Of a DNA stretch of 64,000 bases, positions 1 through 64,000 are shown one piece after another (position 1 is the stretch's first letter; every line of letters starts with the position of its first letter). The stretch lies in contig NZ_CP150917.1 of assembly GCF_039908645.1 (NCBI RefSeq), positions 4,041,501-4,105,500 on the forward strand. Reading direction: 5' to 3'. Under the pieces are notes generated by a model. It had not been told where the DNA came from. It saw only the letters and a list, made by a program, of their open reading frames with translations, and made no database searches. The position numbers and the translations under genes were made by a program. Source of the DNA: Pseudomonas helvetica (GTDB lineage: Bacteria > Pseudomonadota > Gammaproteobacteria > Pseudomonadales > Pseudomonadaceae).

Positions 1-1
1 G

Positions 2-370
2 GCACGCGACCTGACCGAAGGCAGACTGCTTGACCATGCACGATCCCACAACTTGCCAGTACTCGGAATTTGCCGGGGAATGCAGATGATCGCGCACTCG
101 GAAGGCAGCGAACTAAAACCGGTTACAGGTCATGTGCGAACCCGGCATAAGTTGTCGGGACAGATTGTTGCCGAGGTGAACAGTTATCACAGTTTTGCCC
201 TTGCCGACTGCCCGAAAGGGTTTGAGGTCTTGGCGCGAAGTGAAGATGGGGAAATCGAAGCCATTCGACACCTCAACCTGCCTTGGGAAGGCTGGATGTG
301 GCACCCGGAACGAGAGGCGTTTTTTGCATCGCACGACATTCAACGATTGAAGAAGTTGTTCGGTGAATAA
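2..370 (+). CDS. Class I glutamine amidotransferase, probable gamma-glutamyl-CDP-amidate hydrolase (5' end outside window)
   Basis: The reading frame is open from base 2, so the gene starts upstream and only about 122 C-terminal residues are present. The nucleophile elbow GICRGMQ carries the catalytic Cys, and the MWHPERE motif carries the His and Glu of the class I amidotransferase triad. The GICRGMQMIA, NSYHSF and MWHPERE motifs resemble Campylobacter Cj1417, which releases CDP-amidate from gamma-glutamyl-CDP-amidate, more than the PuuD/SpuA type found at 46519-47280. The next gene is a nucleotidyltransferase, the same neighbour as in Campylobacter. The amidotransferase assignment is sure; the substrate is inferred from motifs and context. 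Confidence 0.75.
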   Translation, partial: ARDLTEGRLLDHARSHNLPVLGICRGMQMIAHSEGSELKPVTGHVRTRHKLSGQIVAEVNSYHSFALADCPKGFEVLARSEDGEIEAIRHLNLPWEGWMWHPEREAFFASHDIQRLKKLFGE

Positions 371-455
371 AACCTGTACCCGGCCTGAGAGCTGGTACTT
401 GGCACCCCACTCGCCGAGACGAATTCCATTCGAAAACTCATGAGGTAGAACTGTT

Positions 456-1169
456 GTGAAAGCCATTATTTTGGCTGCCGGACGTGGCAGCCGCATGAAA
501 AGCCTCACGGATGAACGTCCGAAGTGCATGGTCGAGTTGCGTGGCAAGACACTGCTGGAGTGGCAGCTTGTGGCGCTGCGCGCTGCTGGCGTTAGCGAGA
601 TAGCCATCGTTACCGGCTACAAACGCGAGCTGTTGGCAGACCAAGGGCTGATCGAGTTCCATAATTCACGCTGGGCGCAAACCAATATGGTGTCGTCATT
701 GGCGTGTGCTGAAGCCTGGTTGCAGGCAGAGCCGTGCATCGTGAGTTATTCCGATATTTTCTACAGCCCGGCAGCGGTCCAGTCGTTGATGACATGCAAG
801 GCTTCCCTGGCTGTCACCTATGACCCGAATTGGCTGGAGCTTTGGACACAGCGTTTTGGCAATCCATTACTGGATGCCGAAACGTTCCGCCTGACACCCG
901 CTGACACTTTGGCTGAAATCGGCAACAAACCAGAATCAGCAGACGATATTCAGGGCCAATACATGGGGCTTTTGCGCTTCACGCCTGAGGGTTGGGCAGA
1001 AGTCATCCGGCTTCGCTCAGCATTAACCCCGGAGCAGTGTGACAAAGTGCATATGACGAACACCCTTCAGCAAGTCATTGATGCGGGTCGGGTCCCGATA
1101 CACGCCATTCCTTACACAGGAGAATGGGGAGAGGTCGACTCCTCTGAAGACCTCTCCTTGTATCAATAG
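456..1169 (+). CDS. NTP transferase (sugar-phosphate/phosphoglutamine nucleotidyltransferase-like)
   Basis: This is a 237-residue protein with a GTG start. The N-terminal signature LAAGRGSRMKSLTDERPKC is the nucleotide-binding loop and the Lys of the NTP_transferase fold, and YSDIFY carries the metal-binding Asp region. The small size with no hexapeptide tail matches Cj1416-like CTP:phosphoglutamine cytidylyltransferases and choline-phosphate cytidylyltransferases. It lies 85 bp after the amidotransferase on the same strand. Together they suggest the middle two steps of CDP-phosphoramidate synthesis, used to decorate surface polysaccharide. A generic sugar nucleotidyltransferase remains possible. 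Confidence 0.8.
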   Translation: MKAIILAAGRGSRMKSLTDERPKCMVELRGKTLLEWQLVALRAAGVSEIAIVTGYKRELLADQGLIEFHNSRWAQTNMVSSLACAEAWLQAEPCIVSYSDIFYSPAAVQSLMTCKASLAVTYDPNWLELWTQRFGNPLLDAETFRLTPADTLAEIGNKPESADDIQGQYMGLLRFTPEGWAEVIRLRSALTPEQCDKVHMTNTLQQVIDAGRVPIHAIPYTGEWGEVDSSEDLSLYQ

Positions 1170-1210
1170 AATGAGCCGCAATGCTTGATCTGTCGCGATG
1201 ACCCGCAGAC

Positions 1211-1591
1211 TCAGCCCTTGGCCGCCATCGCGGTGACTTCCACGCGCATGCCTTCGACCGCCAGGGCGGCTACGCCAACGGCGGCGCGCACCGGCCAGGG
1301 CTTGGCGAAAAAGCGTTGATAGACCTCGTTGAAGGCGGCGCGGTCGGCCATGTCGGTGAGGTAGATGGTCAAATGCATGACCCGGTCCATGGAACTGCCA
1401 GCCCGTTCCAACGCGACCTTGAGTGCCTGCAGCGTGCACTCGCTTTGCTCGGTGATGCCACCCAACTCCAGGCTACCGTCAGCGCGGGTGGGGATCTGGG
1501 TCGAGACCAGCAGGCCGCCGAAACCGGCAACATCGGAGGAGATGGATTCCGGGTCCAGGTCGGGGATAAAGGTCAGGTCTTGGTTTGCCAT
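1211..1591 (-). CDS. RidA family protein (enamine/imine deaminase-like)
   Basis: This 126-residue Rid/YjgF/UK114 protein starts at the ATG giving MANQDLTF; longer readings add an unrelated tail. The C-terminal segment PVRAAVGVAALAVEGMRVEV keeps the Arg used by RidA-type proteins to hold the carboxylate of the imine substrate, and the final Glu-Val-Thr strand is typical. These cytosolic trimers hydrolyse reactive 2-aminoacrylate or related imines released by PLP enzymes. It stands alone between the nucleotidyltransferase and a diguanylate cyclase, so its substrate cannot be told from context. Confidence 0.88.
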   Translation of the reverse strand: MANQDLTFIPDLDPESISSDVAGFGGLLVSTQIPTRADGSLELGGITEQSECTLQALKVALERAGSSMDRVMHLTIYLTDMADRAAFNEVYQRFFAKPWPVRAAVGVAALAVEGMRVEVTAMAAKG

Positions 1592-1739
1592 GAGAGGATC
1601 TCTTGCTTGAAGTGCTAAAGGGGTGATCGTGTAAACCGCGGCCAGTTTACAACCCCATCGTCTGGGAGCAATCAATGCACGCAACCCTGTCTTCTCGGCG
1701 ACGACTTCGACGCCCAGGCGGGCTCTCGGGCACTGTTGC

Positions 1740-3371
1740 CTAAAGCTTGTAGGTCACATACCGGCCGCGCCCGGTTTTTTTGGCTTGATACATGACGCGG
1801 TCTGCGGCCAGCAGAAGCATATCCGCAGAGCTTTCCCCGTTCCCCAGTGCAATGCCAATCGAAACACCCACGATGCAGACCGTACCGGAAATAAAAAACG
1901 GCGCTCCCAGTGCTTCAATACATTTAGTCGCGACGGTGCTCACGATCTCTTCGGCATCGTCCCCAAGGTCACTCAGCAGAACAACAAACTCATCACCCCC
2001 GATGCGCGCCAAGGTATCGGTCTCCCGGACAACCCGGCGAAAGCGCCTCGCCACTTGCCGCAGCACCTCGTCACCCGCCTCGTGGCCAAGGGTGTCATTG
2101 ATATGCTTGAAGCCATCGAGGTCCATGAACAACAGGCCCACACTCGTCTCTTTGCGTTGTGCCAGAGCCAACACGTGACGAAGCTGGCCCGAGAGATGAT
2201 GCCTATTGGGCAAACCCGTCAACATATCGTGATGAGCAATTTTTTTAAGCTGGGCCTGTTTGTCATCCAGCTTGATCAACAAACGATTGAAGGCCGAGAT
2301 CAAGTGACCGACTTCATCATTGCGAGTGACTGGCAAGGGAGCCAGTGGTCGTTCATCACGCGTCATGCGGTCAGCCTGCGCGGCGGCATGAAACAGATGA
2401 CGAAAGACAAAGTACAGGCCAATGGACGAGAACACGGCGAAAATCAAAATGGATATAAACGCCCCCCTGATCAAGAAATGCTGTGTTCGATCGACAGTTG
2501 CAAAAGCCTCACTGCTGGGCAAACGGGCAACGACGAACCAGCCGGTACTTGGAACCGACGCCATTGCTGAGACCTCCTCGCCCCCTTCGGCGTTGAGCGT
2601 TACCCCCGCACCGCGAAATCCGGCCATGGCCCGATCATGCAGCGCATTGGCGCCGGGAGGCGGCGTTGGCTTGAGCGTCATATCAAGCGCCGAGGATTCG
2701 ACAAACAATCGACTTTCCGGGAAAACCAGCTGGAATCCGCCCGTCGTCTCCCCCATGCGGCTCTGGAGCAAGGAATCCAGAAACCCTGGCGCTGCGAGTG
2801 CCGTGACGCCCACGAGAACGGCTTGAACCCTACCGTGTTCATCCCTGATGGGCGCGGACATCGGCAGCAGCGGTTTTTGGGTTGTTTGATCCACCGCAGG
2901 ACGCCCGACAAATGAACGTCCTGCCCATCCGGCTTCAATGTCATCACGCTCTGCGTAAGGGGTATTGAGTGGCGGTGTCAGGTCGGGATAGCTTGCGAGT
3001 AAATCCCCATTGGCGTTCACGATGTACACATCTGTCGAGAACAACGTCTGGTAGGCGTAATGCTCTTTCAGCCAGGCGCGCAGTCGCTCGGGTTGCTTGA
3101 GGAAATCAACAGGAATGGAGCTGGCAAGGAGCTCAAGCAAACGCTGACGCTGAATGATTTTGTCGTCGATGTCGCGAGCGACATAGGTCGCCAACGCTAA
3201 TTGCTGGCCTTCCACGACCGCGCTCAAATCCTCACGCAGAAAGTCGGTGAGCACGTAATAACGCACGACCGCCCCAAACACGACAATGCACAGCGCCAAT
3301 CCCAACAGCCGAGTGACGACACTGTTGAAGATTCGGGTGAAATTCAAGGGCATATGAGAGTTATTCGGCAT
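1740..3371 (-). CDS. Diguanylate cyclase with extracytoplasmic Cache-like sensor, HAMP and GGDEF
   Basis: This 543-residue inner-membrane protein makes cyclic di-GMP. A first membrane segment (about 20-40) is followed by a periplasmic Cache-like domain (about 50-295), a second membrane segment (about 300-325), HAMP (to about 375) and a GGDEF domain. The GGDEF motif is intact at 458-462, and an inhibitory-site RxxD (RETD, 449-452) lies five residues before it, so product inhibition is expected. There is no EAL domain. A second ATG six codons in could also be the start. It is monocistronic on the minus strand. Confidence 0.93.
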   Translation of the reverse strand: MPNNSHMPLNFTRIFNSVVTRLLGLALCIVVFGAVVRYYVLTDFLREDLSAVVEGQQLALATYVARDIDDKIIQRQRLLELLASSIPVDFLKQPERLRAWLKEHYAYQTLFSTDVYIVNANGDLLASYPDLTPPLNTPYAERDDIEAGWAGRSFVGRPAVDQTTQKPLLPMSAPIRDEHGRVQAVLVGVTALAAPGFLDSLLQSRMGETTGGFQLVFPESRLFVESSALDMTLKPTPPPGANALHDRAMAGFRGAGVTLNAEGGEEVSAMASVPSTGWFVVARLPSSEAFATVDRTQHFLIRGAFISILIFAVFSSIGLYFVFRHLFHAAAQADRMTRDERPLAPLPVTRNDEVGHLISAFNRLLIKLDDKQAQLKKIAHHDMLTGLPNRHHLSGQLRHVLALAQRKETSVGLLFMDLDGFKHINDTLGHEAGDEVLRQVARRFRRVVRETDTLARIGGDEFVVLLSDLGDDAEEIVSTVATKCIEALGAPFFISGTVCIVGVSIGIALGNGESSADMLLLAADRVMYQAKKTGRGRYVTYKL

Positions 3372-3463
3372 GGCCGGAGTGTAGCCGAGGGCGTAGCGCT
3401 TTTGGGTGTTTTCCCTTCACGGCGCGGCCAATCCATCGTCAGGTATCCAGGTTCGAGCACAGG

Positions 3464-4036
3464 CTACTGCTCGGGCGCGACCACCCGAAACTTGATGTTG
3501 ATCTCGTTGGAGACAACCCCGTAATCGGCCCATTCGCCCTCACCGATCTTGAAGTCTCCGCGTTTGAGAATGAACTCGCCATCGAATACGCCGATGGCGC
3601 TCTCAGGCTTCAAGGTGATTTGTGCACCGACCTCGCGGGTAATGCCCTTGAGCGTGAGCTGGCCAGAGACCTCGTAGCGATTGTTGCCGAGCGCCTTCAC
3701 GCTGCTCGATACAAACTTCGCCTCTGGATAAGCCGCCGTGTTGAACCAGGCGGGCTTTTTCAATTCGCTGTTGGCATCGCTGTTCCCGGCATCGATGCTG
3801 TCGAGCTGGATGGTCAGTGTGGCGTGGGCCGCCGAGGGGTTCGCCGAGTTGAAATCGAGGGTGGCCTCGAATTTGCCGAACGTGCCATACACCCTCGCCC
3901 CCATCTGGTTATAGGTGAAGCTGATCTGGCTCGCGCGTGCATTTACTTTCTTGTATTCGACCGCCTGGGCGCCCGCCGTGGTACCGAATACAAGGGCTGC
4001 AGCCAGGATGACAGAACGTGGAAATCGGTGGGTCAT
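3464..4036 (-). CDS. YceI family periplasmic lipid-binding protein
   Basis: This 190-residue protein has a clear signal peptide ending about AGAQA-VEYKK. The mature part is a YceI/lipocalin-like beta barrel (AxxSQISFTYNQMG at the start, KRGDFKIGEGEW near the end) of the kind that binds polyisoprenoids. It follows the cytochrome b561 gene by 25 bp on the same strand, the usual two-gene arrangement for YceI, so the pair is probably co-transcribed. The molecular role is not established for most family members. Confidence 0.92.
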   Translation of the reverse strand: MTHRFPRSVILAAALVFGTTAGAQAVEYKKVNARASQISFTYNQMGARVYGTFGKFEATLDFNSANPSAAHATLTIQLDSIDAGNSDANSELKKPAWFNTAAYPEAKFVSSSVKALGNNRYEVSGQLTLKGITREVGAQITLKPESAIGVFDGEFILKRGDFKIGEGEWADYGVVSNEINIKFRVVAPEQ

Positions 4037-4061
4037 GGGATTATCCGGTCAGTGGCCTGCT

Positions 4062-4622
4062 TCATGGCTTGAGATGCCGAGGGTCAGGCTGGCGCTTTGA
4101 CGGCAGTATGCGCGTCAGCACGTTGTCGCGATCAACGAAGTGGTGCTTGAGCGCCGCGCATGTATGAACGATCACCAGCACCAGCAATGTGTAGTTGAGG
4201 ACTTTGTGCACATCGATGAGACGATCGCCGAGCGCGTCGTCCTTGGGCAGCAGATCCGGCAGCGGCAAGACACCAAACCATGACGTCTGGAAGCCTTTTG
4301 CCGAACTCATCAGCCAGCCGCTGAGCGGAATCGCGAGCATCAGTGCGTACATCACCCCATGCGAAATGTGGGACGCGAACCGCATCACGGGCGACACGGT
4401 CGTCGGCAAGGGCGGAACAGGATGGCCCAGGCGCCAGCCGAGCCGTAGCAGCACCAGAAAAAACAAAGTCACCCCGGCCCACTTGTGCCATGAATACAGC
4501 TTCAGTTTGGTCGGCGAGAACGCAAGTTCAGGCATGTAGTAGCCGAGCGCGAAGGTGCCGATCAGCCCGAGGGCTATCAGCCAGTGCAGGCAAATCGCCG
4601 TGCGGGTGTAACGATCGTTCAT
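4062..4622 (-). CDS. Cytochrome b561
   Basis: This 186-residue integral membrane di-haem cytochrome has four transmembrane helices. Candidate haem-ligand histidines are visible in CLHWLIALG, YSWHKWAG, ISHGVMYA and DVHKVLNY/IVHTCAALKHH. The start MNDRYTRTAI is chosen because GGAG lies five bases before it; a longer frame upstream lacks family similarity. The protein moves electrons between quinol and periplasmic acceptors. It is the first gene of a two-gene unit with the downstream YceI gene. Confidence 0.92.
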   Translation of the reverse strand: MNDRYTRTAICLHWLIALGLIGTFALGYYMPELAFSPTKLKLYSWHKWAGVTLFFLVLLRLGWRLGHPVPPLPTTVSPVMRFASHISHGVMYALMLAIPLSGWLMSSAKGFQTSWFGVLPLPDLLPKDDALGDRLIDVHKVLNYTLLVLVIVHTCAALKHHFVDRDNVLTRILPSKRQPDPRHLKP

Positions 4623-4820
4623 GAGCGCTCCGTGTCGACTGACGACGTGACCGGGTAAAACCTCACTGCCTGACTGCCGGTACATTGTTGATCCGGACCG
4701 GTACTTGCGCAAATGCTTTGACGGCAAGCTTGCCTGCGCAATCGCCTTTTGCCTCGCAGAACCCCTGGCGCCACAATTGTGGTTAAAATGCCGCCCCTTT
4801 CATATTGCCGGCCCTGCCCG

Positions 4821-5759
4821 ATGAACCCTGACGCCCTCGCCATCCTCCGCCAGCATTTACTGACGGCTCTGACCGCTGTCCCCGAAGAAACCCGCCGCGT
4901 GTTCCATGGCCGGGGCCGATGCTGGCCGGGGCTGGAACAACTGACCATCGACTGGATGCAGGGCGTGGTACTGGTCTCGCTGTTCAAGGAGCCTGACCCG
5001 GCGCAGCTCGAGGCATTGAAGCATTTGCTGATGGAGATCGCGCAGTCGCCTGAGTGGGAGAAATCCGGCGCGCATACGTTGCTGCTGCAACACCGCTACC
5101 TGCCGCAAAGCACCACCGAATGGTTGCTGGGGGAAATGGTCGAGGAATGGACGATCACCGAGGGCGGTCTGCGTTATCGCATCGACCTGGGCAAAAAACA
5201 GAACAGCGGCCTGTTTCTCGACATGCGCTACGGCCGCAATTGGGTGCGCGCCAATGCCCAGGGCAAACGCGTCTTGAACCTGTTCGCCTACACCTGCGGG
5301 TTTTCGGTGGCCGCCATCGAGGGCGGCGCGGAGCATGTGGTCAACCTGGACATGTCCCGCGGCGCCCTGAGCCGCGGACGCGACAATCACCGGCTGAATG
5401 GGCACGACTTGAGCAAGGTCAGCTTTCTCGGCCATGACCTGTTCAAATCCTGGGGCAAGGTCATCAACAGCGGCCCTTACGACCTGGTGATCATCGACCC
5501 ACCGTCGTTCCAGAAAGGCAGCTTCCTGCTGACCAAGGACTACCAGCGCGTACTACGCCGCCTGCCGGAACTGCTCACCAGCGATGGCGTGGTACTGGCC
5601 TGCATGAACGACCCGGCCTTCGGCCCGGACTTTCTCATCGACGGCGTGACCCGCGAAGCCCCGAGCCTGCACTTCGAACAACGCCTGGAAAACCCACCGG
5701 AATTTCCCGATATCGATGCGCAAAGCGGTCTGAAGGCGCTGGTGTTCAGGGCAGGCTGA
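4821..5759 (+). CDS. Class I SAM-dependent methyltransferase, RlmI/RlmK-like
   Basis: This 312-residue protein starts at the ATG giving MNPDALAIL. A central region, FLDMRYGRNWV then VLNLFAYTCGFSVAAIEGG, is motif I of the SAM-binding fold as found in RlmI and RlmK. VNLDMSRGAL supplies the acidic ribose-binding residue, and IIDPPSFQKGSF is the catalytic DPP motif. It lacks the PUA domain of RlmI. It probably methylates RNA (23S rRNA cytosine or guanine), but the target is not shown. It is divergently transcribed from cytochrome b561. Confidence 0.82.
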   Translation: MNPDALAILRQHLLTALTAVPEETRRVFHGRGRCWPGLEQLTIDWMQGVVLVSLFKEPDPAQLEALKHLLMEIAQSPEWEKSGAHTLLLQHRYLPQSTTEWLLGEMVEEWTITEGGLRYRIDLGKKQNSGLFLDMRYGRNWVRANAQGKRVLNLFAYTCGFSVAAIEGGAEHVVNLDMSRGALSRGRDNHRLNGHDLSKVSFLGHDLFKSWGKVINSGPYDLVIIDPPSFQKGSFLLTKDYQRVLRRLPELLTSDGVVLACMNDPAFGPDFLIDGVTREAPSLHFEQRLENPPEFPDIDAQSGLKALVFRAG

Positions 5760-6079
5760 TTAGCCATATTAGAATGGTTTGCTCAGCAGTCAGCCTCCTG
5801 AACAACCAGATTCAGGTAGGAAGCAAACACCGGAGCGCAACACCTTCAGTAACTTCCTGCATTGGGCTCGGACGGTTCTCAAACACAAAGTGGACCAGGC
5901 TGATATTCATCGTGTGCTTAAACGATTGAAATACCGAGCGAAAACTCCTATCGGTGTTCAGACCGCGCCATAGGCTTTGAAACCACTCATCAAGGCGACG
6001 TTGACCGAAAGGACCCCGCTCAACCACAATGCCCGAGGTAGCGCCAATGTAGCTACAAATAAACGATGAGGTCATTACC
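5760..6079. other. Intergenic stretch before the toxin-antitoxin operon
   Basis: This 320-bp stretch has no convincing gene. Short open frames on both strands (for example 5779-5973) have no recognisable family, no good ribosome-binding site and no preferred codon pattern. It may hold old, decayed sequence. Its right end carries the predicted RelB operator. Confidence 0.5.
6049..6058. promoter_or_regulatory. Predicted RelB-type operator
   Basis: TGTAGCTACA is a perfect palindrome 21 bp before the antitoxin start. It has the shape of the RelBE operator core (TGTAATTACA) recognised by ribbon-helix-helix RelB/DinJ repressors. This fits autoregulation by the antitoxin-toxin complex; binding itself is inferred. 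Confidence 0.5.
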
Positions 6080-6370
6080 ATGGGTGCATTGCTGAAAACT
6101 ACCGACGTGCGTTGCCGCATTGATGAGGATCTGAAGGTGCGTGCCACTGAAGTCTTAAACGCTTGCGGGCTGAGCATCAGTGACGCCATGCGTCTTTTTC
6201 TCCGTCAGGTCGTTGCAACTCAGGGGCTTCCGTTTGAGGTGCGCGTCCCGTCGGAAAAAACTGCCCGCGCCATGATGGAAGCGCGAGGCATTCGCCAACA
6301 GTTCGACTCGATAGACGACATGCTGAGGGACACTGATGGCGAAACCGGAGAAAAAGCAAAAGCGCGCTGA
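6080..6370 (+). CDS. RelB/DinJ family antitoxin
   Basis: This 96-residue protein has the RelB/DinJ ribbon-helix-helix pattern: a basic beta strand (TTDVRCRIDEDLKVRA) followed by helices with LSISDAMRLFLRQVV. The C-terminal half, which would wrap the toxin, is charged. Its end overlaps the next gene by 35 bp, the usual translational coupling of type II toxin-antitoxin pairs. The antitoxin neutralises the RNase and represses the operon. Confidence 0.9.
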   Translation: MGALLKTTDVRCRIDEDLKVRATEVLNACGLSISDAMRLFLRQVVATQGLPFEVRVPSEKTARAMMEARGIRQQFDSIDDMLRDTDGETGEKAKAR

Positions 6371-6650
6371 ACTGCCAAAGCAGTGTGCTCAAACATCGGA
6401 ATTCAAGAAGTCCTGGGAGCGTTACAAGCGAGCCGGACGCCGTGATATGAATGAAGTCCGGCAGGTGATGGTCATGTTATTTCTGGGGGAGCAACTGCCG
6501 GTCGAGTACCTGGATCATGCTTTGACGGGTGATTGGAGTGGTTTTCGGGAGTGTCATATTGGGGGGGACTTCTTGATGATCTACGAGCACTCACATTCTG
6601 ACTTGATTACATTTGTCGATCTCGGAAGTCATTGGGAACTCTTCAAGTAG
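6336..6650 (+). CDS. YafQ family toxin (ribosome-dependent mRNA endoribonuclease)
   Basis: This 104-residue RelE-superfamily protein has the YafQ pattern SEFKKSWERYKRAGRR, then DHALTGDWSGFRECHIGGDF and a terminal GSHWELF. H61, H74, D78 and H99 match the spacing of the catalytic His, His, Asp and His of E. coli YafQ, so the toxin looks intact. It would cut mRNA in the ribosomal A site when not bound by the antitoxin encoded just upstream. Confidence 0.9.
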   Translation: MAKPEKKQKRAELPKQCAQTSEFKKSWERYKRAGRRDMNEVRQVMVMLFLGEQLPVEYLDHALTGDWSGFRECHIGGDFLMIYEHSHSDLITFVDLGSHWELFK

Positions 6651-6742
6651 GGTTCCGAACGCTAAATTCCAGCGTCCGAGCCTCTTACATCCGACTGTAT
6701 ACGACAGTACCCGTAAGAACTCGAAGTAGCGTGAACTGCCGC

Positions 6743-7423
6743 CTACCCAAGCCGCTCCTGCACAAAAGCCTTGGCTTTGGCCGTCATCTGGTCGAGATGC
6801 CGGTCGCGCTGTTTTTCGGCATCGAGCATCGCCCGCTTCCCGTGTCGTTGCAGCAGATACGTATGGATCTGCCGCACTTCTGTCGAGCGGTAGATCGGCG
6901 CTGTATCCAGCACCCCCATCAAACCGCCCGTGCTGTGATCACGGGTATTCATCAGCACCTGCGGCCCGCGCGCGCCCAGCACCTGAAAGCCCATCGCTTC
7001 GAAACAGGCAACCTTGCCGACCGCACACGCCAGCTCGGCATGCGGATAGCGGCTGAGCATTTCCTGGACCATCGCCCGTGCGACGCCCTGGTGTCGATGA
7101 CTGGCTTGCACCGCCATATAGGCCACGCCGCACGCCTCGGGATCGTCCTTGACCGGCAGATACAGCAAAAAGCCGATGACCTTCGAAGGATCTTTATCAT
7201 CCATCGCGACGATCAATTCGACAGCGATCCCTTTAGACCCGTCGAGCGCTTGCAGATAGAGATGAACCTCGTAGCCGATCGCATATTGATAGACGTTGAA
7301 CAGGAGGTTGCTCGGCGCAATCGCCACCGTGCTGATATCGGTCAGATAGTCGACGACCATCTGCAGAATCTGGTCATTGATAGGCTCGGAGCACGGGGTT
7401 TCGAAGTGGGTGATCGTGAACAT
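6743..7423 (-). CDS. GNAT family N-acetyltransferase
   Basis: This protein is about 226 residues. A central acetyl-CoA loop, ASHRHQGVARAMVQEML, carries the Q/RxxGxG/A pattern of GNAT enzymes, preceded by GVAYMAVQ as beta strand 4. The substrate cannot be read from the sequence. An ATG at 7432 overlaps the stop of the upstream DUF3087 gene as ATGA, but it sits one base from AAGGAGG; the ATG at 7423 has proper spacing and is preferred. The two genes are clearly co-translated. Confidence 0.85.
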   Translation of the reverse strand: MFTITHFETPCSEPINDQILQMVVDYLTDISTVAIAPSNLLFNVYQYAIGYEVHLYLQALDGSKGIAVELIVAMDDKDPSKVIGFLLYLPVKDDPEACGVAYMAVQASHRHQGVARAMVQEMLSRYPHAELACAVGKVACFEAMGFQVLGARGPQVLMNTRDHSTGGLMGVLDTAPIYRSTEVRQIHTYLLQRHGKRAMLDAEKQRDRHLDQMTAKAKAFVQERLG

Positions 7424-7428
7424 CGAAC

Positions 7429-7956
7429 TCATGCCTCCTTCGCCTTTACTGCCGCCAGCCACTCAGGGTTCAACTGATTCTGCTCAGTGTCGATACCCAG
7501 CGCTTCCATGCTCGCCTTGTGCTGGTCGATCTCGCGAGTCATCTGGCTGAGGCTGCTGGTGTTGCCGTCCAGTTGGTGCATTTGCGTCAGCCCCAGGTGA
7601 TAAAAGCGCAGCAGCTTGATTGCGCTCGGGTTACCGGCCTGCACCGCATCGGTGACCTTATGCATGACATTGGTGACGCTCATCAGGCTACGTTTGAGTT
7701 GCCACCCATACACCGCCGCCGCCATCCACGGCTGCGACCAGCCTTTGGTTTTCATCAGCGCCGCGCTAACGATGACAGCGGCAATGACGCCGCCCAGGTT
7801 GAAACGGAAGTTGTCGCCGCCGGGTTCGCCGAATAGCATGACGGCCAAGCCGGACAGCGTCATCGCCAGCAGAATGAAGGTCACGGCGATGATCACGGTA
7901 CTGCGGCGCGTCTGCTGTCGATAGGTTTCGGGGTTCCACGGTTTGATCTCGAACAT
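7429..7956 (-). CDS. DUF3087-like membrane protein
   Basis: This protein has about 175 residues and two predicted membrane segments near the N-terminus (about 20-43 and 52-70), separated by FGEPGGDNFRFN. A long polar helical C-terminus (KLLRFYHLGLTQMHQLDGN) follows. The pattern matches the uncharacterised DUF3087 family of gammaproteobacteria. It is the first gene of a two-gene unit with the GNAT gene. A GTG one codon upstream is an alternative start. Function is unknown. Confidence 0.72.
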   Translation of the reverse strand: MFEIKPWNPETYRQQTRRSTVIIAVTFILLAMTLSGLAVMLFGEPGGDNFRFNLGGVIAAVIVSAALMKTKGWSQPWMAAAVYGWQLKRSLMSVTNVMHKVTDAVQAGNPSAIKLLRFYHLGLTQMHQLDGNTSSLSQMTREIDQHKASMEALGIDTEQNQLNPEWLAAVKAKEA

Positions 7957-8072
7957 CACGGCAGGACTCTTTTGCTAAGTTGAAGACAGGATGCGCGGCA
8001 TTATCGCCCGTAGAGCCCGATACAGACACGCTTAATCACCAGAAACACAACATCAGCCGTAACGCCCCCCCC

Positions 8073-8212
8073 CGTAGCAGCTGCCGAGCCTGCGAGGCTG
8101 CGTTCGGCTGCGAAGCAGTCGTAAAACCTGCGAGCACGGTCTTCCTGAAACACCGCGCCGCCTGACTCTACGACTGCTGCGCAGCCGAACGCCGGCTGCG
8201 CCAGCTGCTACG
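8073..8212. repeat. Inverted pair of Pseudomonas REP-type palindromes
   Basis: Arms at 8073-8123 and 8169-8212 are imperfect reverse complements built around GTAGCAGCTG and GTTCGGCTGCG...GCAGTCGTA. This is a known style of Pseudomonas extragenic palindrome in head-to-head pairs. It lies in the 517-bp gap between the DUF3087 gene and the monooxygenase. A lone half of another repeat (GGCGACAGATCTATT, about 8253) follows it. Confidence 0.75.
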
Positions 8213-8473
8213 AAAAGCATGCGTCGCGGCAGAATTCTGTTAACGGGATAAAGGCGACAGATCTATTCAGGAAAGTACATGGGTTCGAAAAACCGACGAT
8301 CTATAAAACAATGAGTGAGCCGCAACGTAGACGGGTTTAAAGGCTCTGCATCAGATATTTGTATTCAAATGCCAGCTTAATAATATTTTACCGATACCGG
8401 GGTGATCCCTAGTCTTGAGCCCAAGAAATGGCAGGTCGTAACCGACCCTAATCCAACTTCGAAGGGCATAGAG

Positions 8474-9784
8474 ATGACCATTGAAATAATAAAAACAGAC
8501 ACGCTGATTGTCGGCGCGGGTCAGGCGGGTGTGGCCATGAGTGAGCACCTGAGCAAACTCGGCGTGCCGCACCTGGTGCTGGAGCGCAATCGTATCGCCG
8601 AGCGCTGGCGCACCGGGCGCTGGGATTCGCTGGTGGCCAATGGTCCGGTCTGGCACGACCGTTTTCCCGGACTTGAATTCGACGATCTCAGCCCGGATGG
8701 CTTTGCCCCGAAAGAGCGGGTAGCCGATTACTTCGAAGCCTATGCCAGGAAATTCAACGCGCCCATCCGCACCGGTGTCGAGGTGAAGAAGGTTGAACGC
8801 AATGTCGGTCGACCGGGTTTCACCATTGAAACCTCTGAAGGGGTGATCGAGGCCAACCGTGTGGTGGCCGCCACCGGGCCGTTCCAGCGTCCAGTCATCC
8901 CGCCGATCGCGCCGCAAGATCAGCCGTTCCTGCAGATCCACTCGGCCGACTACCGCAATCCAGCGCAACTGCCCGAGGGCGCTGTTCTGGTCGTCGGTGC
9001 CGGGTCGTCGGGGGTGCAGATCGCCGATGAATTGCAGCGCGCCGGCAAGCAGGTGTACCTCTCGGTCGGCGCGCACGACCGCCCTCCTCGCGCCTATCGC
9101 AACCGGGATTTCTGCTGGTGGCTGGGCGTGCTCGGCGAATGGGATCAAGCGGCCATGAAGCCCGGTCGCGAACACGTCACCATCGCCGTAAGCGGTGCGC
9201 ATGGCGGCCGTACGGTGGACTTCCGCGGGCTGGCCCATCGCGGCATGACGCTCGTCGGCCTGACCCAATCGTTCAATGGCGCCGTGGCGACCTTCCAGCC
9301 CAATCTTGCCGACAACCTGGCCCGCGGCGACGAGAACTATCTGGCGCTGCTCAATGCCGCTGACGCGTACATCGAGCGCAATGGCCTGGACCTGCCGGAA
9401 GAACCTGAAGCCCGCACTACCTTCGCGGATCCTGCGTGCGTGACCCATCCGATTCTCGAGCTCGACCTGGCCAAGGCCGGCGTGACCTCGATCATCTGGG
9501 CCACCGGGTTTGCCACGGACTACAGCTGGTTGAAGGTCGACGCCTTCGACGACAACGGCAAACCGCAGCATCAGCGTGGCGTGTCGAGCGAGCCGGGTGT
9601 GTATTTCCTCGGTCTGCCGTGGCAGTCGCGTCGCGGCTCGTCGTTCATCTGGGGTGTTTGGCACGACGCCAAGTACGTGGCGGATCACATCGCCATTCAG
9701 CGTTCGTACCTCGACTACCGCGATGCCGGGCAGCGTCAGGCTGAAGCCGCCCCGGCCGTCCATAAAACACCTGTCAGTGCTTGA
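8474..9784 (+). CDS. FAD-dependent flavin-containing monooxygenase
   Basis: This 436-residue two-dinucleotide-binding-domain flavoprotein starts at the ATG giving MTIEIIKTDT. LIVGAGQAGVAMSEHL binds FAD, and VVGAGSSGVQIADEL in the middle is the NAD(P)H Rossmann loop. The late GxxxATGF motif is seen as IIWATGFATDYSW. Such YczJ/CzcO-like enzymes oxygenate N or S atoms or do Baeyer-Villiger chemistry. It is followed by Rid, DUF1028 and ArgE-like genes on the same strand, suggesting degradation of a nitrogen compound. Confidence 0.85.
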   Translation: MTIEIIKTDTLIVGAGQAGVAMSEHLSKLGVPHLVLERNRIAERWRTGRWDSLVANGPVWHDRFPGLEFDDLSPDGFAPKERVADYFEAYARKFNAPIRTGVEVKKVERNVGRPGFTIETSEGVIEANRVVAATGPFQRPVIPPIAPQDQPFLQIHSADYRNPAQLPEGAVLVVGAGSSGVQIADELQRAGKQVYLSVGAHDRPPRAYRNRDFCWWLGVLGEWDQAAMKPGREHVTIAVSGAHGGRTVDFRGLAHRGMTLVGLTQSFNGAVATFQPNLADNLARGDENYLALLNAADAYIERNGLDLPEEPEARTTFADPACVTHPILELDLAKAGVTSIIWATGFATDYSWLKVDAFDDNGKPQHQRGVSSEPGVYFLGLPWQSRRGSSFIWGVWHDAKYVADHIAIQRSYLDYRDAGQRQAEAAPAVHKTPVSA

Positions 9785-9839
9785 TATCCGCGCCGGCGCT
9801 TGAACAGCGCCGGGCCGAATTTTTCTTGAGGAGCTTCCG

Positions 9840-10256
9840 ATGTCCACGCCAACCCATACCCGCATTCGCATGTTCAACACCAAGGAAACCTACCCGAACC
9901 AGAGCCTGGACAATGACCTGTGCCAGGCGGTCCGGGCCGGCAACACCGTATATGTTCGCGGCCAGGTCGGTACCGATTTTGAAGGCAACCTCGTCGGTCT
10001 TGGTGACCCGCGTGCGCAAGCCGAACAAGCCATGCGCAACGTCAAGCAATTGCTGGAAGAAGCCGGCAGCGACCTCAGCCACATCGTCAAAACCACCACC
10101 TACCTGATCGATCCGCGTTACCGCGAGCCGGTCTATCAGGAAGTTGGCAAGTGGCTCAAAGGGGTGTTTCCGATTTCGACCGGGTTGGTGGTTTCGGCAC
10201 TGGGGCAGCCGCAGTGGCTGATGGAGATTGATGTGATTGCGGTGATTCCTGAGTAA
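9840..10256 (+). CDS. Rid family protein lacking the RidA arginine
   Basis: This 138-residue YjgF/Rid fold protein (NTVYVRGQVGTDFEGNLVG, AQAEQAMRNVKQLLEEAG) follows the monooxygenase by 55 bp. At the position of the RidA carboxylate-binding Arg it has FPISTGLVV, so the Arg is replaced. That places it in one of the non-RidA subfamilies often linked to catabolic operons. It probably hydrolyses an imine made by the pathway, though the substrate is unknown. Confidence 0.85.
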   Translation: MSTPTHTRIRMFNTKETYPNQSLDNDLCQAVRAGNTVYVRGQVGTDFEGNLVGLGDPRAQAEQAMRNVKQLLEEAGSDLSHIVKTTTYLIDPRYREPVYQEVGKWLKGVFPISTGLVVSALGQPQWLMEIDVIAVIPE

Positions 10257-10280
10257 GCAGGTTTACCGAGGCGCGGCCTT

Positions 10281-10370
10281 CGCGAGCAAGCTTTGCTCCT
10301 ACAGTGGATCTTCAGTTGCCACACATTTGTGCACGACGACCATCCCCTGTAGGAGCAAAGCTTGCTCGCG
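10281..10370. repeat. REP pair (REPIN-like)
   Basis: Two perfect 24-bp reverse-complement arms (10281-10304 and 10347-10370) contain the core GGAGCAAAGCTTGCTCGCG. They face each other across 42 bp. This is the common fluorescent-pseudomonad REP doublet, also found in this window at 44703 and 47437. Here it lies inside the likely catabolic operon and may affect mRNA stability. Confidence 0.85.
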
Positions 10371-10421
10371 ATGAGGCCCGCACAGACGACACTTTCGCCA
10401 AGGCTAACCAAGGAGCAAACC

Positions 10422-11099
10422 ATGACCTTTTCCATCGCCGCACGTTGCCCCGAAACCGGTCAATTGGGCATCGCGATCAGTTCCTCGAGCATCGCTGTCG
10501 GCGCACGCTGCCCTTGGCTGCTGCCAGGTGTGGGCGCGGTCTCCACGCAAAACATCACTTTGCCGTCACTCGGCCCGGAAGTCCTCACCGTCATGGAACA
10601 AGGCCTTGCGCCCTCGGCTGCATTCGACAAGGTGTTGACCCGCAACGGCTACAGCCAATATCGGCAAATTACCGCGATTGACCACCTCGGCCAGACCGCA
10701 CACTTCAGCGGCGCGCAAACCCTGGGCACCCACAACGCGGTGTCGGGCGAACAATGCGTGGCTGCCGGCAACATGCTGGCGGACCGTGGGGTGATCGAGG
10801 CCATGGTCAAGGCCTTCGAGCACGGCGAAGGTCAACTGGCCGACCGCTTGCTGGCGGCGCTGAAAGCCGCTGTGGCGGCGGGTGGCGAAGCCGGGCCCGT
10901 GCATTCGGCGGCGGTCGTCGTGGTCGGCGAGCTGACCTGGCCGATTATCAACCTGCGGGTCGATTGGGCTGATCACGACCCGATAGGCGAACTGGAGAAA
11001 TTGTGGGACGCCTATCGGCCACAGGTTCAGGATTACATCGACCGCGCCCTGGCCCCCGACAAGTCGCCTGGTTACGGCGTGGCGGGAGACGACCGATGA
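10422..11099 (+). CDS. DUF1028 family protein (Ntn-hydrolase-like)
   Basis: This 225-residue protein starts with MTFSIAARCPETGQLGIA and continues GVGAVSTQNIT, the hallmark of DUF1028, whose fold resembles N-terminal nucleophile hydrolases. AGGAG lies ahead of the ATG. Its stop overlaps the start of the ArgE-like gene as ATGA, showing translational coupling. DUF1028 members often sit beside Rid proteins and amidohydrolases in catabolic operons, but a reaction has not been shown to my knowledge. Confidence 0.85.
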   Translation: MTFSIAARCPETGQLGIAISSSSIAVGARCPWLLPGVGAVSTQNITLPSLGPEVLTVMEQGLAPSAAFDKVLTRNGYSQYRQITAIDHLGQTAHFSGAQTLGTHNAVSGEQCVAAGNMLADRGVIEAMVKAFEHGEGQLADRLLAALKAAVAAGGEAGPVHSAAVVVVGELTWPIINLRVDWADHDPIGELEKLWDAYRPQVQDYIDRALAPDKSPGYGVAGDDR

Positions 11100-12244
11100 G
11101 CAACAGTGTCGATTTGCTCAAGCAACTGGTGGCCTTCGACACCACGAGCCGCGAATCAAACCTGCACCTCATCGACTTTGTCCGCGACTACCTCGAACGC
11201 TTCGACGTGCCTTGCGAACGGGTCTACAACGAGCAGCGCAGCAAGGCCAATCTGTTCGCAACCATCGGCCCGGCAGATCGGCCGGGCATCGTGCTGTCGG
11301 GGCACACCGATGTGGTGCCCGTCGACGGCCAGCCGTGGACCGTTGCGCCGTTCCAGCTCAGCGAGCGCGACGGCAAGTTGTACGGTCGCGGCACCGCCGA
11401 CATGAAAGGCTACATCGCCTGTATTCTCGCCCTGGTCCCGTCCTTGGTGAACGCCCCGCTACGGCGGCCGGTGCATATCGCGCTGTCGTACGATGAAGAA
11501 GTCGGCTGCCTTGGGGTCCGCTCGCTGCTCAAAGCCCTCGAACAGCGCCCGGTCAAACCGATGCTCTGCATCATTGGCGAGCCGACCGAACTCAAACCGG
11601 TGCTGGGTCACAAGGGCAAACTGGCGATGCGTTGCGACATTCATGGTGAGGCCTGCCATTCGGCGTACGCCCCGCTCGGGGTCAACGCGATTGAATACGC
11701 CGCCGAACTGATCGGTGAACTGGGGCGGATCGGCCACCGGCTCAAAGCGCCAGAGCATCACGATACCCGTTTCGACCCGCCGTTCAGCACGGTGCAAACC
11801 GGCGTGATTTCCGGCGGCAAAGCCTTGAACATCGTCCCGGCGGATTGCCGCTTCGATTTTGAAATCCGCGCCCTGCCCTCACAAGACCCCAGCGTGGTGG
11901 CGCAGGAACTGCAGACCTACGCTGAACAACAGGTATTACCGCGCATGCGCGCGGTGAGCGATCAGAGCGACATCCGCTTCAGTGAGTTGTCGGCGTACCC
12001 CGGTTTGGCGACTGATGCGCACAGCGAAGCGGCTGAGTTGATCGCTGCATTTTCCGGCTCGCGGGAGTTCGGGACGGTAGCGTTCGGCACCGAGGGCGGG
12101 CTGTTTGACGCAGCGGGGATTCCAACGGTGGTCTGCGGTCCTGGCAGCATGGATCAGGGCCACAAACCGGACGAGTTTGTCAGCCTCGATCAATTGAAGG
12201 GCTGCGACGCCATGCTGCAACGGATGCTGTCATCGATCTGCTGA
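11096..12244 (+). CDS. M20 family deacetylase (acetylornithine deacetylase-like)
   Basis: This 382-residue zinc hydrolase has the M20 metal ligands in order: GHTDVVPVDG, GRGTADMKGY, DEEVGCLG and the late FGTEGGLFDAAG/GSMDQGHKPDE. It matches the ArgE subgroup, which removes N-acyl groups from amino acids. The context (flavin monooxygenase, Rid, DUF1028) suggests a catabolic N-acyl amino-acid hydrolase and not the arginine biosynthetic enzyme. The start is set by the 4-bp overlap with the preceding gene. Confidence 0.88.
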   Translation: MSNSVDLLKQLVAFDTTSRESNLHLIDFVRDYLERFDVPCERVYNEQRSKANLFATIGPADRPGIVLSGHTDVVPVDGQPWTVAPFQLSERDGKLYGRGTADMKGYIACILALVPSLVNAPLRRPVHIALSYDEEVGCLGVRSLLKALEQRPVKPMLCIIGEPTELKPVLGHKGKLAMRCDIHGEACHSAYAPLGVNAIEYAAELIGELGRIGHRLKAPEHHDTRFDPPFSTVQTGVISGGKALNIVPADCRFDFEIRALPSQDPSVVAQELQTYAEQQVLPRMRAVSDQSDIRFSELSAYPGLATDAHSEAAELIAAFSGSREFGTVAFGTEGGLFDAAGIPTVVCGPGSMDQGHKPDEFVSLDQLKGCDAMLQRMLSSIC

Positions 12245-12266
12245 GTCGCAATGATTGGCCCGACGC

Positions 12267-13178
12267 TCAGCTACAAAGTCGGGCCAGTTCTTCCTGGCAA
12301 TAATCCACGAACAGCTGCACCGGTTTGGTCAGTTGCGTGCGACGCAACCACGCCGCCGATAAACCCGAGCCGGTGACCGTTTCAGCCAGCGGGACACACA
12401 CGACTTTTTGCCCGTCATAGGTGTAGTCCGAAAACGGCTTGGTCACCAGAATCGAAAAGCCGAAACCGCGCCCCACCATTCCGCGCACCATCTCGATCGA
12501 CGGCGAGCTGAAGACAATGTGCGGCCTCAACCCGAGCTCTTCAAAAACGCTCACGAAGTAGGTCCGGCTCGGCACCACGTCGAGCAAAATCATCGGCTCC
12601 AGTACCAGCTCATGCAGCGAGACTTTCGCCTGTTGCGCAAACCGGTGATCGGCCGGCAGCAAGGCATAGGGTTGCTGCGGCGGCATCAGCGGCACGGTCT
12701 CAATCGTGCTGTCCAGATCGTGTTCGAAGAGCATCGCCAGATCAATGCTGCCGGCGGTCAGTGCCTGCACCAACTCCTGCTGCTCGCCATCGCGAATACG
12801 GATCTCCACACCCGGCCAGCGCTCTTTGAAGCCGGCGATCAAGCGTGGCAGGTACAGCGGCGCCACCGTTTCAAAACAGCCAATATCGATCTGCCCCGCC
12901 ACCATGTCATTGTCCGCCAGCGCGTTCTGTTCGAACTCGTGAGCCACCCGCAGCAGCTCAACCGCTTTGCGGTAAAAACGCGAGCCACTCGGCGTCAGCG
13001 AAACACCCTGCGCGTGATGCCGGATAAACAGCTGAACACCAAAGCTGTCTTCCAGGTGCTTGATGGCGGTCGACACCGACGGTTGGGCGATATAGAGCTT
13101 GCGAGAGGCTTCAGCCACGCTGCCGCAATCGGCGGTGGTGACGAAATACCTGAGCTGGCGCAGGTTGTAAGCAGCCAT
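12267..13178 (-). CDS. LysR family transcriptional regulator
   Basis: This 303-residue LysR protein has an N-terminal winged helix-turn-helix (LRQLRYFVTTADCGSVAEASRKL, then QPSVSTAIKHLE) and a LysR substrate-binding domain. The start MAAYNLRQL has GGAGG nine bases upstream; a longer frame lacks similarity. It faces the catabolic genes tail to tail and is the obvious candidate to control them. The inducer is unknown. Confidence 0.92.
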   Translation of the reverse strand: MAAYNLRQLRYFVTTADCGSVAEASRKLYIAQPSVSTAIKHLEDSFGVQLFIRHHAQGVSLTPSGSRFYRKAVELLRVAHEFEQNALADNDMVAGQIDIGCFETVAPLYLPRLIAGFKERWPGVEIRIRDGEQQELVQALTAGSIDLAMLFEHDLDSTIETVPLMPPQQPYALLPADHRFAQQAKVSLHELVLEPMILLDVVPSRTYFVSVFEELGLRPHIVFSSPSIEMVRGMVGRGFGFSILVTKPFSDYTYDGQKVVCVPLAETVTGSGLSAAWLRRTQLTKPVQLFVDYCQEELARLCS

Positions 13179-13214
13179 GCGGACCTCCAGAAAATAGCAA
13201 TGCGTAGCGCTTTT

Positions 13215-13340
13215 GTGGCGAGGGAGCTTGCTCCCGCCCGACCGGGCTGGCGCACCAGGGCGCAGCACTCGCAAATCAGCAGTTTTTGACGAAGTTTTGG
13301 GGCCGCTACGCAGCCCAGCGGGAGCAAGCTCCCTCGCCAC
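13215..13340. repeat. REP pair with a second core type
   Basis: Perfect 23-bp inverted arms at 13215-13237 and 13318-13340 carry the core GAGGGAGCTTGCTCCCGC. This is the other widespread fluorescent-Pseudomonas REP sequence. A lone copy of the same arm is at 19488-19510. It lies upstream of the LysR gene. Confidence 0.85.
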
Positions 13341-13711
13341 AGCAGCGTTCGATCTGGTGATTCTTTGGATGCACGATCACGCTTGAACATACCGGAGGCG
13401 GAAAAACCGCGGGCACTATTTTTTAAGGTTTGGAGCAACAAACTTAATCATTTATCTATCCCGATGCATTGCACATGATCACTCCAACAAGAAAAGCGTC
13501 GCTTGCGCGGCGCTCACTGAAGTACGTCCACGTACTCACTTTGCCTTGGAGTCCGTCATGGTCACCGGCACCCTGGGTGTGCAACTGTTTCACCTGAACC
13601 TCCCAGCACCGGACTCGCCGTTCCCTGCCCGGTGTGCACTTCAATTTCGTTTGACCAGGTCGAGTTCGTCGACGAAGACGTAGTCGTCGAGGCTTTCGCG
13701 AAGCAGTTACA
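13341..13711. other. Unassigned stretch with possible decayed coding sequence
   Basis: No intact gene was found. On the plus strand about 13630-13730 encodes FDQVEFVDEDVVVEAFAKQL, which looks protein-like, but it has no plausible start and runs into the 3' end of the EamA gene on the other strand. I see no transposase or RNA gene here. It may be the scar of a lost gene. Confidence 0.35.
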
Positions 13712-14608
13712 TCACGATGGGCATCGGTCAGAACGCTTGAGCACCGCACTGAGGACGCGCTGTCCGTATAAGCCGACGCCAAGACCCGACACGATGAGAA
13801 CGACTGCAACGACTTTGTTGACTGACAGGCTCTCATTGAAAATTGTGACTGAGCCGAGCAGTCCGAATACCGGCACCAATAACGACAATGGAGCGACTGT
13901 AGACACGGGATATCGTTTCAGAAGTGAATTCCACACCCAGTAGCCGAATAGTGTATTGGGGTAGACCTGGAACAGGATCGACAGGACAGCGCGGTAGTCG
14001 AGTTGACTCACCAATGCGCTGTAACCCGTTGAGCCGTTGACAGCGTAATCCAGCGAGAAAAGAGGGATGGGCGAAAACGCGCTGGACCACACCAGGAAAG
14101 CGAAGACCTGGGTGGTCTTCGCTTTTTTGTTGATCACGTTGGCGACACTCCAGGCGACCGCTCCCAGCAGCACCAACAGCAGCCCGGCCGTCGTGACTGT
14201 CCCATCAACAATCGAGATGATGCTCAACAAGCCACAGGAGGCGATACCTATACCCGCCAGTTGGTAGCGGGAAATCGCTTCCTTGAATATCCATGAACCC
14301 AGCAGGAGGGTGAAAAATGCGCTGAACTGAAGCACCAGCGAAGCGATGCCTGCTGAAAGACCAGACTGGATGCCAAGGTTAACGACGCCCCAAAGTCCGA
14401 TACCGAAGACCAGACCGTAACCCATGATGTAGCGCCACTGCACATCAGGTTTCGGAATGAAAAAGATCGCTGGAAGTGCGCAAAGCGTGAAGCGAATGCC
14501 AGCAAGGATCAGCGGGTCAACGCTGGTGAGGCCCAGTTTGATAACCGAGAAATTCACGCCCCATATGGCCGTAATCGAAATGGCGAGTAGCAGGTGCCTG
14601 GCTTTCAT
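13712..14608 (-). CDS. EamA/DMT family transporter
   Basis: This 298-residue protein has ten predicted membrane helices in two EamA repeats. The first starts HLLLAISITAIWGVNFSVIK; the second ends ESLSVNKVVAVVLIVSGLGVGLYG. DMT exporters of this type move amino acids or other small metabolites out of the cell. Its start overlaps the stop of the upstream MFS gene by 4 bp, so the two exporters are translated together. Confidence 0.9.
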   Translation of the reverse strand: MKARHLLLAISITAIWGVNFSVIKLGLTSVDPLILAGIRFTLCALPAIFFIPKPDVQWRYIMGYGLVFGIGLWGVVNLGIQSGLSAGIASLVLQFSAFFTLLLGSWIFKEAISRYQLAGIGIASCGLLSIISIVDGTVTTAGLLLVLLGAVAWSVANVINKKAKTTQVFAFLVWSSAFSPIPLFSLDYAVNGSTGYSALVSQLDYRAVLSILFQVYPNTLFGYWVWNSLLKRYPVSTVAPLSLLVPVFGLLGSVTIFNESLSVNKVVAVVLIVSGLGVGLYGQRVLSAVLKRSDRCPS

Positions 14609-15888
14609 GCTGATCGTCCTTGATGGGTCGTTGAAGAATTAAACGTGAGAATCCACAGCAGCAAGGCAGCAGCGCTGATCAAGGCGCCCAGCAGGCTTAC
14701 TGCCATCCAGCCCCAGAGCGCATAAACCTGGGTCGCGGCTACCGCTCCCAGCGCGCTACCGACCGAGTAGAAGCACATGTATGCGCCGACCATGCGACTG
14801 TGGGCGTCGGGTCGTGCAGCAAAAATGAGGCTCTGGTTGGTGACGTGTACCGCTTGCACCGCGAAGTCGAGCAGGACTACGCCGCAGACCAGCGCGATCA
14901 GGGACGTCTCGGCAAACGTGATGGGTAACCAGGACAGCGTCAGGAGCCCCAGCGAAATGCCGGTCACTCGTTGCCCCAGGCCTTGATCGGCCCAGCGACC
15001 AGCTCTACTGGCAGCAAGGGCACCGGCGACGCCGGCCAAGCCAAACAGGCCGATGGCAGTGTGTGAAAGCGACAGCGGCGGAGCGCTCAACGGCAGCACC
15101 ATGGATGTCCACAGCACAGAAAAAGCGGCAAAGATCAGTAAGGCCAGAAGGCCCCTGGCGCGTAAAGTGCGTTCGGTAATGAACAGTTTGAAGAGTGAAT
15201 TTATGAGCGCCAGGTAGGAGTCTTGATGCCTTGGCGGCGCCGTGGCAGGAACCACTTTCCACAGCACCGCCGCGATGGTCAGCATCAATCCTGAAGACAC
15301 GAAGTAAACGGCGCGCCAGCCGGCGAAGTCCGCAATCAGGCCAGAGGTAAACCGTGCCAGAAGAATGCCCAGGACAATTCCACTGGTTACCGTCCCCACT
15401 GCCTGCCCGCGTTGTGATGGCGTTGCCAACACGGCGGCGTATGCCACCAGTACTTGAACAACCACTGCCAGTAAGCCCATCACGATCATGGCGCTCAACA
15501 GGGCCAGCCATTGCTGTGCTGCGCCGACCGCCGCGAGTGCAACCGCAGACAGCAGGACCTGAGTCAGAATCAGCCGCTTACGGTTGACCCTATCGCCCAG
15601 TGGGACGATGAACAGCAACCCCAACGCGTAACCCACCTGAGTGGCCGTCACCACGACCCCGATCAATCCTGAGGTGACGCCCAGGCTCTCAGCCATTGAG
15701 GCGAGCAAAGGTTGGGCGAAGTAAACATTGGCGACTGCAAGTGCGCAGGTGACGGAAAACAATAAGGTGAGCGACGGGGAAAGCCCTGGAGACCGGTCGG
15801 TCCTGCTGCGTTCTCCGGTATCCGAATGCAGTAATCCCGAAGGCTGTCTGGAGAACCGTTTGGTGGCTGAGTCGGCATCTGCTGTCAT
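14605..15888 (-). CDS. MFS transporter
   Basis: This major facilitator protein has about 427 residues and twelve predicted helices. The loop GDRVNRKRL matches the MFS motif A between helices 2 and 3, and the second half begins around FKLFITERTLRARGL. The start MTADADSATKRF is preferred because GGAGG lies five bases before it. A helix-turn-helix gene of the HxlR type is divergent, so the exporter operon is probably controlled by it. The substrate is unknown. Confidence 0.88.
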   Translation of the reverse strand: MTADADSATKRFSRQPSGLLHSDTGERSRTDRSPGLSPSLTLLFSVTCALAVANVYFAQPLLASMAESLGVTSGLIGVVVTATQVGYALGLLFIVPLGDRVNRKRLILTQVLLSAVALAAVGAAQQWLALLSAMIVMGLLAVVVQVLVAYAAVLATPSQRGQAVGTVTSGIVLGILLARFTSGLIADFAGWRAVYFVSSGLMLTIAAVLWKVVPATAPPRHQDSYLALINSLFKLFITERTLRARGLLALLIFAAFSVLWTSMVLPLSAPPLSLSHTAIGLFGLAGVAGALAASRAGRWADQGLGQRVTGISLGLLTLSWLPITFAETSLIALVCGVVLLDFAVQAVHVTNQSLIFAARPDAHSRMVGAYMCFYSVGSALGAVAATQVYALWGWMAVSLLGALISAAALLLWILTFNSSTTHQGRSA

Positions 15889-16025
15889 GTACACCTCCAT
15901 GGCGTTAAACTGGTTTCAATTCAGAACTAGATTCCATTGTTGCTGTATCAGGTTTTAAATTGCAACCACATTGCGCCAGGCTGGTGGACAGACTTGGCCA
16001 CTCCACATTCCGCAAGGTCAAAAAA

Positions 16026-16484
16026 ATGCTCGAAGATGCCTCACCACACAGCAGCGAATGCCCGGTCGCAAGAACACTGGAGGCCATCGGGGATCGTTGG
16101 TCGCTCATGATCATCCGCGACGCGTTTGACGACATTCGCCGATTCAGCGAATTTCAAAAGAGCTTGGGCGTGGCCAAGAATATTCTCGCATCGCGACTGA
16201 AGACGCTGGTTGAGGTCGGGGTTTTCGACGTTCGACCGGCGTCAGATGGCAGCGCCTACAAGGAGTACGTCCTTACGGAAAAAGGACGGGAGATCTTTCC
16301 AGTTGTGGTCAGCATGAGGCAGTGGGGCGAACGTTTCCTGTTCAAGCCGCAGGAGACGCGTTCTGTGCTGATAGACAACGAGTCCGGCGAGCCTCTGATG
16401 CCGATTGAAGTTCGCTCATCACGCGGTCAAAAGCTTGGACCGTCTGACTGCCACAGAGTGAGATTTGTTGGCGGCGAGTCGTGA
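16026..16484 (+). CDS. HxlR family transcriptional regulator
   Basis: This 152-residue winged-helix regulator has the HxlR hallmark: a Cys near the start (SSECPVARTLEAIGDRWSLMIIRD), then RRFSEFQKSLGVAKNILASRLKTL as the recognition region, and YVLTEKGREI as the wing. The start at 16026 has AAGG upstream; an extension to a TTG at 15960 lacks similarity. It is divergent from the MFS-EamA operon across 137 bp, the standard arrangement for local control. Such proteins often sense electrophiles through the Cys. Confidence 0.9.
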   Translation: MLEDASPHSSECPVARTLEAIGDRWSLMIIRDAFDDIRRFSEFQKSLGVAKNILASRLKTLVEVGVFDVRPASDGSAYKEYVLTEKGREIFPVVVSMRQWGERFLFKPQETRSVLIDNESGEPLMPIEVRSSRGQKLGPSDCHRVRFVGGES

Positions 16485-16666
16485 ATCGACAACAGACTTG
16501 CCTCGCCCCGGAATCTCCTGACTGACTGGCCTTACACGGTGCTGCGGTTTTTTTTCTGCTCTTTTTTGCCGGGCGTTTAATAGAATGCTCAGATTGAACG
16601 CCAAGACACCGGCGCGTACTACAGTGCCACGCCCCCCCCTATGAACACCCATTTTGAGAGAGCAGC

Positions 16667-18373
16667 ATGATCGAGGTCACCGAGGTTCCCATTGCCCAAC
16701 TGCGGGCGGCGCTCGAATCGGGCCAGACCACCGCGGTTGAACTGGTGCAGGCCTATCTCGCCCGAATCGATGCCTACGACGGCCCCGACACGCCCACCGC
16801 CCTTAACGCGGTGGTGGTGCGCAACCCCGAGGCGCTGAACGAGGCGCAGGCCTCCGATGCCCGCCGCGCCAAAGGCCAGACGCTGGGCCCACTCGATGGC
16901 ATTCCCTACACGGCCAAGGACAGTTATCTGGTCAAGGGGCTGACCGCCGCGTCCGGAAGCCCGGCCTTCGCCAACCTGATTGCCTATCGCGATGCGTTCA
17001 CCATCGAACGGCTGCGCGCGGCCGGCGCCATCTGCCTGGGCAAGACCAACATGCCGCCCATGGCCAACGGCGGCATGCAGCGCGGGGTCTACGGCCGGGC
17101 AGAAAGCCCGTACAACGCTGACTACCTCACCGCCCCTTTCGCCTCTGGCTCATCGAACGGCGCCGGTACTGCCACCGCCGCCAGTTTCGCGGCCTTCGGC
17201 CTCGCGGAAGAAACCTGGTCGAGCGGACGCGGCCCCGCCTCGAACAATGGCCTGTGCGCCTACACGCCGTCACGCGGGGTGATCTCGGTGCGCGGCAACT
17301 GGCCGTTGACGCCGACGATGGACGTGGTCGTGCCATTTGCCAGAACCATGGCCGACCTCCTCGAAGTGCTCGACGTGGTCGTGGCAGAAGACCCCGACAC
17401 ACGCGGCGACCTGTGGCGGATGCAACCCTGGGTGCCGATCCCGAGCGTCGCCTCGGTGCGCCCCATCTCCTATGTGGCGCTTGCCGCCAATCCCGATGCC
17501 CTCGCCGGAAAACGCTTCGGCATTCCGCGGATGTACATCAACGCCGATCCCGAAGCCGGCACCTCTGAAACGCCGGGAATCGGTGGCCCGACCGGGCAAC
17601 GAATCAACACCCGCGCCTCGGTGATCGGGCTCTGGGAACAGGCTCGCCAGGCACTCGAAGCGGCTGGCGCCGAAGTGATCGACGTCGACTTCCCGCTGGT
17701 CTCCAATTGCGAAGGCGACCGCCCCGGTGCGCCGACCGTGTTCAATCGCGGCATCGTCTCCAAGGAGTTCCTCCACCATGAACTGTGGGACCTGACCGCG
17801 TGGGCGTTCGATGACTTCCTGCAGGCCAACGGCGATCCGACATTGAATCGCCTGGTCGACGTCAACGGACCGCTGATCTTCCCCCACGACCCCGGCACCC
17901 TGCCCAACCGCGAAGGCGACCTCGCCGCCGGCATGGACGAATACGTGCGAATGGCCGAGCGCGGCCTGACGCCGTGGGACCAGATCACCACCGTACCCGA
18001 CGGCCTGCGAGGCCTTGAACAGACCCGTAAAATCGACCTCGAAGACTGGATGGACAAACTCGGCCTCGATGCCGTGCTGTTCCCGACCGTCGCCGACGTC
18101 GGCCCGGCGAATGCCGATGTCGACCCGACGTCGGCGGACATCGCCTGGAGCAACGGCATCTGGGTCGCCAACGGCAACCTCGCCATCCGCCACCTCGGCG
18201 TGCCCACGGTCACCGTACCGATGGGCGTCATGCCGGACATCGGCATGCCGGTCGGGCTGACCTTTGCCGGTCGTGCGTATGACGATTCGACGTTGTTGCG
18301 CTTAGCTTCGGCGTTCGAGGCGACGGGGACGAAGCGGCTGATTCCGCCAAGGACTCCGGTGTTGCGCAAGTAA
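16667..18373 (+). CDS. Amidase signature family amidase
   Basis: This 568-residue cytosolic amidase contains the Ser-cisSer-Lys catalytic set: Lys84 in IPYTAKDSY, the Gly/Ser-rich loop FASGSSNGAG, and the nucleophile Ser186 in ETWSSGRGPASNN. The usual TGGS before the nucleophile is replaced by TWSS, marking a distinct subgroup. It hydrolyses an amide to acid and ammonia; the substrate is unknown. It is followed by a VOC protein on the same strand. Confidence 0.88.
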   Translation: MIEVTEVPIAQLRAALESGQTTAVELVQAYLARIDAYDGPDTPTALNAVVVRNPEALNEAQASDARRAKGQTLGPLDGIPYTAKDSYLVKGLTAASGSPAFANLIAYRDAFTIERLRAAGAICLGKTNMPPMANGGMQRGVYGRAESPYNADYLTAPFASGSSNGAGTATAASFAAFGLAEETWSSGRGPASNNGLCAYTPSRGVISVRGNWPLTPTMDVVVPFARTMADLLEVLDVVVAEDPDTRGDLWRMQPWVPIPSVASVRPISYVALAANPDALAGKRFGIPRMYINADPEAGTSETPGIGGPTGQRINTRASVIGLWEQARQALEAAGAEVIDVDFPLVSNCEGDRPGAPTVFNRGIVSKEFLHHELWDLTAWAFDDFLQANGDPTLNRLVDVNGPLIFPHDPGTLPNREGDLAAGMDEYVRMAERGLTPWDQITTVPDGLRGLEQTRKIDLEDWMDKLGLDAVLFPTVADVGPANADVDPTSADIAWSNGIWVANGNLAIRHLGVPTVTVPMGVMPDIGMPVGLTFAGRAYDDSTLLRLASAFEATGTKRLIPPRTPVLRK

Positions 18374-18466
18374 ATGGCTCTGTAGCGGAATGACAGGCGG
18401 ATGCGATGTTGCGTCCGCCTTCTGCTGGATTTACCACCCCAATGTCACAACAAGGAATGTTTGCAC

Positions 18467-18859
18467 ATGAAATTCGGCTACATGATCATCTACGTCCCGG
18501 ACGTTGCAGCCTCACTCCAGTTCTTCTCATCCGCCTTCGGGATTGCCACCCGCTTCCTCCACGAATCCGCCACCTACGGCGAACTCGACACCGGCGAAAC
18601 CACCCTGGCATTCGCCGCCGACGAACTCGCGGCGATGAACTTCAGCACCGGCCACCTCTCGGCCCACGCCTCCCCCAAACCACTGGGCATCGAAGTGGGC
18701 CTGGTGACCGACGACGTCCCCGCCGCCCATGCCAAAGCGCTACACGCCGGCGCCACTGAAATAGCCGCCCCCCTCATCAAACCCTGGGGGCAAACCGTCT
18801 CCTACGTTCGCTGCCCGGACGGGACATTGGTGGAGCTTTGCACGCCTGTGCAGGCGTGA
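18467..18859 (+). CDS. VOC/glyoxalase superfamily protein
   Basis: This 130-residue protein starts MKFGYMIIYVPDVAASLQFF, the first beta-alpha-beta module of vicinal oxygen chelate proteins. The second ends PWGQTVSYVRCPDGTLVELC, where the Glu is a typical metal ligand. It could be a glyoxalase-like enzyme or a resistance protein; the sequence alone does not decide. It lies 93 bp after the amidase and may be co-transcribed. Confidence 0.87.
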   Translation: MKFGYMIIYVPDVAASLQFFSSAFGIATRFLHESATYGELDTGETTLAFAADELAAMNFSTGHLSAHASPKPLGIEVGLVTDDVPAAHAKALHAGATEIAAPLIKPWGQTVSYVRCPDGTLVELCTPVQA

Positions 18860-18893
18860 GCGATAGCTGGGGTCTAAATGCCGAGTTGGCAGG

Positions 18894-19316
18894 CTACGAA
18901 CGCAGCCTGCCAATCGCCCGCCGATACTTTTCAATTCGCTCCAGATCTTCCCAGGACGGCTGTGCGATTCGGGACACGTCGCTGTTCTCTTCAAGGTCAG
19001 CCAGCTTGACCACACGGCCTATCGGGTTCTGCGCCGCTCGTTCGACGAACAGCTCGTAGGACTCTCCCGGCAGCTTGGTGACAGACTCAATGGCCGCCAA
19101 TACCGTTTCGCTGAAGCCTTCTTGACGCAGATCATCAAGGCTGATGCCAGAGTCCTCGACCACGTCATGCAGAACCGCCACGATCCGCTCTTCCAGGGTG
19201 TCGACCCTCAGCATCACTTTCAGCGGGTGCAGGATGTACGGCGCACCGCCCTTGTCGACCTGCCCTTCGTGAGCGGCAGCAGCAATGGCGATGGCACGTT
19301 CCAGTGTTTGAGTCAT
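18894..19316 (-). CDS. Small HD-domain phosphohydrolase (SpoT hydrolase-like)
   Basis: This 140-residue protein has the HD metal site H30 (YILHPLKV), H50-D51 with downstream ED (VLHDVVED), and a later D in VKLADLEEN. This order matches the (p)ppGpp hydrolase domain of RelA/SpoT and stand-alone small alarmone hydrolases. There is no synthetase domain. It could lower alarmone levels or act on another nucleotide. AAGGA precedes the ATG. Confidence 0.85.
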   Translation of the reverse strand: MTQTLERAIAIAAAAHEGQVDKGGAPYILHPLKVMLRVDTLEERIVAVLHDVVEDSGISLDDLRQEGFSETVLAAIESVTKLPGESYELFVERAAQNPIGRVVKLADLEENSDVSRIAQPSWEDLERIEKYRRAIGRLRS

Positions 19317-19813
19317 CTCGATTTTCCTTGGCTACAAAGCCGTAGCGGTTGCTCACGTTGATGCCGAGCTTGAGCCAACCCGCGACGGACTTCCACTCCC
19401 CCACACCCGGCGCTGCCGAAGGCTCGGGCCGCGTTCGGACAATCTTTTGATTTTCAGCTCCGAAACTCTTGTAGGAATCCACCCACCGTGGCGAGGGAGC
19501 TTGCTCCCGCTGGGTTGCGAAGCAGCCCCAAGCCCTACCTCCCAATTTCCTCAGACACCCCGCAACGCCCGGTTTACAGCAAATACACCGCCGAACATGG
19601 ACAAAACACATCGCTACAATGGCCGCGCAGCGTCCTAAACCCCGGTTGCAACGCCAAAAACTGACGCCTATATTCGAACCGTCGCTGACAACTGTTAGCG
19701 ACAGGGTTTCGCAGCCCTAAGAAGATGACACCAGTACCGTCAGACACGACACAGCGGGTTCCGCCTGTGAATTGGTTATGACGATTTTGATTTATCTTTT
19801 TAGGATTAAGGCA
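19317..19813. repeat. Intergenic region with two Pseudomonas extragenic repeats
   Basis: This gap of about 500 bp has no convincing gene. At about 19415-19465 lies a sequence of the GCTGCCGAAGGCT...ATCTTTTGATTTTC type that recurs between genes in pseudomonads. A lone REP arm is at 19488-19510, identical in core to those at 13215 and 13318. Confidence 0.7.
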
Positions 19814-20107
19814 ATGACAACTCAACACCCGCCCCACCGCTTCACCCCCATGTCCCAATTCGCCAGCGACTGCCCAGTCCTGCACATCGACAGCGACGTC
19901 CCGCTACGCGAACTCCACAACTGCGTCAGCGAACGCCTCAACGCCGTCCTCAAATACCTGAACCTCATGGCCTGCACCAGCCTCCCCGACTACGCCGAGA
20001 ATGACATCAACACCGTCACCAACATCGCCCGGATCATGGTCCAGGATGTGGCTGATGTGTTTGGGGTGATTGAGCAGCGTGGGTTTGATATGTCTAAGGG
20101 GCAGTGA
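19814..20107 (+). CDS. DUF3077 family protein
   Basis: This 97-residue protein resembles the small Pseudomonas DUF3077 family (FASDCPVLHIDSDVPLRELH, then AENDINTVTNIARIMVQDV). The family is abundant in pseudomonads and of unknown function. The ATG at 19814 follows AAGG. A strong terminator hairpin lies 15 bp after the stop, so it is probably a single-gene unit. Confidence 0.75.
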   Translation: MTTQHPPHRFTPMSQFASDCPVLHIDSDVPLRELHNCVSERLNAVLKYLNLMACTSLPDYAENDINTVTNIARIMVQDVADVFGVIEQRGFDMSKGQ

Positions 20108-20122
20108 CCCGCATTCAGCCGA

Positions 20123-20148
20123 AAAAAACCGCATTGCTGCGGTTTTTT
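20123..20148 (+). terminator. Rho-independent terminator, bidirectional form
   Basis: An AAAAAACCGCA arm pairs with TGCGGTTTTTT around a TTGC loop. It starts 15 bp after the DUF3077 stop codon. The A run and T run would let it work in both directions. Confidence 0.85.
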
Positions 20149-20389
20149 AATGCCTGCCCTGAAACTGAAAAAAACAGCCCGCCGTTTCAATCCAACGACA
20201 CAAGACCATGTAAACGCACGGCTACGATCAGGCGAATTGGCCATTGATCGACTTTGGTCTCAACCTCTTCCACTGACATTAACTTACTGGCACTCTGCTA
20301 CCCAACGGTCAGGCTGTTGAGCCATGAGCACGCCGCTCATCCCACCTCAACGTCTGCAACAGCGGATCAAAGTAGGAAAGGATACCTCA

Positions 20390-20752
20390 ATGAAAAAGTG
20401 GCTTCTGGCACTCATTTTCTTCAACTCGGTCGTGTGCTCAGCCGCGACGATCCTCAACCCAATGGATTTTGACGGTTCCGAGGCTCAGAAAAAGCAAGTG
20501 ATTGAGTCCATCACCGCAACGGTGAAAAAGGACTACTGCGAAAAAATCGACATGTGCCAGGAAAGCACCTTGCGCATGATGGAAAAGCAAAATCTTGACG
20601 CCTTCAAAGAAGCGACCAAAGCCTCAAACCGTAAGATCATGAATGCTGTAATCCATGATTACTGCGAAAAAATTGATATGTGTAACTACGGCACGATATG
20701 GATGATGTACAAGCAAAATTTTGAGGCAAGCCATAAAACACTTGCCTGGTAG
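20390..20752 (+). CDS. Small secreted protein with an internal duplication, function unknown
   Basis: The 120-residue product has a signal peptide (MKKWLLALIFFNSVVCSAA). The mature part holds two copies of a module of about 23 residues, DYCEKIDMCQESTLRMMEKQN and DYCEKIDMCNYGTIWMMYKQN, near residues 46 and 88, each with two cysteines five residues apart. I do not recognise the family. AGGAAAGG precedes the ATG. It lies just before the AT-rich nuclease locus and could be a periplasmic protein or part of an inhibitor. Confidence 0.7.
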   Translation: MKKWLLALIFFNSVVCSAATILNPMDFDGSEAQKKQVIESITATVKKDYCEKIDMCQESTLRMMEKQNLDAFKEATKASNRKIMNAVIHDYCEKIDMCNYGTIWMMYKQNFEASHKTLAW

Positions 20753-20825
20753 GGTACTTTAATCTCACAGATCCGCCCCCTTGCCCCACAAAATTTCAAA
20801 ACAATTAAATCTCAAGGAAAAGCTG

Positions 20826-22622
20826 ATGCGTTTGATTAGCAAAGTGGAAGTGGCCTACTTCCGATCAATATACAAGGATCAAATTGAAGACTGCTCGGAT
20901 ACGAATGTTATTTTTGGTCGAAACGATTCTGGAAAAAGCAACTTACTAAGAGCACTCAATCTTTTTTTCAACAATCAAACCAACCCCGACCAACCATTTA
21001 TTTTTGAAAGAGATTTTAATCACTCGCGTCGCGCTGAAGCGGAAGACGCGGAGGGGATTCGTAAATTCGTATACATAAAGGTCTGGTTTACAACTCCAGC
21101 AAACTGGAGAGCCTCACTAGGCAATACTTTCTGGGTAAAAAAACAATGGAGCATTACAACTCAGCTAGACCCCCAACTTACATCATCCATACAAGAGCAG
21201 CGACTCCAACAATATCTAACAAGATTCCTTAACAAAGTTCGCTTTCACTATATCCCAGCAATCAAAGATAGAAAAATTTTTGAAAATCTGCAAACGCAAA
21301 TCTATAAAGTGGTGTCTGCTCATGAAGAGTTCTCAGGTTCTTTAACAGAATTCGCAAATGCTCTGCGCCACAGAACAATAGAACTAAGCTCAGGCTTGCT
21401 TGATCGACTCGGAATAAGTAGTGTTATTTCCACCCCTCAGGATTTAACTGATCTTTTCCGCTCACTAGATTTTGAAACCCGCACTGAAATTGGAGATTCG
21501 TACAGCCTAACTCTTCAAAGAGGCGACGGAATTCAAGTGCGGCATATCCCTCCCATTTTGGCTTTTCTATCTGACAAAAGCTCGGAAGACTATCATATAT
21601 GGGGCTTCGAAGAGCCAGAAAACTCTCTTGAACTCGCCAATGCGATTCAGGAGGCAGAGACATTTCGTTCGTTTGGATTGCAAAACAATAAACAGATATT
21701 TCTTACAAGCCACAGCCCGGCATTTTTCTCATTAAAGAATGATGATGTCAGCCGTTATTTTGTCTCTCGGAGGGATTTAAAACTTGACAGACTGAATTCA
21801 AAAATCTCCAAAATCGACAACTCTTCCGAAGTTTTTCCTGGCGAGTTAATGGGAGAGACACCACATTTGCCCGTGATTAGTGAGTACTTGCGAGAGTCGC
21901 ACGAAAAAATAAAAAGGCATCAGCTTGAAAGTTCTCAATTAACCCAAGAAATAGCAGAGCACAATCAATCTATTGTATTTGTGGAAGGCGAATCAGATGT
22001 CATCATCTTTACAAAAGCATGGGAAATACTAATGGGAGTAGCCCCGCCATTCAGATTTGAATCAGCGGGGGGTACTACGAAAATGGAAAGTCTCGGGCGA
22101 GACGGCAAGGTGCTGAACCACCTCGCCCCAGGAAGAGCCGTTTTGGCACTGGTGGATAACGACTTAGAAGGCAGAGCGCTATTCAAAAGCAGTCGCCTAG
22201 ACCCTGGGGGACGCTGGATTAAACACAATTCAAACGGCGTTCATTGGTGTCGACTACCATTCAATCGTGATTTCGCAATATTAATGAGGAAGTTGAATAT
22301 TAATACTGCCTATTGGCCGGGCAGCCTAGAAAATCTTTTTTCACCCGAGCTAAGGAACAGAGCAGAACAAGCTGGGGTTCTTCGAATGACAACTACCCCA
22401 CACTCTGAGTTACTAGACTCTCAATGGTATCCATCTATCACACAGCACCTACAACCACGCGCTGACTTAGAGCATTTTTTTATACTTTCGGTTGATGCTG
22501 ATACCAAGCTCCAATTTGCAAATTGGATTGTAGATATTTCTGACGCGGAACCAGAAATTTTTGAGCCTTTAAGAGAGCTGTTTGAGCGATTAAATCAAAT
22601 AATCGTTGCCACAGAAGAATAA
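20826..22622 (+). CDS. OLD-like ATP-dependent nuclease (AAA ATPase plus TOPRIM)
   Basis: This 598-residue protein has an SMC/ABC-type ATPase at the N-terminus: Walker A GRNDSGKS (31-38), Walker B IWGFEEPENSLE (258-269) and H-loop TSHSP (294-298). A C-terminal TOPRIM domain follows, with FVEGESDVI (Glu387) and LVDNDLEGR (Asp444, Asp446). This order is that of OLD family nucleases, including GajA of Gabija. No UvrD helicase (GajB) follows. The gene is far richer in A/T than its flanks, pointing to horizontal transfer. A role in phage or plasmid defence is inferred. Confidence 0.87.
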   Translation: MRLISKVEVAYFRSIYKDQIEDCSDTNVIFGRNDSGKSNLLRALNLFFNNQTNPDQPFIFERDFNHSRRAEAEDAEGIRKFVYIKVWFTTPANWRASLGNTFWVKKQWSITTQLDPQLTSSIQEQRLQQYLTRFLNKVRFHYIPAIKDRKIFENLQTQIYKVVSAHEEFSGSLTEFANALRHRTIELSSGLLDRLGISSVISTPQDLTDLFRSLDFETRTEIGDSYSLTLQRGDGIQVRHIPPILAFLSDKSSEDYHIWGFEEPENSLELANAIQEAETFRSFGLQNNKQIFLTSHSPAFFSLKNDDVSRYFVSRRDLKLDRLNSKISKIDNSSEVFPGELMGETPHLPVISEYLRESHEKIKRHQLESSQLTQEIAEHNQSIVFVEGESDVIIFTKAWEILMGVAPPFRFESAGGTTKMESLGRDGKVLNHLAPGRAVLALVDNDLEGRALFKSSRLDPGGRWIKHNSNGVHWCRLPFNRDFAILMRKLNINTAYWPGSLENLFSPELRNRAEQAGVLRMTTTPHSELLDSQWYPSITQHLQPRADLEHFFILSVDADTKLQFANWIVDISDAEPEIFEPLRELFERLNQIIVATEE

Positions 22623-22633
22623 AACTATTTAAC

Positions 22634-22707
22634 AAAGGGTGACGGAATTATTTTTAGGCTAGGAGCCTGCTCCAGACACGTCAAAGCGGCAAATAAATCC
22701 GCCTTTT
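22634..22707. repeat. Degenerate copy of the GGTGACAGAT palindromic element
   Basis: AAAGGGTGACGGAATTATTTT and, further on, AAATAAATCCGCCTTTTTTT resemble the two arms of the palindrome seen intact at 29164. GCGG...CCGC before the T run may act as a weak terminator. It separates the nuclease gene from the next gene. Confidence 0.55.
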
Positions 22708-22733
22708 TTTATCTATAACATCAAGGATAAAAA

Positions 22734-24284
22734 GTGCAAAAAGAACACGACCTAATATCACTCTACCTTGAGGCAGAAACTTCAAAAATTCGCGCAGAAC
22801 TACTGAAGGAAAACCACACCCTCCGCCTGGAACTTGAAGCACTAAAGACAACTAGCACCATACTACTGAACGACGTACAAGGCAAAATAGAAAACGCAGA
22901 AGACAAGATAACAGAAAAATCCATAAATAAAACACTAGCTATCATACAACAGATAAAGAATTGGATAGGTATAGCCGCTTTAGTATTTTCGGCCATCTTT
23001 GGTATTAGCGCCTGGCTTGGATATAAGAGCCTAACCGAAAGCTTGACGACCTCCTTCAAAGACAAAGTTACTCACTGGATGCGCTTTGATGATGAAGAGA
23101 GCGGAGGCAGAAAGGCCTTAGATGAACTGCGCACCGAAGCAATACTCAATGCTTATATGATTCGACTGACGAGAGACTACTCCAGAGCAAACGAATCGTT
23201 ATTCCCAGTCAATGGCCCCGAAGAAAAGCGTTTACTGGAAGTTCTCCAAACTCCAGATACTACCTATGCTAACTTTTCAGACGCGCTAACTATTATCATA
23301 AAAAATCGCGGCCCTTTTCGCGGATCTACTCCTGATGACCTCATAGGAAAGCAGATAGCTTTACTGATGAAAACCAATGGAATTTCCCCACATAAAAGAG
23401 GACTTATATTGGAGCGCTTGAAAGGCGACGAGGCTCTACTTCCTTACTCGGCGGAAATTCTGAACAATGTTGATTACAATGTATATACACGCATAATCGC
23501 ATTCGAAAATATCAAACGATTTGATCCGAAAGCCGCCTTGATATTTGCATCTCAGAAACTAGAAAACGTGGAACCACGAATGAGGGAGGAGCTAATATTT
23601 TTTCTTGCGGAACAATCACGCCAATATGATCCGATATTAAGTTACGCCGATGAATTAATAGAGAAAAAACCTGAATACTGGGAATCAAGAACAATAGAAT
23701 TAGCCTCCCGACTCGGAGAGATAATAACTACGACCGTTAATGCTCAACCAGGAAAAATGGCCGAGCTCTACAGCAAAATAATAGATCAAGGCGCCCGCAT
23801 CGTTATTAGCGACGACAGATTCGGCCCTAAACATATCGCCATTGAACTCGACGGAGCGATTACCCTATTGAGAAAACCAGCTACACTTCTAAAGAGTAAC
23901 ACTCTGATCAAGGCGACCATAGCCAGCAGACCCATGACTATCGAGTGGCTAGTAAAAGCAATCGACTTTTTCCAAGTTAGCGACGAAGGCAATCCTCTCT
24001 CTACGTTGATACTCACGCCCACACCTAATGCATTGATACAAACAAAAAGCCACAAAACTCTATCTCAAAAAAGCATCGTGGGTGATATCTGGTTACGTAC
24101 CGAAGAGTTGCCAGACGGCAAAGATCTTACGGGAACTTGGCGAGATAGCGAAACTGGTGTTGTACACACTGAACAGATAGTTAGCATAAGCGGCTTAGCC
24201 GACTGCGACTACCGCCTATCGTTCGACGCGAATTTGCTAAAGTCCCTTTCATATGAGTATCGCTCTCCGATCGACTCGTTGTAA
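22734..24284 (+). CDS. Coiled-coil membrane-anchored protein of unknown function
   Basis: The 516-residue product starts with GTG preceded by AAGGATAA. Residues 10-70 are strongly coiled-coil. One membrane helix (about 77-97, IGIAALVFSAIFGISAWLG) follows. The long soluble C-terminal part, rich in helices, may form HEAT/ARM-like repeats (around residues 165-350), with a possible beta segment at the end. I do not recognise the family. Composition is as AT-rich as the OLD nuclease gene 111 bp upstream, so both probably arrived together. It could be an effector or sensor partner. Confidence 0.7.
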   Translation: MQKEHDLISLYLEAETSKIRAELLKENHTLRLELEALKTTSTILLNDVQGKIENAEDKITEKSINKTLAIIQQIKNWIGIAALVFSAIFGISAWLGYKSLTESLTTSFKDKVTHWMRFDDEESGGRKALDELRTEAILNAYMIRLTRDYSRANESLFPVNGPEEKRLLEVLQTPDTTYANFSDALTIIIKNRGPFRGSTPDDLIGKQIALLMKTNGISPHKRGLILERLKGDEALLPYSAEILNNVDYNVYTRIIAFENIKRFDPKAALIFASQKLENVEPRMREELIFFLAEQSRQYDPILSYADELIEKKPEYWESRTIELASRLGEIITTTVNAQPGKMAELYSKIIDQGARIVISDDRFGPKHIAIELDGAITLLRKPATLLKSNTLIKATIASRPMTIEWLVKAIDFFQVSDEGNPLSTLILTPTPNALIQTKSHKTLSQKSIVGDIWLRTEELPDGKDLTGTWRDSETGVVHTEQIVSISGLADCDYRLSFDANLLKSLSYEYRSPIDSL

Positions 24285-24345
24285 CCCTCAATCCCGAACC
24301 ACGGCTGGTCGTTTACGGCAATCTAGCTATATTTACATAGGTTGA

Positions 24346-24367
24346 AAAGCAGCCCCTAGGCTGCTTT
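24346..24367. terminator. Bidirectional terminator hairpin
   Basis: AAAGCAGCC and GGCTGCTTT are perfect arms around CCTA. It sits between the convergent membrane-protein gene and the regulator pseudogene and can serve both. Confidence 0.8.
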
Positions 24368-24372
24368 AACCA

Positions 24373-24859
24373 TCAGAAGATAGCCGGAGTATTCGCACTA
24401 ATAATCTCAGCCTCATCCGCCCCAATATTCCGCAACCGATGCGACAACGTCGTCGGAAAGTAATACTCGTCGCCAGCATTCAGCACACCGATCTGCCCAT
24501 CCACGGTCAGCTCAACCTTCCCACGCGTAACCAGTCCACACGCCTCCCCTTCCGCATGCACAATCGGCTCTTCGCCAGAGCTTGCCCCGGCGAGTATCGC
24601 TCGCGCAAAAGCCGCATCTTCCGACTCGGCACAGAATCCCCAATCAGCAACAACCGCAGCCCATGACGGCCGAGATCCAGCTGTTCATTGGCAGAAACAC
24701 GTATTGGTGCTCGCAAGTCGGTTGATCAAAGGTAAAAAAGTCCACTAGAGACATAGGAATGCCTTTAAGCAATTTCTTGCGGGAACTAACGAAAGGACTG
24801 ACGCGATTCTGTTCAATCAGGGAGAGCGTCAAATTGGTGCCCCCGCTACGCCGGGTCAG
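24373..24859 (-). pseudogene. Decayed PuuR-like XRE/cupin regulator
   Basis: Three reading frames on the minus strand join into a homologue of the intact regulator at 41074-41622. The order is SLIEQNRVSP...DFFTFDQP (about 24700-24859), then ANEQLDLGRHGLRLLLIGDSVPSRK, then EGEACGLVTRGKVELTVDG to the end (24373). At least two frameshifts and the loss of the first part of the helix-turn-helix inactivate it. Similarity at the protein level is very high, so it is a paralogous copy that decayed in place. Confidence 0.88.
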
Positions 24860-25070
24860 GACGACGACCATCAATCACAGCCAAACGGTCTAAGCTCATC
24901 CGATCGGGACCTTATCGTGCCCCAGAAGACTCGCCATTCTGATCGTATCGGCTTGCTACTGAATGGCACATGTCGATTCTGTGCATCACGTTATGCGGTC
25001 AACTCTTCCGCCCAAGCGACACGCACATTGACTCAGGGCCCCCTCCACGCCTACGTCTGGAGACACCACC

Positions 25071-25979
25071 ATGATCCGCGCCCTGTTGACCACTTTCATG
25101 CTGCTTGCTCTAAGCCTCCCGGCACATGCTCAGGTGACGCCATTTCCTGCCTCCTTTCGTACTCAGAAAATCCCTGTAGAAGGCGTCACACTGCATGTGC
25201 GTGTCGGCGGCAAGGGGCCGGCCGTGGTGCTGCTGCATGGCTTTGGCGATACCGGCGATATGTGGGCGCCACTGGCTGCCGATCTGGCCCGGGATCACAC
25301 GGTCGTGGTGCCGGACCTTCGCGGCATGGGCTTGTCGTCGATCCCGGACAGCGGCTACGACAAGAAGACCCAGGCGGGCGACATCCGTGCGGTGTTGGCC
25401 GCGCTGGGTATCGAACACTCGGTGGTCATCGGCCACGACATCGGCACCATGGTCGCCTACGCCTACGCCGCGCGTTATCCGCAGCGTACCGATCGCCTGG
25501 TGGTGATGGATGCGCCCGTGCCGGGCATTCCGCCCTGGAACGAGATTGTCCGCTCACCGATGCTTTGGCACTTCGACTTCGGCGGGCCGGATGCTGAACG
25601 CCTGGTGGCCGGCCGTGAGCGCATCTACCTGGACCGGTTCTGGAACGAGTTCGCGGGCAATCCCACCAAGGTGGATGAAGCAACCCGTCAGCATTACGCC
25701 AAGCTCTACGCCCGCCCCGGCGCCATGCACGCAGCCTTCGCCCAGTTCCGCAGCATTCGTCAGGATGAGGTGGACAACAAAGCGTCGATGGCGACGCGAC
25801 TGACCATGCCGGTGCTGGCCATTGGGGGTGAAAAATCTTTTGGAAGTAATGAGGCGATCGTGATGCGCAACGCGGCGGACAAGGTCACGGAAGTGGTGGT
25901 GCCGGGGGCAGGACATTGGCTGATGGAAGAGGCGCCGACGCAGACTATTCAGGCGGTTCGCGACTTTATTGCGCAGTGA
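25071..25979 (+). CDS. Secreted alpha/beta hydrolase with Asp nucleophile (epoxide hydrolase/dehalogenase type)
   Basis: This 302-residue protein has a signal peptide cleaved near AHA-Q (20/21). The oxyanion motif is LLHGFGDTGDMW, the nucleophile elbow is GHDIGTM (Asp123), and the catalytic His is in PGAGHW (His282). An Asp at the elbow is typical of epoxide hydrolases and haloalkane/haloacetate dehalogenases, not esterases. The mature enzyme would be periplasmic. The substrate is not evident, and the gene appears to be transcribed alone. Confidence 0.87.
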   Translation: MIRALLTTFMLLALSLPAHAQVTPFPASFRTQKIPVEGVTLHVRVGGKGPAVVLLHGFGDTGDMWAPLAADLARDHTVVVPDLRGMGLSSIPDSGYDKKTQAGDIRAVLAALGIEHSVVIGHDIGTMVAYAYAARYPQRTDRLVVMDAPVPGIPPWNEIVRSPMLWHFDFGGPDAERLVAGRERIYLDRFWNEFAGNPTKVDEATRQHYAKLYARPGAMHAAFAQFRSIRQDEVDNKASMATRLTMPVLAIGGEKSFGSNEAIVMRNAADKVTEVVVPGAGHWLMEEAPTQTIQAVRDFIAQ

Positions 25980-26143
25980 CGGGTCGAGGTATCGGAGTTT
26001 TTTTGGAGGCCACTGCACTCAGGGCCTGCCCTGAAGTTATTTAAGGGGCTAGACACTGCACGACAACACACTAATAACGATGCTTGCCCTCCCCCGTAAG
26101 CAGATATTGCCGACACTGGACTCCGCCCCCTATGTTCCTGATT

Positions 26144-26725
26144 TCAGCTACGGACGCCCTTGAGCAGAAGCTCCAGTGCCCCGAGCGCTTGCGACAGCCT
26201 GTTCGAACCAGGCTCTGCTTCTGCGATCCAAAAGGCTGCTTCGCACAAGCTTCCATAGATCAGCATCGCCAGTGCTTCGGGATCGGACTGCACAACCCCC
26301 TCCTGGAGCATCAGTTGCTCAAGCATTTTCTGTAGAGAGGCAACACAATGACGGTGCGCCTCCGGCGGAGAGCTACCCAGTACAGCCCGGGCATCACGCA
26401 ACACGATGCGTTGGATTTCAGGCTCCTGCGCCATTTCCAGGTAAGCACGGCAGCGGTTTCTGAAGGCCTCCCACGCGTTTTCGGTGCTGTCCGAAATCGC
26501 TTGTAACCGCGCATCCATCTCAGCATCAATCTGTGCGACCACAGCGGTGAGCAAGCCTTTCTTGTCTCCAAAATGATGATAAAGCGCGCCCCTGGTCAGG
26601 TTAGCCAGTGCTGTCAAATCATCCATGGACGTCTCTGCATAGCCGCGTTCGCTGAAAATCTGGCGTGCAGTCTTGAGCAGTGTGGCGCGGGTTTCTTCCA
26701 TGTCAGCGCGAGTACGTCGAGCCAT
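26144..26725 (-). CDS. TetR family transcriptional repressor
   Basis: This 193-residue protein has the TetR helix-turn-helix (TRATLLKTARQIFSERGYAETSMDDL, then LTRGALYHHFGDKKGLL). The C-terminal ligand domain resembles AcrR/NalC-type efflux regulators. AGGAGA precedes the ATG. It is divergent from an MFS gene, with a 48-bp nested palindrome between them, so it most likely represses both genes until an inducer binds. Confidence 0.92.
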   Translation of the reverse strand: MARRTRADMEETRATLLKTARQIFSERGYAETSMDDLTALANLTRGALYHHFGDKKGLLTAVVAQIDAEMDARLQAISDSTENAWEAFRNRCRAYLEMAQEPEIQRIVLRDARAVLGSSPPEAHRHCVASLQKMLEQLMLQEGVVQSDPEALAMLIYGSLCEAAFWIAEAEPGSNRLSQALGALELLLKGVRS

Positions 26726-26752
26726 GATTTCTCCTGGGTTGATAAGCCGTTT

Positions 26753-26800
26753 ACATTCACCTCGTATGATTATAGGATTTTAATCATACGCGATGAATGT
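26753..26800. promoter_or_regulatory. Nested palindromic operator between tetR and MFS genes
   Basis: Inner arms CGTATGATTA (26763-26772) and TAATCATACG (26781-26790) are perfect. Outer arms ACATTCAC (26753-26760) and ATGAATGT (26793-26800) match in seven of eight positions about the same centre. It lies 28 bp from the TetR start and 60 bp from the MFS start. Binding by the TetR protein is inferred. Confidence 0.75.
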
Positions 26801-26859
26801 ATTTTTTCAGTTCAGCGACGCCCAAGCAAGCTGCGCTAATTCGATAAGGAGAATCGAGC

Positions 26860-28068
26860 ATGGCCAATCCGTACCGAGTACTGTTCCAAGCCCCCGGCAC
26901 CAAGGGTTTTTCCTTGGCCGGCCTCCTCGCCCGTTTACCGCTACCTATGACGGGTATCGGCATCATTACAATGCTGTCACAGCTGCGGGGCAGCTACGCG
27001 CTGGCCGGCGCGGTCTCAGCTACCTTTGTCCTGACGTACGCATTGATGTCGCCGCAAGTTTCGCGCTTGGTGGATCGATACGGTCAGCGCCGGGTACTGC
27101 CGGTGTCTACCGGCATCAGCGCTCTGGGCATTCTTCTGCTACTAGCTTGCACCTACTGGCATACACCCGACTGGACTCTGTTCGTGGCAGCCGCGCTGGC
27201 GGGTTTCATGCCGAGCATGTCAGCGATGGTCCGCGCCCGCTGGACGGCTATCTACAGGGGCGAGCCGCACCTGCAAACGGCTTATTCACTGGAAACAGTG
27301 CTAGACGAAGTTACCTTCATCGCAGGCCCTCCCATTTCCGTTGGCTTGAGCGTGGCCGTCTTCCCACAGGCTGGGCCGTTAGCGGCGGTAGCACTGCTGG
27401 TGATCGGCGCACTTGCTTTGGCTGCGCAAGTCGCTACCGCCCCCCCCGTGGAATCCGCTGAAGAAATAAGCACACGCACAGCCTCGGTCTTTCGCCTGTC
27501 GGATGTCCGGTTGTTAACATTGTTGATGGTCGCGATGGGCGTCATCGTCGGGACGGTCGATATCGTGAGCGTCGCGTTCGCCGAACAAATGGGCAGTCCT
27601 GCGGCGGCCAGTATCGTGCTGTCGTGTTACGCCATCGGTTCGTGCGCAGCCGGCCTGCTGTTTGGTGCGCTCAAACTGAAAACGCCGTTACACAAACTCT
27701 TGCTGATGGGTGGTCTGGCCACCGCAGCGACGACACTACCCTTGTTAATGGCTGGCAACATTGCCGGGCTCGCCGGCGCGGTCCTGGTAGCAGGCCTGTT
27801 CTTTGCGCCAACAATGATTGTGGCGATGTCACTGGTAGAGAGAATCGTGCCGGAAAGACAATTGACTGAAGGGATGACCTGGTTGCTGGCCGGCTTGAAT
27901 GTTGGAGTAGCTCTGGGGGCTGCAGCGTCCGGCCAGTTGGTGGATATGGAAGGTGCACGCTATGGATTCAACGTAGCGTTAGCGGCAGGGGCAGCGGTGC
28001 TCCTCGTAGCCATTTGGGGATACCGACGTATGCGAGAACACGCGCTGGCGGCAGCGTACTCAGTGTAA
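26860..28068 (+). CDS. MFS transporter, probable efflux pump
   Basis: This 402-residue twelve-helix major facilitator has AAGGAG before the ATG. The loop SRLVDRYGQRRVL carries MFS motif A. It is divergent from TetR with a shared operator, the usual layout for inducible drug or metabolite efflux. No signature defines the substrate. Confidence 0.9.
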   Translation: MANPYRVLFQAPGTKGFSLAGLLARLPLPMTGIGIITMLSQLRGSYALAGAVSATFVLTYALMSPQVSRLVDRYGQRRVLPVSTGISALGILLLLACTYWHTPDWTLFVAAALAGFMPSMSAMVRARWTAIYRGEPHLQTAYSLETVLDEVTFIAGPPISVGLSVAVFPQAGPLAAVALLVIGALALAAQVATAPPVESAEEISTRTASVFRLSDVRLLTLLMVAMGVIVGTVDIVSVAFAEQMGSPAAASIVLSCYAIGSCAAGLLFGALKLKTPLHKLLLMGGLATAATTLPLLMAGNIAGLAGAVLVAGLFFAPTMIVAMSLVERIVPERQLTEGMTWLLAGLNVGVALGAAASGQLVDMEGARYGFNVALAAGAAVLLVAIWGYRRMREHALAAAYSV

Positions 28069-28331
28069 GAGGAAGAGCTGGTGCTAAAGCTTTGCTAGAC
28101 GGCTAAAAGCTGAAGGTCAATAGCGCCAGCTGCTACCGACCAAAAGAGACCACTCAAGCGCGTCTGCGTAACCGTCCGGGCAACTCACCCTTTGATGCCG
28201 TCGTCTAAGGTATGCATCTATGAAACACATCTGTCTCTAGAACTTTCACACCGCTTGAAAAAATCATACGAACAAGGCTAGATCGCCTTTAAACGTCAAC
28301 TCACCATATGCCTCGTCGCCAGAGTCGATCA

Positions 28332-29150
28332 ATGCCGCTGAGCTTTCATAAAATGCACGCCAACGGCGATGACTTCGTTATCGTGGACTCGCGAAACGCG
28401 TCCAATCCAATGACAAGTAACATGGCTCGGCGGATGGGGGATCGGAACCAAGGAGTCGGATTCAATCAACTCGCAGTGGTGCTCGATTGCGATGATGCAG
28501 ATGCGCGCTTGATGTTTTGGAATGCAGATGGCTCCACGCTGGACGTTTGTGGCAGCGCAACGCGGGGTGCTGCGGATATGCTGATGCGCGAATCCAATAT
28601 TACTTCTGTAGCGCTCCAAACCAACCGTGGTCTCCTGACTTGCGAACGAACCTCAACTGGCGCCATTTCGGTCGACATGGGAGAGCCGCTTTTCGGCTGG
28701 TCGGACATTCCTCTGGCTCTGGAAATGGACTCTGCTGTTTTGCCACTTGCTGGTGACCCAGCAGCTTGCAGCATGGGAAATCCGCACTGCACCTATTTTG
28801 TGGATGATCTAACGGCTGTTGATATCGCAACAATTGGACCGACAATTGAAACCAACCCCCTATTTCCCCTCAGAACGAACGTACATTTCGTCCAGATCAT
28901 TAACCGAAAGCACATTCGATTGCGCATTTGGGAGCGCAGGGGAGGTATTCCGCTTGGTTCAGGTTCCTGCTCTTGTGGCGCCGCTGTTAACGGAATTCGT
29001 CGTGGTGTGTTAGACAATTCCGTTGAGGTTGAATGTGATGGCGGGACTGTAACGGTTCAATGGGATGGCGTGGGACCTGTCTTTCTGACCGGACCGGTCG
29101 AGACGATTTTTTCGGGAATAATCACGGACAGCCTGTTGCAAGTTTTGTAG
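28332..29150 (+). CDS. Diaminopimelate epimerase-like protein lacking the second catalytic Cys
   Basis: This 272-residue protein has the DapF fold: MHANGDDFVIVD at the start, NADGSTLDVCGSATR with Cys73, and the C-terminal LRIWERRGGIPLGSGSCSCG. Aligned without gaps to E. coli DapF (ERGVGETQACGSGACA), the second catalytic Cys falls on Ser210, while Cys213 and Cys215 lie nearby. It may be a DapF-like amino-acid racemase or epimerase with altered chemistry, or an inactive form. It is not beside lysA or other lysine genes, so it is unlikely to be the housekeeping DapF. Confidence 0.78.
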   Translation: MPLSFHKMHANGDDFVIVDSRNASNPMTSNMARRMGDRNQGVGFNQLAVVLDCDDADARLMFWNADGSTLDVCGSATRGAADMLMRESNITSVALQTNRGLLTCERTSTGAISVDMGEPLFGWSDIPLALEMDSAVLPLAGDPAACSMGNPHCTYFVDDLTAVDIATIGPTIETNPLFPLRTNVHFVQIINRKHIRLRIWERRGGIPLGSGSCSCGAAVNGIRRGVLDNSVEVECDGGTVTVQWDGVGPVFLTGPVETIFSGIITDSLLQVL

Positions 29151-29163
29151 TTTCTAGAAAACA

Positions 29164-29207
29164 AAAAGGTGACAGATCTATTTACTCAAATAGATCTGTC
29201 ACCTTTT
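29164..29207. repeat. GGTGACAGAT palindromic element (intact copy)
   Basis: Two perfect 20-bp arms, AAAAGGTGACAGATCTATTT and its reverse complement, flank the 4-base loop ACTC. It starts 13 bp after the DapF-like gene and could act as a terminator (A run and T run). Related copies are at 29703, 30503, 22634 and a half copy at 8253. Confidence 0.85.
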
Positions 29208-29250
29208 CCCTACTCCGCGCCCCTCCCCTAAACCAAACATTAGGCTTTGT

Positions 29251-29694
29251 ATGCATCCAGTAGCGAAAAAATATTCTGAGTTAAATCCAGAGAAACAAAA
29301 AAAGGTCCAGATTGATCTTTGCAAAAAGGCTTATAAGCTTTGGCTTAACTACACCAGCAACAACGGAATCACTGAATACCGTGAAACCATTGCAGGAACA
29401 GTGCAAAAAATTGACTTTTCTTTACCCTACGATGCAATAGAAGCAGTCATCCACGGCAAAGACGAATTAAATATTAATGAGCGATACTTAGAACCTGCTG
29501 CGGCCCTACAAGACGAAGATCTAAAATTTAGCGCCGACATGGAAATGGCATATTATTCAATTTACAATCTTTACCAGTACCACATAACAGGGAAGCTAGG
29601 TGATAGCTGGGTTATAGTTAATCAGGCTCTATCGGCACTCGGAGAGTACGATACGATTAAACATTTAGAAGCTGCAATTAACAGTGCAGCCTAA
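29251..29694 (+). CDS. Small AT-rich protein of unknown function, possible immunity protein
   Basis: This 147-residue acidic, cytosolic, helical protein has no recognised domain. It starts MHPVAKKYSELNPEKQ and contains AMEMAYYSIYNLYQY-like helices (AYYSIYNLYQYHITG). Codon use is clearly richer in A/T than the chromosome average. It is flanked closely on both sides by copies of the same palindromic element, which suggests a mobile single-gene cassette. Orphan immunity genes look like this, but that role is only a guess. Confidence 0.6.
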   Translation: MHPVAKKYSELNPEKQKKVQIDLCKKAYKLWLNYTSNNGITEYRETIAGTVQKIDFSLPYDAIEAVIHGKDELNINERYLEPAAALQDEDLKFSADMEMAYYSIYNLYQYHITGKLGDSWVIVNQALSALGEYDTIKHLEAAINSAA

Positions 29695-29702
29695 CCCTAT
29701 AC

Positions 29703-29744
29703 AAAGGTGACAGATCCATTTACTCAAATAGATCTGTCACCTTT
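29703..29744. repeat. GGTGACAGAT palindromic element (second copy)
   Basis: Arms 29703-29721 and 29726-29744 match the copy at 29164 with one mismatch (GATCCATTT against GATCTATTT). It lies 9 bp after the preceding stop codon. Confidence 0.85.
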
Positions 29745-29911
29745 TTCCCAAGCAGATTTCCGGCCCGCAGATTAACCAAACGCTGGCAGATTTTACGTAG
29801 CAACGCAGACTTCAAAACGGCGCATGCGTTTTCACCCAGCCTAGGGCGAAAGTGGACGCTCGCATCACCTGTGCTAACGTACAGCGAAATTTTCAGGCTC
29901 GTTCGACCGAT

Positions 29912-30478
29912 ATGAATACTTCATACCTCGATCCACTGCGTCAGACTATCGGCCAGCTTCCCATCTCCCCACCACCGTCCCCTTGGGAGATCGCCGCTCA
30001 GTTTGCCGTGGGAAGCCTTCTGGAAGTTGGTTTCGACCGCGACTCCGAACTGTTGCTGGTGACCTCCAGCTCAGGACGTAGCGTTATCGATTGCCTGACA
30101 GGTCAGAAGATCGCAAGAGACTATACGGAGGATGTCGAAAGTAATCAGTACCTGGAGGCTGAAGGTATCGGTCCACTGACAGGCAAGACTATCCCCATGG
30201 CCGGTATCAATGGAGGCAGCCTGCCTGTGGGTGCTTTCGACGGTTGGGTGATCGAGAACGTTCCCTTGAATTGGCCGTGCCATCATTTACTCCTGGTCGA
30301 GCCGGGTTCGTGGCTGTATGGCGCCCGGTATAAACAGGCCTGTGCCTTTCACAAACTGGCGATCGAGATCGGGCTGAGAGCTTTCGGGTTCTCCTATACT
30401 GGCCAAACCTTAATTATCGCTACATCGAACAGCCTGATCGTTTACAGGCGTGGCACAACACCAAACGCAGCTCTGTGA
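29912..30478 (+). CDS. Conserved hypothetical protein
   Basis: The product has about 188 residues when started at MNTSYLDPLRQ. It has no signal peptide or membrane helix. A mid segment, LLVTSSSGRSVIDCLTGQKIARDY, and an end rich in beta strands suggest a compact globular fold. I do not recognise a domain. It is one of a run of small unrelated genes each preceded by a copy of the palindromic element. Confidence 0.6.
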   Translation: MNTSYLDPLRQTIGQLPISPPPSPWEIAAQFAVGSLLEVGFDRDSELLLVTSSSGRSVIDCLTGQKIARDYTEDVESNQYLEAEGIGPLTGKTIPMAGINGGSLPVGAFDGWVIENVPLNWPCHHLLLVEPGSWLYGARYKQACAFHKLAIEIGLRAFGFSYTGQTLIIATSNSLIVYRRGTTPNAAL

Positions 30479-30502
30479 GTTCAATGTCTGTCTATAGAGA
30501 AC

Positions 30503-30584
30503 AAAGGGGCCACAGATTTATTTTTGGGCCAAGATTTGTGCCTGGGAGCGGAACCCGCCAAGGCAGTAAATAAATCCACCCCTT
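30503..30584. repeat. Degenerate, split copy of the palindromic element
   Basis: AAAGGGGCCACAGATTTATTTT (30503-30524) and AAATAAATCCACCCCTT (30568-30584) are the two arms, here separated by 43 bp of other sequence. The same split form occurs at 22634-22707. Confidence 0.55.
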
Positions 30585-30614
30585 CCTGTTTTTGTATAAA
30601 AGGTAGAAATCACT

Positions 30615-30959
30615 GTGGAGAGATTCTCAATTTATAGCGGAGATGTTTTGGTAGGGCACTCGACACTCGAACAAGGGGATCCACCCATGGGCGTAGTTTA
30701 TGGTCAGTTCGAACCTGCCGATGGGTATGCTGTAATCCAGAATGAGTGTTGCACAAACCATCACGATCAGTCCGCACTAAATATTTCTGTTCAGACTGAA
30801 GCAGGCATGGTTATTCCATGCGCTGGCGTGAGCATCCTGGATTATTCGAAAGAGCTTTCGCCTCCTTGCATTGAGATAAATATACTCGGCGTTCCATATC
30901 ACTTATATGAGAAATTATTTACTCAACACGTTGCTTCGTACGAATACCAGTTTAGCTAA
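30615..30959 (+). CDS. Small hypothetical protein
   Basis: The 114-residue product has a GTG start and begins MERFSIYSGDVLVGHSTLE. It is predicted mostly beta and lacks membrane segments. I do not recognise a family. It follows a degenerate palindromic element, and no partner gene is evident. It could be an immunity-type or regulatory protein. Confidence 0.55.
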   Translation: MERFSIYSGDVLVGHSTLEQGDPPMGVVYGQFEPADGYAVIQNECCTNHHDQSALNISVQTEAGMVIPCAGVSILDYSKELSPPCIEINILGVPYHLYEKLFTQHVASYEYQFS

Positions 30960-31054
30960 ACGAATGTGAAGGCAGCCCGAATGACGTCAAACGGACTACC
31001 TATAAGGGAATTTCTTGCAAGGCCCTGTCTCCAGGGCCTGCCAGACAATAGCGG

Positions 31055-32815
31055 TTAGTAAACCTGTACCCGCCACAGCTCCCGCGAGGAGGAAGCCGGC
31101 GACATCGGCAGTCGGCCGTGCAGTGTCCGATAGTTGTCGATCAGCACCAGATCACCTTCGCTCCATTGATGGGCGATCAGGCAATCCGGGTCATAAACCA
31201 GCGCGTTGACCTGTTCAAGCAGCGCCTGCTGGGCCTGCTCATCATGGTCCTGCACAGACTGGCTCAGGGTCTGCAATGTCGAGTCGGTGCCCTCTTGGTA
31301 ACGCAGGATGAGTTCACCACTACGGGGGTGATGATCCACCAGGCTGTACATGCGCGGCGAACCGCCGAAGTAAGTCATCTTGGTGTAGTAGGTGATGTTC
31401 ACTGCCTGCCATTGTCGGGCGACGTGCTGCCCGACTTTTCGCAGCACGTTTCGGCTGTCGACGATGGTGGTCTGACCCTCGCCCGGCTGCGGCGCGGTCT
31501 TGCAATACAGCATGAATTTGCTGGCGCAGAATTTCGGATTGCGCTGAACCTGTGGGTCGCTGTCGGGCAGCATGTTCAGGTCCCAGTGCAACGGCGTTTT
31601 CTCCAGCGAGTGCACAACGCCTTGGGGTTTGTCCGCGGGCTTGACCACATGCACGGCACCGAAGGCCCACTCGTACAGCGTGCCAAAGCGTTCGCAGCTG
31701 CGAGCAAAACTGTCCTGGTCGTCGAAGCGACAGCCCTTGAGGCAGACGAAACCAAAGGTTTCCACCAGTGCCTCCAGCAGGCTGGTGGACAGTCGCTCGA
31801 ACCCCAGCCCCAGCGGGTCTCGCACCACCAGGCCAAACAGCGGCAGCTTTTGCAGTTCGTATTCGAAGCCTTGGGCCTGCGGGTTTTCTGTTTGGTGGTA
31901 GAGCCATGGCCGCCCCTGCCAGGTGACCAGCACATGGTGGTCGAGGTCGACCTGGGCCCGTGCGCGAAGACGCTGGCTTCCATCGATGTTGCACACCGGC
32001 ACGGCATGCCAGGGGCTGTCGACACGGGTCAGCCCTTCAGCCAACCCAACGGTGAATTTGGGTCCGGCATTGTTGTACTGATGGACCGACAATCGAATGT
32101 CGTCGCCGAAGAAACGATCCACTGCCGCATTCAAGGCCTGCCCGCGAAACATCATCTGGTAGGCTTTGAAGTTGATTTGCTGCAGGTACTCGTCCTCGCT
32201 CTGCCCGTCCTCACGGCACAGGCGCAGGTCGTTGTACAAATGACTGCAGAGGTTGTCATGGGCCTGGCTGAGGGATTCATCGTGCCGGCTCTGCTCGATC
32301 AGTTCTCCAAGGTTTTTCCAGGGTAGACGGGCCTGCTTGACCAGGCTGGCGCGGACCGACTCGGCACTTTGGGCCTGCGGGAACAGGTCTTCCATGCTGA
32401 CCCACTGAATCGTATGGGTGGTGCACAGTTCACGCAAAGCCCGGTTGTAGGCTGCGCGAACGTCATCGGCCACACCAACGATGTCATTGAACGTCGTCCC
32501 GTCGCTGAGGATCGACACCACACAGCCCGGTGTGTGCAATGCGGCGATGGCTTGGCCGAGCTGGTCGAGGCGCTCGATAGCCATCACCTCACCATAATCC
32601 GGCAGCACGCCGAAGGTCTGGTCACTGGCATTGGGCGACTTGCAGGGAAAACCTGGCAGTACCAGACGTACTGGCAGGTTTTGATCAAAGTACTGCCCCA
32701 GGCTGCGCGCCAGATGCGCCCGGCCTTGTGTTTCGAAACAATCATCCGTGCCTTTGAGCAGATAACCAGCCAGCAAATCGCTGACGGCAGCGATCCAGGC
32801 GTCTCTATGTTCCAT
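31055..32815 (-). CDS. Isocyanide synthase fused to Fe(II)/2-oxoglutarate dioxygenase (PvcA-PvcB type)
   Basis: This is a 586-residue fusion. The N-terminal half is a Dit1/PvcA isocyanide synthase (LPGFPCKSPN at about 54-63, PWH at 268-270). The C-terminal part, from about 330, is a TauD/PvcB-like dioxygenase with the iron ligands HWD (His410, Asp412) and distal His566 in DNYRTLHGR. Such enzymes turn an amino acid (often Tyr or Trp) into an isonitrile and then desaturate or decarboxylate it. In P. aeruginosa the two activities are separate proteins. It is the last gene of a three-gene operon, and AAGGAAG sets the start. Confidence 0.87.
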   Translation of the reverse strand: MEHRDAWIAAVSDLLAGYLLKGTDDCFETQGRAHLARSLGQYFDQNLPVRLVLPGFPCKSPNASDQTFGVLPDYGEVMAIERLDQLGQAIAALHTPGCVVSILSDGTTFNDIVGVADDVRAAYNRALRELCTTHTIQWVSMEDLFPQAQSAESVRASLVKQARLPWKNLGELIEQSRHDESLSQAHDNLCSHLYNDLRLCREDGQSEDEYLQQINFKAYQMMFRGQALNAAVDRFFGDDIRLSVHQYNNAGPKFTVGLAEGLTRVDSPWHAVPVCNIDGSQRLRARAQVDLDHHVLVTWQGRPWLYHQTENPQAQGFEYELQKLPLFGLVVRDPLGLGFERLSTSLLEALVETFGFVCLKGCRFDDQDSFARSCERFGTLYEWAFGAVHVVKPADKPQGVVHSLEKTPLHWDLNMLPDSDPQVQRNPKFCASKFMLYCKTAPQPGEGQTTIVDSRNVLRKVGQHVARQWQAVNITYYTKMTYFGGSPRMYSLVDHHPRSGELILRYQEGTDSTLQTLSQSVQDHDEQAQQALLEQVNALVYDPDCLIAHQWSEGDLVLIDNYRTLHGRLPMSPASSSRELWRVQVY

Positions 32816-32844
32816 AGAACAACTTCCTTGAGGGTTTGTGTGTA

Positions 32845-33564
32845 TCAATAGGATTTGACGGTATCGCCATGCTCGGTGAGCGCATGCGCTGTCCCGCAGA
32901 CTTGCTGCAGAATGCGCAACAACCCGGCCGGTTGCTCACAGCAGAAGTCCGGAGCTAGGGCCTGCAACGTCTGAGTCAGGCCGTACCCCCAGGTGACCGC
33001 TGCCGAGTACATACCTGCGGCACGGGCAGTTTTCAGGTCGATCTCTGTGTCACCGACGAACAAACAGCGTTGCGGATCAACCGACAACCGCCGGGCGGCT
33101 TCCCACGCCACATCCGGCTGAGGTTTGAGTGACCGGCCCGTGCGATGCCCCAGAATCGGCCCGAAAACATTCTGCGGCAGCAATGTTCTGGAAACCTGCA
33201 AGGCCATTTCCTCGGCCTTGTTGGTCACGATAGCCAGCGGCAGCTGTAACTGGCGGCAGCCTTCGAGCAATTCCAGTACACCGCTGAATGGCCGGGAAAA
33301 TTGAACCAGGTTGTGCTGATACAGCGTCACGTAGCGCTGGTGCAGGGCGATCGCATCAGCGATACCAAACTGCGCGGCAACCCGCTCAATCATCGCCGTG
33401 GTCCCGCCGCCGATATAGCCCCGCACCGTTTGCGCGGTCAGCGCCGGGCAACCGTGTTCGAGTAACACCTGGTTCAGACACCAGGTGATGTCCGGCAAGG
33501 TGTCGACCAAGGTTCCATCCAAATCGAAGAGTACGGCTTCGACCCGCAACCGGGACGCCATCAT
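32845..33564 (-). CDS. HAD family phosphatase (phosphoglycolate phosphatase-like)
   Basis: This 239-residue HAD hydrolase has motif I DLDGTLVDT (Asp14, Asp16), a C1 cap, motif II VTNK, the Lys in SLKPQP, and motif IV GDTEIDLKTARAAG. All catalytic residues are present. It overlaps the upstream isocyanide synthase by 4 bp and lies 29 bp before the fusion gene, so it is part of the isonitrile operon. It may remove a phosphate from a precursor or intermediate; ribulose 5-phosphate is the known C1 donor of isocyanide synthases. Confidence 0.88.
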   Translation of the reverse strand: MMASRLRVEAVLFDLDGTLVDTLPDITWCLNQVLLEHGCPALTAQTVRGYIGGGTTAMIERVAAQFGIADAIALHQRYVTLYQHNLVQFSRPFSGVLELLEGCRQLQLPLAIVTNKAEEMALQVSRTLLPQNVFGPILGHRTGRSLKPQPDVAWEAARRLSVDPQRCLFVGDTEIDLKTARAAGMYSAAVTWGYGLTQTLQALAPDFCCEQPAGLLRILQQVCGTAHALTEHGDTVKSY

Positions 33565-34556
33565 TGAGCACTGGCGTAGTGACAAGGACGCCCCTTGCGG
33601 AACACCAGACGGTGGTAGCGCTCATCGACATTACTGCGTTTTTCGAGGGTGACCACACCCCGTCGCTTGATGGCTACCGAATGCCAGGGAGTGCGCCACA
33701 GGTCACTGGTGGGCACCAGCCGGATACCGATCTTCGTCGACACCGCCAATTGCGGGTGAATCGACAGGCGCAGGCAATGCGGGTAGCGCGCCAGTAACAG
33801 GGCGCTCCAGGCTTCACTGCGCTGAATCACCCGCTGGGAGGCCGGCTTGGCGACCTTCTTCACCGCATTCAGGCTCATGCCGGCGAATACCTTGAGCCCC
33901 GAATAATCCTCGGACAGAAAGCGATGGATACCGCAGTACATCAACATCATGTGCGGTTCATCCTTGAAGCGCTGTTGCAACAGGATCAATGACTGACCGT
34001 GCTCGATCATCATCTCCTCACGCATGGCGTCCAGACAATCAAGCTGAGGATAGGCATCCCTGAGGTCGAAATGGGCGAACGTACCGGGATAGTGCTGATC
34101 GGCGTAGTCCTGGATAGCGTCGGTGTAAGCCTTGACGTCAGAATCGGGAACATGCACCAGGTCAGAGAACACATAACCATCGGAGCAGATATGAATCAGC
34201 GCACCCGGCGCATAGATCTCCTGGATCTCCTCACACAGGCGGTGTAACTCGTCGATTGCATGGTGTTCAGCAAGATCAGGGAGATGGCTCAGGGTTTTCT
34301 TGCGGCTGGGCGACTTGCCGGGAAAAGCTGGCAAGACCATTTCGACTTTGCGACCGCTCTCGACCGCCTGCATTACCTTCGCCAGATGGGGTTCCAGCAC
34401 CTGCAACGAAAGCTCATGATCCTGTTCCGGGGCAAGACTGCGACGCCGAAACAGACATTCGAGAATTTGCTGGGCAATGTTCATGTGGGGGGTGTTCTGA
34501 TGCGCATGCACCAGCTGACCGTCCGCCGGTTGGGCAACGGTATTTGAACCTTGCAT
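33561..34556 (-). CDS. Isocyanide synthase (Dit1/PvcA family), stand-alone
   Basis: This 331-residue member of the DIT1/PvcA family has VLPAFPGKSPSRKK (about 75-88), HICSDGYVFSD in the middle and WRTPWHSVAI near the end, matching the fused protein downstream. The family uses an amino acid and ribulose 5-phosphate to make the isonitrile group. The start at 34556 has AAAGGA six bases upstream. It is the first gene of the operon. Two synthases in one operon suggest either two isonitriles in the product or that one partner has a different role. Confidence 0.85.
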   Translation of the reverse strand: MQGSNTVAQPADGQLVHAHQNTPHMNIAQQILECLFRRRSLAPEQDHELSLQVLEPHLAKVMQAVESGRKVEMVLPAFPGKSPSRKKTLSHLPDLAEHHAIDELHRLCEEIQEIYAPGALIHICSDGYVFSDLVHVPDSDVKAYTDAIQDYADQHYPGTFAHFDLRDAYPQLDCLDAMREEMMIEHGQSLILLQQRFKDEPHMMLMYCGIHRFLSEDYSGLKVFAGMSLNAVKKVAKPASQRVIQRSEAWSALLLARYPHCLRLSIHPQLAVSTKIGIRLVPTSDLWRTPWHSVAIKRRGVVTLEKRSNVDERYHRLVFRKGRPCHYASAQ

Positions 34557-34580
34557 AGACAATCCTTTGTGTGGTGAAAA

Positions 34581-34599
34581 ACGGCTATTTTTTGGCCGT
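34581..34599 (-). terminator. Hairpin plus T run in the leader of the isonitrile operon
   Basis: On the minus strand ACGGC and GCCGT pair and are followed by TTTTTC, 24 bases before the first ATG. It resembles a weak intrinsic terminator in the 5' leader and could mark attenuation; it may also be chance. Confidence 0.35.
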
Positions 34600-34748
34600 C
34601 AGCAGATATGCCTTACCTGCGGGCGGCTAAATTCCTACAAGTCGTAAGAGTTTGTCAATCGTGGCCATCTGGAATATTACGTCTTGCACGAGCCCCCGCC
34701 CCTCGGGGGTCTGCCGCCAGTTAAGCAACTAACCCCTGCCTGACCTGC

Positions 34749-34808
34749 AAAGCCCCTTCACCATAGGAACACAAGCCAACTGAAGCCCGGAGGGCGAATA
34801 GTCAATAG
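34749..34808. repeat. Left copy of a 60-bp direct repeat (GNAT gene 3' fragment)
   Basis: It matches 38388-38447 in 57 of 60 positions, in the same orientation. In the right copy it is the coding end of a GNAT gene (IYYSPSGLQLACVPMVKGL). Here the rest of that gene is missing. The two copies bracket the XRE-MFS-SnoaL block. Confidence 0.85.
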
Positions 34809-34838
34809 TGGATAAGGAGCGCATGATCGGCTTGCAAA

Positions 34839-35681
34839 CTAGCTATATCTGCCCTGAAGCCATCCCTCAAACTTACTCTGAGCAGCGCCTTCCAAACTGG
34901 GCGCGTAATAAACCAAGTGCAAGTGCCTGTCGGCGTCAATTATCAGGGTTGCATGCTCAAACGAGATATTTCCGAATGACGGAATTTCAAAATTTCTGAG
35001 GCCTTGGCAAGGGCCGTGAATATCCTGCCTGTTCCACCAATACTTGAACTCTGCACTGACTTTCTCGAGGCTGCGCACCAGCTCAGCAACATCGCTTTGC
35101 GCCGAAGCATGAACAAAATCCCTGCGAAAGCTAGAGAGCATTTGTATCGCCTGCTCCTCCCAGGGGCACAACAGCGAACGCATTTTCTCATCAGTAAACA
35201 GCATCCACAGGAGGTTGCGCTGCTCTGGAGGCTTGTCTGCAAAGTTGAATACTTTATCGCCGGCCGGATTCCATGCGAGAACGTCCCAACGCAAACTCAG
35301 GACATAGGCGGGGCGCAGCGGCATGTCTGCCATCAAACGATGGATGATCGTTGGAACGACGCACCAAGTCTGTGCCTGTTCTGCTGGAGCACGTTGGTAG
35401 GTCAGCAAGTAAAGGTGCCTGCGTTCCATGGCGTCAAGTTTCAATACTCGACATAGACTGTCGAGGAAAGCCGGTGAAACCCCAATATCGCGGCCTTGCT
35501 CAAGCCATGTATACCAAGTCAAGCCGACGCCTGCCAACGCGGCGACCTCCTCACGACGCAGCCCCGGCGTCCTTCTTCGCCCAGTCGTTGGTAATCCTGC
35601 TTGCTCGGGTGAAATGCGCTCTCGGCGACTGCGCAAAAATGCCGCCAACTCGTCTCGGGTGCGTTCGAGTGTTCTTCCCAT
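34839..35681 (-). CDS. XRE family regulator with MmyB-like ligand domain
   Basis: This 280-residue protein has an N-terminal helix-turn-helix (RRTPGLRREEVAALAGVGLTWYTWLEQGRD) and the C-terminal MmyB-like domain (LRWDVLAWNPAGDKVF, then EIPSFGNISFEHATL). Such regulators are thought to bind a lipid-like or small ligand. It is divergent from an MFS gene, with two TGTAACA palindromes between them, and probably represses it. It lies next to the isonitrile operon, but a regulatory link to that operon is only inferred. Confidence 0.9.
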   Translation of the reverse strand: MGRTLERTRDELAAFLRSRRERISPEQAGLPTTGRRRTPGLRREEVAALAGVGLTWYTWLEQGRDIGVSPAFLDSLCRVLKLDAMERRHLYLLTYQRAPAEQAQTWCVVPTIIHRLMADMPLRPAYVLSLRWDVLAWNPAGDKVFNFADKPPEQRNLLWMLFTDEKMRSLLCPWEEQAIQMLSSFRRDFVHASAQSDVAELVRSLEKVSAEFKYWWNRQDIHGPCQGLRNFEIPSFGNISFEHATLIIDADRHLHLVYYAPSLEGAAQSKFEGWLQGRYS

Positions 35682-35695
35682 TACACAGTTGCTCC

Positions 35696-35728
35696 CTGTA
35701 ACAGCATAAAGTGTAGATATTGTAACAA
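35696..35728. promoter_or_regulatory. Two TGTAACA palindromes, likely regulator sites
   Basis: CTGTAACAG (35696-35704) and TTGTAACAA (35720-35728) are odd palindromes 24 bp centre to centre, in the 129-bp gap between the XRE and MFS genes. Their spacing on one face of the helix fits cooperative dimer binding. Confidence 0.45.
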
Positions 35729-35810
35729 TGATTAGCTTGCTAAAGAATTTGCCGCGCCGGGGATGACGCGTAATTGTTGCGCCGCCCTAATTTCGCAAAG
35801 GGAGATTCTT

Positions 35811-37025
35811 ATGTTCAGGACAACACCCTCTTCGGTCTATTGGATTGCTGTCGGCGCCTTCGCGCTGGGCATGGCGTCCTATGTAATGGCAGGCCTCGTG
35901 CCTATGATTGAACAGGCCTTTAATGTGCAGGTAGCGGTGGCTGCTCAATTGGTGGCTGTGTTCTCTTTGGCTTATGGCATCGGATCGCCTATTTTCGTGG
36001 CCCTCTTACCCCCACAACGACAGAGGCTCGGGTTGTTGTCCGCCTTGGCGATCTTCGTCTTGGCCAATATGGCCAGCGCTGTCGTTGATGATTTCGCTGC
36101 GCTGTTAGTGTGTCGTGCAATTGCCGGGCTCGGGGCCGGAGTTTATCTGGCAACCGGAATCACTGCTTGTGTTGCAGTATCTGAACCTAACGGGCGCGGT
36201 CGAGCGATCGCCATCATCATGGCTGGAATGGCCAGTGGAACCGTGCTGGGTGTCCCTTTCAGTCTGCTGCTTGCCGAGCTGTCAGGGTGGCAGGCCGCTC
36301 TGTGGCTGATTGCTCTGCTTGGTGCTGCCTCATGGCTGGGGTTGGTAGTCAACCTTCCAGCGCTCCCTGCCGGACCGCAGATGACAATCCGTAGCAAACT
36401 CTTATTGCTAGAGAACCGGAATGTAGTAAGCACCCTGCTGGTCTCGCTGCTAGCCGCAGTGTCCAGCTTGGGGATGTACACTTTCATCGCCCCGCTCATG
36501 ACGGATCCCGCCTACGGAGGAATCGATAGCGTGACGCCATATCTCTGGGTTTGGGGCCTTGGTGGGGTAGCAGGAAGTTTCTTGATTACCCCGCTGGTTG
36601 AACGTATTGAAGGACCCGTGCTGATATTTATCATAATGCTGGTGTTGACTGCGTCACTATTGGCGCTGCCGCTGGCCGCGGCCATATCGCCTTGGTTAGC
36701 CATGATTCCTATCGCTATATGGGGATGCGTGGGGTGGGCCTTACAGGTTCCGCAAAATAACGAGTTGATCTCAGAGCGGGAGCGAAATGGCGATGGTAAT
36801 TTAGCAGTCGCCTTGAACGAGTCAGCACTTTACCTGGGGAGCGCATTAGGTGCTGGCGCAGGAGGTTTCCTATTGCTGTTGGAAATGCCAAGTTGGACGC
36901 TAGCGATCGGTGCCGGTGCAGTGGCGTTTTTTGGCGCCGCATTGCAGCTTCTGAAGCTGCGCACACATCGATCTCGCCCATTCGGTAAAGTATTTCGAGC
37001 ATCGGTCGCTGACCGCTTTAAATAA
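35811..37025 (+). CDS. MFS transporter (AraJ-like efflux)
   Basis: This 404-residue twelve-helix exporter has GGGAG before the ATG. The first helices (VYWIAVGAFALGMASYVMAGLV) and the motif region AIAGLGAGVYLATG match the AraJ/NepI/sugar-efflux group. It is divergent from the XRE regulator and may export a toxic metabolite; the isonitrile product of the adjacent operon is one candidate. Confidence 0.88.
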   Translation: MFRTTPSSVYWIAVGAFALGMASYVMAGLVPMIEQAFNVQVAVAAQLVAVFSLAYGIGSPIFVALLPPQRQRLGLLSALAIFVLANMASAVVDDFAALLVCRAIAGLGAGVYLATGITACVAVSEPNGRGRAIAIIMAGMASGTVLGVPFSLLLAELSGWQAALWLIALLGAASWLGLVVNLPALPAGPQMTIRSKLLLLENRNVVSTLLVSLLAAVSSLGMYTFIAPLMTDPAYGGIDSVTPYLWVWGLGGVAGSFLITPLVERIEGPVLIFIIMLVLTASLLALPLAAAISPWLAMIPIAIWGCVGWALQVPQNNELISERERNGDGNLAVALNESALYLGSALGAGAGGFLLLLEMPSWTLAIGAGAVAFFGAALQLLKLRTHRSRPFGKVFRASVADRFK

Positions 37026-37182
37026 ACAGCCGACCTCTGTTTCACCGCTCGAACTCGTTGTCGAACACGTTAAGTTTTCTTCAAGTTTCGCCTTTCACGT
37101 TCATCGACTTTAGAACGTGAAGGCGTGACCCCGGAAAGCAATTACCCACATTAACTTCATCGACTTTCAGGACGTCTCCAAG

Positions 37183-37713
37183 ATGCCGACCACCGCTCGT
37201 TCGATTGAGAAATACATCCTTGCCAAGGACGGAAACCGACCAGACCTCCTGCGGCAATGCTTCACTCCCGACGCAACCCTTGAGATGGTTGTGCGTACAG
37301 GCGTCATTTCATTTCCCCCCCATGTCAACGGCCGGGCAGGCATCGCGGACATATTAGTGCGCCGCTTTGGCCAGTGTTATGAGAACGTTTATACTTTCTG
37401 CCTCGGCGAGCCACCAAAGACAGAGGCCACCGTACATACCTGCAAATGGTTGGTGGGGATGTCGGTTAAAGAAACTGGCGAACTGCGCATAGGCTGCGGA
37501 GAATATCACTGGCGGTTCCTGCAAACATCAGGGCTTGCATCGCATCTACGCATCACGATCGAACACATGCAAGCCTGCACAGCACAGGACTTGGAGTCAG
37601 TAATGAATTGGCTGCAGAGCCTCAATTATCCGTGGTGTCTCTCCAGCGATATGATTGATACAGCGCCGCATATCAGCAACATTGATCAAATCGTTGAATA
37701 CCTTAAAACCTGA
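37183..37713 (+). CDS. SnoaL-like/NTF2 fold protein
   Basis: The 176-residue product begins with the helix RSIEKYILAKDGNRPDLLRQCFTPDATLEM, typical of SnoaL-like cone-shaped barrels. No catalytic residues can be assigned with confidence. It follows the MFS gene by 157 bp, with an inverted repeat around 37088-37124 between them (CGCCTTTCACGTTC and GAACGTGAAGGCG). It could be an isomerase-like enzyme or a ligand-binding protein. Confidence 0.7.
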   Translation: MPTTARSIEKYILAKDGNRPDLLRQCFTPDATLEMVVRTGVISFPPHVNGRAGIADILVRRFGQCYENVYTFCLGEPPKTEATVHTCKWLVGMSVKETGELRIGCGEYHWRFLQTSGLASHLRITIEHMQACTAQDLESVMNWLQSLNYPWCLSSDMIDTAPHISNIDQIVEYLKT

Positions 37714-38018
37714 ATATTGAGACATCCAGCCAGCACAACTAACGTGATTAGATGGAGGCCCGCCGATGCGGCAGCAGCTCAGTGCCTCTGGATGAACACC
37801 TCGGTTTTCCAGCGCAGCTTTCAGGCGGCCCGCACGATCCCTCGCCGCATCGTGCGTAGTTGCCTTATCGGCATACCCGACCTCACATCAGGTCGAACGT
37901 AACGACTCCGGCCTGTGACGACCGGCAACAGTCAACCCGATATGGCGGTCCACAATGCCTCACCAATTGGGCCGCTGAGAGGCCGCTCTTAATGTGGGTG
38001 TACAGTTAAAGACACCCG
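37714..38018. other. Intergenic stretch without a recognisable gene
   Basis: About 305 bp without a convincing frame on either strand. It leads into a truncated coding fragment and lies within the block bracketed by the 60-bp repeat, so it may be recombination debris. Confidence 0.4.
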
Positions 38019-38351
38019 TTGGTGACGCCTGGTCGGAAACTGTTCTCGGTCAGTGGAGAGACATCGAAACCCGAAGGCTTCCGCACCATTGAGGCGGCCA
38101 AACCGATCCACTTAGTGCTGCAGGGCTGGGCCAGCGGCAACCGCACCTGCAAGATCGATTTCGTCAGTGAGTTCATCCCAGGTGCCCGCTATGTGATCAA
38201 GGTCGGCATCGCCGACGGCCCTAATGATTTCGGCACCTGCCAAGTCAGCATCTTTGATTTGGATTCCGGGGCCCGACGCCTTCAGGCCAGGCAGTCATCG
38301 CCAAAGGCCAACGGCTGTACTCTGGATCAATTGCAGTTGCCGACGCATTGA
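38019..38351 (+). pseudogene. Truncated hypothetical protein (C-terminal fragment)
   Basis: The open frame of 110 residues (GFRTIEAAKPIHLVLQGWAS, CKIDFVSEFIPGARYVIKVG) looks like the C-terminal beta-rich domain of an envelope protein. It has only a TTG start, no ribosome-binding site, no signal peptide, and an in-frame stop directly upstream. I read it as a fragment left by a rearrangement. A short functional gene is less likely. Confidence 0.5.
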
Positions 38352-38382
38352 GTCACGACTAATGGGAACCCCCTTTTGTTCT

Positions 38383-38850
38383 CTACAAAAGCCCCTTCAC
38401 CATAGGAACACAAGCTAACTGAAGCCCAGAGGGCGAATAGTAAATAGCAGGTTCGTCACCCACAAAACCGCAGCGCCGGTAAAAATCAGCCGCGTTCAAC
38501 GTAGCGTCCAGATTGACTTCTTTCAGCCCCAGATCCCGTGCCAAGCATTCCAGGTGGTTCAGGACTTTCATGCCGATGCCTTGCTGCATAAAACCCGGAA
38601 GCACAAAGATCGCGCCAATTTCGCCGCTCTCCAGATCAAGCATTCCCGTCGCCACCGGTTCTCCTTGAACACAGCCCAGATAAAAGTGTTTTTCCATCAG
38701 GTCGCTGTACCCGTCCTCGGCTGATCCTGCCGTCCAGGCCAGCATTTGCTCCGCGGTATAGGCGCCGATGCACTGGTGCCGTATCGCTTGAAGGCGAATG
38801 TCGAAGGCTGTTTGGGAATCGCTTGGCGTAGCGCGTCTGATCTCGAACAT
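38383..38850 (-). CDS. GNAT family N-acetyltransferase
   Basis: This 155-residue GNAT has the acetyl-CoA loop VLPGFMQQGIGMKVLNHLE (Q-x-x-G-x-G/M), preceded by GEIGAIFV, and ends VNLDATLNAADFYRRCGF. ACGGAGA precedes the ATG. The 5' leader contains a strong terminator hairpin and a short Met/Cys-rich frame, suggesting attenuation. Its last 60 coding bases are duplicated at 34749-34808. The substrate is unknown. Confidence 0.88.
   Translation of the reverse strand: MFEIRRATPSDSQTAFDIRLQAIRHQCIGAYTAEQMLAWTAGSAEDGYSDLMEKHFYLGCVQGEPVATGMLDLESGEIGAIFVLPGFMQQGIGMKVLNHLECLARDLGLKEVNLDATLNAADFYRRCGFVGDEPAIYYSPSGLQLACVPMVKGLL
38388..38447. repeat. Right copy of the 60-bp direct repeat
   Basis: It is the 3' end of the GNAT gene and matches 34749-34808 in 57 of 60 positions in the same orientation, 3.6 kb apart. 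The position at a gene end resembles an attachment site, but no integrase gene lies between the copies. Confidence 0.85.
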
Positions 38851-38885
38851 TTCATTCTCCGTTAGCCATCGGTGGACGGAGAACT

Positions 38886-38913
38886 AAAAAGCCCCGTCCA
38901 TTTCTGGCGGGGC
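38886..38913 (-). terminator. Intrinsic terminator in the leader of the GNAT gene
   Basis: On the minus strand GCCCCG-CCA-GAAA-TGG-A-CGGGGC forms a strong stem-loop followed by TTTTT, 35 bp before the GNAT start codon. Ahead of it GGCGGGCC (around 38956-38963) can pair with GGCCCCGCC in its 5' arm, an alternative antiterminator. This looks like a transcription attenuator. Confidence 0.65.
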
Positions 38914-38950
38914 CTTGGGTAATTACGTCAAATCCTACGAACGCATGACC

Positions 38951-39013
38951 TCACGGCCCGCCAAAGGCGGTCATGGAGGAGCACATCATGTTCATGCGGC
39001 GTGTGTAAGTCAT
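38951..39013 (-). other. Possible leader peptide frame upstream of the GNAT terminator
   Basis: A 20-codon frame, MTYTRRMNMMCSSMTAFGGP, ends within the region that can pair with the terminator. It is rich in Met and has a Cys. No good ribosome-binding site is visible, so translation is uncertain. On the other strand a 6-codon frame (38988-39008) has a good GGAGGAG but no terminator downstream. The rest of the 39014-39342 gap shows no gene. Confidence 0.35.
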
Positions 39014-39342
39014 GGGTTGATAGTGTTTGGGGTGATCCGGCTTGTCAATCTCGGAGCGGAGTTACGAAACTTCCGCGTCCGGCTCAGGTGGTTTGAAAAC
39101 GTTCGGGTAAGAAAGCAGCCACTGTCACCTGTCCCTTTAACTTGCTGAAGAACACATGACTAAACAAGTACACCCCCTATGTGCATGTAGGCATCTTCAT
39201 CTCCAGATTTCTCGTTTTGCTGTACGAAAATTCTGAATCTTCTCAGCCCACCTAGCCACAACAACAAGAACCAAAACTTCCCCGATAGAGCAACTGTTAC
39301 GCTCGGAACAGAGTGTTCAGCTGACTAAAAGGAGTGACACCT

Positions 39343-39843
39343 ATGGCCAATCACGGTTACATGAGCATTACCGGCAAACGCCAAGGTTTGATTTCCGCCG
39401 GGTGTTCCGGTCTAAGCTCCATCGGTAATAAATGTCAAACTGATCATGAAGACGAAATCATGATTTTGGCTTACTCGCACAACATGATTACGGGTAATGA
39501 CGGTGGAGGTTCAGGCGGTCGCGGCAAGCACCTGCCTATCATGATTACCAAGAACATTGATAAATCATCGCCACTGTTGGCCAGTGCGCTTCATGAGCGA
39601 GAAGAGGTGGAGTGCACTATCCATTTTTATCGAACATCACCCGCGGGCGGCCAGGATAAATATTACTCAATACGACTCACGGGGGCGAAAATTGCCCACA
39701 TCACCCTTCAAGTACCTCACTCCACATATAGGAGCGATGCCCAACCGCAAGAATTAGTATCCATTCGTTATCGCGATATCAGTTGGACGCACATTCAGGC
39801 GGGCACGTGTGCTTATAGTACTTGGGGAAACGAGGATGAGTGA
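39343..39843 (+). CDS. hcp: Type VI secretion Hcp family protein
   Basis: This 166-residue Hcp tube protein has the N-terminal MANHGYMSITGKRQGLISAGCSG and the central HLPIMITKNIDKSSPLLASAL and EVECTIHFYRTSP motifs of the Hcp1/HsiC-linked family. AAAAGGAG precedes the ATG. Hcp hexamers stack into the expelled tube and carry small effectors. No other T6SS structural gene is nearby, so this is an orphan hcp island served by a main cluster elsewhere. Its end overlaps the next gene by 8 bp. Confidence 0.93.
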   Translation: MANHGYMSITGKRQGLISAGCSGLSSIGNKCQTDHEDEIMILAYSHNMITGNDGGGSGGRGKHLPIMITKNIDKSSPLLASALHEREEVECTIHFYRTSPAGGQDKYYSIRLTGAKIAHITLQVPHSTYRSDAQPQELVSIRYRDISWTHIQAGTCAYSTWGNEDE

Positions 39844-40525
39844 TGACATCTGTGACATTCACGACGTGACCAAAGCTGCGTCCGATCTTGTTGCGTTCGG
39901 GTGTTCTATCGGTGCTACGCAGCTGTACGATAGTTTTTTTCAGCTTCAATTTAGCTCGATTGTTTCTTCTTATGCTGATGAAATTATCCAAGCGGTTGAT
40001 GAAGGTATCATCAGCGCACGGGAGGGATTACAAGAAATCAGAGAGGAGTATGCCGAGTTATCGTCCAAGGTGCTTTTTTATGCTCAAAACGGCGCGGGGA
40101 TGGTGGCGGGAGCCATGCAGATGGAGGCTGGCGCCAGCATTTTAGGGAGCACAAGAGGTTTGGCCGTAGTACCCGGAATACCTTTAATCGCGCATGGATT
40201 CAATAACATCTATGAAGGCGCAGGCAATATCTACAATGGCCCTGGCGCACCCGGGGTGGTAGGGCCTGTTCGAGAGTTTTATCAGGACCGGCTTGGAAGC
40301 ATTTACGAGGGTAATATGGCCTACTACTCCATGGACGTGTACTTATCTATAAACGGCTTATCAAAGCTTGTTCGAAAGCCCGGCTCGATGCAGTTATTCA
40401 ACCACGACCCTATCAACTATGAAATGGCCTACAAACAAATGGGGAGGCTCGCTTTGGCTTTCGAAGCGTTAGTCGACGCCATGACAATCAAAAACAATGA
40501 TAAACGAGAGCAACGTAACAACTGA
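39836..40525 (+). CDS. Probable Hcp-dependent T6SS effector (DUF4225-like)
   Basis: This 229-residue protein overlaps hcp by 8 bp, so it is translationally coupled. It starts MSDDICDIHDVTKAASDLVA and has a hydrophobic, glycine-rich centre (AGMVAGAMQMEAGASILGSTRGLAVVPGIPLIAHG) followed by NIYEGAGNIYNGPGAPG. I place it in the DUF4225-type Hcp-associated proteins. The hydrophobic centre suggests membrane insertion in the target cell; the activity is not proven. A convergent membrane protein is the likely immunity factor. Confidence 0.78.
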   Translation: MSDDICDIHDVTKAASDLVAFGCSIGATQLYDSFFQLQFSSIVSSYADEIIQAVDEGIISAREGLQEIREEYAELSSKVLFYAQNGAGMVAGAMQMEAGASILGSTRGLAVVPGIPLIAHGFNNIYEGAGNIYNGPGAPGVVGPVREFYQDRLGSIYEGNMAYYSMDVYLSINGLSKLVRKPGSMQLFNHDPINYEMAYKQMGRLALAFEALVDAMTIKNNDKREQRNN

Positions 40526-40556
40526 AAATAAGCAACCATGAGTGCGAAAAACTCAA

Positions 40557-41036
40557 TCATCGCCTACGCCGCGACCGCCCAGCATAAAAACTCAAGAAGA
40601 CCAAGGTCAACATAAAAACAAGGAACACAACTGCTGCAACCAGCAAATAAGGCGAACCCTCTAAAAACTCAATTTTTTTCACCTGTGGCATAAAAATCAT
40701 GGTCCCAGTTATGGCTCCAATGACCATGCCAATCCAAGAACCACGCAAACTAATATACTTCTCATCCATCATCCCGCCAAGCCACACATTACGCAGTCTA
40801 GGAATATAAAAACGCAAGCCAAAAAAGCTAATAACTACATATGTAGCAATGTAGGTTCCGCGCAAATAGACACCCTCCAAAGGCACCACTTGCTTTACCC
40901 CACCAACAATTATTAGCGTATACAGCCCTGCCGAGCCGAAGATAAGCGAGCCTATCCAAATATAATAGCGAGCTTTGCTAAAATTCATAAATACATGATC
41001 CATCACGGCTACAATATTTGAAAACATTATAGCCAT
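40557..41036 (-). CDS. Four-helix membrane protein, probable immunity protein
   Basis: This 159-residue protein has four predicted membrane helices (around YYIWIGSLIFGSAGLYTLIIV, IATYVVISFFGLRFYI, WIGMVIGAITGTMIFM and YLLVAAVVFLVFMLTLVFLS) and a basic end. It is AT-rich compared with the core genome. It lies tail to tail with the effector gene, 31 bp apart. A membrane immunity protein fits an effector that attacks the inner membrane; this is inferred from position. Confidence 0.7.
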   Translation of the reverse strand: MAIMFSNIVAVMDHVFMNFSKARYYIWIGSLIFGSAGLYTLIIVGGVKQVVPLEGVYLRGTYIATYVVISFFGLRFYIPRLRNVWLGGMMDEKYISLRGSWIGMVIGAITGTMIFMPQVKKIEFLEGSPYLLVAAVVFLVFMLTLVFLSFYAGRSRRRR

Positions 41037-41073
41037 GCATCAGATCATTGAAAGCGCTGAATCATCTGCTTAA

Positions 41074-41622
41074 TTAAAAATTCGCCGGCGTATTCGCACT
41101 AATGATCTCCGCCTCATCCGCCCCAATATTCCGAAACCGGTGCGGTAGTGTGGTCGGAAAGTAGTACCCATCCCCGGCATTCAACACACTGATCTGCCCA
41201 TCCACGGTCAGCTCAACCGTGCCACGGGTAACGAGCCCACACTCCTCCCCTTCCACATGCACAATCGGCTCTTCGCCAGAACTGGCACCCGGTGCGTATT
41301 GCTCGCGCAACAGACGCATCTGGCGACTCGGCACCGACGCGCCGATCAGCAAAAGACGCAGGCCATCACGGCCCAGGTCGGGCTGCTCGTTGGCGCGGAA
41401 GACGTATTTGTGCTCTTGGGGCGGTTGATCGAAGGTGAAGAAGTCCGCCAAAGACATGGGGATGCTTTCGAGGAGCTTTTTCAGGGAGCTGACAGAAGGA
41501 CTGACTCGATTCTGTTCGATCAGGGAGATGGTGGCATTGGTGACGCCGCTACGCCGGGCCAGCTCGCGCTGGGACAGTTTGTAGCTTTCGCGTACTAATT
41601 TGAGTCGAGAACCCGTATCCAT
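41074..41622 (-). CDS. puuR: XRE/cupin regulator of polyamine catabolism (PuuR/PauR-like)
   Basis: This 182-residue protein has an N-terminal helix-turn-helix (LVRESYKLSQRELARRSGVTNATISLIEQNRVSP) and a C-terminal cupin (VEGEECGLVTRGTVELTVDG...GDGYYFPTTLPHRF). This is the PuuR/PauR architecture, which represses gamma-glutamylation polyamine genes and senses putrescine. It lies beside puuB, puuC and puuA. The start MDTGSRLKLV is family-typical. A decayed copy is at 24373-24859. Confidence 0.9.
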   Translation of the reverse strand: MDTGSRLKLVRESYKLSQRELARRSGVTNATISLIEQNRVSPSVSSLKKLLESIPMSLADFFTFDQPPQEHKYVFRANEQPDLGRDGLRLLLIGASVPSRQMRLLREQYAPGASSGEEPIVHVEGEECGLVTRGTVELTVDGQISVLNAGDGYYFPTTLPHRFRNIGADEAEIISANTPANF

Positions 41623-41780
41623 GACAGCCTTATGTGAGAACGACTTAAGGGTAATGGGGGTGGGTGACGGGTGGGCGCGGTGGCCGCGTATCACGCCGTT
41701 CCCCTGTCCCGGAACCGTGAAAGGCGGCTATTAAATCACGTTTGCTGATGTTGCTCAGCAGGTTCGATAAACGGCTGATA

Positions 41781-41817
41781 AAAAAGCCGGCGGCCCCATT
41801 TTGCGGTGGCCGCCGGC
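41781..41817 (-). terminator. Terminator after puuB
   Basis: On the minus strand GCCGGCGGCC pairs with GGCCGCCGGC around a 12-base loop and is followed by TTTTTTA. It ends the puuB transcript 11 bp past its stop and separates it from puuR. Confidence 0.88.
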
Positions 41818-41827
41818 GAGGTGCAAC

Positions 41828-43108
41828 CTAGATACCGAAACGGTCACGCAGTGCGTAGTACGCGGCGCCCATGGCGGTGAGCGGGGCCTGGAAGGTGCGG
41901 CCGCCGAACATGGGCATGTGCGGCAGGGAGGCGAACGCGTCGAAGCGTTCGGCGTCGCCGCGGATCATTTCCGAGATCAGTTTGCCAGCCAGGTGCGAGC
42001 AGGTGACGCCGTGGCCGCTGTAGCCCTGCATGTAGTAGGCGTTTTTCTCGATGCGACCGAATTGCGGCATGCGTGACATGGTCAGCAGGAAGTTGCCGGT
42101 CCAGCGGTAGTCGATCTTCACGTCCTTCAATTGCGGGAAGGTCTTGAGGATTTTCGGGCGGATCAGTTGCTCGATGTCGTCCGGTTCGCGGGCGCCGTAG
42201 ACCACGCCGCCACCGTACAGCAGACGGTTGTCGGCGGTCAGGCGGTAGTAATCAAGCAGGTAGTTGCAGTCTTCGACGCAGTAGTTGTTGCTGATCAGGC
42301 TCTTGGCGACTTTGGCCGACAAGGGCTCGGTGACGACGATTTGCGAACCGCAAGGCATGCTCTTGCGGGTGACGCGGTTGTCGAGGTCCTGAGGCAAGTA
42401 GGCGTTACCGGCGATCAGCAGGTATTTGGCCCGCACCACGCCTTTGGCAGTGCGCACTGTGATCGGCTCGCCGTAGGTGATTTCCACCGCTGCTGATTGC
42501 TCGTAGATCTTGCCGCCCAGGCCGATGATGGCCGCGGCTTCACCGAGGGCCAGGTTCAGCGGGTGGATGTGGCCGCCCTGCATGTCCAGCAGGCCGCCGA
42601 CGTAGTTGTCGCAACCGACTTCGCGCTTGATCTCGGCCGCGTCGAGCATCCTCAGGTTCTTGTTGCCGTAGCGCTCCCAGCTGCTTTTCTGCTCGGCCAG
42701 GCCTTTGAGCTGCTTCTTGTTCAGCGCTGCGAAAATGCCGCCGGGCTTGTAGTCGCACTTGATGTCGTACTGCTTGATGCGCGAACGGATGATGTCCGCG
42801 CCCTCAAAGATCATGCTGCCCAGTACTTCGGCAGTCTTGTCGCCGTAACGCTCTTCGATGACATCGACGTCGCGGCTGTAGGAGTTGACCAGTTGACCGC
42901 CGTTGCGACCGCTGGCGCCGTAGCCGACCTTGGCGGCTTCGAGCACGGTGACGCTGTAGCCCGCTTCACTGAGGAACAGGGCCGACGACAAACCAGTGTA
43001 GCCCGCGCCGATGACGCAGACATCGCACTCGACCAGCTCTTCGAGCACCGGAAAATCGATGGTCTCGTTGCGGGTTGCGGCGTAGTAGCTGTTTACATGT
43101 TTTTGCAT
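41828..43108 (-). CDS. puuB: Gamma-glutamylputrescine oxidoreductase (PuuB/PauB-like)
   Basis: This 426-residue DAO-type flavoprotein has CDVCVIGAGYTGLSSALFL for FAD binding near the start, the AKVGYGASGRNGGQ flavin loop, and the late MQGYSGHGVTCSHLAGKL. It oxidises gamma-glutamylputrescine to the aldehyde, giving hydrogen peroxide and ammonia. It is followed by puuR and preceded by the aldehyde dehydrogenase gene by 55 bp, on the same strand. Confidence 0.92.
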   Translation of the reverse strand: MQKHVNSYYAATRNETIDFPVLEELVECDVCVIGAGYTGLSSALFLSEAGYSVTVLEAAKVGYGASGRNGGQLVNSYSRDVDVIEERYGDKTAEVLGSMIFEGADIIRSRIKQYDIKCDYKPGGIFAALNKKQLKGLAEQKSSWERYGNKNLRMLDAAEIKREVGCDNYVGGLLDMQGGHIHPLNLALGEAAAIIGLGGKIYEQSAAVEITYGEPITVRTAKGVVRAKYLLIAGNAYLPQDLDNRVTRKSMPCGSQIVVTEPLSAKVAKSLISNNYCVEDCNYLLDYYRLTADNRLLYGGGVVYGAREPDDIEQLIRPKILKTFPQLKDVKIDYRWTGNFLLTMSRMPQFGRIEKNAYYMQGYSGHGVTCSHLAGKLISEMIRGDAERFDAFASLPHMPMFGGRTFQAPLTAMGAAYYALRDRFGI

Positions 43109-43163
43109 GATTGAGTTCCCGAACGGCCGCAGGCACTTGCCTGCGACCGCCGCTGTAGAAGTG

Positions 43164-44654
43164 TTAGAGCTTGATCCAGGTCGCTTTGAGTTCGGTGTAT
43201 TTATCGAACGCATGCAGCGATTTGTCCCGACCGTTACCCGACTGCTTGAACCCGCCGAACGGCGCGGTCATGTCGCCGCCGTCGTACTGGTTGACCCAGA
43301 CGCTGCCGGCGCGCAAGCCGCGAGCGAAGGTGTGCGCCTTGCTCAGGTTGCTGGTCCAGACCCCGGCGGCCAGACCGAAGATGCTGTCGTTGGCAATCGC
43401 CAATGCTTCTTCAGCGGTGTCGAAGGTGATCAGCGACAGCACCGGGCCGAAGATCTCTTCCCGGGCGATGGTCATGGCGTTGGTCACGCCGTCGAAAATC
43501 GCCGGTTCCACGTACAGGCCGCCGGTGTCTTCAAGGGTGCGCTTGCCGCCCGCGATCAGTTGGGCGCCCTGCTCTTTGCCGATGCTGATGTAGCGCAGCA
43601 CGTTGTCCAGTTGGCGTTGATCGACGACCGCACCGACGGTGGTTTCCGGATCGAGGGCATGCCCCGGTTTCCAGGCTTGCAGTGCTTCCACCAGCAGCGG
43701 GATGAACTGCTCGCGAATCGAACGTTCCACCAGCAAACGCGAACCGGCGGTGCAGACTTCACCCTGGTTGAAGGCAATCGCACTGGCCGCAGCTGTAGCT
43801 GCCGCGCGCAGATCCGGGGCGTCGGCAAACACCACGTTCGGGCTTTTGCCGCCGGCTTCCAGCCAGACGCGTTTCATGTTGCTTTGCCCGGCGTATATCA
43901 GCAGTTGCTTGGCAATCGCCGTCGAGCCGGTGAAGGCCAGCACGTCGACGTCCATGTGCAGCGCCAGCGCCTTGCCGACGGTGTGACCGAAGCCCGGCAG
44001 CACGTTGAACACGCCTTTCGGGATGCCCGCGTCGAGCGCCAGTTGAGCGATGCGGATTGCCGTCAGTGGCGACTTTTCCGAAGGCTTGAGGATGAACGAG
44101 TTACCCGCCGCGAGGGCCGGTGCGAACTTCCAGCTGGCCATGATCAACGGGAAGTTCCACGGCACGATGGCCGCGACTACGCCCGACGGTTCACGAGTGA
44201 CCAAGCCCAACTGATCGTGCGGCGTCGCTGCAACTTCGTCGTAGATCTTGTCGATCGCCTCGGCGCTCCAGCGGATCGCGTTGGCGGTCGCTGGAATGTC
44301 GATGGCCATGGAGTCGCTGATCGGCTTGCCCATGTCGAGGGTTTCCAGCAGCGCCAGTTCTTCCTGGTTCGCCAGAATCAGATCGGCGAAACGAATCAGG
44401 ATGCGCTTGCGTTCTGCCGGGGCCAGCTTGGCCCAGACACCGGAGTCGAACGCCCGGCGTGCGACCTGCACCGCCACATTCGCGTCGGCTTCGTCGGTAC
44501 TGGCGACGTTCGCCAGGAAGCGGCCGTCCACCGGGCTCACGCATTCAAAGGTGTCGCGACTGAGTGCCGAGCAGTAGTGGCCGTCAATGAATGCCCGACC
44601 TTCGATTGTTAAGGACTGGAAGCGTTGCTCCCAGCCGCTGCGAGTAATTGCCAT
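43164..44654 (-). CDS. puuC: Gamma-glutamyl-gamma-aminobutyraldehyde dehydrogenase (PuuC-like)
   Basis: This 496-residue aldehyde dehydrogenase has the NAD-binding FTGSTAIAKQLL, the catalytic Glu in LEAGGKSPNVV and the nucleophile Cys in NQGEVCTAGSR. Its neighbours puuB and the glutamine synthetase-like gene point to oxidation of gamma-glutamyl-aminobutyraldehyde, the PuuC/KauB role. It is probably co-transcribed with puuB. A REP pair separates it from puuA. Confidence 0.92.
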   Translation of the reverse strand: MAITRSGWEQRFQSLTIEGRAFIDGHYCSALSRDTFECVSPVDGRFLANVASTDEADANVAVQVARRAFDSGVWAKLAPAERKRILIRFADLILANQEELALLETLDMGKPISDSMAIDIPATANAIRWSAEAIDKIYDEVAATPHDQLGLVTREPSGVVAAIVPWNFPLIMASWKFAPALAAGNSFILKPSEKSPLTAIRIAQLALDAGIPKGVFNVLPGFGHTVGKALALHMDVDVLAFTGSTAIAKQLLIYAGQSNMKRVWLEAGGKSPNVVFADAPDLRAAATAAASAIAFNQGEVCTAGSRLLVERSIREQFIPLLVEALQAWKPGHALDPETTVGAVVDQRQLDNVLRYISIGKEQGAQLIAGGKRTLEDTGGLYVEPAIFDGVTNAMTIAREEIFGPVLSLITFDTAEEALAIANDSIFGLAAGVWTSNLSKAHTFARGLRAGSVWVNQYDGGDMTAPFGGFKQSGNGRDKSLHAFDKYTELKATWIKL

Positions 44655-44702
44655 TGAAGTGACTCAACGCGGAGGAATAGGTGATCGTCGGACCGATTGC
44701 CT

Positions 44703-44794
44703 TGTAGGAGCAAAGCTTGCTCGCGATGAGGCCATCACATTCAATATTGATGGCGACTGATCCACCGCTATCGCGAGCAAGCTCAGCTCCTACA
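44703..44794. repeat. REP pair between puuC and puuA
   Basis: Arms 44703-44726 and 44771-44794 are reverse complements with two mismatches and carry the GGAGCAAAGCTTGCTCGCGA type of core. It may shape the relative mRNA levels of the flanking genes. Confidence 0.82.
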
Positions 44795-44860
44795 GGGGAT
44801 TCGCGGTGCACACATGTTTTGTGTACACCCCCTCATCCTTAGCCGACGGGTGTTTGGCCG

Positions 44861-46237
44861 TCAGACCGTGTGCAGATACCAGTTGTACTCAAGGTCCGAG
44901 ATGGAGTTCTCGAACTCGGCCAGCTCGCTTTCCTTGCACGCCACAAACACGTCGATGTACAGCGGGTCGATGTACCTGGCCATGACTTCGCTGTCGTCCA
45001 GTTCGCGAAGTGCATCGCGCAGGTTGTTCGGCAGGCTCTGTTCGTTCTGCTCGTAGCTGTTGCCTTCGACCGGTGGGCCCGGCTCGATTTCGTTGGTCAG
45101 GCCATGGTGAATACCGGCCAGCACCGAGGCCATCAGCAGGTACGGGTTGGCGTCAGCGCCGGCCACCCGGTGCTCGATCCGCACGGCGTCTGCAGAACCG
45201 GTGGGTACACGGACCGCAACGGTGCGGTTGTCGATGCCCCAGCTTGGCGAGTTCGGCACGTAGAACTGGGCGCCGAAACGACGGTACGAGTTGACGTTCG
45301 GGCAGAGAAAGGCCATCTGCGCCGGCAGGGTCTCGAGCACACCGCCGATTGCGTGACGTAGTGCGGCGTTCTGCTCGGGATCCTCGCTGGCAAAGATGTT
45401 GTTGCCTTCTTTGTCGAGAATCGAAATGTGCACGTGCAGACCGTTGCCCGCCTGGCCTGGATACGGCTTGGCCATGAAGGTGGTGTCCATTTCATGGTCG
45501 TAGGCGATGTTCTTCACCAGACGCTTGAGCAACACCGCGTAATCGCAAGCCTTGATCGGGTCGGAGACGTGGTGCAGGTTCACTTCGAACTGCGCCGGGG
45601 CGCTTTCCTTGACGATGGCGTCAGCCGGGATGCCCTGCTCTTTCGCGCCTTCAAGGATGTCTTGCAGGCAGTCGACGTATTCGTCGAGGTCGTCGATCAG
45701 GTACACCTGGGTCGACATCGGACGCTTGCCGGAAACCGGTGAGCGTGGCGACTGCGGACGTCCGTTCACGTTGTCCTGGTCGATCAGGTAGAACTCGAGT
45801 TCGAACGCGGCGCAGATGGTCAGGCCCATCTCGTCGAACTTGCGCACCACATTGGCCAGCACTTCACGCGGGTCGGCAAAGAACGGCTCGCCTTCGAGTT
45901 CGTGCATGGTCATCAACAGTTGCGCGGTGGGGCGCTTCTGCCAAGGCTCGATGCTCAGGGTGCCGGGAATCGGGTAGCAGATTCGGTCGGAGTCGCCGAT
46001 GTCCAGGCCCAGGCCGGTGCTTTCCACCGTGGAACCATTGATGTCCAGAGCGAACAGTGACGCCGGCAGATTGATGCCTTTTTCGTAAACCTTATGAAGA
46101 CTGGTGCGCTCGATGCGCTTGCCGCGCACCACACCGTTCATATCCGCAATCAGAAGGTCGACGTACAAAACCTCAGGATATTTCTTAAGGAATGCGTTTG
46201 CTTCGTTGAGTTGAACGGCACGCAGAGGGACCGACAT
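44861..46237 (-). CDS. puuA: Gamma-glutamylpolyamine synthetase (PuuA/SpuI-like)
   Basis: This 458-residue protein of the glutamine synthetase family begins LKKYPEVLYVDLLIADMNGVVRGKR, has the metal/ATP site ICAAFELEFYLID, the NGLHVHISI loop and the late IEHRVAGADANPYL. It lacks the adenylylation tyrosine loop of GlnA. It joins glutamate to putrescine or another polyamine using ATP, the first step of the gamma-glutamylation pathway. It is divergent from the hydrolase gene puuD/spuA. Confidence 0.93.
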   Translation of the reverse strand: MSVPLRAVQLNEANAFLKKYPEVLYVDLLIADMNGVVRGKRIERTSLHKVYEKGINLPASLFALDINGSTVESTGLGLDIGDSDRICYPIPGTLSIEPWQKRPTAQLLMTMHELEGEPFFADPREVLANVVRKFDEMGLTICAAFELEFYLIDQDNVNGRPQSPRSPVSGKRPMSTQVYLIDDLDEYVDCLQDILEGAKEQGIPADAIVKESAPAQFEVNLHHVSDPIKACDYAVLLKRLVKNIAYDHEMDTTFMAKPYPGQAGNGLHVHISILDKEGNNIFASEDPEQNAALRHAIGGVLETLPAQMAFLCPNVNSYRRFGAQFYVPNSPSWGIDNRTVAVRVPTGSADAVRIEHRVAGADANPYLLMASVLAGIHHGLTNEIEPGPPVEGNSYEQNEQSLPNNLRDALRELDDSEVMARYIDPLYIDVFVACKESELAEFENSISDLEYNWYLHTV

Positions 46238-46518
46238 GATGCACCTATTAGCTGTTAATTATTATGTTCACCGCACTTTCACGAGCCCAGTCAATCCGAA
46301 AGGCAAAGTGAAGTCAATAGCGAACGAAGCGCCTTTAACGTTGAATTTATTGGCCGACTCAGCCACTCATCGGCCTCTTTAGCGCCTAAAACCCGCGCCA
46401 GCCCGGATTCCCGACCGTTTTTGCGTTTAGAATTTTTTACATGAGAGTTGTTAATTAAAATCAACGAGGCTAAGCTCCGGAAAAGCTCGTTCAAGTGTGA
46501 AACTTCGAGGTGATAAAA

Positions 46519-47280
46519 ATGGCACTCAAGCCATTGATCGGCGTTACTGCGTGCGTCAAACAGATTGGCCTGCACCCCTACCACGTCAGCGGTGACAAGT
46601 ACTTGCGTGCTGTCAGCGTCGCGGCTCTGGGGCTGCCGGTGGTCATTCCTTCCTTAGGCGAACTAACCGAGATTGATGAGCTGCTCGCGCATCTCGACGG
46701 CTTGTTGCTGACCGGTTCGCCGTCGAATGTGGAGCCCTTCCACTATCAAGGCCCCGCCAGCGCACCCGGCACGGATCACGATCCTGCCCGGGACAGCACC
46801 ACCCTTCCCTTATTGCGCGCAGCGATTGCCGCCGGTGTTCCGGTACTCGGTATTTGTCGCGGCTTTCAGGAAATGAACGTGGCGTTCGGTGGCAGCTTGC
46901 ATCAGAAGGTCCACGAATTGCCCGGCATGCTTGATCACCGGGAAGCGGATCATCCGGACCTGGCGGTGCAGTACGCACCGGCTCATGCGGTCAGCGTGCA
47001 ACCGGGCGGTGTGTTCCAAGCGCTGGAATTGCCGCCGGTGTTCCAGGTCAATTCGATTCACAGCCAAGGCATCGACCGACTTGCTCCCGGCCTGCGCGCC
47101 GAAGCCATCGCTCCCGATGGCCTGATCGAAGCGATCTCCGTAGAGCACAGCAAGGCCTTCGCCCTCGGCGTGCAATGGCACCCGGAATGGCAGGTCCTGG
47201 CCAACCCTCCCTACTTGAGTATTTTCCAGGCGTTTGGCGACGCATGTCGGCAACGGACGGCGCTGCGTAATACGCGCTGA
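46519..47280 (+). CDS. puuD: Gamma-glutamyl-gamma-aminobutyrate hydrolase (PuuD/SpuA-like)
   Basis: This 253-residue class I amidotransferase-like hydrolase has the nucleophile Cys in PVLGICRGFQEMNVAFGG and the His and Glu in GVQWHPEWQ. It frees GABA from gamma-glutamyl-GABA at the end of the pathway. The ATG at 46519 follows GAGGTGATAAAA and is preferred to a GTG nine bases earlier. It is divergent from puuA across a 281-bp promoter region. This is the spuI-spuA arrangement of P. aeruginosa. Confidence 0.93.
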   Translation: MALKPLIGVTACVKQIGLHPYHVSGDKYLRAVSVAALGLPVVIPSLGELTEIDELLAHLDGLLLTGSPSNVEPFHYQGPASAPGTDHDPARDSTTLPLLRAAIAAGVPVLGICRGFQEMNVAFGGSLHQKVHELPGMLDHREADHPDLAVQYAPAHAVSVQPGGVFQALELPPVFQVNSIHSQGIDRLAPGLRAEAIAPDGLIEAISVEHSKAFALGVQWHPEWQVLANPPYLSIFQAFGDACRQRTALRNTR

Positions 47281-47436
47281 CTGAACACTCGATTAATCCA
47301 TTTACTGCCCACGTGAGTCGGGCGGGCGCGCCCTTGCGCATCCGTGACTCACGAAAACGACACACCGCAATAACAACAAGTACGACCAGGCAGCCAGGAC
47401 GGCGGCGCCGAATTAGCCCGACCGACACGGGTAACC

Positions 47437-47532
47437 CTTGTAGGAGCCGAGCTTGCTCGCGATGAGGCCCTGACAGTCGACATCAACGCTGACTGGCAGG
47501 CCGCCATCGCGAGCAAGCTCGGCTCCTACAAG
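47437..47532. repeat. REP pair where spuBCDE would be expected
   Basis: Perfect 27-bp inverted arms (47437-47463 and 47506-47532) carry the GGAGCCGAGCTTGCTCGCG core. They occupy most of the 334-bp gap between puuD/spuA and spuF. No gene is present in the gap. Confidence 0.85.
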
Positions 47533-47614
47533 GGCCGTACCCGGTGCGGGTTCGCAATCAACTATTAAGTCAGGCCGTATTGGCCCGACGACTGACACCT
47601 GTTGGGAGTTTCAC

Positions 47615-48757
47615 ATGGCAAACGCCTCCAGCATTTACAGGAAGGCTCTAGAAGGTAATCAGCAACCGAAAAAGGTTCTGGTGAGAGTCGACCGCGTAAC
47701 CAAGAAATTTGACGAAACCATTGCCGTAGACGATGTGTCCCTGGACATCCACCAAGGCGAAATCTTCGCCATGCTGGGCGGTTCGGGTTCCGGCAAATCG
47801 ACACTCCTGCGCATGCTGGCAGGCTTTGAGCGACCGACCGAAGGGCGGATCTACCTCGATGGCGTGGACATCACCGATATGCCGCCGTACGAGCGGCCAA
47901 TCAACATGATGTTCCAGTCCTACGCGCTGTTCCCGCACATGACCGTGGCGCAGAACATTGCCTTCGGTCTGAAGCAGGACCGTCTGCCCGCCAGTGAAAT
48001 CGAAGCCCGCGTCGAAGAAATGCTCAAGCTGGTGCACATGACCCAGTACGCCAAGCGCAAGCCGCATCAACTCTCCGGTGGTCAGCGTCAACGTGTGGCA
48101 CTGGCTCGTTCGCTGGCCAAGCGCCCGAAACTGCTACTGCTCGATGAGCCGATGGGCGCGCTGGACAAAAAGCTGCGTTCGCAGATGCAACTCGAACTGG
48201 TGGAAATCATCGAACGCGTCGGCGTGACCTGCGTGATGGTGACTCACGACCAGGAAGAGGCCATGACCATGGCCCAACGCATCGCGATCATGCACCTGGG
48301 CTGGATCGCGCAGATCGGTAGTCCGGTCGATATCTATGAAGCGCCAGTCAGTCGCATGGTCTGCGAATTCATCGGCAACGTGAACGCCTTCGACGGCACC
48401 GTTGTAGAAGATCTGGAAGGTCACGCGATCATTCACAGCCCGGACCTGGAACAGAAGATCTACGTCGGCCACGGCGTGAGTACCTCGGTACAGGACAAGT
48501 CGATTACCTACGCCATCCGCCCGGAAAAAATGCTGGTCAGCACCCTCAAACCCGATACCCGTTACAACTGGTCCCAGGGCAAGGTGCATGACATTGCTTA
48601 CCTCGGCGGACACTCGGTGTTTTACGTCGAGCTGCCTGGCGGCAAGATCGTGCAGTCGTTCATGGCCAACGCCGAACGCCGTGGCACACGCCCGACATGG
48701 GACGATCAGGTCTACGTCTGGTGGGAAGACGACAGCGGCGTGGTACTGCGCGCATGA
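47615..48757 (+). CDS. spuF: Polyamine ABC transporter ATP-binding protein (SpuF/PotG)
   Basis: This 380-residue ABC ATPase has Walker A GGSGSGKST (55-63), the signature LSGGQRQRVALARSLA, Walker B LLLLDEPMGALD and switch VMVTHDQEEAM, followed by a TOBE-like regulatory domain. It powers uptake of putrescine or spermidine. Its stop overlaps the start of the first permease as ATGA. It heads the spuFGH transport unit as it stands here. Confidence 0.92.
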   Translation: MANASSIYRKALEGNQQPKKVLVRVDRVTKKFDETIAVDDVSLDIHQGEIFAMLGGSGSGKSTLLRMLAGFERPTEGRIYLDGVDITDMPPYERPINMMFQSYALFPHMTVAQNIAFGLKQDRLPASEIEARVEEMLKLVHMTQYAKRKPHQLSGGQRQRVALARSLAKRPKLLLLDEPMGALDKKLRSQMQLELVEIIERVGVTCVMVTHDQEEAMTMAQRIAIMHLGWIAQIGSPVDIYEAPVSRMVCEFIGNVNAFDGTVVEDLEGHAIIHSPDLEQKIYVGHGVSTSVQDKSITYAIRPEKMLVSTLKPDTRYNWSQGKVHDIAYLGGHSVFYVELPGGKIVQSFMANAERRGTRPTWDDQVYVWWEDDSGVVLRA

Positions 48758-49668
48758 ACACTCTCACTCAGCAGTTTCAGCGGTTTTTGCCGAGCGGCCG
48801 TAAAGTCGTGATCGGTATTCCATTCCTGTGGCTGTGCCTGTTCTTCATGCTGCCGTTTTTCCTGGTGATGAAGATCAGTTTTTCCGAAGCAGCCCTGGCC
48901 ATTCCACCCTACTCCGAGATCTACAGCTTCGCCGAACAGAAATTCCAGCTGCTGTTGAACCTCGGCAACTACGCCATGCTGGGCGACGATGAGCTGTACA
49001 TCTCGGCTTATCTGGGCTCCTTGAAAATGGCCGCCCTCAGCACGGCGATGTGCCTGGTGATCGGTTTCCCGATGGCCTACGCCATTTCCAAGGCCAGCAA
49101 GGAAGCGCAGAACGTCTTGCTGCTGCTGATCATGATGCCGACCTGGACCGCCATCCTGATCCGCGTGTATGCGTGGATGGGCATCCTCAGCAACAACGGT
49201 TTGCTCAATGCCTTCTTGCTCTGGACCGGGCTGATTTCAGAGCCGATCGAAATCCTCAACACCAACACCGCGGTCTATATCGGCGTGGTGTATGCGTACC
49301 TGCCGTTCATGGTGCTGCCGCTGTACGCCAACCTCGTCAAGCATGACGGCAGTCTGCTGGAAGCCGCATCGGACCTGGGTTCAAGCAACTTCAACAACTT
49401 CTGGAAAATCACCGTCCCGCTGGCCAGGAACGGCATCATCGCAGGCTGCATGCTGGTGTTCATTCCGGTGGTCGGTGAGTTCGTGATTCCGGAACTGCTC
49501 GGCGGCCCGGAAACCCTGATGATTGGTCGCGTGCTGTGGCAGGAGTTCTTCAACAACCGTGACTGGCCGGTGGCGTCCGCGTTGGCGGTGGTGATGCTGG
49601 CGATCCTGATTGTGCCGATCATCCTGTTCAACCGTAGCCAAGCCAAAGAGATGGAGGGACGGGCATGA
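48754..49668 (+). CDS. spuG: Polyamine ABC transporter permease (SpuG/PotH)
   Basis: This 304-residue inner-membrane permease has six helices and the EAA loop EAASDLGSSNFNNFWKITVP that contacts the ATPase. The start MNTLTQQFQRF is fixed by the 4-bp overlap with spuF. It forms the channel with SpuH and overlaps that gene by 4 bp as well. Confidence 0.92.
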   Translation: MNTLTQQFQRFLPSGRKVVIGIPFLWLCLFFMLPFFLVMKISFSEAALAIPPYSEIYSFAEQKFQLLLNLGNYAMLGDDELYISAYLGSLKMAALSTAMCLVIGFPMAYAISKASKEAQNVLLLLIMMPTWTAILIRVYAWMGILSNNGLLNAFLLWTGLISEPIEILNTNTAVYIGVVYAYLPFMVLPLYANLVKHDGSLLEAASDLGSSNFNNFWKITVPLARNGIIAGCMLVFIPVVGEFVIPELLGGPETLMIGRVLWQEFFNNRDWPVASALAVVMLAILIVPIILFNRSQAKEMEGRA

Positions 49669-50564
49669 ACCGTTTCGGATTTTCAAGAATGATGCTGGTG
49701 CTCGGCCTGCTGTTCATCTATATGCCGATGCTGATCCTGGTGATCTACTCGTTCAACGCCTCGAAACTGGTGACCGTCTGGGGCGGCTGGTCGGTGAAGT
49801 GGTACGTCGGCCTGCTGGACAACACTCAACTGATGGGCTCGGTGGTTCGTTCGCTGGAAATTGCCTGCTACACCTCGATTGCGGCGGTCGCGCTGGGGAC
49901 GCTGGCGGCTTTCGTACTGACCCGAGTCACCCGCTTCAAGGGCCGCACGTTGTTCGGCGGCCTGGTCACCGCGCCGCTGGTGATGCCGGAAGTGATCACC
50001 GGTCTGTCGTTGTTGCTGCTGTTCGTGGCGATGGCACAGATGATCGGCTGGCCGCAGGAACGCGGCATCGTCACCATCTGGATCGCCCACACCACGTTCT
50101 GCGCCGCGTATGTGGCGGTGGTCGTATCGGCGCGCTTGCGTGAGCTGGACCTGTCCATCGAAGAGGCGGCCATGGACCTCGGTGCCCGGCCATTGAAGGT
50201 GTTCTTCCTGATCACCATTCCGATGATCGCGCCGTCGCTGGCCGCCGGCGGCATGATGTCGTTTGCCCTGTCGCTGGACGATCTGGTGCTGGCGAGCTTC
50301 GTCTCCGGGCCGGGTTCCACGACCTTGCCGATGGAAGTGTTCTCGGCTGTGCGTCTGGGCGTGAAACCCGAGATCAACGCCGTGGCCAGCCTGATTCTGC
50401 TGGCGGTATCGATCGTGACCTTCATGGTCTGGTACTTCAGCCGCAAGGCCGAAGCCACTCGCAAGCGTGCGATCCAGGAAGCCATGGATCAGACCGCCAG
50501 CGAATCCTGGAAGCAACCGGCTTCACAACGACCTGCTACCCAACAGATCGGTGCGACGGCTTAA
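49665..50564 (+). CDS. spuH: Polyamine ABC transporter permease (SpuH/PotI)
   Basis: This 299-residue second permease has the EAA loop EAAMDLGARPLKVFFLITIP. It is the last gene of the unit. A GCGACGGC/GCCGTCGC hairpin spans its stop, and a stronger terminator lies 140 bp further on. No SpuD/SpuE-type binding protein gene is nearby, so the transporter must use one encoded elsewhere. Confidence 0.92.
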   Translation: MNRFGFSRMMLVLGLLFIYMPMLILVIYSFNASKLVTVWGGWSVKWYVGLLDNTQLMGSVVRSLEIACYTSIAAVALGTLAAFVLTRVTRFKGRTLFGGLVTAPLVMPEVITGLSLLLLFVAMAQMIGWPQERGIVTIWIAHTTFCAAYVAVVVSARLRELDLSIEEAAMDLGARPLKVFFLITIPMIAPSLAAGGMMSFALSLDDLVLASFVSGPGSTTLPMEVFSAVRLGVKPEINAVASLILLAVSIVTFMVWYFSRKAEATRKRAIQEAMDQTASESWKQPASQRPATQQIGATA

Positions 50565-50705
50565 CGCCGTCGCGTTTCACCGCGACAGCACTGAATAGAT
50601 AACGGTGCGCCTTCGGGCGTGTCACGCAATTCCGTTCACGCAGCGCCTTACCACCGCCGCAGTTACACGAACGGCCTCACCTGGCTCCTCGGTTAAGGTG
50701 ATTTT

Positions 50706-50728
50706 GGGCGCCCTCGGGCGCCCTTTTT
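50706..50728. terminator. Rho-independent terminator
   Basis: GGGCGCCC, a 2-base spacer, GGGCGCCC and TTTTT. It sits between spuH and the convergent MocR gene and reads best on the plus strand. Confidence 0.85.
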
Positions 50729-50756
50729 GCTTCCAGGCCAGGCCGCCCTCGTGATC

Positions 50757-52145
50757 TCAGTAGTAACGTCGCGGGTCGGAATCGATCAGGCTGGTCAGCT
50801 TGGTCAGGGCGAAGCGCAATTCGTCCTGGCTGGTGGGCGACATCAGCACCACCCGCACGCAGCGGGTAATCCCGGAACGTTCGGCCTGAAATTGCGTGCC
50901 ACTGAGCACCAGCACTCCGTGAGTCCGAGCCAGCATGGCGAACTCGTCGCTGGTCCATGGCTCAGGCAGCGTCAACCAGACGTGGTAGGAATACGGCTGG
51001 GTCTTGAGCTCGAAATTGGCAAATATTTCCTGGGCAATCGCTTGCCGCCCGGCGGCTTCGTTGCGCTGGATGCGGATCAGGTTTTTGTCGAGGCCTTCGG
51101 TAATCACATTGCTGGCCAATTGCGCGGTCAGCGGCGACGGCATCCAGACGCTGCTGCGCACCATCGAGGTCAGGCGCGACAGCAATTTGGGCGGGCTATA
51201 GAGATAGCCGATGCGTAGCGCCGGCATCACCGATTTCGACAGGCTGGTCAGGTACACCGAACGATCCGGCGCAAACGCCGACAACGGCTTGATCGACGGA
51301 TCGGTGGCGAGGAAGCCGTAGATGTCATCGTCCAGGATGATGAAGTCGAACTCTTCGGCCAGTGCCGCAATTTGTGCTCGGCGTTTTTGCGACATGATCG
51401 CCGCCGTCGGGTTCTGGCAGGTCGCGACGCAAACCAGCATCGCTGGCCTCTCGCGCAGGCACAGTTCGCGCAGCGCTTCGGGAATGATCCCTTCATCGTC
51501 CATCGGCACGCCACGCAGGCGGCGCTCAAGACCATGAGCCAGGGAAATGATGCCGGGGTAGCAAAGTTCTTCGCAGAGCACCAGGTCACCGGCGTTGGTC
51601 AGGGCGCTCATCGCGACCATCAAGCCATGCTGGGCACCGGCGGTGATCACCACTTGCTGCCATTGCGCATCGGGCAACGAATGGCGCAACCACTGCGCAC
51701 CCGCTTCGCGATGAGCCGGGTGACCGCCGTCCGGCGCGTAATCCAGGGTACGGGCGAAGTCGGTGCTCTTGGCCATGCCCACCAACGCACCGCGCAACCA
51801 GTATTCCAGGGTTTCGCTGCTGGGCTTGATGATCGACAGATCGAGTAATTCGGATTGCCCCAGGTTCAGCGACGCGGCGCTGTTGCCGGCTGGCAGTTCC
51901 AGTTGCTTTTGATTGAGCACATACGTGCCCCGCCCCACTTCCCCCTGCACCAGACGACGTCGATGGGCTTCGCTGTAGGCCCGACTGATGGTGCCCGGCG
52001 TGACATTCAAGGTGGTGGCCAGCTCCCGCAGGGTCGGCAGACGATCACCTTCGCTCAGCACGCCGCTGCTGATATCGCGCGCCAACGCATCGGCAATCGA
52101 CAAATACATCGGCTGGCTGAACTCGCTTAGCTGGGGAACCCACAT
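50757..52145 (-). CDS. MocR-type regulator (GntR helix-turn-helix plus aminotransferase domain)
   Basis: This 462-residue protein has an N-terminal GntR winged helix (GDRLPTLRELATTLNVTPGTISRAYSE) and a fold-type I PLP aminotransferase domain, with the PLP Lys in YLTSLSKSVMPALRIGY and ILDDDIYG upstream. MocR proteins sense amino acids, PLP or related amines. It is divergent from the BenE transporter gene, and the shared 352-bp gap holds several copies of one operator motif, so it likely controls the transporter. Confidence 0.92.
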   Translation of the reverse strand: MWVPQLSEFSQPMYLSIADALARDISSGVLSEGDRLPTLRELATTLNVTPGTISRAYSEAHRRRLVQGEVGRGTYVLNQKQLELPAGNSAASLNLGQSELLDLSIIKPSSETLEYWLRGALVGMAKSTDFARTLDYAPDGGHPAHREAGAQWLRHSLPDAQWQQVVITAGAQHGLMVAMSALTNAGDLVLCEELCYPGIISLAHGLERRLRGVPMDDEGIIPEALRELCLRERPAMLVCVATCQNPTAAIMSQKRRAQIAALAEEFDFIILDDDIYGFLATDPSIKPLSAFAPDRSVYLTSLSKSVMPALRIGYLYSPPKLLSRLTSMVRSSVWMPSPLTAQLASNVITEGLDKNLIRIQRNEAAGRQAIAQEIFANFELKTQPYSYHVWLTLPEPWTSDEFAMLARTHGVLVLSGTQFQAERSGITRCVRVVLMSPTSQDELRFALTKLTSLIDSDPRRYY

Positions 52146-52214
52146 GAATGTTCACTGCCCATCGTAGAAATGATGAATATCCGAGCATATCACATGGAGG
52201 TTAGGCAACTAATC

Positions 52215-52448
52215 AATCGACTCAATCAGTAAATTGAGTCGATTGACTCAACAATTGAATCGGTATGCATCGCAACCTGAAGATATTTTTTAGAGTATTA
52301 ATATCCTTATAAATCAATCAATTAAATAACATTCGACCAAAAAACAGGCACTGATAGCAAGAAAACATCTCATAACAGTCTCACCACCCATTGAATCAAC
52401 TCAATTTAATCAAATACACTCATCTATAATCGAATCAATCGACTCAAT
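52215..52448. promoter_or_regulatory. Array of AATCGACTCAAT operators between mocR and benE-like genes
   Basis: AATCGACTCAAT occurs at 52215-52226, inverted at 52233-52244 (6-bp spacer), with one mismatch at 52394-52405 and again intact at 52437-52448. TGAGTC-GATT-GACTCA overlaps the second. The two clusters lie near the two divergent starts, as seen for MocR regulators that bind paired direct or inverted sites and loop DNA. Confidence 0.75.
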
Positions 52449-52497
52449 CCTCCCCACCTGATCACTGCGCGACTCTGCCGCGCCAAATCGAGACATC

Positions 52498-53703
52498 ATG
52501 GACACACTCAAAAAGGATCTATCCCTGTCAGCGGTCATTGCGGGCTTCATCGCGGTGATCATTTCCTATGCCGGCCCTTTGATCATCGTGTTTCAGGCAG
52601 CCAAGGAAGCCCATCTGCCCAACGACGTGGTGTCTTCGTGGATCTGGGCCATTTCCATCGGCAGCGGCATTACCGGCCTGTTCCTGAGCTGGCGCCTGCG
52701 GATTCCGGTAATCACCGCGTGGTCGACGCCGGGTGCGGCATTGCTGGTATCGATGTTGCCCACCGTTACCCTGCCCCAGGCCATCGGTGCCTATGTCGTG
52801 GCGTCGGTAATCATCGCCGTGGTCGGTTTGTCCGGTGCGTTCGACAAACTGATGAGTCGCCTGCCCAAAGCCATCGCTGCCGCCATGCTCGCGGGTATTC
52901 TGTTTCGCTTCGGCGCAGAGCTGTTCACCTCGATCAAGCTGCAACCGGCGTTGGTGCTGTCGATGATCGCGACCTATCTGATCTTCAAACGCTTTTCGCC
53001 GCGCTACGCGATTCTCTCGGTGCTGATTATCGGTTGCGCCGTGGCCGCCTCGTTCGGTGAACTCAACAGCAGCTCGATCACCATCGCCGTGGCCCACCCG
53101 GTCTTCATCGCCCCCGAGTGGAGCTGGCACGCAATCATCAACATCGGTCTGCCACTGGCTCTGGTGACCCTGACCGGCCAGCATGTCCCCGGCATGGCGG
53201 TGTTGCGCACTTCGGGCTACAACACCCCGGCGCGCTCGATCATTTCGGTCACCGCGATTGGCTCGATTCTGATGGCCCCGTTCGGCTCCCATGGTTTTAA
53301 CCTGGCAGCGATTACGGCGGCGATCTGCACCGGCCGCGAAGCCCACGAAGACCGTGACAAACGCTACGTCGCCGGGATTGCCTGCGGGGTGTTCTACATT
53401 CTGATGGGCACCTTTGGCGCGACCCTGGCCTCGGTGTTTTCCGCCCTGCCTAAAGAGTTGATTGCCTCCCTCGCCGGCCTGGCCTTGTTCGGTGCAATCA
53501 GCGCCGGGTTGACCGGCGCCATGGCGGACGAGAAGCAACGTGAAGCGGCGCTGATCACCTTCCTGGTCACCGCCTCGGGCATGAGTTTCCTCGGTTTGGC
53601 CGCCGCTTTCTGGGGTTTGATCTTCGGTCTCGCGGCGCACTTCGTACTGACTTACACCCGGGAAAGCAAAGCCGCCGTCATCGCCGAGGGCAGCCGACCA
53701 TAA
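52498..53703 (+). CDS. BenE family transporter (benzoate/H+ symporter-like)
   Basis: This 401-residue protein has about twelve membrane helices and the BenE pattern (WSTPGAALLVSM, LTGQHVPGMAVLRTSGY, GSHGFNLAAITAAICTG). Characterised members take up benzoate, but YdcO-type relatives next to amino-acid genes may carry other substrates. It is controlled by the divergent MocR and is followed by a GMC oxidoreductase remnant and serine hydroxymethyltransferase, hinting at an amino-acid-related substrate here. Confidence 0.88.
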   Translation: MDTLKKDLSLSAVIAGFIAVIISYAGPLIIVFQAAKEAHLPNDVVSSWIWAISIGSGITGLFLSWRLRIPVITAWSTPGAALLVSMLPTVTLPQAIGAYVVASVIIAVVGLSGAFDKLMSRLPKAIAAAMLAGILFRFGAELFTSIKLQPALVLSMIATYLIFKRFSPRYAILSVLIIGCAVAASFGELNSSSITIAVAHPVFIAPEWSWHAIINIGLPLALVTLTGQHVPGMAVLRTSGYNTPARSIISVTAIGSILMAPFGSHGFNLAAITAAICTGREAHEDRDKRYVAGIACGVFYILMGTFGATLASVFSALPKELIASLAGLALFGAISAGLTGAMADEKQREAALITFLVTASGMSFLGLAAAFWGLIFGLAAHFVLTYTRESKAAVIAEGSRP

Positions 53704-53870
53704 CCGCTCGCTACGACTTCATTGTGGTCGGTGGTGGCATCGCCAGCGTGATCCTGATCACCGGCAGCGGCCTGAAAGACACCTCCATTTTTCTATCTGA
53801 CTCGACCAAAGGCCAATCACGGATGCAGCCGCATCACGCGCTGGCACCGCTGGCCGAAGCGCTTACCTAA
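53703..53870 (+). pseudogene. Remnant of a GMC/FAD oxidoreductase
   Basis: An in-frame stretch of 55 codons begins ARYDFIVVGGGIASVI, the FAD-binding start of GMC oxidoreductases such as choline dehydrogenase, and then runs directly into unrelated-looking residues and a stop. The bulk of a protein of about 500 residues is missing. No start codon or ribosome-binding site remains. It looks like an internal deletion between the transporter and glyA. Confidence 0.65.
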
Positions 53871-53881
53871 GGAATCACACC

Positions 53882-55120
53882 ATGAGCCTGCAGAATTTCG
53901 ACCCCACCATTGCCCGCTTGATCGACCGCGAACGCAACCGCCAGGAAACCCACCTGGAGCTGATCGCCTCAGAAAACTATGTCAGCGAAGAAGTGCTCCA
54001 GGCACAGGGTTCGGTGCTCACCAACAAATATGCCGAAGGCTATCCGGGTAAGCGCTACTACGGCGGCTGCAAGGTCGTCGACGAGATTGAAAACCTGGCC
54101 ATCGAGCGCGCCCGCAAACTGTTCAATTGTGAATACGTCAACGTCCAACCGCATTCCGGGTCCCAAGCCAACCAAGCAGTGTTTCTGGCAGTGCTCGAAC
54201 CCGGCGACACGATTTTGGGGATGTCCCTGGCTCATGGCGGGCACTTGACCCATGGCGCGTCAGTGAATTTTTCCGGCAAGTTCTACAAGGCATTTTCCTA
54301 TGGACTGGAGAAGGAAACGGAGACCCTCGACTACGCCGCAATGGAAGCGCTGGCCCGGGAGCACCGGCCGAAGATGATCATTGCCGGGGCCTCGGCGTAT
54401 TCCCGAACCATTGATTTCCAGCGCTTTCGCAATATCTGCGATGAAATCGGCGCTTACCTGATGGTCGACATGGCGCACTACGCGGGGCTGATTGCGGCGG
54501 ACGTATACCCGTCACCGGTCGGCATCGCCGACTTCATCACATCCACCACGCACAAAACCTTGCGTGGCCCGCGCGGCGGTCTGATCCTGGCCAAAGCGCA
54601 ATACGCTGCGCTGCTGGACAAGACGATTTTCCCGGTTTACCAAGGTGGGCCGCTGATGCACGTCATCGCGGCCAAGGCAGTGGCGTTCAACGAAGCCCTT
54701 GGCGATGGGTTCAAGCATTACCAGCAACGGGTGATCAACAACGCCCGGACCATGGCCGACATCCTGACCCGTCGTGGTTTGCGCGTGGTGTCCGGTGGCA
54801 CCGACTGCCACATGTTCCTGCTCGATCTGCGCTCGATGAACATCACCGGCAAAGATGCCGAAGCGCTGCTGGAAAGCGCCCACATCACGCTAAACAAAAA
54901 CGCGATTCCCGACGACCCGCAGAAACCGGCAATCACCAGCGGCATCCGCATTGGCACGCCAGCACTGACGACCCGGGGCTTTGGCGAGGCTGAGTGCGCT
55001 GAAGTGGCGAACCTGATCGCCGACCTGCTGGAACAACCGAACAACGCGGCGCTGCTGGATAACATCCGGCGCAGGGTGATGCACTTGTGTGAGTGTTTTC
55101 CGGTGTATCTGCTGAGTTGA
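53882..55120 (+). CDS. glyA: Serine hydroxymethyltransferase
   Basis: This 412-residue PLP enzyme has [26 protein letters not shown], the PLP Lys motif [14 protein letters not shown] and the PxTTRGF end motif. It interconverts serine and glycine with tetrahydrofolate. AAGGA precedes the ATG. Pseudomonads carry more than one glyA; this copy sits in the MocR/BenE locus and may serve catabolism. The C-terminus ([10 protein letters not shown]) is slightly unusual. Confidence 0.93.
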
Positions 55121-55187
55121 TTGCTGGAGGAGTAGACCGAATAGGGAGACTCTAAAAACCGAATGGCGAATTTGGCGCTCCAATGAG

Positions 55188-55227
55188 GGCAATGACGTCC
55201 GCTTAGAAATAAGTGGACGTCATTGCC
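55188..55227. terminator. Long perfect hairpin after glyA
   Basis: GGCAATGACGTCC and its exact complement (55215-55227) flank an inner CTTA-GAAA-TAAG, giving a stem of about 17 bp with one mismatch and a GAAA loop, followed by TTTAT. It lies 67 bp past the glyA stop and probably ends its transcript. Confidence 0.7.
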
Positions 55228-55377
55228 TTTATCGCTATTGGCGTTTGGTGCAGGTAGATGACTTGGCCGGATGCTTACAATAGTTTCACGAGTATCTGAG
55301 TACAGAGAGCAAATGTGGGGGCTTTTGAGAGTTCTGTGGGGGAGCGTGACGCTGAACTCGAAGCTGCCGCCCCCGCG

Positions 55378-55593
55378 TCAGAGCTTGGCGATCGAGACCT
55401 CGGTGGATTTGACGAACGCGATGACCTCGCTGCCCACCACCAACTCGAGATCGCGAATCGAACGTGTGGTAATCACCGAAGTGACAATCCCGGAAGCGGT
55501 TTGTACATCGACTTCAGAGACCACCGGCCCTTCCAGGATTTCCTTGACGATGCCTTTGAACTGATTGCGGACGTTGATTGCTTTGATGGTCAT
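55378..55593 (-). CDS. Molbindin-like TOBE domain protein
   Basis: This 71-residue protein is a single TOBE/Mop domain: MTIKAINVRNQFKGIVKEI, then GPVVSEVDVQT, ITTRSIRDLELVVGSEV and AFVKSTEVSIAK. Such molbindins bind molybdate or tungstate oxyanions as oligomers and buffer them in the cytosol. GGAAG precedes the ATG. It is transcribed alone, away from modABC. Confidence 0.92.
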   Translation of the reverse strand: MTIKAINVRNQFKGIVKEILEGPVVSEVDVQTASGIVTSVITTRSIRDLELVVGSEVIAFVKSTEVSIAKL

Positions 55594-55798
55594 GGCTAGG
55601 CTTCCTGTCGAAATGGCTACATGAGCACGGCTGTGCATGGCCTTAAAATGCACTTGATTGAACAAAGAACAAAGGAATAAATAACTAGATATTTATTCCT
55701 TTTAAATATATGCAATGGAAGGCGTCGAGTGTGCGATAGAACCTCTTGGCTTCGCTGCGGCCCAATTTCTATTCATCAAGTCTCGTCTGGAGGTTGTG

Positions 55799-56620
55799 AT
55801 GCGTACACTTGAACTGGCTGGGGTGCCCGTCCCTGTCATTGGTCAGGGCACTTGGCGCATGGGTGAAGATCCGCAACAACGAACCCGTGAAATCGCTGCA
55901 TTGCGCACCGGCATCGAGCTGGGAATGACCTTGATCGACACCGCAGAAATGTATGCCGAGGGCGGCGCAGAGGAAGTGGTTGGCAAAGCCATTACCGGTG
56001 TTCGCGATCAGGTGTTTCTGGTCAGCAAGGTCTACCCGCACAACGCCAGCCAACGCGGTATTCCTCTGGCCTGCGAACGCAGCTTGCGCCGTTTGGGAAC
56101 CGACTACATCGATCTGTATTTGCTGCACTGGCGCGGCCAGTTCCCGCTCGCAGAGACCGTCGATGCGTTCGAACGCCTGCGCGACGACGGCAAGATTGGC
56201 CGTTGGGGCGTGTCCAATTTCGATCTGGCGGACTTGCATGAACTGGGCTCGGACGCCTGCGCGACCAATCAGGTGCTCTACAACCTTGAGGAGCGCGGCA
56301 TCGAATTCGACCTGCTGCCCTGGTGCCAGCAACAGCGCATGCCGTTAATGGCTTATTGTCCGCTTGCCCAGGCCGGGGGGCTTCTGGTCGAGCCAACACT
56401 GAAGCAGATCGCTGCACGCCATAACGTCACTGCGGCCCAGGTGTCACTGGCCTGGATTCTGCGTCAGAACGGCATGATTGCCATCCCCAAAGCGGTACAC
56501 CCAGAACACGTGCGGTTGAACGCTGCCGCCGGCGAACTGAAGCTCGATGATGAAGATCTTCAGGCATTGGATCGAGCGTTTGGCGCGCCCACTCGCAAAC
56601 ATCGGCTGGCGATGGTCTGA
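55799..56620 (+). CDS. Aldo/keto reductase
   Basis: This 273-residue TIM-barrel oxidoreductase has the catalytic set Asp in LIDTAEMY, Tyr of the same motif, Lys in FLVSKVYPHN and His in LYLLHWRG. The C-terminal NADPH loop is IAIPKAVHPEHVRLNAAA. The ATG at 55799 has CTGGAGG upstream. It reduces an unknown aldehyde or ketone. It converges on polB with 3 bp between stops. Confidence 0.92.
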   Translation: MRTLELAGVPVPVIGQGTWRMGEDPQQRTREIAALRTGIELGMTLIDTAEMYAEGGAEEVVGKAITGVRDQVFLVSKVYPHNASQRGIPLACERSLRRLGTDYIDLYLLHWRGQFPLAETVDAFERLRDDGKIGRWGVSNFDLADLHELGSDACATNQVLYNLEERGIEFDLLPWCQQQRMPLMAYCPLAQAGGLLVEPTLKQIAARHNVTAAQVSLAWILRQNGMIAIPKAVHPEHVRLNAAAGELKLDDEDLQALDRAFGAPTRKHRLAMV

Positions 56621-56623
56621 GGC

Positions 56624-58990
56624 TTAGAACAAGCCCAATTGCCCGCCAATCAGCGTGCTGAAATCATCATCGACAAACGGCAGTATCGCGTCGGCCACCG
56701 GCTGCAGCTGGCGGCTGACGTAATGGTCGTAGTCAATCGGCGCGCTGCGGGTTTCCAGCGGTTCGGGTCCCGCCACCGTGATCATGTAACTGATCCAGCC
56801 GCCGCGCTGATACTGCAGTGGCCGGCCCAGTCGATCGTTGTATTCGTCGGCCAGGCGTGCGGCCCGCACATGGGGCGGTACGTTGCGTTGATAGTCGTCC
56901 AATGGCCGGCGCAGACGCTTGCGGTAGATCAGCAAGTCATCATGCTCACCGGCCAGCGTCGCCCGGACAAACTCGCGAACGTAATCCTGATAAGGCCGAC
57001 GGTGAAAGATCCGCAGGTAGAGTTCCTGCTGAAATTGCCGGGCCAGCGGCGACCAGTCGGTGCGCACGGTTTCCAGGCCTTTGTAGACCATTTCGTCAGT
57101 GCCGTCGGCGCGTGTCACCAGCCCGGCATAGCGCTTCTTGCTGCCCTCTTCTGCGCCGCGAATGGTCGGCATCAGAAACCGTCGAAAGTGCGTTTCGAAT
57201 TGCAATTCGAGCACGCTATGCAAACCGAACTCCTGCAGCAAATGCTCGCGCCACCATTGGTTGACGTATTCGACCAGAGACCGGCCGATCTGCGCCGCCT
57301 CTTCCTGACCATGAGCACGCCGCAGCCAGACGAAAGTCGAGTCGGTGTCGCCATAAATCACCACGTGCCCTTGCGCCTCGATCAGCTGACGAGTCCTGAG
57401 CATGATCTCGTGCCCGCGCAAGGTGATCGATGACGCCAGGCGCGTATCGAAAAACCGGCAGCCACTGGAGCCGAGCACGCCATAGAAGGCGTTCATGATG
57501 ATTTTCAGCGCCTGGGAAAGCGGTGCATTGTGCTCGCGCTTGGCAACTTCCCGGCCTTGCGATACACGGGCGACAATCGCTGGCAGGCAGTGCCGCGTCC
57601 GCGAGAAACGTGCACCACGGAAACCCGGCACCGACTCGCTGTCGTCGGGGTGGCGCAAGCCCTCCACCAGCCCCACCGGGTCGATCAAAAAGGTCCGGAT
57701 GATCGACGGGTACAGGCTCTTGTAGTCGAGCACCAACACCGATTCGTACAACCCCGGTTGCGAGTCCATGACAAACCCGCCGGGACTGGCCTGCGGAGGA
57801 CGCTCGCCGAGGTTCGGCGCGACAAAGCCCTGACGGTGCATCAACGGCATGTAGAGGTGAGTGAACGCGGCAACCGAACCGCCGCTGCGATCGGCCGGTA
57901 AACCGGTGACGCTGGCGCGCTCGAGCAAGAAGGTCAGCAGTTCGGTCTTGTGGAAGATCCGCGTGACCAGCTCGCAATCCTTGAGGTTGTAGCGCGCCAG
58001 CGCGGGCTTGTCCTCGGCGAACATGCGGTTGATTTCGTCCATGCGCTGGTACGGATTGTCGATCGACTTACCTTCGCCGAGCAGCGTCTGCGCGACGTTC
58101 TCCAGACTGAACGAGGGGAAACTCCAGGTCGCCGAGCGCAGTGACTCGATGCCATCGATGATCAGTCGGCCTGCCGCTGCGGCAAAGAAGTGATTGTTGC
58201 CCGAACCGTGTTCGCGCCACTGCATCTCCTCGCCACCGCGCCCCAGGCGCAACGGTACGGCCAGCCGCCGGGCATGCTCGTGCAGCACGCGCAGGTCGAA
58301 TTGCACCAGGTTCCAGCCGATGATTGCATCGGGGTCGTGGAGCGCAAACCACTCGTTGAGTTTTTTCAGCAACAGGGTTCGTGAGTCGCAGTACTCAAGC
58401 GCAAAGTCCACCAACGAGTCATCGCCATTTGGCGCCCCGAGCATGTAGACCTGACGCTGACCACAGCCTTCCAGTGCAATCGAATACAGCTCGCCCTGCT
58501 CGGTGGTTTCGATGTCCAGCGAAACCAGCTTCAGCCGTGGGCGATAGCCAGGCGCAGGCTTGAGATGAGCGTCGAACAGTGTGCCGGAGTCGTCCGCCGT
58601 TCCCGTGAACGATACCGGCGCGGTGATGAAGCGCTCCATCAGGTAGCGTTCCGGCGGACGAATATCCGCCTCAAACACATCGACACCGGCCCTGCGCAAC
58701 AGCGTATCGAGGTGCATCAACTGGCGGTGCTGCTGGCAATACAGCCCGAACACCGGCCGATGCTGAAAATCCTGCAACCCCAGCGGGCGAAGCTCGACAC
58801 CCTGCTCGCCGCGCAACAGCAACTCGGCCTGCTCGCGCTGCTGCTCGGGAATGAACGCCACCGACGGCTGAACCGGCAGCCGGACAAGCCTTGGGCCTTG
58901 ATCGGTCGCCAACCAGAACTCGACTTGCGTGCCGGCCGGGGTATCGCGCCAATGCCGGGTCAAGACGAAGCCCTGCTGTAAATCCACCAC
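56624..58990 (-). CDS. polB: DNA polymerase II
   Basis: This 788-residue family B polymerase has an intact 3'-5' exonuclease: DIE (159-161), GWNLVQFDL and YNLKDCEL. Its polymerase motifs are DYKSLYPS (422-429), [13 protein letters not shown] and YGDTDS (546-551). It is normally induced by DNA damage and acts in replication restart and lesion bypass. The start is GTG with GAGG six bases before it. All key residues are present, so it should be active. Confidence 0.95.
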
Positions 58991-59590
58991 TGCAACCTCG
59001 AAGACTATTTCACAGGGTGATTCTACGCGTCATCGGTGCTCACGGCTGCCTTTGCGTTTGCCGCGCAAGTGATTGTAGGACAAGGCTCTAGGCCGACCCT
59101 GCGGGCGCCATAGCGTTTTATGTAGTGATTTAAAATATTCACTACAAAACCGTTGACGAGTTGTTTTTCCCCTTGCATGATGCGGACGTCTCCCCGATCG
59201 GGAGCATTGGCAAAAGTGTTGTGAAAAAGCTCGACTGACCGCCGAGCTGCTCCCGGATGTGTACTGCCCACAAGGCAGATTGATGAAACTGACCCAGCAT
59301 GAGCGTCCAGTACAAGGACGAGAAACGCTGGCGATCAATCCTCAAGATGCTTGTGGCCGAGCTGAATAATGTCGGTAACAACGTCCAGGTAATCGCTGTT
59401 TCTCCCCGCTGTGCCGTACGTGCGTAGCAGTTTCTCGGCAAGACTACATGCATCCTGCTCAAGGCCCTGCCGATATTCGGCAGACACCCACTGTCGCCCT
59501 GGTTTCGGTACCAGATATCAACTTACCGATGCAGAGAAGTGAATTAGCGAACCAACTAGACAGATCAAACACTGGTCAAGGGGCTTACAA
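58991..59590. other. 600-bp gap with a possible remnant of a small gene
   Basis: The minus strand at 59335-59517 encodes WVSAEYRQGLEQDACSLAEKL continuing to DVVTDIIQLGHKHLED, protein-like, but with no ATG and a stop directly upstream. It may be the 3' part of a lost small Pseudomonas gene. The rest of the gap has only weak frames and no RNA gene I can identify. Confidence 0.4.
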
Positions 59591-59920
59591 ATGAATCTGA
59601 ACAATCAACCGACTATTGATGAACTGGCTCGGATGTTCGCAGCACACAAAGACAGCCATGACAGCCATATCCTGTGGATTGCCGAGTCTGGCCAGGTGCA
59701 TATCGACTGCCTGTCGCCTCACGCCCATGAAGATGAGTTCGAAAAGAACAAGCATGACTTGCGTGCCCGATTGAAGATGTACCGTCGCGGCCAGGGTTAT
59801 GTTGGCAAGAAAGCTGCCGCCGACAAAGACTTTGTCGCGCGTGTTCTTGAGACGCTGAATCAGGCGTGGAAGAGTGCACAGGGTCAGTCCGGTGTGTGCG
59901 TGATCGATCGCTACTGCTAA
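59591..59920 (+). CDS. Conserved hypothetical protein
   Basis: This 109-residue soluble protein starts MNLNNQPTIDELARMFAAHKDSHDSHILWI. It has no signal peptide or membrane helix, and a charged middle (HEDEFEKNKHDLRARLKMYRRGQGYVGKKAA). AAGGGG precedes the ATG. I cannot assign a family or function. A perfect stem-loop follows its stop. Confidence 0.75.
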   Translation: MNLNNQPTIDELARMFAAHKDSHDSHILWIAESGQVHIDCLSPHAHEDEFEKNKHDLRARLKMYRRGQGYVGKKAAADKDFVARVLETLNQAWKSAQGQSGVCVIDRYC

Positions 59921-59938
59921 GCGAGCGCGCCACGACGC

Positions 59939-59960
59939 TGATAGCCCGTCCGGGCTATCA
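59939..59960. terminator. Perfect stem-loop after the small hypothetical gene
   Basis: TGATAGCCCG and CGGGCTATCA pair around TC, 18 bp past the stop. No T run follows, so it may stabilise the mRNA end or end transcription with Rho. Confidence 0.55.
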
Positions 59961-60133
59961 GCGACTGCCAAGAGCGAAACCGCACTGCTGATAGCGCAAA
60001 CTCCCTTCGATGACGCTTTTAGAACCCCTGAATGCCGCTTTGCCCTCTTGCTCTGTTGGCCTGCGTCTATGATTCTGTATAAGCGTCAACGCGCTTGGCG
60101 ACGCCTGATAAATACAACACCGGAGAGGCCCTC

Positions 60134-60574
60134 ATGAAGACCGTCGCGCAACTGCTCAAGTTAAAGGCCGAACAGAACCAGCAGGTTCATACCATCAACT
60201 CGCATCAGATGGTGCTCGAAGCCCTGATGGTCATGGCCGCAAAAAACGTCGGCGCATTGCCGGTACTCAAAGACGGTCGAATAGTTGGCGTGATCAGTGA
60301 GCGCGACTATGCGCGCAAACTGGTGCTCAAAGGTCGCTCTTCGGTCGGCACGCCCGTCAGCGACATTATGAACTCGCCAGTGATCACGGTGGACTCCCAT
60401 CAATCCGTGCAAACCTGCATGAATATCATGACCGACAAGCACCTGCGTCATTTGCCGGTGGTGGAAAACGGTCAACTGCTGGGTTTGCTGTCCATCGGCG
60501 ACCTCGTCAAGGAAGCCATTGCCGAGCAGGCCGAGCTGATCCAGCAACTGGAGCAGTACATCCGCGGCGAATAA
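60134..60574 (+). CDS. CBS domain protein
   Basis: This 146-residue cytosolic protein is made of two CBS repeats (NVGALPVLKDGRIVGVISERDYARK and HLRHLPVVENGQLLGLLSIGDLVKE). Such stand-alone pairs bind adenosine nucleotides and act as energy sensors on partner proteins. The ATG at 60134 has GGAGAGG upstream. No partner is evident among the neighbours. Confidence 0.92.
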   Translation: MKTVAQLLKLKAEQNQQVHTINSHQMVLEALMVMAAKNVGALPVLKDGRIVGVISERDYARKLVLKGRSSVGTPVSDIMNSPVITVDSHQSVQTCMNIMTDKHLRHLPVVENGQLLGLLSIGDLVKEAIAEQAELIQQLEQYIRGE

Positions 60575-60776
60575 CTTCTCTCGCCCATCAACCCAAACCA
60601 CTGACTGCGCGCTCTCGGTCTTCAAGAACTCGCAGTTGTTGGTTGTGACAGCCGCAAGCTACCAGCGCTTGCCACCCCGTCTTGCCTCAGTCTCGTACAT
60701 TGGATTTGCTCTATCGCGAGGGGCTTCTATATTCATTTAACGGCCTGTAGCTTCCGACTTCCCCTGAGCGCGAACC

Positions 60777-61373
60777 ATGACCAGGACTGATCATTTGATC
60801 ATCTGTGAACATTGCGATTGCGTGTATGAAAAAGTGGCGCTCGCCAAACATCAAACTGCCCTGTGCACGCGTTGTGGCGGGGTACTTCAGCGCTACAACG
60901 GATTGTCAGTGGAGCAACGCCTGGCCTTGAGCCTGACGGCCGCCGTGCTGTGGATTTTTGCCAACTTCTATCCGGTGATGAGCATCAGCCTCAAAGGCCT
61001 GAAAAATAGCGCCACTTTATGGGACTCGGTGCTGGCGCTCAGCCAGGGGCCGATCACCTTCATGGCCATGGTCGCGGCCATCGCCATGATCATCGCACCC
61101 ATCATTCAACTGCTGTTGCTGGTCTGGGTGTTGAGTTTTGCCCTGGCGGCCAGGCGCTCACCGGCATTCAGGCTGTGCATGCGCTGGCTGGAAACGCTAA
61201 GGCCCTGGAGCATGCTTGAGGTTTGCCTACTGGGGGCGCTGGTCTCGGTGTTCAAACTTGCAGGTCTGCTTGATGTGCTACCGGGCATCGGCCTGTTTGC
61301 CCTCTCGGTGCTGAGCTTACTGCTGATCCGGATTGCCGGCCGCGATGTTCGCGACCTGTGGGACACCCTATGA
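60777..61373 (+). CDS. pqiA: Paraquat-inducible protein A (first copy)
   Basis: This 198-residue inner-membrane protein has an N-terminal zinc-ribbon-like set of Cys pairs (CEHCDC...CTRCGG) and four membrane helices, half the length of E. coli PqiA. The two halves are encoded by this gene and the next, which overlap by 4 bp. PqiA works with the MCE protein PqiB in lipid traffic between membranes. Confidence 0.9.
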   Translation: MTRTDHLIICEHCDCVYEKVALAKHQTALCTRCGGVLQRYNGLSVEQRLALSLTAAVLWIFANFYPVMSISLKGLKNSATLWDSVLALSQGPITFMAMVAAIAMIIAPIIQLLLLVWVLSFALAARRSPAFRLCMRWLETLRPWSMLEVCLLGALVSVFKLAGLLDVLPGIGLFALSVLSLLLIRIAGRDVRDLWDTL

Positions 61374-62014
61374 ACACAGCACCTGAAGCCCGCGATCTCA
61401 ACCTTTGCCTGTGCCACAGCTGCGGCAATGCCTGTGACATGACCGACCACCCACACGAGTGCGAGCGCTGTGGTGCCCCCTTGCATGCCCGCAAAGCCAA
61501 CTCATTGACCCGAACCTGGGCCTACCTGCTGGCCTCAATGGTGTTTTACATCCCGGCCAATCTGTTGCCGGTGATGAGCACCAGCATGTTGGGCAGCGAC
61601 TCTGAAAGCACCATCATCGGCGGCGTGCTGGAGTTCTGGGAGCATGGTGCCTGGGACATTGCGCTGATCATTTTCATCGCCAGTATTGCGGTGCCGGGCA
61701 TCAAGTTCGTGGCCCTCTCGCTGCTGCTGATCACGGTACAACGCGGCAGCCTCTGGGCTCGCAAAGAGCGTTCAAAACTCTACCGTTTTGTCGAGCTGAT
61801 CGGCTACTGGTCGATGCTCGATGTGATTGTCGTCGCACTGGTAGCGGCGCTGGTGAAGTTCCAGGCGCTGGGCGATATCGAACCCCGCCAGGGGATACTG
61901 TTCTTTGGTCTGGTGGTGGTGTTCACCATGCTCTCGGCAATGAGTTTTGACCCGCGCCTGATTTGGGAAAACCGAAAATCCAAGGAGGTCATGGATGGAG
62001 TCGCAAGCCGCTGA
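61370..62014 (+). CDS. pqiA: Paraquat-inducible protein A (second copy)
   Basis: This 214-residue protein has two Cys pairs (CLCHSCGNACD, CERCGAP) and four helices with LLPVMSTSMLG, matching the second half of a full PqiA. It is coupled by ATGA to the first copy and overlaps pqiB by 20 bp, so all are translated together. Confidence 0.9.
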   Translation: MNTAPEARDLNLCLCHSCGNACDMTDHPHECERCGAPLHARKANSLTRTWAYLLASMVFYIPANLLPVMSTSMLGSDSESTIIGGVLEFWEHGAWDIALIIFIASIAVPGIKFVALSLLLITVQRGSLWARKERSKLYRFVELIGYWSMLDVIVVALVAALVKFQALGDIEPRQGILFFGLVVVFTMLSAMSFDPRLIWENRKSKEVMDGVASR

Positions 62015-63650
62015 GGGACAGCCAGTCCCCGGCCATGCCAACATCAAGACCCGTCGCTGGAGTATTTCGCTGGTATGGATCGTGCCGATCGTCGCAGTGC
62101 TGGTCGGGGTGTCCCTGGTGGTGCACAACATACTGCAACAAGGTCCAACCATCATTCTCAACTTCAAGACTGGCGAAGGTCTCATCGCCAACAAGACCGA
62201 GGTCAAATACCGCAACGTGGTGATCGGCCATGTCTCCGAGGTCGAATTGAGCGATGACCAGAAGAGCGTCAACGCCACGGTGAAACTCGTCAAACAGGCG
62301 GAATCCTTCACCCGCGAAGACTCGAAGTTCTGGGTCGTGCGGCCACGCATTGGTGCCGGCGGCGTGTCTGGATTTGACACGTTGCTCTCGGGCGCCTTTG
62401 TCGGTGCCGACGCCGGTCGCGCCGATGCCCGCGCCAAAACCTTCATAGGTCTTGAAGCCCCGCTCCCCCTAACCTTTGGTGAACCGGGCAAGCATTTCAT
62501 GTTGCACACCCAGGATCTCGGTTCACTGGAAATTGGCTCTCCTGTTTACTTCCGCAAGATCCCGGTGGGGCAAGTGGTCGCCTATACCCTGGATTCGGAG
62601 GGCAAGGGGGTGGATATCCAGGTCTTCGTCAAGGCGCCGAACGATGTCTACGTCACTGAAAACACTCGTTTCTGGAACGTCAGCGGTATCGCCATCGATG
62701 TGGGCGCCAATGGCTTTGCGTTCAAAACCGAGTCACTGTCAGCCTTGCTGGTGGGCGGAATTACCTTTCGTGCTCCAGACTACAGTCCCAACGACCAACC
62801 GGCGGCCGAAAACAGGAGCTTCGAGCTGTTCGACAATCAACAGACCGCCCTTGCCCCACCCAACGGCAAGGCGCAATTCCTGTCGCTGCGTTTCAATCAG
62901 GCGTTGCGCGGTTTGAAGGTGGATGCCCCCGTGGAATTCCAGGGACTGGATATCGGCAAGGTGGTCGCGATCAATCTGGACTACGATGAGAAGGCCCACA
63001 GTTTCCCCATCAACGTGGGCATCGTGATCTATCCGCAACGTCTGGGCCAGGCCCATATCAAGATGCTGAAGGCCCTGAACTACAACCCCGACGACGAACA
63101 GGCGGTTAATCGACTCATGGGCAGCTTTGTCGAAAACGGCCTGCGCGCCCAGGCCCGCAGTGGCAATTTGTTGACCGGACAGCTGTACATTGCACTGGAT
63201 TTCTTCCCTAAAGCCGAAAAAGTTGCCTTCGACCCCAACGCCCGGCCAATGCGGATACCCACTGTTCCTGCGAGCCTCGAGCAGTTGCAAGAGCAGTTTC
63301 AGGCAGTGATCGAAAAGATCAACAAACTGCCGATCGAGCGCATCGCCAACAACCTTGATGACAACCTGACAGAACTGCGTAAAAGCCTCAAACAAGTCAA
63401 CAGCACGACACTGCCAAGTGTACAGAACACCTTGCAGGACTTGAGTAAAACCCTGCAATCGGCCAGCTCGACCCTCGCCGAAGGCTCGCCACAACGTGAG
63501 CAATTGAGTGGAACCCTGGACGAACTCGGGCGCGCATCACGCTCGCTGCGTGAATTGTCAGACTACCTGACTCGTCATCCAGAATCCCTGTTGCGCGGGC
63601 GCCCCAAAGGTGCCCCTACACAAGACCTGCAGCCGTCTTCGAGCAACTGA
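61995..63650 (+). CDS. pqiB: MCE family intermembrane transport protein PqiB
   Basis: This 551-residue protein has an N-terminal membrane anchor (WSISLVWIVPIVAVLVGVSLVV) and three MCE domains (around 45-145, 160-255 and 285-385), followed by a long coiled-coil tail (about 430-540). MCE rings stack into a tube across the periplasm for lipid movement. AAGGAGG precedes the ATG. Confidence 0.92.
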   Translation: MESQAAEGQPVPGHANIKTRRWSISLVWIVPIVAVLVGVSLVVHNILQQGPTIILNFKTGEGLIANKTEVKYRNVVIGHVSEVELSDDQKSVNATVKLVKQAESFTREDSKFWVVRPRIGAGGVSGFDTLLSGAFVGADAGRADARAKTFIGLEAPLPLTFGEPGKHFMLHTQDLGSLEIGSPVYFRKIPVGQVVAYTLDSEGKGVDIQVFVKAPNDVYVTENTRFWNVSGIAIDVGANGFAFKTESLSALLVGGITFRAPDYSPNDQPAAENRSFELFDNQQTALAPPNGKAQFLSLRFNQALRGLKVDAPVEFQGLDIGKVVAINLDYDEKAHSFPINVGIVIYPQRLGQAHIKMLKALNYNPDDEQAVNRLMGSFVENGLRAQARSGNLLTGQLYIALDFFPKAEKVAFDPNARPMRIPTVPASLEQLQEQFQAVIEKINKLPIERIANNLDDNLTELRKSLKQVNSTTLPSVQNTLQDLSKTLQSASSTLAEGSPQREQLSGTLDELGRASRSLRELSDYLTRHPESLLRGRPKGAPTQDLQPSSSN

Positions 63651-63665
63651 CCCAGGAGCAAGCCC

Positions 63666-64000
63666 ATGGCTATTTCGCTGAAAGTTTCGTTGCTCAGCCT
63701 GGTGGTGTTGCTCGTCGCATGCCGCAGTGATCCGATTCATTACCATACCCTGATCCCGGCCCAGTTGGCCGCAGGCGCGCGTGGCAGCGCAGATATCCAG
63801 ATTGAGCGGGTCACCGTGCCGCCTCAGGTCGACCGCCCGCAAATCGTCATTCGTCAGGGCAACAGCGGCCTGGCAATTCTGGAAACCGAATGGTGGGGGG
63901 CCAGCCTGTCCGACGAGTTGAAAAGTGCCTTGCTCAATCAACTGTCTGGCACGACATCTCAGCGCGATGTCTCGCTGCGGGTCGATGTGCAGCGTTTTGA
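63666..64000 (+). CDS. pqiC: PqiC-like outer-membrane lipoprotein (3' end outside window)
   Basis: The frame is open to the window end (111 residues seen). It begins MAISLKVSLLSLVVLLVACR, a lipoprotein signal with the lipobox Cys19, then HYHTLIP, typical of the PqiC/YmbA (DUF330) family that docks PqiB to the outer membrane. AGGAG lies before the ATG, 15 bp after pqiB. Confidence 0.88.
   Translation, partial: MAISLKVSLLSLVVLLVACRSDPIHYHTLIPAQLAAGARGSADIQIERVTVPPQVDRPQIVIRQGNSGLAILETEWWGASLSDELKSALLNQLSGTTSQRDVSLRVDVQRF

Follow-up and report, generated by a model that had tools for sequence, protein, structure and literature searches.

A conserved Pseudomonas operon with a structured leader, encoding two dissimilar predicted isonitrile synthases, one fused to an oxygenase, and a HAD phosphatase

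What might a three-gene operon produce when it encodes two dissimilar isonitrile synthases, one of them joined to an oxygenase, together with a phosphatase? The question is raised by a locus of Pseudomonas helvetica within the window, the whole 64,000-nucleotide stretch analysed here (contig NZ_CP150917.1). The genes lie on the minus strand, and their starts were refined in this study, with ATG chosen for all three. ICS-A, a stand-alone PvcA/IsnA-type isonitrile synthase (33561..34556, 331 aa), is followed by a HAD-superfamily (Gph-like) phosphatase (32845..33564) and by an ICS-DOX fusion (31055..32815, 586 aa), in which an isonitrile synthase and an Fe(II)/2OG oxygenase form one chain. A 597-aa fusion ORF begins at a TTG upstream of the 586-aa ATG; the ORF was 586 aa long in 17 of the 19 loci listed and 597 aa in two (L020 and L021). 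On the 597-aa ORF, the synthase domain (PF05141, residues 52-307) occupies 31928..32695 and the TauD/PvcB-like oxygenase domain (PF02668, residues 355-594) occupies 31067..31786, the pairing within a single ORF by which two-domain ICS-DOX proteins are recognised. The sequence-only reading had placed the genes at these coordinates and the HAD and ICS-A genes in a 4-bp overlap; both were confirmed, the overlap being ATGA. It had proposed that this is an isonitrile operon in which one of two synthases is joined to an oxygenase whose ligands are intact, and this was likewise supported.

The three frames were open and conserved, that of the fusion at full length, in all 20 named Pseudomonas loci. 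Across 398 genomes of the genus, 19 held both synthases, with the trio intact in each, and none held ICS-A or the fusion alone. Six further genomes had a single synthase, which in G574 was a 25%-identical fusion and in the others never exceeded 41% identity to ICS-A. Ka/Ks against four relatives ranged from 0.06 to 0.37 over the trio, which shows that purifying selection acts on each of the genes. Since the frames are open and conserved in 20/20 loci and the ratios are this low, the trio is not a chance arrangement. P. corrugata and P. mediterranea are among the several species of the genus in which it recurs, and its proteins in P. fluorescens FW300-N2E3 are 99-100% identical.

Beyond the trio, no further gene cluster was common to the 20 loci. 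An MFS transporter (35763-37025) and an MmyB-like regulator (34839-35681) were considered as members and rejected, as they adjoin the trio only in L020 of the 20 loci. L020 is the nearest relative of the window locus. Pfam found no tailoring enzyme in 10 flanking ORFs of other loci; 7 of these went unmatched, and spurious ORFs are probably among them. A phage origin was rejected, with no phage match, as was a plasmid origin, the 14 matching plasmid records all being below 60% identity.

Both synthases were then compared with known families. DIT1_PvcA (PF05141) scored 254.1 bits for ICS-A and 190.6 bits for the fused domain, against a gathering score of 26.4. ICS-A matched the PvcA structure 3e59 (E=6e-56) and, again strongly, a bacterial member of the isonitrile synthase family whose structure is solved. 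Both ICS-A and the fusion fell far short of the equivalog cut-off of 600 for the NCBIfam L-tyrosine isonitrile synthase NF045653 (ICS-A 214.8 bits, fusion 76.5 bits). Ten canonical synthases share 28 invariant polar positions, a list that reflects conservation among those synthases and not a structure-derived catalytic set; of these, ICS-A retained 27 and the fused domain 16. The sequence-only reading had named, as an observation that would speak against it, that both synthases lack catalytic residues; by this conservation measure, no such loss was seen. The fused domain keeps the charged core of Lys, Asp, Glu, Arg and His, with Trp; since it lacks 12 of the 28 invariants, it may be altered or inactive. 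The two synthases are 28% identical. In the synthase tree, in which the long-branch rows F_Bsta2 and F_G574 are placed unsurely, ICS-A and the stand-alone synthase of Burkholderia stagnalis formed a 100/100 clade, and the fused domains were separated from all others at 99/99 across a long branch. As judged from the tree and the alignment, ICS-A and the fused domain belong to different deep lineages, with the charged core in both.

The oxygenase domain scored 122 bits for TauD (PF02668), far over the cut-off, and matched PIsnB (7tcl, E=5e-26) and PvcB (3eat, E=6e-18). The PIsnB iron ligands His101, Asp103 and His250 aligned with H410, D412 and H566 of the fusion (586-aa numbering). In PIsnB, Arg265 and Trp74 hold the substrate carboxylate (PMC9467999), and these aligned with R582 and W383, which matches the expectation for an isocyano-acid substrate. 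The fusion therefore has both the 2-His-1-Asp iron site and the carboxylate-anchoring Arg and Trp that mark PvcB/PIsnB desaturases in the alignment to 7tcl and 3eat. Residue pairs have been described that direct these desaturases to a vinyl (K/R with N/H) or an acrylate product (L with C) (PMC9467999). All five aligned trio fusions had Leu, as in PvcB, and Gln, which belongs to neither class, so that the two positions disagree. In the oxygenase tree, whose long-branched F_G574 and Hym rows are unsure, the seven true fusions formed a 100/98 clade. B. stagnalis L076 fell outside it and was rejected as a second fusion, its synthase and oxygenase lying in different frames. A predicted structure of the fusion, based on 12 sequences that were nearly identical, had a mean pLDDT of 37, and no claim is drawn from it.

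The phosphatase scored 118 bits for HAD_2, far over the Pfam cut-off. DxDGT, TNK, KP and GDTxxD, which we take to be the functional HAD motifs, were kept in 11/11 aligned orthologues. It fell below the NCBIfam phosphoglycolate-phosphatase (Gph) equivalog cut-offs, with a best score of 153.7 against 225 among the best 25 of 36 matches. Its nearest host paralogue was just 31% identical, and a recent origin by duplication within the host was rejected on that ground.

A leader of about 105 nt precedes the operon and contains two conserved hairpins, the second covarying. It opens with a -35-like TTGACA (34653..34658, minus strand, as for the other leader elements), of which TTGAC was invariant in 26/26 aligned leaders, an alignment trimmed by script at TTGAC; a consensus scan found no full sigma-70 site. 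Hairpin 1 (GCAGGT...ATCTGC, 34602..34620) had 98.1% of cells paired, with one-sided variation in 3 of 6 pairs and two-sided variation in none. Hairpin 2 (TGACGGCC...AGCCGTTT, 34579..34601) had 92.7% of cells paired and two-sided changes in 4 of 8 pairs. For this structure, which was drawn from one row after the alignment was viewed, the covariation score was 0.293 compared with 0.201 +/- 0.017 in shuffled alignments (0/500 as high) and 0.06-0.11 when the structure was slid. The two measures least prone to false signal from kinship were unremarkable, 171/500 shuffles matching the double-change pairs and 122/500 the pair types. Folds of single sequences improved only a little on their shuffled counterparts (z -0.9 to -1.5). 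A leader model had one match in the host genome, and matched 5/5 left-out trio loci supplied and 0/13 non-trio loci. Rfam gave no above-threshold match in the window. A sub-threshold Rfam match (23.3 bits against a gathering score of 58) was seen upstream of the P. corrugata leader, clear of the hairpins.

Leaders controlled by RsmA/CsrA have been defined by an A(N)GGA at the Shine-Dalgarno site together with further sites (PMC4066749). Here, the ICS-A ribosome-binding site AAAGGA (34563..34568) carries a GGA found in 26/26 leaders, and GGA was present in loop 1 of 21/26 and loop 2 of 9/26, all counted by eye. Both hairpin loops of the window's own leader are without GGA. The host has three CsrA-family genes. 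The pattern in the leader hints at possible RsmA/CsrA control.

A syr-syp-like box was found upstream of 7/7 corrugata-group leaders and 0/25 others. Scored against the syr-syp box consensus, the former had 1-2 mismatches and the other 25, the window included, had 4-7. When up to 3 mismatches were allowed, the P. corrugata locus L036 had 2 matches compared with 1.63 expected, and coincidence together with common ancestry could account for the box match. RNA-seq in P. corrugata has shown activation of DIT1_1, gph_2 and DIT1_2 by PcoR and RfiA (PMC5890197), and the distribution of the box fits this published RfiA dependence.

We propose, with a probability of about 0.6, that the trio forms a self-contained operon whose product is an isonitrile derived from an amino acid and whose expression is governed by its leader. 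That the three genes make a reactive isonitrile is very probable. ICS-A and the fused synthase domain would each build an alpha-isocyano acid by condensing an amino group and a pentulose phosphate, and the fused oxygenase would then introduce a double bond into its substrate, with an isocyanoacrylate or a vinyl isonitrile as the result. As the synthases come from different lineages and differ at many otherwise invariant positions, they probably use different substrates or act at different steps, so that the product may bear two isonitriles. The sequence-only reading went too far in calling a product with one or two isonitriles, perhaps metal-binding or antibiotic, likely, as the sequence does not decide among these. 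The HAD would most likely dephosphorylate a sugar phosphate that arises in the synthase step, as an intermediate or a by-product. RsmA/CsrA proteins may recognise the structured leader, and the LuxR-type activator RfiA may also act, in the corrugata group, through the syr-syp-like box. A stronger version, which we consider rather doubtful, makes dephosphorylation obligatory in a two-synthase pathway with a dedicated two-hairpin Rsm-type leader switch. The phosphatase would then act on a sugar-phosphate adduct or by-product that needs no processing in canonical one-synthase systems, and unrelated phosphatases would have been recruited independently, a HAD in Pseudomonas and a DSP/PTP type in Burkholderia.

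Other explanations were weighed. In one, a single isonitrile centre is made, and the fused synthase domain has degenerated to a structural role, docking ICS-A and passing the product of ICS-A to the oxygenase, as its missing invariants and its position beyond a long branch would allow. The retained core residues, the strong constraint on the whole fusion (Ka/Ks 0.06-0.15) and the proposal that the fungal ICS-DOX XanB performs both steps alone (PMC5974471) make this unlikely, though it deserves weight. Either synthase might instead suffice with the other dispensable, as reported for AmbI2, redundant next to AmbI1 and AmbI3 in hapalindole biosynthesis (PMC4236562). The hapalindole synthases are at least 78% identical (PMC4236562), in contrast to the 28% and separate lineages found here, and none of the 398 genomes of the genus kept just one of the two synthases, so that we consider such redundancy improbable. 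Very improbable is the formation of N-formyl amino acids in place of isonitriles. PF05141 does cover yeast Dit1, with formyl tyrosine as its most likely product (PMC7345447); however, ICS-A resembles PvcA and the solved bacterial synthase, and a 2026 study of a fungus that has Dit1-like proteins reported tyrosine isonitrile itself (PMC13005658).

The HAD could also be a general phosphatase that hitchhikes in the operon and plays no part in the pathway. Its rate of evolution is the highest of the trio (Ka/Ks 0.16-0.37), and blastp found no HAD relative at other synthase-oxygenase pairs (3/3 loci and 7/7 more, the latter mostly short). Its presence in 20/20 named loci and 19/19 two-synthase genomes, its overlap with ICS-A, its distance from any host paralogue and the unrelated phosphatase-family gene directly before the fusion in B. 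stagnalis argue otherwise, and we regard a hitchhiker as a minority possibility.

Among known systems, pvcABCD of P. aeruginosa, which makes paerucumarin, shares PvcA-type synthase and PvcB-type oxygenase chemistry with the trio. It has separate genes, a single synthase and additional tailoring enzymes, and to our knowledge no HAD. The trio differs in its fused oxygenase, and Pfam found no pvcC/D-type enzyme among 7 scanned neighbouring proteins. The novelty first claimed for the locus was too strong. Synthase and PF02668 oxygenase in one chain have been described in V. cholerae IsnAB and in fungal IcsB and XanB (PMC5974471), to which the trio, likened by description, adds a second canonical synthase and the HAD. 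Hapalindole-type I1/I2/I3 also combines two synthases with one oxygenase, but without any fusion and with synthases that are almost duplicates of each other (PMC4236562). A. fumigatus icsA/icsB clusters one ICS with one ICS-DOX as the trio does; it is fungal, and its description in PMC5974471 includes no mention of a HAD in the parts concerned. In B. stagnalis plas2 (NZ_CP156687.1, L075), the stand-alone synthase is 48% and the fusion 37% identical. The phosphatase-family gene there is unrelated to the trio HAD, being DSP/PTP (DUF442-like; 26.1 against a Pfam cut-off of 27), and its annotation comes in two pieces that lie in different frames. Unlike the trio, L075 has an MFS gene in between and glycosyltransferase and DprE1/UbiA-like genes downstream.

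Nor is the trio unprecedented in Pseudomonas. A 2018 study of P. corrugata, a plant-associated Pseudomonas, had already picked out three adjacent genes in the same order, DIT1_1/gph_2/DIT1_2 (PMC5890197), the likeness resting on their description. P. corrugata DSM 7228 (L036) holds the trio with a 90%-identical fusion, and the published genes were equated with it by description and not by locus tags. The relevant parts of PMC5890197 cover expression, without product or mechanism. What is new here is the conservation and distribution of the trio, the purifying selection, the structured leader and the distribution of the box.

Isonitriles bind metals, and some are antibacterial or linked to virulence (PMC5974471, PMC13005658); in P. 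corrugata the trio has been reported to be under quorum-sensing regulator control (PMC5890197). The cluster is compact, with three genes, recurrent in Pseudomonas and directly testable. It could show what role a phosphatase has in isonitrile chemistry, and it could explain why two dissimilar synthases are retained together.

The window lies in a 6.44-Mb Pseudomonas genome of one contig (G000), in which three genes follow each other on the minus strand. The first in transcription order, ICS-A (34556-33561), is a stand-alone DIT1_PvcA synthase and matched the solved synthase PvcA (3e59) with E=6e-56. The second, a HAD-superfamily phosphatase (33564-32845), overlaps ICS-A at an ATGA. The third (32815-31055) encodes a 586-aa fusion of a DIT1_PvcA domain and then a TauD/PvcB-like oxygenase domain; its first half matched isonitrile synthases, and its second half matched the solved oxygenases PIsnB (7tcl) and PvcB (3eat). 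The sequence-only reading had described two synthases, one fused to an oxygenase, and a HAD gene with a 4-bp overlap; this description is accurate.

As far as the available excerpts of published work go, the trio is partly known already. In P. corrugata, DIT1_1, gph_2 and DIT1_2 are adjacent, DIT1_1 has an extra clavaminate-synthase-like domain, and their transcript was >3 logFC higher in the wild type than in mutants of the regulator genes pcoR and rfiA (PMC5890197, in part). By description this is the same trio, and P. corrugata DSM 7228 (L036) carries it. Excerpts of two further papers report features that the trio shares: V. cholerae and fungi have synthase-dioxygenase fusions (PMC5974471), and hapalindole clusters pair two synthases with a single oxygenase (PMC4236562). 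No assigned product for the Pseudomonas trio was found in the excerpts of open-licence literature searched, those on P. corrugata included.

A genome-contig scan, which finds close relatives only, returned 20 loci, all from Pseudomonas, with fusions 90-99% identical; every locus has the complete trio with its gene order unchanged. Two of the 20 (L026 and L030) are possibly one copy, as they share a joined contig and an identical ORF list. On this 'Joined_contig' of P. frederiksbergensis 36C6, the surroundings of the trio appear twice with the same ORF list, by duplication or assembly artefact. The nearest named relative found was P. fluorescens FW300-N2E3 (fusion 99% identical). A PF05141 protein was detected in 25 of 398 sampled Pseudomonas genomes. 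Nineteen of the 25 had two matches, and all 19, several of which coincide with assemblies of the named loci, had the HAD gene and a fusion frame of 587 codons or more next to ICS-A. Five others had one canonical synthase and a separate oxygenase (on another contig in G083), and one (G574) had a lone fusion, 25% identical. In the phylum sample, 6 of 398 genomes matched, the window's own among them, and 5 were above the cut-off. When the Burkholderia-type query, the B. stagnalis fusion, was used, 4 of 369 genomes of the class matched, again including the window's own; the other three have synthase and oxygenase as separate ORFs, and blastp found neither a relative of the HAD nor a second synthase at these loci.

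Beyond the trio, no gene cluster was common to all 20 named loci within flanks of up to 10 kb. Over the same distance the trio neighbourhoods of the corrugata and mandelii/fluorescens groups differed; neighbours were compared by sequence in these two groups, and a more divergent third group (L079-L082) was listed only. Two genes that the ORF choice in this comparison skipped, the L028 HAD and the L029 fusion, are present by a separate check. Against four relatives, Ka/Ks was 0.07-0.14 (ICS-A), 0.06-0.15 (fusion) and 0.16-0.37 (HAD); in two of these comparisons synonymous sites approached saturation.

Synthase residues were judged by 28 polar columns invariant across 10 canonical synthases. ICS-A retained 27 and the fusion 16, including the Lys-Ser of the LPxFPxKSP loop, the PDxxE acid pair, the SDGxxF Asp, the RLSxH Arg and His, a Lys and the PWH Trp-His. 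Replacements in the fusion include Cys to Leu, Ser to Gly, Trp to Leu and Gln to Tyr. The Ser-to-Gly and Trp-to-Leu changes are shared with the fusions of B. stagnalis and G574 and thus seem to characterise the fused lineage, not to reflect decay. In a tree with a long-branch warning, fused synthase domains separated from all others (99/99), and ICS-A grouped with the stand-alone synthase of B. stagnalis (100/100). By alignment, the fusion oxygenase retains the iron ligands, as well as the Arg and Trp residues by which PIsnB anchors the carboxylate of its substrate. A published rule assigns isocyanoacrylate or vinyl isonitrile selectivity from positions 107 and 188 (PMC9467999 section 12). Position 107 is Leu, as in PvcB, and position 188 is Gln, found in neither class, so the outcome cannot be forecast.

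HAD motifs were present in all 11 aligned orthologues. The protein is Gph-like, with scores under the Gph equivalog cut-offs among the matches listed, and its closest host paralogue is 31% identical. Its predicted substrate is the sugar phosphate that the synthases consume, or what remains of it. The best hint that dephosphorylation matters is an unrelated phosphatase type at the same place in one record, B. stagnalis plasmid plas2 (L075), where an MFS gene and a protein-tyrosine-phosphatase-family gene lie between relatives of the two synthases (48% and 37% identical). The annotation splits this phosphatase-family gene into two pieces in different frames; among solved structures its product is closest to a DUF442 phosphatase (E=3e-13), with a Pfam score just under the cut-off. 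We regard a phosphatase-dependent two-synthase pathway as unlikely, at roughly one chance in five. After the synthase pair of L075 (16763-27549) come a glycosyltransferase and a set of DprE1-like, UbiA-HAD and SDR genes; this set resembles decaprenyl-phosphoryl-arabinose synthesis, which hints at a glycosylated product.

Several other loci were noticed. Hymenobacter swuensis plasmid L077 (5257-9036) is another unusual isonitrile-type locus, with a TauD oxygenase-UbiA prenyltransferase fusion adjoining a TetR-plus-isonitrile-synthase ORF. Two Streptomyces linear plasmids (L108 and L109) carry an isocyanide synthase, P450, asnB, MFS and iron-type ABC importer in identical order. In the window, 20781-24284 (+) encodes a 613-aa OLD/AAA_15-type ATPase protein with weak AriA/GajA matches (PADLOC) and then an unassigned 516-aa protein in which a hydrophobic stretch was seen by eye, a possible defence pair. 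At 39334-40525 (+), an Hcp-type T6SS protein (PF05638) overlaps a DUF4225 protein, possibly an orphan Hcp with cargo.

A leader block that runs from TTGAC to the ICS-A start codon, about 105 nt in all, was conserved across the lineages aligned. The alignment held 26 of 28 listed leaders, L020 and L023 being omitted as near-copies; a distance filter kept six more loci (L028, L056, L058, L064, L066 and L082) off the list. Two hairpins, drawn from the L036 row after the alignment was seen, were paired in 95.1% of cells of the 26 leaders. The covariation score was 0.293 versus 0.201 +/- 0.017 for shuffles (0/500 as high), and sliding the structure along the alignment gave 0.06-0.11. Both-sided changes occurred in four pairs, all of hairpin 2. 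Weighing against this, the pair of measures least susceptible to spurious signal was unremarkable, being reached by 171/500 and 122/500 shuffles. RNAalifold on the same alignment recovered 5/6 and 5/8 of the drawn pairs, and added one covarying pair in hairpin 1 and a doubtful long-range helix. A leader model built from the alignment matched the host genome once, with 150 of 2800 first-look candidates scored, and had no match at 13 non-trio loci. It matched all five left-out trio loci given; L082 is not among these, and their four distinct sequences each have close relatives among the aligned leaders. The variable length of loop 2 argues for a leader that functions as RNA, not as a DNA operator.

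By eye, GGA was seen at the ribosome site in 26/26 leaders, in loop 1 in 21/26 and in loop 2 in 9/26. This placement resembles the A(N)GGA pattern of RsmA/CsrA targets, a pattern that, in the excerpt available, serves to find such targets (PMC4066749). The host has three CsrA-family genes. The RsmA/CsrA case is weaker for the window itself, because neither hairpin loop of its own leader has GGA.

In a set of 32 distinct upstream stretches, a palindrome (most commonly TGTCCCGGTATTCCGTGACA) was found some 148 nt ahead of the start in 7/7 corrugata-group leaders and in 0/25 outside this group. Against the syr-syp box consensus, it showed 1-2 mismatches in the seven, which are close relatives and not independent in their agreement, versus 4-7 in the 25 others. 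The accessible part of one paper describes RfiA, like SyrF, as a LuxR-type protein without an AHL-binding domain, and SyrF as binding the syr-syp box (PMC10928948). The corrugata-group palindrome fits the published RfiA dependence in P. corrugata, and the window's strain is predicted not to be under RfiA-type control. As an enzyme set the trio is of a known kind; its arrangement, already glimpsed in print, is unusual and well conserved.
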